DNA from: an uncultured beta proteobacterium
GTDB lineage: Bacteria; Pseudomonadota; Gammaproteobacteria; Burkholderiales; Burkholderiaceae_C
NCBI GenBank assembly: GCA_903864505.1
Contig: CAIPGC010000179.1
Location: forward strand, 1-37,690
Reading direction: 5' to 3'
DNA: 37,690 nt
Position 1 is the stretch's first letter; every line of letters starts with the position of its first letter. Positions 1-37,690 of this stretch are shown here, piece after piece. The notes beneath the pieces are model-generated. The model searched no databases. It saw only the letters and a program-made list of their open reading frames with translations, and was not told the origin of the DNA. The translations under genes and the position numbers were made by a program.

Positions 1-174
1 GTCGGTTTTGCCGACCTGGGCATGGAAGCCATTTACGAGTTTGACGTGGTCGACATGCCGGTCACGGTGGCGGTCGATTCGGGTGGCACCAGCGCGCACA
101 TTACCGGACCCGCCGAATGGCAGAAAAAAATCGCCAGCGGCAAGTTCAAGACTATACCAGTGACCAGCGCCTAA
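1..174 (+). CDS. Class I fumarate hydratase, C-terminal fragment (5' truncated by window)
   Basis: Frame 1 reads VGFADLGMEAIYEFDVVDMPVTVAVDSGGTSAHITGPAEWQKKIASGKFKTIPVTSA*, resembling the C-terminus of class I fumarases. Confidence 0.75.
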   Translation, partial: VGFADLGMEAIYEFDVVDMPVTVAVDSGGTSAHITGPAEWQKKIASGKFKTIPVTSA

Positions 175-262
175 ATCATAAGCACAGCTTCGACACTACG
201 AACTTTGTAGCGCTTTGCGCATATATCACGCGCTCCACAGGCCAATCCTGCATACTGGCACC

Positions 263-940
263 ATGAAGAACGTGTTCTGGGCGACGCTGCTTGCCGTAAC
301 TGCCTCATTCAGCGCAAGCGCTCTTGCGTCGTTGTGTGAAAGCGGCAAGCGCCAGTCTCCCGTTGACATCGCAGGGTCGACCAAACGCGCCTTGCCGGCG
401 CTGGAGTTTGACTACCACGCCGCACCGCTGAAGATTGCCGATGACGGACACACCGTGCGCGTGCGCTTTGACAAGGGCAGTACGCTGCACATCGGAAAGG
501 AACGCTATACCCTGCAGCAGTTCCATTTTCACACCCCTGGCGGCGACAGAATCGGTGGTGAAGAGTTTCCGATGGCGGCGCACCTGCTGCACAAAAGCCC
601 GTCCGGCCAGTTGCTGGCGGTGGTGGTCTTATTCCGAAGCGGATTGGAAAATCCCTTGCTCGATCAGTTGCTGCCACGCATCCCGACGCGCCGGGACGGC
701 GATCATCTGCACGCTGATTTGATGATCGATGCCTCTCGCCTGTTACCCGCAGCCAGAAGCTACTACCGCTACACCGGGTCGCTCACTGCGCCTCCTTGCA
801 CCGAAGGGGTCGAATGGATTGTCATGAAGACCCCACTTACACTTTCCGCCGCGCAGTTGGGCAACTACCGCCAACGCTACGCTGACAATGGGCGTGCGGT
901 GCAACCATTGCATCAGCGGACGGTGCTGGAAAGCCCATAA
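263..940 (+). CDS. Alpha-type carbonic anhydrase, secreted
   Basis: Start at internal ATG gives signal peptide MKNVFWATLLAVTASFSASALA; motifs QFHFHTP, AAHLLH, GSLTAPPCTEGV. Confidence 0.92.
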   Translation: MKNVFWATLLAVTASFSASALASLCESGKRQSPVDIAGSTKRALPALEFDYHAAPLKIADDGHTVRVRFDKGSTLHIGKERYTLQQFHFHTPGGDRIGGEEFPMAAHLLHKSPSGQLLAVVVLFRSGLENPLLDQLLPRIPTRRDGDHLHADLMIDASRLLPAARSYYRYTGSLTAPPCTEGVEWIVMKTPLTLSAAQLGNYRQRYADNGRAVQPLHQRTVLESP

Positions 941-1084
941 ATCCGCCCCCTTTGCGGCAGGTCAATGCGCAAGGGCGACCACTACCGAACAATGCAGCGA
1001 CCGCCCATTGGCGACTCGATTCCATTGCACAAGGAAAATTGCATGCCAGGACACTCGTCAACTTCAATTCAGTCATTCAAACAC

Positions 1085-2209
1085 ATGGGGTGGGCCGTGC
1101 TTGCGGTTCCCTTGATGTTGGGACTCGCTTCTTCGGCCACCTCACAAACCAGGAAAGCCGACAAATCCGCCGGCATAGAAGTCAAGGTGACGCCGGAAAT
1201 GATCGGCGCTGGCATCGTTTCCAGCGGCGCTGTTTTACCCCCCATTCCACCGGTGACCGGCGATCGCAAGAACATGGTTCCGTCGTGGGGCAAGCCGCTA
1301 CCCTATCCGATCATGATTGCCGACCGCCGCAATAACCGACTGATTGAAATCGCGCCGGACAAAAGCATTGTGTGGGAATTCCCTTCTCCCAGTTTGGTTG
1401 TATACCGTGGCAATGAAGACGTTAATTTTTCTGCCGATGGAAAGTTGCTGGCCGTCAGCGAAGAGGACAACTACGACTTGCACATCGTCGATTACGAATC
1501 CAAGTCCCTCACCTGGACTTATGGCGTGCCTGACCATCGAGGCAGCAAGAATGGTTTGTTGAATTATCCCGACGACTCCCATCTTTTGGCCGATGGCCAA
1601 TTTGTGACGGCAGACATACGTAACTGCCGTGTGCTCATCATCGACCCAAAGACAAACAAAGAAACCACACAATGGGGAACACCTGGGCAGTGCAAGCACA
1701 ATCCACCTTCGCAACTTGCGCATCCCAATGGGGCTACCCCCATGGAAAACGGTGACCTCCTGGTAACCGAAATTACGGATGCATGGATTTCACGCATCAC
1801 CCGGGACAGCAAAGTCCTGTGGAGCGTCAAGGCGCCCAAGTTGCGTTACCCCTCGGACGCATTTCCCACGGTAGACGGCAATCAGATCATCGTTGCCGAC
1901 TTCTGGAAGCCGGGTCGTGTCATCATTTTTGACCCCGCCACCCTAAAAATCAGCTGGGAATATTTCGTAGCCGAAGGCGACGGCATGCTGGACCACCCCT
2001 CGATCGCACGCGAATTGCCTGACACCGGCGACATCCTGGTGGTCGACGACCTGCATGACCGCGTGGTCGTCATCGACCGCAAGACCAAGCAATTCATTTG
2101 GCAGTATGGCGAAAAGGGGAAAAAGGGATACACACCGGGGCTGCTGAACTACCCGGATGGTGTCGACATAGACATTTACCGCGACTGGAAAGCTGCGTTG
2201 CGCAAGTAG
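1085..2209 (+). CDS. Secreted beta-propeller protein (PQQ-like/NHL/arylsulfotransferase-like repeats)
   Basis: ORF 965..2209; probable start MGWAVLAVPLMLGLASSATSQ; repeated blade-like segments (NNRLIEIAPDKSIVWEF, NCRVLIIDPKTNKETTQWG, HDRVVVIDRKTKQFIWQYG). Confidence 0.6.
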   Translation: MGWAVLAVPLMLGLASSATSQTRKADKSAGIEVKVTPEMIGAGIVSSGAVLPPIPPVTGDRKNMVPSWGKPLPYPIMIADRRNNRLIEIAPDKSIVWEFPSPSLVVYRGNEDVNFSADGKLLAVSEEDNYDLHIVDYESKSLTWTYGVPDHRGSKNGLLNYPDDSHLLADGQFVTADIRNCRVLIIDPKTNKETTQWGTPGQCKHNPPSQLAHPNGATPMENGDLLVTEITDAWISRITRDSKVLWSVKAPKLRYPSDAFPTVDGNQIIVADFWKPGRVIIFDPATLKISWEYFVAEGDGMLDHPSIARELPDTGDILVVDDLHDRVVVIDRKTKQFIWQYGEKGKKGYTPGLLNYPDGVDIDIYRDWKAALRK

Positions 2210-2214
2210 CCCAT

Positions 2215-2291
<77 letters not shown>

Positions 2292-2306
2292 AGTTGAATG
2301 AATTAG

Positions 2307-2383
<77 letters not shown>

Positions 2384-2457
2384 ACAGCGGGTATTCTAAC
2401 CGGTGTATGCTGAACGCCCCTTCGCCGGCTTGTTATTTTCGTTAAGCCTCGAAACCC

Positions 2458-3222
2458 ATGCCATTGGATCCTCCTGCTTTACCTTGGTTGTCACCAGGCA
2501 GCCCTTTTCCGGGCGCGGAATGCGCATGGGATGGGAACTCGGATGCTCCCGGTCTGCTGGCAGCAGGCGGCACCTTGGACGTGCCCACGCTGCGGGCCGC
2601 TTATGGCAGTGGCATCTTCCCGTGGTTTAGTGATGGTCAGCCCATTCTCTGGTGGAGTCCGGACCCTCGCATGGTGTTGAAAGTGGCTAACTTCAAACTG
2701 CATCGCTCAATGCACAAGACACTGCAGCGCTTTGTCGCAGATGCTGCGTGTGAGGTCCGCTTTGACACCGCCTTTTCGACGGTCATCCATGCGTGTGCCA
2801 ACTCGCGAAGGGGACTCCAATCCGGAACATGGATCGTCCCACGCATGGTTCAAGCCTACCAACAGTTGCATACGGCAGGGAGCGCACACAGTGTGGAGAC
2901 GTGGGTTGATGGCGAACTGATGGGGGGGCTGTATTGTGTGGCGCTAGGGCACGCAGTTTTTGGCGAGTCGATGTTCACCAGGGCGCCAGACGCTTCCAAA
3001 ATTGCATTGGCCGCCCTGGTGGCGTTTTGCCGCGCCAAGAGTGTAGAAATGATTGATTGCCAGCAAAATACGGCACACTTGGCCTCTTTGGGTGCCTCGG
3101 AAATTCGTCGCAGCGACTTCCTTGCTCATGTAAACGCGGTAAAGAACACGCCGGATCTGAACTGGCACTTCTCCAGCCTATACTGGAACTACCTCTCTTC
3201 GGATTCGACACCTTCAACGTGA
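2458..3222 (+). CDS. aat: Leucyl/phenylalanyl-tRNA--protein transferase
   Basis: FP...[39 protein letters not shown] and the remainder typical of Aat. Confidence 0.95.
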
Positions 3223-3956
3223 CCGACCTCAAGGACTTTCCGCTTCAAACACTGCAGTTCTACGCAACCGCTCCGTACGACTGCAGCTATTTGCCCCATC
3301 GGCAGGCGCGCTCACAGGTTGCCACGCCCAGCCACCTGATCAACAACTCGACCTACTCCGAACTGGTTCAGCGCGGCTTCCGCCGCAGTGGCATATTTAC
3401 CTATCGTCCGCACTGTGACACCTGTAACGCCTGTACACCCTTACGCGTAGCTGCAGCAGATTTCAAACCAGATCGAAGCCAAAAACGGGCCTGGAAACGC
3501 CACCAGGGATTAAGTGTTCGTGTGCTTCACCTCGGCTTTGTTCCTGAACACTATGCGCTCTATCGTCGGTACCAAACTAGCCGCCATGCCGGTGGCGGCA
3601 TGGATGAAGACAGCGTTGAGCAGTACTCCCAATTCTTGCTTCAGAGCCGAGTCAACTCTCGCTTGGTCGAGTTTCGTGAAACAAGTGTCGACGGCACTCC
3701 CGGAGCGCTGAGAATGGTATCCATTTTGGACGTGCTTGACGATGGGCTCTCGGCGGTGTACACCTTTTACGATCCGCAGAATCGCTCCAGTTATGGCACC
3801 TTCGGCATACTTTGGCAAATTCAGCAAACTAGGCAACTGGGTCTTCCCTATGTCTACCTAGGTTACTGGATCAGGGACAGTCACAAAATGAGCTACAAGG
3901 CTCGATTTAGTCCAGCCCAAAGCTGGAACGGCGATCGATGGAACGCAATTCAATAG
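3219..3956 (+). CDS. bpt: Arginyl-/leucyl-tRNA--protein transferase (Ate/Bpt)
   Basis: GTG start overlaps aat stop (GTGA); [26 protein letters not shown]..., [24 protein letters not shown]. Confidence 0.92.
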
Positions 3957-3972
3957 AGACTTACAGACCACC

Positions 3973-4761
3973 ATGGCAAAAAAAGACCCCGCCGTTCCTG
4001 TTACGCCTGCAGTGCAGGTCATTGAGCGCATGTTCACGTTGATCGATGTGCTGGCTTCACGTGAGGAAGCCATCAGTTTGAAAGAAATTAGCGATAGGGC
4101 AGGGCTACACCCGTCAACCACACACCGAATATTGAATGACTTGGCAATCGGACGGTTTGTAGACCGACCACAGCCAGGAAGCTACCGCCTTGGGATGCGT
4201 CTACTTGAACTCGGCAACCTGGTGAAAGGCCGCCTGAATATTCGTGATGCCGCAGTAGGCCCGATGCGCGACTTGCACAAACTCACACAACAGCCTGTCA
4301 ATCTAAGCATGCGCCAAGGCGATGAAATCATTTATGTGGAACGCGCGTACAGCGAGCGCTCGGGCATGCAGGTGGTGCGTGCGATTGGCGGACGCGCGCC
4401 ACTACACCTAACTTCCGTTGGAAAACTTTTTCTCGCTACGGACGATCCGGAACGACTGCGAGCCTACGCGGTGCGTACCGGGCTCAAAGGGCATACAAAA
4501 AACAGCATTACGCAACTAGACCAACTGGAACGGGAGTTGTCGAAAGTTCGCCAATATGGCCAAGCCAATGACAACGAGGAACTGGAACTTGGCGTAAGGT
4601 GTATGGCTGCTGGAATCTACGATGATCAGGGCAAACTCGTCGGGGGCCTCTCAATCTCCGCGCCTTCGAGCCGGTTGGAAGAAGGTTGGCTGCCCAAACT
4701 CAAAGAGACCGCGCGTCAAATATCCGAAACACTTGGTCACAACCCCGGCAGTAACGGGTAA
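3973..4761 (+). CDS. IclR family transcriptional regulator
   Basis: N-terminal wHTH (SLKEISDRAGLHPSTTHRILNDL) and C-terminal IclR effector domain (AGIYDDQGKLVGGLSISAPSSRL). Confidence 0.93.
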   Translation: MAKKDPAVPVTPAVQVIERMFTLIDVLASREEAISLKEISDRAGLHPSTTHRILNDLAIGRFVDRPQPGSYRLGMRLLELGNLVKGRLNIRDAAVGPMRDLHKLTQQPVNLSMRQGDEIIYVERAYSERSGMQVVRAIGGRAPLHLTSVGKLFLATDDPERLRAYAVRTGLKGHTKNSITQLDQLERELSKVRQYGQANDNEELELGVRCMAAGIYDDQGKLVGGLSISAPSSRLEEGWLPKLKETARQISETLGHNPGSNG

Positions 4762-5786
4762 CTCCGGTCGACCGAATTGAACGCCAGCCGTGCGGCTGCT
4801 GCACTGCCCGCCAGTGGCGGCTGTCTACCAACAGACGACGGCATTGACTCGACCCAGTGGCGCACCCGTTCGGCATCAGCCAAGCGACTGAACTTGCCTG
4901 CTGAATCCAGGAATACCATGATAATTTTGCGGCCCGCAACCTTGGCTTGCATCACAAGGCACTGTCCAGCCTCCGATATGTAACCAGTCTTTTGCAACCC
5001 AATGTCCCATGCAGGGTTTTTTACCAACCGGTTGGTATTGTTGTATTGCAACCTGCGGCGGCCCACCGCAACCTGATATCCCGTTGACGTAGACAGTTCC
5101 CGCAAGGTGGCATCTCCGTAGGCGAAATTCACCAGCGTTGCGAGATCGCTTGCGCTGGACTGATTCTTGCTCGACAACCCGGTAGGCTCCACATAACTGG
5201 TGTCATGCATTCCAAGCATGGTGGCACGCGCATTCATCAAACTGACAAAGGTTTCCAATCCTCCCGGGTAACTGCGTCCCAATGCGTGGGCCGCGCGATT
5301 TTCGCTGGCCATCAGGGCAAGGTGCAGCAATTCCCCGCGACTGAGTTGGGTACCCACACTGAGACGGGAAGAACTACCCTTTTCGGTATCCACGTCAGAC
5401 TGGTTGATTGTGATCACCTCATCCATGGGCAACTTTGCCTCGCTGATCAACAGCCCCGTCATAAGCTTGGTGATGGAGGCAATGGGCAGCACCGCAGATT
5501 CATTCTTGCGAAAAAGAATTTCCTGCGTATCTTGGTCCACAACCAGTGCGACACTGGACTTAAGCGCGAGCGCGTCTGGCGCACCGTGTAACCCGGCGAG
5601 TTGACCAAAGGAAGGCTGCGACGGCACAAAGGGTGCCCGTTTCCTCGCTGCCTGAACATGTGCCTTCTTATAGGTAGCGTTCTGAGCGGTAGAAGACTTC
5701 GACTGTTCGACCCCCGCATATGCCGGTGTCAATGCAATGCAGCATATGGTGGCCAAAGCGCCTAAACGGTAAAGCATAAGTCTCAA
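4737..5786 (-). CDS. pbpG: D-alanyl-D-alanine endopeptidase (PBP7/PbpG-like, peptidase S11)
   Basis: SxxK (SITK), SEN and KTG motifs; signal peptide. Confidence 0.88.
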   Translation of the reverse strand: MRLMLYRLGALATICCIALTPAYAGVEQSKSSTAQNATYKKAHVQAARKRAPFVPSQPSFGQLAGLHGAPDALALKSSVALVVDQDTQEILFRKNESAVLPIASITKLMTGLLISEAKLPMDEVITINQSDVDTEKGSSSRLSVGTQLSRGELLHLALMASENRAAHALGRSYPGGLETFVSLMNARATMLGMHDTSYVEPTGLSSKNQSSASDLATLVNFAYGDATLRELSTSTGYQVAVGRRRLQYNNTNRLVKNPAWDIGLQKTGYISEAGQCLVMQAKVAGRKIIMVFLDSAGKFSRLADAERVRHWVESMPSSVGRQPPLAGSAAAARLAFNSVDRSYPLLPGL

Positions 5787-5933
5787 GGTGTCTCCTAACC
5801 ATGGTCCAAGGCGGCAAGCGGGAACTGTAGCCCAAAGCCTCGCTTCAGGTCAAGAGTTTAACTAAATTTGTTTTGCAATATCAACTACTTGCATCACAAA
5901 CTTCAACAAGCAGAACAACGATTGTCCGCAGAC

Positions 5934-7472
5934 TCACCCCTGCGCCGCAACCCGGTCAGCTTTACTGCAAAGCTTGTTCAGTGCACTTAGATAGGCCTTG
6001 GCAGAGGCAACCACAATGTCGGGGTCCGCGCCGACACCATTCACCACCCGACCACTGTTTTGCAACCGTACAGTAACTTCCCCCTGACTTTCCGTTGAAC
6101 CGCTGATTGCATTCACCGAATACAGCACCATCTCAGCACCGCTCTTGGCATGCACTTCAATCGCCTTGAGGGAAGCATCCACTGGCCCATTCCCTTCCGA
6201 CGATCCACTTACCTCTTTGCCATCCACCGTAAAGACAATGCTGGCACGGGGCCGTTCGCCCGTCTCACTGTGCTGGGACAGAGAGACAAAACCGTATTTC
6301 TCGTTCTCATGCCCAATGCTCTCGTCGCTCACAAGGGCCAGGATATCTTCATCAAAGATTTCACTCTTTCGGTCTGCCAGCTCTTTGAAGCGTGTGAAGG
6401 CAGCGTTAATATCACCCTCGCTCTCCAACTGAACGCCCAACTCTTGCAAACGTTGCTTGAACGCATTGCGCCCACTCAATTTGCCGAGAACAATCTTGTT
6501 GGCAGACCAACCCACGTCTTCGGCCCGCATAATTTCGTAAGTGTCCCTGGCCTTGAGCACACCATCCTGGTGGATTCCAGAAGCATGGGCAAAGGCATTG
6601 GCACCCACTACGGCCTTGTTGGGCTGAACCACAAACCCGGTAGTCTGGCTAACCATGCGACTTGCCGCCAGAATGTGCCGTGTATCAATACCCATTTCCA
6701 GGCCAAAATAGTCTTGGCGAGTTTTGACCGCCATGACAATTTCTTCAAGGCTGCAATTGCCGGCCCGTTCACCCAAGCCATTGATGGTGCACTCAACCTG
6801 ACGGGCACCGCCAATTTTTACGCCCGCAAGCGAGTTGGCCACCGCCATGCCAAGGTCATTGTGACAATGCACGGACCAGATGGCCTTGTTTGAATTGGGA
6901 ATGCGTTCGCGCAAGGTCTTGATGAAGGTTCCGTAGAGTTCGGGAATGGCGTAACCGACCGTGTCCGGAACGTTGATGGTCGTTGCCCCCTCGGCAATCA
7001 CGGCTTCGATTACGCGGCACAAGAAGTCCATATCGCTGCGGTATCCGTCTTCTGGACTGAACTCGATGTCTTCAACCAAATTGCGGGCAAACCGGACGGA
7101 TTGCTTTGCCTGCTCGAAAACCTGGTCTGGGGTCATGCGCAACTTCTTCTCCATGTGCAAGGCCGAAGTTGCAATGAAGGTGTGGATACGGGCACGTTTC
7201 GCACCCTTGAGAGCTTCGGCCGCCCTGGAGATGTCACGGTCATTGGCACGTGACAAAGAACAGATAGTGGAATCCTTGATGCTGTTGGCGATCAACTGGA
7301 CCGCCTCAAAGTCCCCGTTCGAACTCGCTGCAAATCCGGCTTCGATCACATCCACTTTTAGACGCTCCAACTGGCGGGCAATGCGAAGTTTTTCGTCGCG
7401 TGTCATGGACGCACCGGGAGACTGCTCGCCGTCACGCAATGTAGTGTCGAAAATGATCAATTTATCAGCCAT
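5934..7472 (-). CDS. leuA: 2-isopropylmalate synthase
   Basis: [23 protein letters not shown]..., [24 protein letters not shown]; start reassigned from 7496 to 7472. Confidence 0.96.
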
Positions 7473-7530
7473 TCGATTACTCCTGTAGATCTTCAATAAA
7501 CTTGGGGACCTGAATCAAACATTCCAACGC

Positions 7531-7562
7531 AAAAGGCCCGTTGCAAGAGCTAACGGGCCTTT
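7531..7562 (-). terminator. Attenuator-type terminator hairpin upstream of leuA
   Basis: Minus strand AAAGGCCCGTT-agctcttgc-AACGGGCCTTTT: perfect 11-bp arms followed by a short U tract, between the leader peptide and leuA. Confidence 0.8.
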
Positions 7563-7582
7563 GTGGAGAGAAATTGCGCGCG

Positions 7583-7639
7583 CTACTTCTTCCGCCCGTT
7601 TTGGCGTAGTGATAGTAGGCTTAGCAATGCGTAACTCAT
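7583..7639 (-). CDS. Leucine-rich leader peptide (leuA attenuator)
   Basis: ATG AGT TAC GCA TTG CTA AGC CTA CTA TCA CTA CGC CAA AAC GGG CGG AAG AAG TAG = MSYALLSLLSLRQNGRKK*; 5 Leu in 7 codons, 4 of them CTA; directly upstream of the hairpin and leuA. Confidence 0.8.
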   Translation of the reverse strand: MSYALLSLLSLRQNGRKK

Positions 7640-7666
7640 GCGCTCAATGTAACACAACTTTGAAGA

Positions 7667-8485
7667 CTATTTGTGCAAACCGCGCTCGTCGGGCTCGTCG
7701 GTGGACATGCTGATGACGCTGGTCTGAACCCCTTTGGCCTTGCGCCAACCGTAGACCACATAGCCACTCAGCCCATACATCACGAACACACCAAACATCA
7801 CAGTCGGAGGGTCAATGTTCACCACGGCAATGCCCAACGCAATCAGAACGATGACTGCGAAGGGCACGCTACGCTTCATGCTCACATCCTTGAAACTGTA
7901 AAACGGCACGTTGGTCACCATCGTGAGGCCAGAGAAAAGGGCAACGCAAAACATACCCCAGGCTACCGTTGGCCCCTTCACACCCATGTCCGTCATCACC
8001 CAAATGAAACCGGCTACCAAAGCGGCGGCGGCAGGCGAAGGAAGCCCCTGAAAATAGCGCTTATCGACCACTGCAGTATTGACATTGAACCGCGCAAGCC
8101 GCAGTGCCGCACAGGCGCAGTAGACGAATGCAGCGAACCAACCCCAGCGTCCCAACCCGTTGAGTGCCCAGACATAAGAAATAAGGGCGGGTGCTGCTCC
8201 AAAGGACACCATGTCGGACAGTGAGTCCATCTGCTCACCAAATGCACTCTGGGTATTGGTCATGCGGGCAACCCGACCGTCCAGACTGTCGAGAACCATT
8301 GCGCAAAAAACCCCGACTGAAGCCAGGTCAAAACGCCCGTTGATGGCCATCACAATGGCATAGAAGCCACCAAACAGCGCTGCCAGCGTAAACAGATTGG
8401 GCAGTACGTATATGCCTTTGCGCCGCTTACGAATCAAGACAGCGCCATTGCCGTCCGATCCGGACACGTCAGTACCATCATCCAT
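7667..8485 (-). CDS. pssA: CDP-diacylglycerol--serine O-phosphatidyltransferase
   Basis: CDP-alcohol phosphatidyltransferase signature MVLDSLDGRVARMTNTQSAFGEQMDSLSDMVSFGAAPA; multiple TM segments. Confidence 0.93.
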   Translation of the reverse strand: MDDGTDVSGSDGNGAVLIRKRRKGIYVLPNLFTLAALFGGFYAIVMAINGRFDLASVGVFCAMVLDSLDGRVARMTNTQSAFGEQMDSLSDMVSFGAAPALISYVWALNGLGRWGWFAAFVYCACAALRLARFNVNTAVVDKRYFQGLPSPAAAALVAGFIWVMTDMGVKGPTVAWGMFCVALFSGLTMVTNVPFYSFKDVSMKRSVPFAVIVLIALGIAVVNIDPPTVMFGVFVMYGLSGYVVYGWRKAKGVQTSVISMSTDEPDERGLHK

Positions 8486-8601
8486 AAATATTCCTTGCAA
8501 CTTCGCTCTCACACCGATGCCGGAGCCGGTATATCGCCATCGATACTACGTCACAGTGTAAGACAGTCTTGCAGGCGCAGCATACCGAACGCGAGTTCCA
8601 A

Positions 8602-8631
8602 GGAAAAAGGCCACCTGGGTGGCCTTTTTCC
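8602..8631 (-). terminator. Intrinsic terminator downstream of ilvC
   Basis: GGAAAAAGGCCACctggGTGGCCTTTTTCC hairpin with A/T tracts on both sides, 18 nt past the ilvC stop. Confidence 0.85.
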
Positions 8632-8648
8632 CTGCAGGTCAATAACGT

Positions 8649-10173
<1,525 letters not shown>

Positions 10174-10177
<4 letters not shown>

Positions 10178-11967
10178 AAGTCCTCCGAACCCAACAGCAT
10201 TTCCGTAATACCTTTGCCGGCCTGCACCATGGGAAACACATTTTCAGTGGGGTCAGTGCGGAAGTCCATAAACACGGTTCGGTCTTTGAGCTTGCGCGCT
10301 TCTCGCAGCGCCGGTTCTACGTCCTGCGGACGTTCGATCAACATGCCGACATGGCCATAGGCCTCTGCCAGTTTTACAAAGTTCGGCAAAGCGTCCATGT
10401 AGCTGTGGCTATAACGACCTTCGTACTCCACCTCCTGCCACTGGCGCACCATGCCCAGATAACGGTTGTTGAGCGACACGATCTTGATCGGCGTGTTGTA
10501 TTGAAGGCAAGTAGAGAGTTCCTGGATGCACATTTGCACGGAACCTTCTCCAGTGATGCAAAACACTTCACTTTCCGGTTTGGCCAATTTGATGCCCATG
10601 GCGTATGGAATGCCCACACCCATGGTGCCTAAACCGCCGGAGTTGATCCAACGCCGGGGTTCCTCAAACTTGTAGTACTGAGCCGCCCACATCTGGTGCT
10701 GGCCAACGTCTGATGTAATGTAGGCATCAATATCCTTGGTCATGTTCCAAAGGGTCTCAACGACGTACTGCGGCTTGATGACATCGCCCTTGCCCATGCT
10801 GTACTTCATGCAGTTGCGCTCGCGCCAGCCATCGATGGTTTCCCACCAGGCACCCAGGGCATCTGCATCCGGTTTGAAGGCTCCTTCCTTGATCATGGCG
10901 ATCATTTCCGTCAGTACATCCTTCACATCGCCCACGATGGGAATATCAACCCGAACCCGTTTGGAAATGCTCGAAGGGTCAATGTCAATATGAATAATCT
11001 TGCGCTCATTTTGCGCAAAGTGTTTTGGGTTGCCTATGACGCGGTCGTCAAAACGAGCACCAACGGCCAACAAAACATCGCAGTGCTGCATCGCGTGGTT
11101 AGCTTCCAGCGTGCCATGCATGCCGAGCATGCCCAGGAACTTGCGGTCACTTGCAGGATAGGCACCTAGCCCCATCAGGGTGTTGGTGCACGGGTACCCG
11201 AGCATGTCGACCAGGGCTCTCAGTTCGGCGGATGCGTTGCTCAGCAACACCCCGCCGCCGGTGTATATGAAAGGTCGCTTGGCGGCCAGCAACAGTTGCA
11301 ATGCTTTGCGAATTTGTCCGCCATGCCCCTTGCGCACCGGGTTGTACGAGCGCATCTCCACCGAAGCGGGATAACCCGCGTAGGGAACTTTCTTGAACGA
11401 CACGTCTTTCGGAATGTCCACCACAACCGGGCCAGGTCGGCCGCTGCGCGCGATGTGAAACGCCTTCTTCAGTGTCAGGGCCAGATCCCTAGCATCTTTC
11501 ACCAAAAAATTGTGCTTTACCACTGGACGGGTAATGCCCACAGCGTCGCACTCCTGAAAAGCGTCCATGCCAATCGCGTGGGTGGGAACTTGGCCCGAAA
11601 TGATCACCATCGGGATACTGTCCATGTACGCCGTGGCAATGCCGGTCACGGCATTGGTTACCCCGGGACCGGATGTCACCAGCGCCACGCCTACATCGCC
11701 CGTGGCCCGAGCGTATCCGTCGGCGGCATGTACTGCAGCCTGTTCGTGACGTACCAGCACGTGCTGAATCGTGTCCTGCTTGAAAAAAGCGTCGTAAATA
11801 TGAAGTACGGCCCCGCCTGGATAACCCCAGATGTACTTGACACCCTCAGCCTGGAGGGCTTTGACCAAAATCTCCGCACCCCGCAGTTCTTGTGACGAAG
11901 ATGACGTTGCCTTGGAGGATTTACCCGCCAACGACGCTGATGCGATTTCAGTTTTTGAAATTTCCAT
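10174..11967 (-). CDS. ilvB: Acetolactate synthase large subunit
   Basis: ThDP enzyme: GAEILVKALQAEGVKYIWGYPGGAVLHIYDAF...; start at MEISKTEIASAS; stop overlaps ilvN start (ATGA). Confidence 0.96.
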
Positions 11968-12217
11968 GATGAACCTTTGTGAATTTCTCTGACGAAAAAC
12001 CTTGGGTGCTCGTTCGCAAACACTTGTGGTGTCGCGGCAGAACTTAAGGTTCAAGCCATAAGCACATTGAATGCTGTGCCGAGCCAGAACCCGTTTGCCT
12101 TTTGATTTGCAGGCGGAATTATCGCATTGGTCCAACTGCATTCCAGACGCTGCGATGCGAAAACATGGCCCGCGAATGCGATAATTCATGCAGATCGCCT
12201 GAAGTTGGTGCCTATTT

Positions 12218-12835
12218 TTGACATCTGGCCCCTTTTTTTATCGACCTTTTCCTTACGGCTCCCCACTTTTGGCCACCGAACTCGAACTGTCCGATTTTCT
12301 CAAGAGCGTGGAAAGGCGCGCCTTCAAGCGCTCGGTGTATCACGTTCGCAACGACGAGGCCGCACTTGACATTGTTCAGGACAGCATGATGAAACTGGCC
12401 GAGCATTACGGCCACAAACCGGTCGAAGAACTTCCGATGCTGTTTCAGCGCATCCTCTCGAATTGCACGCTGGACTGGTTTCGACGCAGGAAAACCCACA
12501 GCGCCCTGTTTTCGAACATGAGTGACTTTGAGTCTGCCGGCGAGGACGGAGATTTCGATCTGCTGGAGACGCTGCATTCGTCCGACGGTCCGGAACTAAG
12601 TGAAAGCGCGGAGACTCAAACCGATCGGGCACAAACCTTGCGTCAGATTGAGTCGGAGATCGAGAAACTGCCGGCTCGTCAACGGGAAGCCTTTTTGATG
12701 CGTTACTGGGAGGACATGGATGTTGCCGAGACGGCAGCGGCGATGGGGTGTTCGCAGGGCAGCGTCAAAACGCACTGTTCGCGGGCTGTGCACGCATTGG
12801 CGCAGGCATTGAAGGCAAAAGGGATAAGACTATGA
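12218..12835 (+). CDS. ECF-type RNA polymerase sigma factor (start uncertain; TTG near 12270 possible)
   Basis: Region 2 (DEAALDIVQDSMMKLAEHY) and region 4 (LPARQREAFLMRYWEDMDVAETAAAMGCSQGSVKTHCSRAVHALAQAL). Confidence 0.92.
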   Translation: MTSGPFFYRPFPYGSPLLATELELSDFLKSVERRAFKRSVYHVRNDEAALDIVQDSMMKLAEHYGHKPVEELPMLFQRILSNCTLDWFRRRKTHSALFSNMSDFESAGEDGDFDLLETLHSSDGPELSESAETQTDRAQTLRQIESEIEKLPARQREAFLMRYWEDMDVAETAAAMGCSQGSVKTHCSRAVHALAQALKAKGIRL

Positions 12836-13263
12836 ACCACACGCTACCAAACCACGACGAAAGCTATCAGGATCTGCTGGGTTACGGCATTGCCCGGCGA
12901 CTGAACGACAGCGCCGACGATCTGCCACACGACATTTCGCAGCGACTGAAGGCGGCGCGTGCGCAGGCCTTGGGCCGGCGCAAAGTCGTCAAGCCCCAGT
13001 TTGCCGCCGGTGCTGGTTCGAACGGAAGCACGGCGGTGCTGCATATGGACGAGGACGACCGAAGCGTCTGGAATCGTTTTGCATCTTTGTTGCCCTTGCT
13101 TGCACTGATAGCAGGCCTCATCACTATTGGCGTGTTCCAGGAACAGAATCGCGCCCAGGAAGTTGCGGAAGTGGACGCAGAAATCTTGACCGATGATCTC
13201 CCACCGGCAGCGTTCACGGATCCGGGGTTTTTGCGATTTCTGAGCGCAAAGCAACAAGACTGA
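12832..13263 (+). CDS. DUF3619-like single-TM protein, candidate anti-sigma factor
   Basis: ATGA overlap with the sigma gene; cytoplasmic N-terminus, one TM segment LLPLLALIAGLITIGVF, short C-terminus. Confidence 0.7.
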   Translation: MNHTLPNHDESYQDLLGYGIARRLNDSADDLPHDISQRLKAARAQALGRRKVVKPQFAAGAGSNGSTAVLHMDEDDRSVWNRFASLLPLLALIAGLITIGVFQEQNRAQEVAEVDAEILTDDLPPAAFTDPGFLRFLSAKQQD

Positions 13264-13284
13264 CCCCCATTTCTGTCGATTCGC

Positions 13285-14013
13285 ATGGTTATTGCTGCGT
13301 ACTTAAAATTGTCATCGAGAAAGCAGGCGGCCTGTCGCGTGCTACTGGGGGGGCTTCTTGGCTCGGCGCTCCTGACAACCATTGCAGCGAGCGCTTGGTC
13401 GCAAATTGCTCCTCCGGGCAGCGCTGCCTCAAGAAGCGTCCCCCTGCCAACTTCAACACCGGTGGTCGCCAGTGTCTTGCGCTGGGCTGAACTCACCAAA
13501 GCGCAGCAAGAAGCACTGCAACCCCTCACGAAGTCTTGGAACGACCTGAGCGTGGTTCACCGGCGCAAATGGATCGCCCTGGCCCAGAACTACCCATTGA
13601 TGTCGTCCGAAAGCAAGGAGAAGCTGCACAGCCGCATGGTCGAATGGGCCGCTCTCACTCCCGCTGAGCGGCAGGTGGCGCGCTTGAATTTTGCCGAAAC
13701 CAAGAAGCTGGCGCCCACGGACCGTGCGGCCGATTGGGAGGCTTACCAGGCATTGAGTTCGCAAGAGCGGCAAAAACTCGCCGAACAAGCCACCAGGAAA
13801 ACCCCGGGTGCCGCAATTGCCATTAAACCGAACGCACCCGACAAACTGGCCACTGTGCCGGTGACCCGTCATACCCCCGAAGATGTGCGCAAGGAAGCAA
13901 CCTCAAAGCAGGGAGTGAACCAGAATACCCTGCTACCGAAGGCCTCGCGCCCGGCCTCTGTTGCATCGGAACCCGAACCCGAAGCGGAATCCAATCCGGC
14001 ACCTTCGAATTAG
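13285..14013 (+). CDS. DUF3106-like exported protein
   Basis: Signal/TM segment then W..L..AQQEALQPLTKSWNDLSVVHRRKWIALAQNYP...RMVEWAALTPAERQVARLNF. Confidence 0.7.
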   Translation: MVIAAYLKLSSRKQAACRVLLGGLLGSALLTTIAASAWSQIAPPGSAASRSVPLPTSTPVVASVLRWAELTKAQQEALQPLTKSWNDLSVVHRRKWIALAQNYPLMSSESKEKLHSRMVEWAALTPAERQVARLNFAETKKLAPTDRAADWEAYQALSSQERQKLAEQATRKTPGAAIAIKPNAPDKLATVPVTRHTPEDVRKEATSKQGVNQNTLLPKASRPASVASEPEPEAESNPAPSN

Positions 14014-14023
14014 GCACCACGAA

Positions 14024-14494
14024 TTGAAAACTCCAGGTTTGTGGCCGCGCATGGCCTGCTGGCTGTACGAAGGCATGCTGATGTTCGGTGTGGTGTTCAT
14101 TTCGGACTACCTGTTTGACACCCTTAGCCAGACCCGCAATGCGATGGACTACCGCAATGTCCGTCAGGCATTTCTATTCGTGATCTTTGGCATTTACTTT
14201 GTCTGGTTCTGGTCCAAGGGCCAAACACTCGCCATGAAGACCTGGCACATCCGGCTGGTAGCTGTCAACGGTCAAGCGGTAACTCAAACCCGCGCACTGG
14301 GACGCTATTGCCTGAGTTGGGTCTGGTTTCTCCCCCCATTGGCGGCCATGTCGCTCACAAAGCTCGGCGTGGGTGAAATCGCGCTGATTCTTGCTGGCTG
14401 GGTAGTTGCATGGGCCCTGCTCAGCCGCATCCACCCTCAAAACCAGTTTTGGCACGACGCGCTGGCGGGCACCCGATTGGTAGCGTCACCATGA
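14024..14494 (+). CDS. RDD family membrane protein (start TTG 14024 or ATG 14051)
   Basis: Hydrophobic protein with GQTLAMKTWHIRLVAVNGQ and FWHDALAGTRLV typical of RDD. Confidence 0.8.
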   Translation: MKTPGLWPRMACWLYEGMLMFGVVFISDYLFDTLSQTRNAMDYRNVRQAFLFVIFGIYFVWFWSKGQTLAMKTWHIRLVAVNGQAVTQTRALGRYCLSWVWFLPPLAAMSLTKLGVGEIALILAGWVVAWALLSRIHPQNQFWHDALAGTRLVASP

Positions 14495-14892
14495 ATGCTG
14501 GCAGCAGCGTCGACGTGTCAGCCAACCCACAGAAGCAGCGCCGGGGCCTGAGCCGCATGTGGCATGCCACTGGCTACTCGATCGCGGGGTTGCGGGCTGG
14601 CTGGGGCGAAACGGCATTTCGCCAGGAGGCGCTTGCCGCCATGGTCATGCTGCCTGCAACGCTGTGGCTGGGACGCAACTGGCTGGAAACCGCGATACTG
14701 GCATTCAGTGTGGTCTTCGTGATGGTGGTTGAACTGCTCAATACTGCCGTGGAGACTGCCATCGACCGCATTGGGCCGGAATGGCACGATCTCTCCAAGC
14801 GCGCCAAGGACATGGGTAGCGCGGCGGTTTTACTGAGTTTGCTGCTTTGCCTAGGCATCTGGAGTGCCGCCATTTACCATCGTTTTGTATGA
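14491..14892 (+). CDS. dgkA: Diacylglycerol kinase
   Basis: GW.ETAFRQEALAAM...VVELLNTAVETAIDRIGPEWHDLSKRAKDMGSAAV; ATGA overlap with preceding gene. Confidence 0.92.
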   Translation: MNAGSSVDVSANPQKQRRGLSRMWHATGYSIAGLRAGWGETAFRQEALAAMVMLPATLWLGRNWLETAILAFSVVFVMVVELLNTAVETAIDRIGPEWHDLSKRAKDMGSAAVLLSLLLCLGIWSAAIYHRFV

Positions 14893-15476
14893 ATCATCCG
14901 ACCTTCTCCTTATGTGTCTACTGCGGCTCTCGCCCTGGCGTGAATCCTGCCTACGCCCAGGCTGCTTCCGAGGTAGGACAGTGGATTGCCAACCAGGGCG
15001 GGCAACTGGTCTACGGGGGCGGCCATGGCGGTTTGATGGGTATCGTGGCCGATGCCACCCTGCAGGCGGGCGGGCGCGTCGTCGGCATCATTCCGAAATC
15101 ACTGGTTGAGCGCGAGTGGGCCCACCGCGGCTGTACCGAACTGCACATTGTCGACACCATGCACGAGCGCAAACGCATGATGGCCGAGCGCGCTGATGCC
15201 TTTCTGGCCCTGCCGGGCGGCATCGGAACGCTGGAAGAACTGTTTGAAGTCTGGACCTGGCGGCAGTTGGGCTACCACGACAAGCCGATCGGTCTCTTGA
15301 ATACTGGTGGGTACTACCAGGGCCTGCTCGATTTCATGCGATTTTCGATGCAACAGGGTTTCTTAAACGACTTCCAGTGGAGTCTGGTGCACGCAGCAGA
15401 CACCCCTGCAGCACTGCTACCCAACCTGGTGCAGGCAGCACCGTCATCGCCTGCCGCCCCACTGGACCTGATTTAA
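14889..15476 (+). CDS. LOG family protein (TIGR00730; putative nucleotide 5'-monophosphate phosphoribohydrolase)
   Basis: YCGSRPG..., GGGHGGLMGIVADA, ALPGGIGTLEELFEVWTWRQLG; ATGA overlap with dgkA. Confidence 0.92.
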   Translation: MNHPTFSLCVYCGSRPGVNPAYAQAASEVGQWIANQGGQLVYGGGHGGLMGIVADATLQAGGRVVGIIPKSLVEREWAHRGCTELHIVDTMHERKRMMAERADAFLALPGGIGTLEELFEVWTWRQLGYHDKPIGLLNTGGYYQGLLDFMRFSMQQGFLNDFQWSLVHAADTPAALLPNLVQAAPSSPAAPLDLI

Positions 15477-15500
15477 CCGTTCGGCTGCGCCAATGCCGAT

Positions 15501-15848
<348 letters not shown>

Positions 15849-15852
15849 CTAA

Positions 15853-17529
15853 TCAGGCTCGAAAATAGTTGGTGATCGGATAGCGCCAATCCTTGCCAAA
15901 ACTGCGGTGCGTCACTCGAATGCCCACCGGCGCCTGGCGACGTTTGTACTCATTGATCTTGATGAGCCGGGTTACTTTTTCGACGTCCGCGCGCGCGAAC
16001 CCGGCCGCCACGATAGTCTCAATGCTCTGATCGTTCTCCATGTAACGGTCAACAATGGCATCCAGCACCTCATACGGCGGCAGACTGTCCTGATCGGTCT
16101 GGTCCGGGCGCAACTCCGCGCTGGGAGGGCGGGTAATGATGCGTTCGGGAATCGGTTGCGAGCCGGTACCGTAAGGGTCATGCGCGTTGCGCCAGAGGGC
16201 CATCTTGAACACCAGCGTCTTGGCCAGGTCCTTGATGACGGCGAAGCCTCCGGCCATGTCCCCGTACAACGTGCAGTACCCGGTCGCCATTTCTGATTTG
16301 TTGCCGGTGGTCAGCACAATGCTGCCAAGTTTGTTGGAAAGCGCCATGAGCAAGGTGCCGCGAATACGGGCCTGAATGTTCTCTTCGGTGGCATCTTCGG
16401 CCAAACCTTCGAAATCGTGGGCCAGCGAAACCTTGAATGCCTCAAACTGCGGAACAATCGAAATTTCTTCGTACCGCACACCCAGACGCCGGGCCATCTC
16501 GCGCGCATCGAGCCAGCTGATGTCGGCCGTGTAGGGCGAAGGCATCATCACGGCACGCACTTTGTCGGCACCCAGTGCGTCCACCGCTATTGCCAGCACC
16601 AGTGCCGAGTCAATCCCGCCCGACAGTCCCAGTAGCGCGCCTGGAAAGCCGTTTTTTTCCACATAGTCACGCACGCCCAACACCAACGCATCCCACAGGT
16701 CGCGCTCAGGCGTTCGCTCCGGCTCCACCGTTGCTACGAACTTAATAGCGGCCTGCGCATATTCCACGGCCACTTCAAACATATTCTCTGTAAAACTAGG
16801 GGCCCGGCCGGCAACCCCTCCATCGGCATTGAGCGCAAACGAGTGCCCCTCAAACACGACCTCATCCTGCCCACCCACCAGATGTGCATACACCAGTGGA
16901 AGGCCGGTAGCGAGCACGCGCTCTCGCATTGTCTGTTCCCGCTCGTAGCCCTTGCCCAGATGGAAGGGCGAGGCGTTGATCACCGCCAGCATCTGCGCGC
17001 CTGCCTCCCGGGCCCGCAATGCAGGTTCCTCAAACCATGCATCCTCACAAATCAGCAAACCGACTCGAATGCGCTGGCCCTGAGTACCAGCCTCAAACAC
17101 ACAGACACCATGGCCGGGAGTGAAATAGCGGCGCTCGTCGAACACCTGGTAGTTCGGCAGCTCGCGCTTGGCATAGGTGGCAATCACCCGCCCTTCGCAC
17201 AGCACGCTGGCCGCGTTGAAGCGATTCTGGACTGCCACCGAGCGTGTGCGGCTGTCGCCACCGGTCGGGTGCCCCACCACCACCGTCATGTCCTTTAACC
17301 CGGCCAGCGCGTGGGCAACCGTTTTCACGGCATCATCGCAGGCATGGATAAACGCCGGGCGCAAGTACAGGTCTTCAGCGGCATAGCCGCAAATCGACAA
17401 CTCGGGGGTAAGCAACAAGCGTGCGCCCTGCGCATAGGCCTGCTGCGCGGCGAGGATGATCTTTTGGGCATTGCCGTTAAGGTCGCCCACAATGAAATTG
17501 AGTTGCGCGACAAACAGGGTAAGAGACAT
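15853..17529 (-). CDS. nadE: Glutamine-dependent NAD+ synthetase
   Basis: N-terminal nitrilase domain (LLTPELSICGY, GLLICEDAW) and C-terminal synthetase (GLSGGIDSALVLAIAVDALG). Confidence 0.96.
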   Translation of the reverse strand: MSLTLFVAQLNFIVGDLNGNAQKIILAAQQAYAQGARLLLTPELSICGYAAEDLYLRPAFIHACDDAVKTVAHALAGLKDMTVVVGHPTGGDSRTRSVAVQNRFNAASVLCEGRVIATYAKRELPNYQVFDERRYFTPGHGVCVFEAGTQGQRIRVGLLICEDAWFEEPALRAREAGAQMLAVINASPFHLGKGYEREQTMRERVLATGLPLVYAHLVGGQDEVVFEGHSFALNADGGVAGRAPSFTENMFEVAVEYAQAAIKFVATVEPERTPERDLWDALVLGVRDYVEKNGFPGALLGLSGGIDSALVLAIAVDALGADKVRAVMMPSPYTADISWLDAREMARRLGVRYEEISIVPQFEAFKVSLAHDFEGLAEDATEENIQARIRGTLLMALSNKLGSIVLTTGNKSEMATGYCTLYGDMAGGFAVIKDLAKTLVFKMALWRNAHDPYGTGSQPIPERIITRPPSAELRPDQTDQDSLPPYEVLDAIVDRYMENDQSIETIVAAGFARADVEKVTRLIKINEYKRRQAPVGIRVTHRSFGKDWRYPITNYFRA

Positions 17530-18739
17530 GGCTGAGGATTATGTCATTCGGGTGCTGGATTCGCCGTTGGCCCTTGACCCACGCGCATGGGACGCGTTGC
17601 TGGCCACCCAGTCCAACCCCAGTCCATTCATGCGCCACGCCTATCTGACTGCGTTACACGAGAGCGGCAGTGCAACCCCGGCTACCGGTTGGACACCCCG
17701 CTTCATCACACTCTGGCTGTCTGGCGAACTGGTCGCAGCATGTGCCCTGTATGAAAAGAGCCATTCGTATGGGGAATACGTGTTTGACTGGGCCTGGGCG
17801 AATGCCTACGCACAGCACCGCCTGCCGTACTACCCCAAAGCGGTCGTGGCCGTGCCCTTCACCCCAGTGCCTGGCGCGCGACTGATGGCCCGCAGCGAAG
17901 AGGCACGCGCAGCACTGGTGCACGCGCTGGTGCGATGGTGCGAAAAAGCAGGCATGTCGTCCCTGCATCTGCTTTTTCTTGACCCGCCCGATGCCGCCGC
18001 CTGCGCACGGGCCGGTTTGATGCTGCGCCACACGGTGCAATTTCACTGGAACAACGCGCTTCCCGTTTTTTCGGACTTCGAGGCCTTCCTCGCATCCCTG
18101 TCGCATGAAAAGCGCAAGAAGATCCGTCAGGAGCGGCGCAAGGTGCGCGAGGCTGGTGTCGAATTCCGCTGGGCGCTGGGCCGGGATATTTCAGTGCAGG
18201 ACTGGGATTTCTTCTACCGCTGCTACGAACGCACCTACCTCGAGCACGGTAATGCGCCCTACCTGGACCGAGACTTCTTTGAACGCATGGCCCAGACCAT
18301 GCCCGAGCACTGGCTGCTGTTTACTGCGCTGCGTGCGGGTCGACCGATTGCTACCAGTTTGATAGCTGTTCACGCACAGTCCACGGGAGTCAGCGGCCAA
18401 ATCTACCCAAAAAGCCAGATCAAGGTTGCCTACGGACGCTATTGGGGCGCACTGGAGCGGGTGGACTGCCTGCACTTTGAGGCCTGCTATTACCAACCGC
18501 TGCAATGGTGCATAGAGCACGGCTACCAGCGATTTGAAGGCGGAGCCCAGGGTGAGCACAAGATGGCCCGCGCGCTGCTGCCGGTAAAGACCACCAGTGC
18601 CCACTGGTTGGCGCACCCAGCGTTTGCAGACGCGGTAGCACGATTCCTGGAAAGGGAGGGCCAGGGTATAGAGGGCTACTTGGACAATCTGGCCCAGCGC
18701 AGCCCATTGCGAAGTCCCGATCTGCCTGGCCGAACCTGA
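17528..18739 (+). CDS. GNAT-fold acyltransferase, COG3146/DUF482 family
   Basis: SFMRHAYL-type N-terminus, LHFEACYYQPLQWCIEHG, FEGGAQGEHKMARALLPVKTTSAHWL. Confidence 0.88.
   Translation: MAEDYVIRVLDSPLALDPRAWDALLATQSNPSPFMRHAYLTALHESGSATPATGWTPRFITLWLSGELVAACALYEKSHSYGEYVFDWAWANAYAQHRLPYYPKAVVAVPFTPVPGARLMARSEEARAALVHALVRWCEKAGMSSLHLLFLDPPDAAACARAGLMLRHTVQFHWNNALPVFSDFEAFLASLSHEKRKKIRQERRKVREAGVEFRWALGRDISVQDWDFFYRCYERTYLEHGNAPYLDRDFFERMAQTMPEHWLLFTALRAGRPIATSLIAVHAQSTGVSGQIYPKSQIKVAYGRYWGALERVDCLHFEACYYQPLQWCIEHGYQRFEGGAQGEHKMARALLPVKTTSAHWLAHPAFADAVARFLEREGQGIEGYLDNLAQRSPLRSPDLPGRT
18350..18411 (+). repeat. Dispersed degenerate 62-bp repeat, copy 1 (inside acyltransferase CDS)
   Basis: gctaccagtttgatagctgttcacgcacagtccacgggagtcagcggccaaatctacccaaa; ungapped ~65% identity (40/62) to the reverse complement of 32473..32534. 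Confidence 0.65.
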
Positions 18740-20533
18740 TCAGAACGTTTCCCAGTCGTCATCGCCCCCGGCCGGGGAAGCCTTGGCACTGGTCTTGGGC
18801 GCTGGTGTCGGCAACGAGGCCGTCACCACCGGAGCGCTTTTGGGCGCTGCAGCTTTGACCGACGCCGCGGGTGCCGCGGTACGGGCAGCGCCTTCATTGC
18901 GTCGCTCCTGTCCCTGAAACGGTGCCGCCTTGGGTGCGCTGGATCGTACCGGCGCCTTGGGCGGTGCATTGCCATGACCCCCTTCAGCGAGCTGGAATAC
19001 GGCCACCGTTTGCACCAGTTCCTGTGCCTGACTCTTCAAGCTGCTCGCAGCAGCTGCCATCTCTTCGACCAGCGCAGCATTTTGCTGCGTGGCCTGATCC
19101 ATCTGCGTCACGGCTTCACCCACCTGCTGTACGCCCATGCTTTGCTCGGTGCTGGCCGCGCTGATCTCTCCCATAATGTCGGTCACGCGGCGGATGCTGC
19201 TGACCACTTCGGTCATGGTAATGCCGGCCTTGTCGACCAAGGCGGTGCCCTGTTCAACACGTTCGACGCTGGCGTTGATAAGGCTTTTGATTTCCTTGGC
19301 GGCTTCAGCGCTGCGCCCGGCCAACGAGCGAACTTCACTAGCCACCACGGCAAAGCCGCGACCCTGCTCGCCCGCACGTGCAGCCTCTACCGCAGCGTTC
19401 AAGGCCAGGATGTTGGTCTGGAAGGCAATGCCGTCGATGACGCTGATGATGTCGGAGATCTTGCGGCTTGATTCGTTGATGCCCTTCATGGTCTCCACCA
19501 CCTGTCCGACCACTTCGCCACCTTGCACGGCGACAGCAGAAGCGCTGGTGGCGAGTTGGTTGGCCTGGCGCGCGGAATCGGCATTTTGTTTGACGGTGGA
19601 GCCGAGTTCTTCCATCGAAGCTGCAGTTTGCTCCAGCGCACTGGCTTGCTGTTCGGTACGCGCACTCAGGTCGTTGTTGCCCTGGGCGATCTCTGCACTG
19701 GCGGTGGCGACGGACTCGGAACCCTGGCGGACCGTAGCGACCACATTGGCAAGACTGGAACGCATGGTTTCCAGCGCCTGCAGTAGTTCTGCCGTCTCGT
19801 CGCTGCCCGAGGTCGCAAGCGCTACCGACATGTTGCCCTGTGCCATATCTTTGGCAGCAGTAACGGCCCGTGCAATCGGGTTAGCGATTGCCCGCGCGAT
19901 CGAAAACGCCATCGCCCCGGCCAGCAGCACCGAGATCAGAACACAAGCGATCACCACCGTCCGGGACGTCGCGTACACCTTTTGCGCAGTTGCCCATGAC
20001 TCTGCAGCGCCTTTCGAGTTGTACTCTGAGAGAAAAGACGCGTCGGCCAAGGCAGCGTTAAACAACTTTCCGCTTTCCCCCGTATAGATGTTTCCCGCCT
20101 CGTCCCCCGCTGCGGGGCCCTGTCGTGAAACAGCAATGAGCTTCTTATCAATGGCAAGCCATGCATCACGGTTCTTGCGGAAGCTTGCCAGCAACTTCGT
20201 CTCCTCCTCCGAGTTGAAATACTTGCCTGCGAAAGCGTCGCTCTCCATAAGTTGTTTGATGCCCTTCGCAATGCGCGCCTCCTGCTCACCCTTCACTGCG
20301 GCGTCGACCGTCAGCAAGTGCCGCGCCTCTGCTCGGCGAACATCATTGAGTACGCTGCGCATGTTTGCCGCCAAATCGACACTGGGTAAATCATTCGTGG
20401 CAAGTAGCTCCGTTTCACGTGCCACCTTGGAGAGCTCTACCAAGGACACCACGCCCAGCAGGAGGGTCATGGCAACAAGCACCGCAAACCCAATGCCAAG
20501 CTTGATACTGATCTTGAAATTCGAGAAGTTCAT
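18740..20533 (-). CDS. Methyl-accepting chemotaxis protein with C-terminal CheR/CheB-tether-like pentapeptide
   Basis: Two TM segments, HAMP, signalling hairpin ([53 protein letters not shown]), C-terminus DDDWETF. Confidence 0.96.
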
Positions 20534-20567
20534 ACCATCAACTTTCAACAAAAATTACTGTTGCACC

Positions 20568-21056
20568 TCAGTGCGCCATACCCAACTCTGCATTGCTCAG
20601 CAATGTCTCCATGTTCATCACTATCAGCATGCGCTCTCCAACGTCGGCCAATCCGACAATAAAGCGGGACTCAATCGCCGATTCAAACTGAGGTGCCGGC
20701 CGGATGGTCCTGGCATCGAGCGTCACCACATCCGACACTGCATCCACCACGGCACCTACCACCGCGCCATGGATATTCAAAATGATGACCACCGTAAAGT
20801 CGGTGTAGTCGGCGCTGGACAAGTTGAGCTTGAGCCGCAGGTCCACAATCGGCACGATCACGCCGCGCAGGTTCACCACCCCCTTGATGAAACTCGGCGA
20901 GTTCACCATATGGACGGGCTGCTCATACGAGCGAATTTCCTGTACGCGAAGTATCTCGATCGCGTATTCCTCGTCCCCGAGCCGCAAAGTGAGGTATTGC
21001 CCCGACACGGCCCCTGCCGGAGGTCCAGCAGAGGACTGCGTTTGCGATATTTCCAT
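20568..21056 (-). CDS. cheW: Chemotaxis coupling protein CheW
   Basis: YLTLRLGDEEYAIEILRVQEIR...FIKGVVNLRGVIVPIVDLRLKL; start reassigned to MEISQTQSS. Confidence 0.94.
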   Translation of the reverse strand: MEISQTQSSAGPPAGAVSGQYLTLRLGDEEYAIEILRVQEIRSYEQPVHMVNSPSFIKGVVNLRGVIVPIVDLRLKLNLSSADYTDFTVVIILNIHGAVVGAVVDAVSDVVTLDARTIRPAPQFESAIESRFIVGLADVGERMLIVMNMETLLSNAELGMAH

Positions 21057-21229
21057 AGGCGTGGTCCTTGAATGCAAGCGCTTCGTAGGCTTGTGGAAAA
21101 ACATCATACATGCTCCACTTGCCTGCAACCGGGCGAAAAACCGTCGCCTTGCGCTAACGCAAACTGCCCCCTAAACCGCTCCCACTTTGATAGCCCTCCC
21201 GGCAAGATCTGCGCGGGGCCGCCGCTACT

Positions 21230-21766
21230 TCAGGCGTGAAGCTTGTTGTAGGCGGCGATGCCGTCCAGAATTTCCTTATGCGCCGCCTCCGGACCTTCCC
21301 ACCCCAGAATCTTCACCCATTTGCCGTCTTCCAGATCCTTGTAGTGCTCGAAAAAATGCGCAATGGTTTTGAGGCGAATCGGACTCAGGTCTTCGGGCCT
21401 CTTCCAGCGCGTGTAGAGGGTCAAAATTTTCTCGATCGGCACTGCCAGCACCTTTCCGTCCATACCGGCCTCATCTTCCATCTTCAGGATCCCGATGGCG
21501 CGGCAGGGCACTACGACACCGGGAATCAGCGGCACCGGTGTCACCACCAGCACGTCCACCGGGTCGCCGTCGCCCGAAATGGTTTTGGGTACGTAGCCGT
21601 AGTTGGTGGGGTAATGCATGGCCGTGCTCATGAAACGGTCCACAAAAATTGCCCCGGTCGCCTTGTCCACCTCGTACTTCACCGGATCGGCATTCATGGG
21701 AATTTCGATGATCACGTTGAACGCATCAGGGACCTTGGTGCCGGGGGTGACGTTGTCGAGGGACAT
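21230..21766 (-). CDS. ppa: Soluble inorganic pyrophosphatase (family I)
   Basis: [33 protein letters not shown]. Confidence 0.97.
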
Positions 21767-22000
21767 AAGAACTCTCTTTGATTACGGTGAATAAGTGAAT
21801 GCTGGGCAGTATTAACCCATTTTTTTCTGACGCAGATCATACAAACAGGTTCGAAATGGCCGTTTTTCAAGTTAAAGTCCGGCGGTTGGCCAATCGTCTC
21901 CTCGGCACCATCGTTGTGCTGTCGTTGCGAGGAAGCAACGCAGCTGGGGCAACGCTGACGTTGCACCCTCCCAAGCGAAACAACACTGAAGGAGATTCAT

Positions 22001-24079
22001 ATGACGGGCAACTCAGCGCTCATTTTGGCGCTTGTCTGCGGGTTCATTGCCGTGGCTTACGGTTTTTGGGCGCGCAGCTGGATTCTTTCCCAGGACGCGG
22101 GTAACGCCCGCATGCAAGAAATTGCGGCTGCCATTCAGACCGGTGCCGCGGCCTACCTGGCGCGGCAATACAAGACCATCGCCATGGTGGGCGTGGTTCT
22201 GACCATCCTGATCGCCGTGTTTCTCGACTCCCTGAGCGCGGTCGGCTTCGTCGTCGGGGCGGTTCTCTCAGGTGCCTGCGGCTTCATCGGCATGAACGTA
22301 TCGGTGCGTGCCAACGTGCGCACCGCTCAGGCCGCCACCAAGGGCATTGGCCCGGCACTCGACGTCGCGTTTCGCGGCGGCGCAATCACCGGCATGCTGG
22401 TGGTTGGACTGGGCCTGCTGGGTGTAACCGGCTTTTACTGGTTTTTAGTCGGAAATGGCAACCTGACCCCCGACAAGAATCTGGCGCAGATGCTTAACCC
22501 GCTGATCGGCTTCGCATTTGGCTCGTCCCTGATTTCCATCTTCGCGCGTTTGGGCGGAGGCATATTTACCAAGGGCGCAGACGTAGGCGCAGACCTGGTG
22601 GGCAAGGTTGAAGCTGGCATTCCCGAAGATGACCCGCGTAACCCGGCCGTGATTGCCGACAACGTCGGTGACAACGTTGGTGACTGCGCTGGCATGGCTG
22701 CCGACCTGTTCGAAACCTACGCGGTTACGCTCATTGCCACGATGGTGCTGGGTGCGCTGATGGTCACCGGCGCTGGGACCAGTGCCGTGGTGTATCCGCT
22801 GGCGCTGGGTGCAGTTTCCATTGTGGCCTCCATTATTGGATGCTTCTTTGTTAAAGCCTCCCCTGGCATGACCAACGTGATGCCCGCGCTGTACAAGGGT
22901 CTGGCGGTGGCAGGCGGCCTGTCTCTGGTGGCGTTTTTCTTTGTCACACAAAACATGCTGCCCCCCACTATGTCGCTGGCGGACGGAAAAACCATCAGCA
23001 GCATGAACCTGTTTTGGGCCTGCTCCGTCGGCCTGATTCTGACCGCCGCACTGGTCTGGATTACCGAGTACTACACCGGCACCCAGTACAAACCGGTTCA
23101 GCACATTGCTGAGGCGTCCACCACCGGGCATGGCACTAACATCATTGCCGGCCTGGGTGTTTCCATGCGCTCGACAGCCTGGCCTGTCATGTTTGTTTGT
23201 GTGGCGATCTACACCGCCTACGGTCTCGCCGGCCTGTACGGCATTGCCATTGCTGCCACCTCCATGCTGAGCATGGCTGGTATTGTGGTGGCGCTGGATG
23301 CCTACGGCCCAATCACCGACAACGCCGGGGGCATTGCAGAAATGTCTGAAATGCCCAAGAGCGTTCGCGACATTACCGACCCGCTGGATGCCGTGGGCAA
23401 CACCACCAAGGCCGTAACCAAAGGCTACGCCATCGGTTCAGCGGGTCTGGCCGCCCTGGTGCTGTTTGCCGACTACACCCACAAGCTCGAAGGCCTGGGT
23501 GCCCACATCACGTTCGACCTGAGCAACCCCAAGGTCATCATTGGCCTGTTCATTGGTGGCATGATTCCTTATCTGTTTGGTGCCATGGCCATGGAGGCGG
23601 TAGGCCGCGCCGCGGGCTCGGTGGTGGTTGAAGTTCGCCGCCAGTTCAAGGAGATCAAGGGCATCATGGACGGCACCGGCAAGCCCGAGTACGACACCGC
23701 TGTGGACATGCTAACCACTGCTGCCATCAAGGAAATGATGATTCCAAGTTTGCTGCCGGTGGTAGCACCCATTCTGGTCGGCCTCGTGCTCGGTCCGGCC
23801 GCATTGGGCGGACTGCTGATGGGCACCATCGTGACCGGTCTGTTCGTGGCCATTTCGATGTGTACCGGTGGCGGTGCCTGGGACAATGCGAAGAAATACA
23901 TCGAAGATGACAACTTCGGCGGCAAGGGCTCTGAGGCGCACAAGGCCGCTGTCACAGGGGACACCGTGGGTGACCCCTACAAGGACACGGCGGGCCCGGC
24001 AATTAATCCGCTGATCAAAATCATCAATATCGTGGCGCTTTTGATCGTGCCTGTGATGATGAAGCTGCACGGCGGTTAA
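22001..24079 (+). CDS. hppA: Membrane H+-translocating pyrophosphatase, K+-independent type
   Basis: Multi-[43 protein letters not shown] motif. Confidence 0.95.
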
Positions 24080-24098
24080 TCGCTGAACGTCCTGACCA

Positions 24099-24124
24099 AG
24101 CCCGCTTTTTAGCGGGCTTTTTTT
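24099..24124 (+). terminator. Intrinsic terminator downstream of hppA
   Basis: AGCCCGCTttttAGCGGGCTTTTTTT: GC stem plus U tract. Confidence 0.93.
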
Positions 24125-24135
24125 GAATCTGTGCC

Positions 24136-24780
24136 GTGAAAATCCTTGTTGTTGACGACCATGCGCTAGTGCGTGAAGGCCTGCATCAGGTATTGCAGGG
24201 GCTCGATGATGCGGTACAAGTCTTGCAGGCAAGCACTTGCACACAGGCGTTCGAAATGGTACGTGACCACCACGACCTGGACCTGATCCTGCTGGACTAC
24301 CACCTGCCTGACATGACGGGTTTGGAGGCATTGCGGGTGCTTGGTCTGCGCCACCCCGAGCTACCCGTACTGATGATCTCGGGCGTTGCCAATGTACCCG
24401 TGATGCAGGAGGTCATGCAAGCCGGTGCGTGTGGTTTCATTACCAAATCAGGTCGGAGCGAGGTGCTGCTGCAGGCCATTCGACAGGTTCTCGACGGGGA
24501 CGTGTATGTGTCGCCCGAGTTGCAAACGCGATCGGACGCACCTGCTGCGGGCAGTAGAACGGGCCGTGCAGCCCTTACACACCGTCAGGAACTCGTGCTG
24601 CAGGAACTACTCGATGGCCGCTCCAACCGCGAGATCAGTGCGTCACTGCATATTTCGGATGAAACAGTCAAAACCCATGTCACCGCCATCCTGCGTCACT
24701 TCGATGTGCTCAACCGCACGCAGGCAGTGGTAGCTGCTGCCCGGGAAGGCTACCGGCCCCTAAGCCAAACGCCGCCCTGA
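24136..24780 (+). CDS. LuxR/NarL-family response regulator
   Basis: REC (MKILVVDDHALVREGL...LILLDYHLPDMTG) and HTH (LTHRQELVLQELLDGRSNREISASLHISDETVKTHV). Confidence 0.94.
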   Translation: MKILVVDDHALVREGLHQVLQGLDDAVQVLQASTCTQAFEMVRDHHDLDLILLDYHLPDMTGLEALRVLGLRHPELPVLMISGVANVPVMQEVMQAGACGFITKSGRSEVLLQAIRQVLDGDVYVSPELQTRSDAPAAGSRTGRAALTHRQELVLQELLDGRSNREISASLHISDETVKTHVTAILRHFDVLNRTQAVVAAAREGYRPLSQTPP

Positions 24781-26718
24781 CGCTGGCTTGGGCTGCGCTG
24801 AGGCGCCCGACCGGGAGATCAACCGCCGCATCAGGCTGCGCAATTTGGCCGGACGAATCGGCTTGTGCAAAAGCGTCAATCCGACCGCCTGGGTCGACTG
24901 CATCAGGGCCGGATCGGTGCTTCCACTCATCAGACACGCCGGGACACTGTGTCCAAGCAGCGTGCGTGCACGGGAAATCACCTGTATTCCGTTCTCGCCT
25001 TCACCCAGCCGGTAATCACTCACTACCACTTCCGGCACGAGCCCGTTCTCAATCGCCGTCACCGCCTGCGCGGCATCGCAAGCCACCACCACGATGCAAC
25101 CCCACGAAGTCAGCAGATCAGCCATGGCCAGACGCGCATATGCGTCGTCCTCCACCACCAGTACCGTTACACCGTCGAGATCGGACGAGGCGACCTCGAC
25201 CGGCAAGGCTAAAGCTGCGGGTTCGGCCACTGCCGCGGGCAGGCTGATGCTAAAGCGTGAGCCGCACCCCGGAGCGGAGCGCAGCCCAACCTCCAGACCC
25301 AACAGTTGGGCGCTGCGCTCCACAATGTTGAGACCCAGCCCCAACCCCTGACTGCGCTGGCGAGCCTGGTTGCCGACCTGGAAAAACTCCTTGAATATAT
25401 TTGCCTGGTGCTCGGAAGATATTCCGACGCCGCTGTCCCACACCTCAATACGCACCCTGTTCCCCCTCGGCATCGGGCGGCAGGCCAACAACACCGTACC
25501 CTGTTCGGTGTAGCGCAAGGCGTTGTGCATCAGGTTCATGACCATGCGTTTGAGTAGTGCCGCGTCGGTACGTGTCCACAACTCGGTCGGTCGCACCCGC
25601 AAGCGCAAACCACGGGCCTCGGCCAATGGCGCAAGTGCCCCTTCGACCGATTCCAGCAGTGTCTGCACGCGAAACACTGAAACATGGACCGGCACCACTC
25701 CGGCATCCAGTCGTGAAATATCGAGCAGACTGTCCAGCAATTCCTGCATGGCCAGGGTCGATGCTTCGATCTGACCCACCAGCTGGCGCGAAATCCCCTC
25801 CAACGGAAGTTGCCCCAGTCGAGCGATGAACAGTCCCAACGCATGCGTGGGTTGGCGCAGATCGTGGCTGGCTGCGGCCAAAAAGCGTGACTTTGCCTGG
25901 GTAGCTGCCTCGGCCTCTTCCTTCTTTATGTTGAGTTCGCGGGTAACTTCCTGAACGCGCTGTTCCAATTCATCGCGCCCCCACGCCAGGCGCCTAGCCA
26001 TCTGGTTGAGTCCCTGCTGCACGTCGTACAGCAGATCGTTGTGTTCCACCTGTGTGCGCTCTGCAAAGTTTCCCTGTCCAACGCGTTCAATCGTGCCCAG
26101 CACCCGCAAAATTGGACGAACCACTGCATCGCTCAGTCGCGCTGCCAGTGCCCCCGCAAACAGCAGGCTTAACGTTCCCACCCACAACGACAGCCACATC
26201 AGCTCATGCTCACGCGCAAGCAAGCCCTCACGTGACATCTCCAGCACCACATATCCCAGCAACAAGGACTGTCTAGCCTCCTCGGTGCGAGACCCGGTGA
26301 AAAGATCGCTGATTTCGACACGGCTGGACGCGATCGGCTCAAAAATGGTGTCCACTCCCATCTTGTATTGCTGCGCTACGTTGTCTGGGTTGGTGGCATC
26401 GGCAAACTTGCGCCAGGCGACCGGACCTGCGCTCACCAACAACGCCCCCGTTGCATCAAACAGGGACAGCCCGTAAACGTCTGGCTCATGTTGCACCGAA
26501 TTCACTATCGCTTGCAAATTCGCCATGTTGCCGGAGAACAATCCAAACTCGCTTGACATAGCCACCTGCCGCAACAGCAATTTGGCACGTTGGCTGTAAA
26601 ACTGACTGGCATCCTCCAGGCGACTGGACCAAAAAAACCCCACCAGAACCAGAATCGCCAAGCTAACAGGCAACAACGCCGACAAAAGGATGCGCGCGCG
26701 TATGGAACGGAAAATCAC
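24760..26718 (-). CDS. Hybrid sensor histidine kinase with C-terminal receiver
   Basis: TM-periplasmic-TM, HAMP, H-box AASHDLRQPTHALGLFIARL, HATPase (GLGLGLNIVERSAQLLG), REC (VLVVEDDAYARLAMADLL...VVSDYRLGEGENG). Confidence 0.94.
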   Translation of the reverse strand: MIFRSIRARILLSALLPVSLAILVLVGFFWSSRLEDASQFYSQRAKLLLRQVAMSSEFGLFSGNMANLQAIVNSVQHEPDVYGLSLFDATGALLVSAGPVAWRKFADATNPDNVAQQYKMGVDTIFEPIASSRVEISDLFTGSRTEEARQSLLLGYVVLEMSREGLLAREHELMWLSLWVGTLSLLFAGALAARLSDAVVRPILRVLGTIERVGQGNFAERTQVEHNDLLYDVQQGLNQMARRLAWGRDELEQRVQEVTRELNIKKEEAEAATQAKSRFLAAASHDLRQPTHALGLFIARLGQLPLEGISRQLVGQIEASTLAMQELLDSLLDISRLDAGVVPVHVSVFRVQTLLESVEGALAPLAEARGLRLRVRPTELWTRTDAALLKRMVMNLMHNALRYTEQGTVLLACRPMPRGNRVRIEVWDSGVGISSEHQANIFKEFFQVGNQARQRSQGLGLGLNIVERSAQLLGLEVGLRSAPGCGSRFSISLPAAVAEPAALALPVEVASSDLDGVTVLVVEDDAYARLAMADLLTSWGCIVVVACDAAQAVTAIENGLVPEVVVSDYRLGEGENGIQVISRARTLLGHSVPACLMSGSTDPALMQSTQAVGLTLLHKPIRPAKLRSLMRRLISRSGASAQPKPASGRRLA

Positions 26719-27653
26719 GGTCGTTTTTCCAGATACCTCAATCGCTCCGTCAGTACGGAGGCATCGAGACTAAGACCGAGCGAACGTGCCACATAGTCGT
26801 TCACACTGACGCTGAAGTCCATCGGGTACTGCGATGGCGGCAAGGCGGCACCCTGCATCACCAACCGCGCCACCGCACCGGCCTGGCTCCCGACCTGCAC
26901 AGAGGTTGTATGCAACGATAGCAAGGCCCCCGCCTTCACATAGGCCGGAGAAAACGCCAGCACCGGAATGCGAGCGCGGTAAGTTGCCAGAAGAATATTG
27001 GGCAAGGTGCTTCCATTGAACACCTGCGGATCTGCCACTGCAAGAAATACGTCCACATTGTCAAGCGCACCGCGCAGTCCGGAAAACACCGATTCACCCC
27101 CCACAGATGCACCACTGGTGAGTTCCATGGAACGGGCGCGCATGGCGGCCACCAGCGCCGGCTGCTGCTGCGCCGACTCCGGGCCCCACAGCACACCGAC
27201 CCGTCGTGCATCTGGCAACGCGATACGCAAGAGATCGAGCTGGCGCGAAAATGGCTGGTCCAGGTAGATAGCACTTACGGACACCGCGCGCTTTTTTGCG
27301 CTGTCTCTCAGCACCCGCTCATATCCGCTTCGGGGAACCATGGCGGCAAGTACCGGCGCGCGGGGACCTTTGGCGAGAATCTGCGTCAGCCCCTCGGTAC
27401 CCAAACCGACCCACAATTTTGGCGATGCCAGTTCCGCTTCGGCAGTCGCCGCAAACTCCTGAGCACCCAGTCGCAGAACGTCCTGGCGCGACACGCCTGC
27501 ATGCTGAAGCTGTTCGATCAGCGCCTCGCCCACCTCGCCGTACGCCGCGCGATGGTCAGGCGCGACGATGACTACGGTAGCGGCCCAGGATGTCTCGATC
27601 CAGCAACTCCACAGCCAACAGCAAACAAGTGCAATAAACTGGACTAAACGCAC
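26715..27653 (-). CDS. Periplasmic ABC-type substrate-binding-like protein (PF04392-like)
   Basis: Signal peptide; RRVGVLWGPESAQQQP, VDVFLAVADPQVFNGSTLPNILLATYRARIPVLAFSPAYVKAGAL; ATGA overlap with the kinase gene. Confidence 0.75.
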   Translation of the reverse strand: MRLVQFIALVCCWLWSCWIETSWAATVVIVAPDHRAAYGEVGEALIEQLQHAGVSRQDVLRLGAQEFAATAEAELASPKLWVGLGTEGLTQILAKGPRAPVLAAMVPRSGYERVLRDSAKKRAVSVSAIYLDQPFSRQLDLLRIALPDARRVGVLWGPESAQQQPALVAAMRARSMELTSGASVGGESVFSGLRGALDNVDVFLAVADPQVFNGSTLPNILLATYRARIPVLAFSPAYVKAGALLSLHTTSVQVGSQAGAVARLVMQGAALPPSQYPMDFSVSVNDYVARSLGLSLDASVLTERLRYLEKRP

Positions 27654-27663
27654 CGGTCGATCC

Positions 27664-29649
27664 TTAGTTTTCCAGACGCAAGGTCACAAAGGCCCGTTGG
27701 TCGAAGAAAAAGCTGACTCCACCGTCCTGGTACGGTGCATCCAGGTTTTGCAAAGTTAACGCAAGCTCGCCATTGCTTTTGCCCCACTTGAATGCCTTGG
27801 CAAGACGCAGGTCGGTGCGCCACATGGAGTGCAGTTGCCCCGAATCCTCCTGCGACAGCAGTGCCACATTGGCGGTTCGGTTATGTACCAGCGACAGACT
27901 CACGCCGGAGTCAAAGGTGTGCATTACCGCGAGTGAACCTGCAAGCTCGGGCGCGCTGTGCATCACCCGGACCCAGTGGCGGTCCAGATTGGAGTTGATC
28001 GGCAAAACAATATCCAGACCGCCGATTTGTGTCCAGGTCTGGCTCCAGAAGATCTGGGTCGAAGCGCGCGGCTTCCAGGTGATCTGGTACTCCACACCCT
28101 TGGTGGTGTATTTGTCCTGGTTGGAGCAGTCCGCCGGAATGTCTGACGAGCAGTACACCCCGTCGGTAATGGACTCGTGAAACCAGCGCAGGTCGGCGCC
28201 GATGTTGCTGTTGGGCAAGCTCAGGTAGTAGCCCAGTTCTCTGGCGCGGATATGCTCGGGACCGATTTTTCCGGACATAGCCGCATAGGTCAACGGATTT
28301 GCACCCTGGCGATCATAGTATTTCACATCACCATATTTCTCAAACGGGCTCGGGGGCCGAAACGCGTCGGACACGCCACCGCGCAGGGTATGGCCCGCCG
28401 CCAGATGCCAATTCAACATCAGGCGTGGAGAAACCGAATCACCTCCGATGTCACTGTGCTCACCCAGCATGCCGGCATTCAGTACCAATGCCGGCGAGAT
28501 ACGCCACTCAGCATTGCCAAACAGGCGCGAAAAGCTGCTGGTGACCTCCCTGCGCGCGTCAAAACTGGCGCGCGAACGGACCTGCTCGCTGCGAAGCTCT
28601 ACGCCCCACACGGTACGCAGGGCCGGTGAAAAACGGGTCGTCTGCTGCAGCGTCAATGCTTCGTTGACCTCGACCGCATCAAACGCAATGGAAATACCGT
28701 AGTAGGGCGCAAAAAAGGGTTCAGGATTTGCGTAGGGGAACGAATCCCGTTGGGCAAACTCAGTGTGCGCCGCCCGGAACTTCAGGTCGCTGTCAACATC
28801 CATGCTGTGACTCCAGTCCAACTGCACGAACCGGGAATCCATCCTGCGCATGCGCGCCAAGTTGCCGTACTCCCCGGCATCCAGCGAACCGCGCCCGGCA
28901 TCAATATTGGTGGCGCCGGCGCGGATGTCCAGGGTGTCGCCCGATCCCAGCGACCGATGATTCGTAAAGTTGACCCGGTCGATGCGACTCTTGCCCACCG
29001 TGCCCCGCAGTCCTTCGTCGCCGCGTGTGTCAACACTGATGCGGTATACCGCCGAGGGGTCGCCCCAACCCACACGCGCTGAAGCATCCGCGACACCATT
29101 GCCACCGGCTGACAGGCTGCCGGCTGTTCCCAGCGTGTCGAGCGGATCCCTGGACACAATGTTTACCACCCCCAGGAAAGCGCGTGCACCATAGGCGGCG
29201 GAGTTGGATCCGCGCAGGATCTCTACGCGTTCAATATCGTCCATTGCCAGGGTCTGCCAGCCCATCCCGGCCGAGCCTTGCAAATAGCTTGAGTACACCG
29301 ACCGACCGTCCACCAACACCTGAATCCGGTTGGCCCAATCGTCGGTTCGCCCATGATAGGTCGCCAGCGGCGCGTCGGTCTCGAAACTGGTGGTGGTTTG
29401 AAAACCGGGCACCACGCGCAACAATTCCACCACATCACGTGCGCCCGACATGCGGATATAGGCGCGGTCCAGAATGGTGACTGCCCCGGGAGCATCGTCC
29501 AGACGCTGTGCCAGACGCGACACCGACAGGACGATCGGCATGTCGTCAAAAAAGTCTCTTTCCGTCAACGCAGAGGCACCAGCATTCCCCTGGGCCAGCG
29601 CCCCAATCTGCCAAAGGAGCAAGGAAATATAAATCAGGTTCTTGTTCAT
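27664..29649 (-). CDS. TonB-dependent outer membrane receptor
   Basis: Signal peptide; plug domain DAPGAVTILDRAYIRMSGARDVVELLRVVPGFQ...VEILRGSNSAAYGARAFLGVVNIVSRDP; beta-barrel. Confidence 0.92.
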   Translation of the reverse strand: MNKNLIYISLLLWQIGALAQGNAGASALTERDFFDDMPIVLSVSRLAQRLDDAPGAVTILDRAYIRMSGARDVVELLRVVPGFQTTTSFETDAPLATYHGRTDDWANRIQVLVDGRSVYSSYLQGSAGMGWQTLAMDDIERVEILRGSNSAAYGARAFLGVVNIVSRDPLDTLGTAGSLSAGGNGVADASARVGWGDPSAVYRISVDTRGDEGLRGTVGKSRIDRVNFTNHRSLGSGDTLDIRAGATNIDAGRGSLDAGEYGNLARMRRMDSRFVQLDWSHSMDVDSDLKFRAAHTEFAQRDSFPYANPEPFFAPYYGISIAFDAVEVNEALTLQQTTRFSPALRTVWGVELRSEQVRSRASFDARREVTSSFSRLFGNAEWRISPALVLNAGMLGEHSDIGGDSVSPRLMLNWHLAAGHTLRGGVSDAFRPPSPFEKYGDVKYYDRQGANPLTYAAMSGKIGPEHIRARELGYYLSLPNSNIGADLRWFHESITDGVYCSSDIPADCSNQDKYTTKGVEYQITWKPRASTQIFWSQTWTQIGGLDIVLPINSNLDRHWVRVMHSAPELAGSLAVMHTFDSGVSLSLVHNRTANVALLSQEDSGQLHSMWRTDLRLAKAFKWGKSNGELALTLQNLDAPYQDGGVSFFFDQRAFVTLRLEN

Positions 29650-29747
29650 GGATGTTTCGCCACCAGCGGTGAGCGTTCAATTTGCGCTGGTGCAATTCTG
29701 CACTGGTTTCCTGCCCAATCGCCCACAGCCGATAGACAATAGCGTCC

Positions 29748-30911
29748 ATGACCGAACGATCTGTCCCCCGCACTATCGCCATCCTCGACCAGCGTCCGGT
29801 AGGTTTGGCGCTGCCGCAATCGGTTTTTCAGCCCAACGCTCAGGTCAAACCTACCGGCCTATTGGTAGATGCACGGGGTCGTCCGCTGCGCGACTTGCGC
29901 ATCAGCGTGACCGACCGTTGCAACTTTCGGTGCAGCTACTGCATGCCCAAAGAAACGTTTGGCAAAGACTACCCCTACCTGCCACACACCTCCCTATTGA
30001 CGTTTGAAGAAATTACCCGTCTGGCGCAGCAGTTTGTTCGCCACGGGGTGCAAAAAATCCGGCTTACCGGCGGCGAGCCCCTGCTGCGCAAAAACATCGA
30101 GGTGCTGGTAGCACAACTGGCCGCGCTGCGCACCCCCGACGCAAAGCCGCTGGACCTCACCCTCACCACCAATGGTGCATTGCTGGCACGCAAGGCGCCG
30201 GCACTGAAGTCGGCGGGACTTCAGCGCGTCACGGTCAGCCTCGACGGGCTGGACGATGCCGTCTTTCGACGCATGAACGATGTGGACTTTCCGGTAGCCG
30301 ATGTGCTCGCCGGACTGCACGCAGCGCGCGCCGCTGGCCTGGGACCGATCAAGGTCAATATGGTGGTCAAACGCGGCATCAACGACCACGAAATCCTGCC
30401 CATGGCCCGCTACTTCAAGGGCAGCGGCATGGTGCTGCGCTTCATTGAGTACATGGATGTAGGAGCCACCAACGGCTGGCGCATGGATGAAGTCCTGCCC
30501 TCCCGTGAGGTGGTGCAATTGATCCACAGCCAGTTGCCACTGGTGCCACTGGACCCGGCAGTGCCTGGCGAGACCGCCGAGCGCTGGGGCTATGCCGGCA
30601 GCAACGGGCAGTACGACCCGGCGGCGGGAGAAATAGGTGTCATCAGCAGCGTCACCCAGGCTTTTTGTGGCGACTGCAACCGCGCCCGCCTCTCCACGGA
30701 GGGCCAACTCTACCTGTGCCTGTTCGCCTCGCAAGGCTACGACCTCAAGGCACTGCTGCGCAGCAGTGCCTCCGAGGCCGACCTGTCCGCGGCGCTGGCC
30801 CACCTCTGGAGCGCGCGCAGCGATCGCTACTCCGAGTTGCGCGGCACACTGGCCCCCGACCAGAATGCGTCCGCCCAGCGGCGTGTGGAAATGAGTTACA
30901 TCGGTGGCTGA
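29748..30911 (+). CDS. moaA: GTP 3',8-cyclase MoaA
   Basis: Radical [14 protein letters not shown]-terminal [22 protein letters not shown]-terminal GG. Confidence 0.97.
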
Positions 30912-31536
30912 ACTTGCGGGCATTCCCCCCAAATCCATCACCGGTGTGGTACTGGCAGGTGGTCGTGGCACCCGCATGGGTGGCGCAGACAAGGGACTGC
31001 AGCCATTTGGCGGTATGCCGCTGGCGCAACACAGCCTGCGGCGCCTGGCGACTCAGGTGGGCGCAACCATGATCAATGCCAACCGCAATCAGGAGGTCTA
31101 TGCCACCTTCGGCGCACCGGTCTGGGCCGACGCGCCAGAGCTTGGCGAGTACGCTGGTCCGCTGGCCGGATTTGTAACCGCGCTGGAGCATTGCGGCACG
31201 CCCTACCTGATGACCGTGCCCTGCGATACCCCGCTGTTCCCGCTGGACCTGGTCGACCGGATGACCCAGGCCTGTGCAGCACGTGGTGCCGACATCGCCA
31301 TGGCCAGTGCACTGGAGGAAGACTGCCGCCTGCGACCGCAGCCGGTGTTTTGCCTGATCCACACCCGCATGCTGCCGAGCCTGCGCCACTTTGTCCAGTC
31401 TGGCGGGCGCAAGATTGACGCCTGGACGGCGCAGCACAACCCGGCACTGGTGGCGTTCGACCAGCCGGGCGACAACCCGCGCGCTTTTTTTAATGCCAAC
31501 ACTCTGGCTGAATTGCGCTCCCTGGAAACACCATGA
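30904..31536 (+). CDS. mobA: Molybdenum cofactor guanylyltransferase
   Basis: GTG start; [24 protein letters not shown]; 8-bp overlap with moaA. Confidence 0.93.
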
Positions 31537-32897
31537 AGACACTGGAACAGATTGCCGCCAACCTGCAGGGCTATGACCCGCAGTCCATGACCGCCGCCGA
31601 TGTGCATGCCTTTCTCGCGCAGCTGGTCAGTCCAGTGCGAGAAACGCGGGAGCTCCCGCTGTTTGACGCGTTGGGACGGGTGCTGGCGCAAGATGTAGTC
31701 TCACCCCTGGACGTGCCACCCCATGACAACTCGGCCATGGACGGCTATGCGTTCGATGGCCGGCAACTCGCCACCGTGGCCGCCAACGGATCCCTGACGC
31801 TGCAGGTGCTGGGCACCGCATTCGCGGGCAAGGCCTGGCAGGGCCAGCTCGCCCGCGGCCAGTGCGTCAAGATCATGACCGGTGCCATCATGCCCGACGG
31901 CCTGGACACCGTGGTGCCACAAGAACTGGTGACGCTGCAACGCGATGCAACGACCGGCAAAGAACAAAGTATCCAACTCGCCGCTGGGGTAGTGCACCCC
32001 GGTGACAACCGTCGCCTGCGCGGAGAAGACCTCGCGCTGGGCCGCTCTGCGCTACAAAAAGGAGAGCTCCTCACGCCTGCCCGGCTTGGTCTTGCGGCCT
32101 CTTTGGGTCTGAAACAATTGATGACCTGGCGAGCCCTGCGGGTGGCTTACTTCTCCACCGGTGACGAGATTTTGTCGCTCGGCGATGCACCGCGCGAAGG
32201 TGCCGTGTACGACAGCAACCGCTACACCATCTTTGGTCTGCTGACCCGCCTGGGCTGCGAGGTGATCGATATGGGCGTGGTGCGCGACGACCCGCCCCAA
32301 CTGGAGTCGGCCTTTGTTCAGGCCGCAGGGCAGGCCGATGCCATCATCACCAGCGGCGGCGTGAGCGTGGGCGAGGCCGACTACACCAAGGCCATGATGA
32401 AAAAGCTCGGCGACGTGGCGTTCTGGCGCATTGCCATGCGTCCGGGTCGGCCCATGGCGGTGGGACGAATATTTTGTGATAAATCGGTCGCTAGTGCCCG
32501 TGAATCAAGCGTGGACAGCTATGAACAAGATAGCAGTTCCGAGGGAGCGGTGGTGTTTGGTTTGCCGGGAAACCCGGTCGCGGTAATGGTGACCTTTCTG
32601 GCCTTCGTGCGCCCTGCCCTGCTGCAGATGATGGGGGCACGCGCCACGCCGGCGCCCATGCTGCAGGCGCACAGCCTGGAAGTCATTCGCAAGAAACCGG
32701 GCCGCACCGAATATCAGCGCGCCTGGGTGTCCAACGCACCGAATGGTCAGCTGCAGGTGCGCACCACCGGCAGCCAGGGCTCTGGGGTGCTGCGCTCGAT
32801 GGCCGAAGCCAATGGCTTGCTGGTGCTCGCGCACGACCAAGGCAATATCGCAGTAGGCGATGTGGTCAGTGTGATGATGTTCGAGGGTGTCGTTTAG
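31533..32897 (+). CDS. moeA: Molybdopterin molybdenumtransferase MoeA
   Basis: [46 protein letters not shown] overlap with mobA. Confidence 0.96.
32473..32534 (-). repeat. Dispersed degenerate 62-bp repeat, copy 2 (inside moeA, opposite orientation)
   Basis: Reverse complement gctatcttgttcatagctgtccacgcttgattcacgggcactagcgaccgatttatcacaaa aligns ungapped to 18350..18411; conserved core TAGCTGTYCACGC. Confidence 0.65.
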
Positions 32898-32906
32898 CGG
32901 GCAAGT

Positions 32907-32986
32907 CTTGGCGGCAAAGGGCTCTGCGCAGGTAAAGGAGGGGCCCGCAGGGCGGGGGACACGAAGCAGAGCCCTTTGCCGCCAAG
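32907..32986. repeat. 80-bp inverted-repeat element between convergent genes
   Basis: Perfect 21-bp arms CTTGGCGGCAAAGGGCTCTGC (32907-32927) / GCAGAGCCCTTTGCCGCCAAG (32966-32986), with nested CCCGC-agg-GCGGG hairpin in the 38-nt spacer. Confidence 0.95.
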
Positions 32987-32987
32987 G

Positions 32988-35900
32988 CTAGTCCGCGGTC
33001 TCTGCCTTGGTGACCGGACCGGTTCCGCTGAAGCGGTCCAGCGCCAGATAAATGACCGGCGTGATGTAGAGCGTTACCGCCTGCGAAAACACCAGGCCAC
33101 CCACCACTGCCAGCCCTAGCGGTTGGCGCAGTTCAGCGCCCGACCCCAGCCCCAGCGCAATCGGCAGTGCGCCCATCAGGGCCGCCAGCGTGGTCATCAT
33201 GATCGGTCGGAAGCGCAACACGCAGGCCTCGCGAATGGCCTGCGGCGGTGTCATGCCATGGTGGCGTTGCGCATCGAGCGCAAAGTCGATCATCATGATG
33301 GCGTTCTTCTTCACAATGCCGATGAGCAGCAGGATACCGATCATGGCGATCACGGTCAGATCCTGCCCGAACAGCATCAGCGTGCCCAGCGCGCCCACGG
33401 CGGCCGAGGGCAGCCCGGCCAAAATGGTGAGCGGATGGATGTAGCTCTCATAAAGCACGCCCAGCAGGACGTAAATCACCAGCAGCGCCGAGACGATCAA
33501 CACCAGCTGACTCCCCTGTGATGTCTTGAACACGGCGGCATCGCCTCCGTAGCTGGTGATGATGGACACCGGCATCGCCAGTGCATCCTTCTCACGCTCG
33601 ATGCGGGTGGTGGCGTCCCCCAACGCCGCGCCAGGAGCCAGATTGAACGATACGGTCACTGCCTGCAACTGCCCCACGTGGTTGATGGAAGTGGGGCCAA
33701 CCGTGCGCTCCACCTTGGTGAAGGCCGACAAGGGCACCAGCGCCCCGGTCGACGAGCGCACATAGATGCCCCCGACCGAGCTTTCATTTATCTTGGCTTG
33801 TGGCGCAACTTCAAGAATCACCTGGTAGCTGTCCGTAGGCAGGTAAATGGTAGACACCTGGCGCTCACCAAAGGCACTGAACAACGCGGTTCGAATGGCA
33901 TCGATCGATACGCCCAGAGCGTTGGCCCGGTCACGGTCGATGCGCAACTGAGCCTGCAAACCACGCAGTTGCGCATCACTGGTGACATCGCGAAACAGCG
34001 GATCGTTCTTCAGACGGTCCTGCAACTTGACCGCCCACACATTCAACTCGTCGGAGCGCACGCTCTTGAGGATGTACTGGTACTGCGCCTTGCTGGAGCG
34101 ACCCCCGAGCTGCAGGTTCTGGATCGGGCGCATGAAAACGCTGATGCCCGACACATCTCGCAGCTTGCGGCGCAAGCCTTCGACCACCTGCTTCATGGAC
34201 TGGCGCTGCCCGTGGGGTTTGAGCGAGATGAACATTCGCCCCGTGTTCTGCGCGCCGCTGCCACCGTTGAACGAACTTACCGAAAACACATTGGGGTCCG
34301 AGCGCATCAGTGCCGCCACCCGGTCCTGCAGCCGCACCATCTCGGTAAAAGACACGTCTTCCGAGGCCTCGGTGGTGACCGTAATCTGGCCAATGTCTTC
34401 TTCCGGGAAGAAGCCTTTTGGAATAGCGTTGAACAGCCAGACCGTGGCACCCAGGGTGAACGCCGCTACCAGCAGCACTGAAAAGCGATGCGCCAGTGCA
34501 AAGTCGAGCGTGCGGGCATAGGCCGCCAGCACCGCGTTGAAGCCGCGCTCAAACAGACGGATCAGGTAGGGCGGGTGGGCATCGTGCGAATGGTCATTCA
34601 GGAACCGGCTGGCCAGCATCGGCACCAGCGTCAGCGATACAAAGGCAGACACCACAATGGCCAAACCCACCACCACAGCAAACTCGTGAAACAGCAGTCC
34701 GATCACGCCCGGCATGAAAAAGATGGGAATGAACACGGCAATCAGCGACGTGGAAATGGAGATGATGGTGAAGCCCACCTCCCGCGAGCCACGCAGCGCC
34801 GCGTTGAAGGGCGACTCGCCCTTTTCGACGTGACGCATGATGTTTTCCAGCATCACAATGGCATCATCGACCACCAGCCCGACCGCCAGCGTCAGCCCCA
34901 GCAGGGACACGTTGTCCAGGCTGTACTTCAATCCCCACAGGAGTGCCAGCGCGCCAATCAGGGACACCGGCAGCGACAGCGTTGGTATGACCGTGGCGAC
35001 AAAGTGCCGCAGGAACAAAAAGATCACCAGAATCACCAGCGCGATCGTTCCAAGCAGGGTCAGCGACACATCGGCGAGCGACTCGCGCACCGAGACCGAT
35101 CGATCATTCACCGCAGTCATGTTCACCGACTGCGGCATCTGTTCCTTCAGCGTTGGCAACACTGCTTTGACTGCATCCACCACCCGCACCGTGTTGGCAC
35201 CCGGCTGGCGCAGTATCGCCAGCGTAATGGAAGGCTCGCCATTGAGGTTGGCCGAAATACGCACCGACTCCACGCTGTCCTCCACATTGGCAATATCGCG
35301 CAGGCGCACCGAGTTGCCATTGCGGCTTGCAACGACGATTTCGGCGAACTCAGCAGCATTGCGCAACTGCTTGTTGGCCTGCAGCATCAGCATCTGCCGG
35401 TTGCCTTCGAGGGTTCCCACCGGCGTATTGACATTGGCCAGTCGCAATGCCGCAGAAAGTTCATCCAGGCTGATATTGCGGGCCGACAGTGCGTCGGGCA
35501 GCACCCGCACCCGCACCGCATAGCGCTTGGCGCCAAAGATGTTGACTTGCGCCACGCCATCAATGGTGGACAGGGTGGGAGAAATCAGATGCTCCGCATA
35601 GTCCTGCAAATCCGATGGAGCCAGGGACGGTGAGGTTAGCGCTACCAGAAGAATGGGCGCATCGGCCGGGTTGACCTTGCGATAGGCCGGCATCTGCGTC
35701 ATGTCCTGCGGCAGCGCACGCTGCGCACGCAGCAGCGCCGCCTGCACATCCAGTGCCGCACCGTCAATATCGCGCCCCTGGTCAAACTCCAGCGTGAGCG
35801 AGGTGTTGCCCAGCGTGCTGGTAGAACTGATCAGCGCCAGCCCCGGGATGGTCTGGAACTGCTTCTCCAGTGGCAAAGCTACCGACGTAGCCATGGTCTC

Positions 35901-36068
35901 CGGGTTGGCGCCGGGGAAGTTGGCAAAAACGTTGATGACCGGTGTGTCGTAACTCGGCAGCGCCGCCACCGGAATACTGCGATAGCCAATGACACCGGCG
36001 AGCACAATGGCTGCATTGAGCAGCACCGTCATGACCGGACGGCGAATGAACAGTTCAGACAGATTCAT
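32988..36068 (-). CDS. RND efflux transporter permease (MdtB/MdtC-like)
   Basis: 1026 aa AcrB-type protein: MNLSELFIRRPVMTVLLNAAIVLAGVIGYRSIPVAALPSYDTPVINV..., GLALAVGLVVDDAIVMLENI. Confidence 0.96.
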   Translation of the reverse strand: MNLSELFIRRPVMTVLLNAAIVLAGVIGYRSIPVAALPSYDTPVINVFANFPGANPETMATSVALPLEKQFQTIPGLALISSTSTLGNTSLTLEFDQGRDIDGAALDVQAALLRAQRALPQDMTQMPAYRKVNPADAPILLVALTSPSLAPSDLQDYAEHLISPTLSTIDGVAQVNIFGAKRYAVRVRVLPDALSARNISLDELSAALRLANVNTPVGTLEGNRQMLMLQANKQLRNAAEFAEIVVASRNGNSVRLRDIANVEDSVESVRISANLNGEPSITLAILRQPGANTVRVVDAVKAVLPTLKEQMPQSVNMTAVNDRSVSVRESLADVSLTLLGTIALVILVIFLFLRHFVATVIPTLSLPVSLIGALALLWGLKYSLDNVSLLGLTLAVGLVVDDAIVMLENIMRHVEKGESPFNAALRGSREVGFTIISISTSLIAVFIPIFFMPGVIGLLFHEFAVVVGLAIVVSAFVSLTLVPMLASRFLNDHSHDAHPPYLIRLFERGFNAVLAAYARTLDFALAHRFSVLLVAAFTLGATVWLFNAIPKGFFPEEDIGQITVTTEASEDVSFTEMVRLQDRVAALMRSDPNVFSVSSFNGGSGAQNTGRMFISLKPHGQRQSMKQVVEGLRRKLRDVSGISVFMRPIQNLQLGGRSSKAQYQYILKSVRSDELNVWAVKLQDRLKNDPLFRDVTSDAQLRGLQAQLRIDRDRANALGVSIDAIRTALFSAFGERQVSTIYLPTDSYQVILEVAPQAKINESSVGGIYVRSSTGALVPLSAFTKVERTVGPTSINHVGQLQAVTVSFNLAPGAALGDATTRIEREKDALAMPVSIITSYGGDAAVFKTSQGSQLVLIVSALLVIYVLLGVLYESYIHPLTILAGLPSAAVGALGTLMLFGQDLTVIAMIGILLLIGIVKKNAIMMIDFALDAQRHHGMTPPQAIREACVLRFRPIMMTTLAALMGALPIALGLGSGAELRQPLGLAVVGGLVFSQAVTLYITPVIYLALDRFSGTGPVTKAETAD

Positions 36069-37264
36069 GGCGCAGAAGCGGAGGCTGCACGACCGGGTGC
36101 CGATGCCGCGGTTGCAGATGCCCTGGCTTCTGGCGTGCGTTCAACCAGCGCTGCATCCGGGCGCAAGTTCTGGCGACCCTCCAGCACCACGTGGTCTCCC
36201 GCTGCCACACCGGTGACCGCCACTTCTTCTCCCTGTAACCCTACCACCTGCACCGGATGCAACACGGCCTTGCCCTGGTCTGCCACATAGACAATGGAGC
36301 CGCGCGTGCTCTGAATGATGGCAGCGGTGGGGATCACCACCGCAGACTTCAGGGTTTCTGCCACCAGCGAGACATTGACGAACGCGCCGGGCCACAACCT
36401 GGAATCCTTGTTGGGAAAGCGGGCCTTGACCTTCACCGTTCCGGTGGCGGCATCGACCAGATTGTCGACAAACTGCAGGGTTCCCTGCAGTTTCGTCTTG
36501 TCGTCCGGCAAACGGGCGCTAACGCGCGCCCCGCCAGCCTGAAGTCCGCCCAGTACCACGCCCAGATTGCGTTGCGGCAAGGCGAAGCTCACGTTGATGG
36601 GATCGAGCTGGGTAATCGTGACCAGTGTCGTCTGATTGGCTTGCACCGAGGTACCCGGGTAGATGGTTACAGCACCCAGTCTTCCGCTGCCGGGTGCCCT
36701 GACCGTGGCGTAGGACAGGGCAACCTGCGCTGCGTCAATCGCAGCACGGTCCGAGACCACCACCGCCAGTTGGGTTTCCACCAGCGTCTGCCCGGTATCG
36801 AGGGCACCCTGCGACACAAAATTCTTTGCCACCAGATCGCGGCTGCGCGCCAGTTGCCGCTGCGCGTCAGCCAGTGTGGCTTCGTCCTTGGCCAGTTGCG
36901 CGCGCATCTTGGCCAGATTGGTCTGGTCAGCCCGGGAGTCGAGTGTGAACAGCACATCGCCAGTGCGGACAAACTGGCCCTCGCGCACATGCACCTGGGT
37001 CACCACGCTGTTGACTTGTGGCTTCACATCGACGCTCGACACCGGGGAAACAGAGCCAATCGCTTCCAGAGTGACTTCAAAGTCGCGCTGCTTCGCCACC
37101 GCGGTCGTCACCGCCACAGCACCTCCTGCCCCGGCACGAGCCGACGTAGCGGGCGCGCTTGCGGCGCTGGCCGGTGCAGCGTCGCCTTTGCCGCCACAGG
37201 CAGCCACGAGCAGAACTGCCATTGCCGCCGCCAGCAGTGAACGAGAGTTGGGTGGTTTGTTCAT
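36065..37264 (-). CDS. RND periplasmic adaptor lipoprotein (MdtA-like)
   Basis: Lipobox LLVAAC; VDVKPQVNSVVTQVHVREGQFVRTGDVLFTLD; ATGA overlap with the permease. Confidence 0.93.
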   Translation of the reverse strand: MNKPPNSRSLLAAAMAVLLVAACGGKGDAAPASAASAPATSARAGAGGAVAVTTAVAKQRDFEVTLEAIGSVSPVSSVDVKPQVNSVVTQVHVREGQFVRTGDVLFTLDSRADQTNLAKMRAQLAKDEATLADAQRQLARSRDLVAKNFVSQGALDTGQTLVETQLAVVVSDRAAIDAAQVALSYATVRAPGSGRLGAVTIYPGTSVQANQTTLVTITQLDPINVSFALPQRNLGVVLGGLQAGGARVSARLPDDKTKLQGTLQFVDNLVDAATGTVKVKARFPNKDSRLWPGAFVNVSLVAETLKSAVVIPTAAIIQSTRGSIVYVADQGKAVLHPVQVVGLQGEEVAVTGVAAGDHVVLEGRQNLRPDAALVERTPEARASATAASAPGRAASASAP

Positions 37265-37376
37265 GAAGTCCAAAATGCTTTCAAAAATTTAGCCAGCGCG
37301 GATTGCACCTGCGCGCATCTCGCAATGTACCAGTTCAGCTCCAATCCGAGGTCAGTCAGGGGTGGCACACAGCCCT

Positions 37377-37393
37377 TGCAAAGTAACTTTGCA
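37377..37393. promoter_or_regulatory. 17-bp palindrome upstream of the RND operon (candidate operator)
   Basis: TGCAAAG-TAA-CTTTGCA, perfect 7-bp arms. Confidence 0.4.
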
Positions 37394-37403
37394 CAGCTTT
37401 ACC

Positions 37404-37690
37404 TCAACGCTGCTGCAGCGCCTGTTCCACACCCCGATTGGCCAGTGCATCCGCCCGCTCGTTGCCCGGGTCACCGGCGTGACCCTTGACCCAGCGCCAG
37501 TCAATCTGGTGCCCAGCCTGCGCCACCAACTGGTCGAGCTGCTGCCACAAGTCCACATTCTTTACCGGTTGCCTGGATGCAGTCTTCCAGCCCTTGGCTT
37601 TCCAGCCGACCAGCCACTCGGTCATGCCCTTGAGCACGTACTGGCTGTCCACGTGAAGCGTTACCTGGCACGGTCGCTTGAGTGCACGCA
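37404..37690 (-). CDS. rnhA: Ribonuclease HI, C-terminal part (truncated by window end)
   Basis: [42 protein letters not shown]...[23 protein letters not shown]. Confidence 0.95.

Follow-up and report, generated by a model that had tools for sequence, protein, structure and literature searches.

The enterobacterial leu attenuator (leuL of leuLABCD) is credited to Wessler and Calvo (1981) in PMC3783181, which also discusses the sensitivity of leuL. Leader ORFs whose start codon opens the transcript have been reported in Sinorhizobium meliloti (trpL; PMC7298713) and Streptomyces (leuL, trpL, and ilvL; PMC8079986), and the actinobacterial LEU element places a leader ORF with a Leu run before leuA (PMC1262725).

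The window analyzed here, a 37,690-nt stretch of DNA from an uncultured beta proteobacterium, contains a leucine-rich leader between pssA and leuA. The features of this locus are as follows.

5934–7472, minus strand: leuA, 2-isopropylmalate synthase, the putatively regulated gene (NCBIfam NF002087, 906.9 bits, above cut-off)
7479–7484, minus strand: Shine-Dalgarno site of leuA, AGGAGT (sequence)
7531–7542, minus strand: terminator 3′ arm (region 4), AACGGGCCTTT, and end of the short U tract (inverted repeat; covariation)
7552–7562, minus strand: terminator 5′ arm (region 3), AAAGGCCCGTT, which can pair with region 2 instead (inverted repeat; covariation)
7583–7609, minus strand: protector stem-loop 1:2, with CTAC (7609–7606) pairing with GTAG (7586–7583) and GCC (7605–7603) with GGC of region 2 (window fold; covariation in alignment A1)
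7583–7639, minus strand: leader peptide ORF of 18 codons, MSYALLSLLSLRQNGRKK and stop (translation; counterparts kept in relatives)
7594–7600, minus strand: antiterminator strand (region 2), AACGGGC, within the leader ORF (sequence; pairing kept in relatives)
7607–7627, minus strand: regulatory Leu codons TTG CTA .. CTA CTA .. CTA, codons 5–11 (sequence; CTA enrichment)
7646–7656, minus strand: extended −10 element, TGTG-T-TACATT, with the predicted start at or adjoining the A of the leader ATG at 7639 (sequence; conserved spacing)
7667–8512, minus strand: pssA, CDP-diacylglycerol–serine O-phosphatidyltransferase, the upstream gene (TIGR00473, 117.9 bits, above cut-off; ORF bounds)

Elsewhere in the window, two tRNA genes lie side by side on the minus strand (2218–2383).

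The locus shares with enterobacterial leuL a leader that is rich in Leu and has its regulatory Leu codons next to one another, and a protector/antiterminator/terminator logic, all placed before leuA. It differs in its apparently leaderless leader with an extended −10 element instead of a Shine-Dalgarno site, in the position of leuA behind pssA and not at the head of leuABCD, and in the length of the leader (18 codons), which has region 2 inside the ORF. The Sinorhizobium and Streptomyces leaders are similar in beginning with the transcript but belong to other phyla or another class and have other sequences; Streptomyces leuL1 also has no typical intrinsic terminator (PMC8079986), whereas the window element has one. 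The LEU element is a pseudoknot in which the Leu codons pair with the leuA Shine-Dalgarno site (PMC1262725), whereas the alternative structure in the window is a terminator 5′ of that site. In the window fold, the Leu codons pair instead with the leader's own stop region, a stem supported in alignment A1 (56 sequences).

No Rfam family matched the window at its gathering score. Leu_leader (RF00512) had no gathering-score match in the window and was not listed at E ≤ 10 when positions 7450–7720 were searched. Thr_leader (RF00506), which has a similar leader-plus-terminator shape, matched weakly (25.2 bits, E 0.0078); this identity was rejected, as the score is far under the gathering score of 55 and the regulatory codons are Leu, not Thr or Ile. 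The sole Rfam match in 20 order-wide loci, HepC_CRE, was weak, far below its gathering score, and was taken as spurious, and nothing similar turned up when plasmids were searched for distant matches. The literature, searched mainly through open-access texts so that an earlier description is possible, contained actinobacterial, staphylococcal, and enterobacterial cases and none for this group. The element is very probably a genuine leu attenuator of the classical type, apparently leaderless and, as far as the literature was searched, new.

Leader peptide and promoter

Translation of 7639–7583 placed Leu at codons 5, 6, 8, 9, and 11 (TTG, CTA, CTA, CTA, and CTA), in agreement with the preliminary description, which had claimed a minus-strand ORF of 18 codons with five Leu in seven codons and had correctly set its start 27 nt past the pssA stop (the pssA-like ORF runs to 7667, and the ATG follows after 27 nt). 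The locus therefore has a short ORF with a run of product amino-acid codons 5′ of a biosynthetic gene, as in a classical attenuator. Gene annotation misses this leader because it has only 18 codons and no Shine-Dalgarno site.

The leuA loci used for comparison came from 80 named genomes, 40 relatives, and 160 genomes across the order, together with two further sets (Polynucleobacter-like/Burkholderia-like family); these two genus labels are our own reading from size and sequence. Named best matches were Rhodoferax, Acidovorax, Limnohabitans, Polaromonas, and other Comamonadaceae, which places the window in this family. Among 59 Comamonadaceae loci, the leader had 16–18 codons in 56 and 20, 22, and 36 codons in the remaining three, Leu accounted for 27.5% of the leader codons, and the stop codon was TAG in 50. 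CTA made up 147 of the 273 leader Leu codons (54%) versus 18 of the 2198 in leuA (0.8%), which bears out the earlier remark on the rarity of this codon; the contrast is very large but was counted over related species, not independent events. The enterobacterial leu leader uses a rare Leu codon, CTA, in the same design.

In the window, exactly 6 nt separate the end of the extended −10 element from the leader ATG, and no Shine-Dalgarno site is present. With this spacing, the leader ORF should begin at the first base of the mRNA, and we therefore regard it as apparently leaderless, with a predicted transcription start at or next to its ATG. Nearly all Comamonadaceae leaders had TRTGN-TANANT 6–7 nt 5′ of the ATG, and many leaders of other families had a TTGC-type −35 element with TATATT or TATAGT 6–8 nt before the ATG. 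Because the first scan had scored the promoter, a second, promoter-blind test was made with 156 leaders selected on Leu content alone. The distance from the end of TANNNT to the ATG was 6 nt in 56 of these and 7 nt in 51, no other distance accounting for more than 20, and a Shine-Dalgarno-like motif preceded only 2 of the 156 leaders versus 145 of the 156 leuA genes. A fixed distance of 6–7 nt from the −10 element without a Shine-Dalgarno site is the arrangement of a leaderless attenuator. Transcription-start papers have described leaderless mRNAs in Burkholderia and Cupriavidus, though their main texts do not name leuA.

A genome-wide survey with the pattern TGTGNTAMANTN6-7ATG gave only two matches, the leuA leader and an aromatic-rich leader. 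The latter (G000:C228:8091–8110, minus strand; L261) is a leaderless-type leader, MHSPRFYFSYFWFSSACGGREI and stop, followed by AACCGCCGGCAACCCCGGCGGTTTTTTTT and then a DAHP-synthase-like gene that matched the AroG family weakly over its N-terminal 74 residues. This leader has its own terminator and looks like a Phe/aromatic attenuator.

Terminator, antiterminator, and protector stem

The perfect 11-bp hairpin with a short U tract that the preliminary description had proposed before leuA was found at 7562–7532, where AAAGGCCCGTT and AACGGGCCTTT form an inverted repeat (7562–7552/7542–7532) with a loop of 9 nt. This GC-rich hairpin lies between the leader and leuA, and in the window it carries a short U tract: four U in a row, with one further T after the 3′ arm and then GCG. 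The 140-nt region folded 2.8 SD better than shuffled sequences (z −2.8). The site was absent from the minus-strand output of a simple terminator scan, perhaps owing to its 9-nt loop, the limit of the scan being 8. In A1, 94.8% of the cells in the terminator stem were paired, and 31 double-change cells were counted versus 8.4 in shuffles (0/500).

The 7-mer AACGGGC occurs twice, at 7594–7600 and 7536–7542, spaced 58 nt apart, and the leader copy can pair with 7552–7558 in the hairpin's 5′ arm, so both the repeat and the pairing previously described were recovered. This antiterminator, formed between the leader and the terminator 5′ arm, and the terminator are mutually exclusive. The helix ACGGGC:GCCCGT was paired in 86.7% of the cells of A1, versus at most 49% when slid. 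Its double-change cells in Comamonadaceae numbered two, not exceeding shuffles, but the core is nearly invariant in this family, which makes covariation uninformative there. Individual loci varied: L101 carried a compensated change in the helix, L087 retained a GCGGGC strand despite a different reading frame around it, and L008 had lost the CGGGC strand with the leader and terminator still present. Comparison of duplex energies with mononucleotide-shuffled leaders gave p values of about 0.02–0.2 for most Comamonadaceae representatives and no significance for L008 and L253, and the energies discriminated only partly across lineages because the leaders are G-rich. Since the energy tests give modest support, we base the case for the antiterminator on its position and the differing sequences with which the helix has been rebuilt.

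The protector 1:2 stem, which contains the regulatory codons, was paired in 74.7% of the cells of A1, with 26 double-change cells versus 11.3 in shuffles (0/500). It is clearest in relatives, where GCGCTACTG pairs with CGGTAGCGC and CGCC with GGCG, linking the Leu codons to the TAG region. This pairing of the Leu codons with the stop region would explain why CTA and TAG are favored together.

The peptide tail, NGR/HGR-RR, is similar between species. This similarity would also suit a leader peptide or released small RNA that works in trans, adding to attenuation and not replacing it, for which Sinorhizobium peTrpL/rnTrpL, from a leaderless trp attenuator, provides a precedent (PMC7298713). However, the likeness of the tails follows from the need of the RNA for GGGC, the frame changes in L087, and the other lineages differ in amino acids; we consider an additional function in trans very improbable.

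Proposed mechanism

Taken from sequence and comparison, the ORF, its codon bias, the covariation of the terminator, the support for the 1:2 stem, the kept or rebuilt antiterminator complementarity, the promoter spacing, and the missing Shine-Dalgarno site make it highly probable that leuA is under classical ribosome-mediated transcription attenuation, with a leaderless leader and a terminator/antiterminator switch that presumably responds to leucine. The point at which transcription in fact begins, ribosome stalling, termination of the RNA, and a response to leucine are steps that we infer. The 1:2 protector stem, the promoter geometry, and the absence of the element from some close relatives were overlooked in the preliminary description.

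Transcription would proceed from the extended −10 element (7656–7646), starting at or adjoining the A of the leader ATG, and the leader would be read as a leaderless mRNA. The switch would then have to couple RNA polymerase to a ribosome starting on a bare 5′ AUG. When charged tRNA-Leu is scarce, especially that reading CTA, the ribosome would stall at codons 5–9; judging from the size of a ribosome footprint, this would leave ORF nucleotides 40–46 (region 2) free, whereas a ribosome at the stop codon would cover them. Region 2 (AACGGGC) could then pair with region 3 (GCCCGTT) and block the 3:4 hairpin, and the polymerase would proceed into leuA. With plentiful Leu, the ribosome would reach TAG and cover region 2, allowing AAAGGCCCGTT and AACGGGCCTTT to form the hairpin and stop transcription near 7531. 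An untranslated leader would terminate as well, with region 2 hidden by the 1:2 stem of the Leu codons and the stop-codon region. This last state would shield leuA from pssA read-through, because read-through RNA would carry the leader without a Shine-Dalgarno site.

Distribution and rebuilding of the switch in Burkholderiales

Among L001–L110, 64 loci had the order pssA, leader, and leuA, 19 had pssA and leuA without a detected leader, and 20 were tandem second leuA copies. Twelve of the 19 loci lacking a leader are closely related to the window and have pssA–leuA gaps of only 19–69 nt, so that the whole element must have been lost or originally absent. The attenuator was absent in L005–L007, L009, L012–L019, and L031, close relatives of which most are placed in the same genus. 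L012 retains an apparent remnant, with the promoter and the beginning of the leader in decayed form, and L104 is counted among the 19 only since its leader start is seemingly GTG. The tandem arrangement, in which the hit lies directly behind another leuA, was seen in 20 Comamonadaceae-type loci (L036, L038, L042, L047, L060, L066, L068, L073, L109, and others); these had first seemed leader-negative, and their reading as losses was rejected since they are second tandem copies.

In loci that lack the element, leuA comes straight after pssA, so a lone terminator would separate the two genes. Together with the position of the hairpin directly 3′ of pssA and its good terminator shape, this could suggest a mere terminator of the upstream ilv-pssA transcript, next to an ORF that is Leu-rich by chance. 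Such a coincidence is most unlikely in view of the 59 loci, which have kept the Leu codons along with the use of CTA, the length of the ORF, the TAG stop, and the spacing of the −10 element; moreover, CGGGC in the ORF is kept together with the terminator arm, and other lineages have rebuilt the pair with other sequences. Conservation of the Leu codons refutes a terminator as the full explanation, and insulation of leuA may be a second role of the hairpin in the attenuator. The preliminary description was to be refuted if relatives had kept neither the Leu codons nor the alternative stems; the element withstood this test in the 59 Comamonadaceae loci, with conserved Leu codons and CTA use, a covarying terminator, and a kept antiterminator strand.

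In Polynucleobacter-like loci, the terminator is GCCCCAGC..GCTGGGGTTTTT, and TTGGGGC in the leader pairs with GCCCCAG; in the sub-clade L215–L218, CTGGGGT in the leader faces ACCCCAG in the arm. Another Burkholderiaceae group (L114, L245, and L249) has CAGGTCGGG in the leader and CCCGGCCTG in the arm, forming nine pairs, one of them G-U. Such rebuilding between lineages is a stronger test of the antiterminator than covariation within Comamonadaceae. The classical attenuator reading is thus supported, at the level of sequence, by conservation in Comamonadaceae and by a switch rebuilt with different sequences in two other lineages.

Leaders with the same promoter spacing were found at 62 loci of other Burkholderiales families, most of them ending in ..CTGCTGCTGCGC-NNN-GCGCGC-stop; these loci were chosen by the promoter-scoring scan, so their spacing is not independent evidence, as that of the 156 leaders is. 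In the 28 nt after the leader, the C fraction was 0.42 and the G fraction 0.13, and a T5 run was present in only 6 of the 62. The order-wide leader end LLLR-x-AR, with the nucleotide pattern CTGCTGCTGCGCNNNGCGCGC-stop, a stretch rich in C and poor in G behind it, and no T tract, was observed in L022–L030 and L117–L213. Alignment folding for conserved structure in these other families gave nothing beyond three pairs. A further variant occurs in the Burkholderia-like loci L248, L250–L252, and L254, where the leader ends in LARLPR before the stop and a conserved GCCAGCGGTGGC hairpin without a T tract lies downstream.

That most other families with the same leader have a C-rich, G-poor stretch in place of a T-rich terminator, and that the leaderless Streptomyces leuA leader peptide also has no typical terminator (PMC8079986), would be expected if the leader acted through translational control of leuA or through Rho, without a switch at an intrinsic terminator. 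Such control is very improbable for the window and related Comamonadaceae loci, in which the GC-rich hairpin covaries and carries a T tract; the hairpin lies about 60 nt 5′ of the leuA ATG and leaves the Shine-Dalgarno site (7484–7479) uncovered. Attenuation by an intrinsic terminator remains our preferred reading for these loci. For the order, we tentatively suggest, as a scenario somewhat short of probable, that an ancestral leaderless Leu leader spread through most Burkholderiales families and that its switch was rebuilt from unrelated sequences, on at least three occasions, into an attenuator with an intrinsic terminator (in Comamonadaceae, the Polynucleobacter-like lineage, and another Burkholderiaceae group), with the families sharing the CTGCTGCTGCGC-NNN-GCGCGC-stop end using a different, possibly Rho-dependent, termination; the Rho-dependent mode is a guess.

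A leader peptide that lacks annotation and is absent from Rfam apparently controls many of the sampled Burkholderiales leuA genes, in Comamonadaceae, the Polynucleobacter-like lineage, and other families. Its natural absences in close relatives and the repeated rebuilding of its stems offer ready comparisons for the gain and loss of an attenuator.
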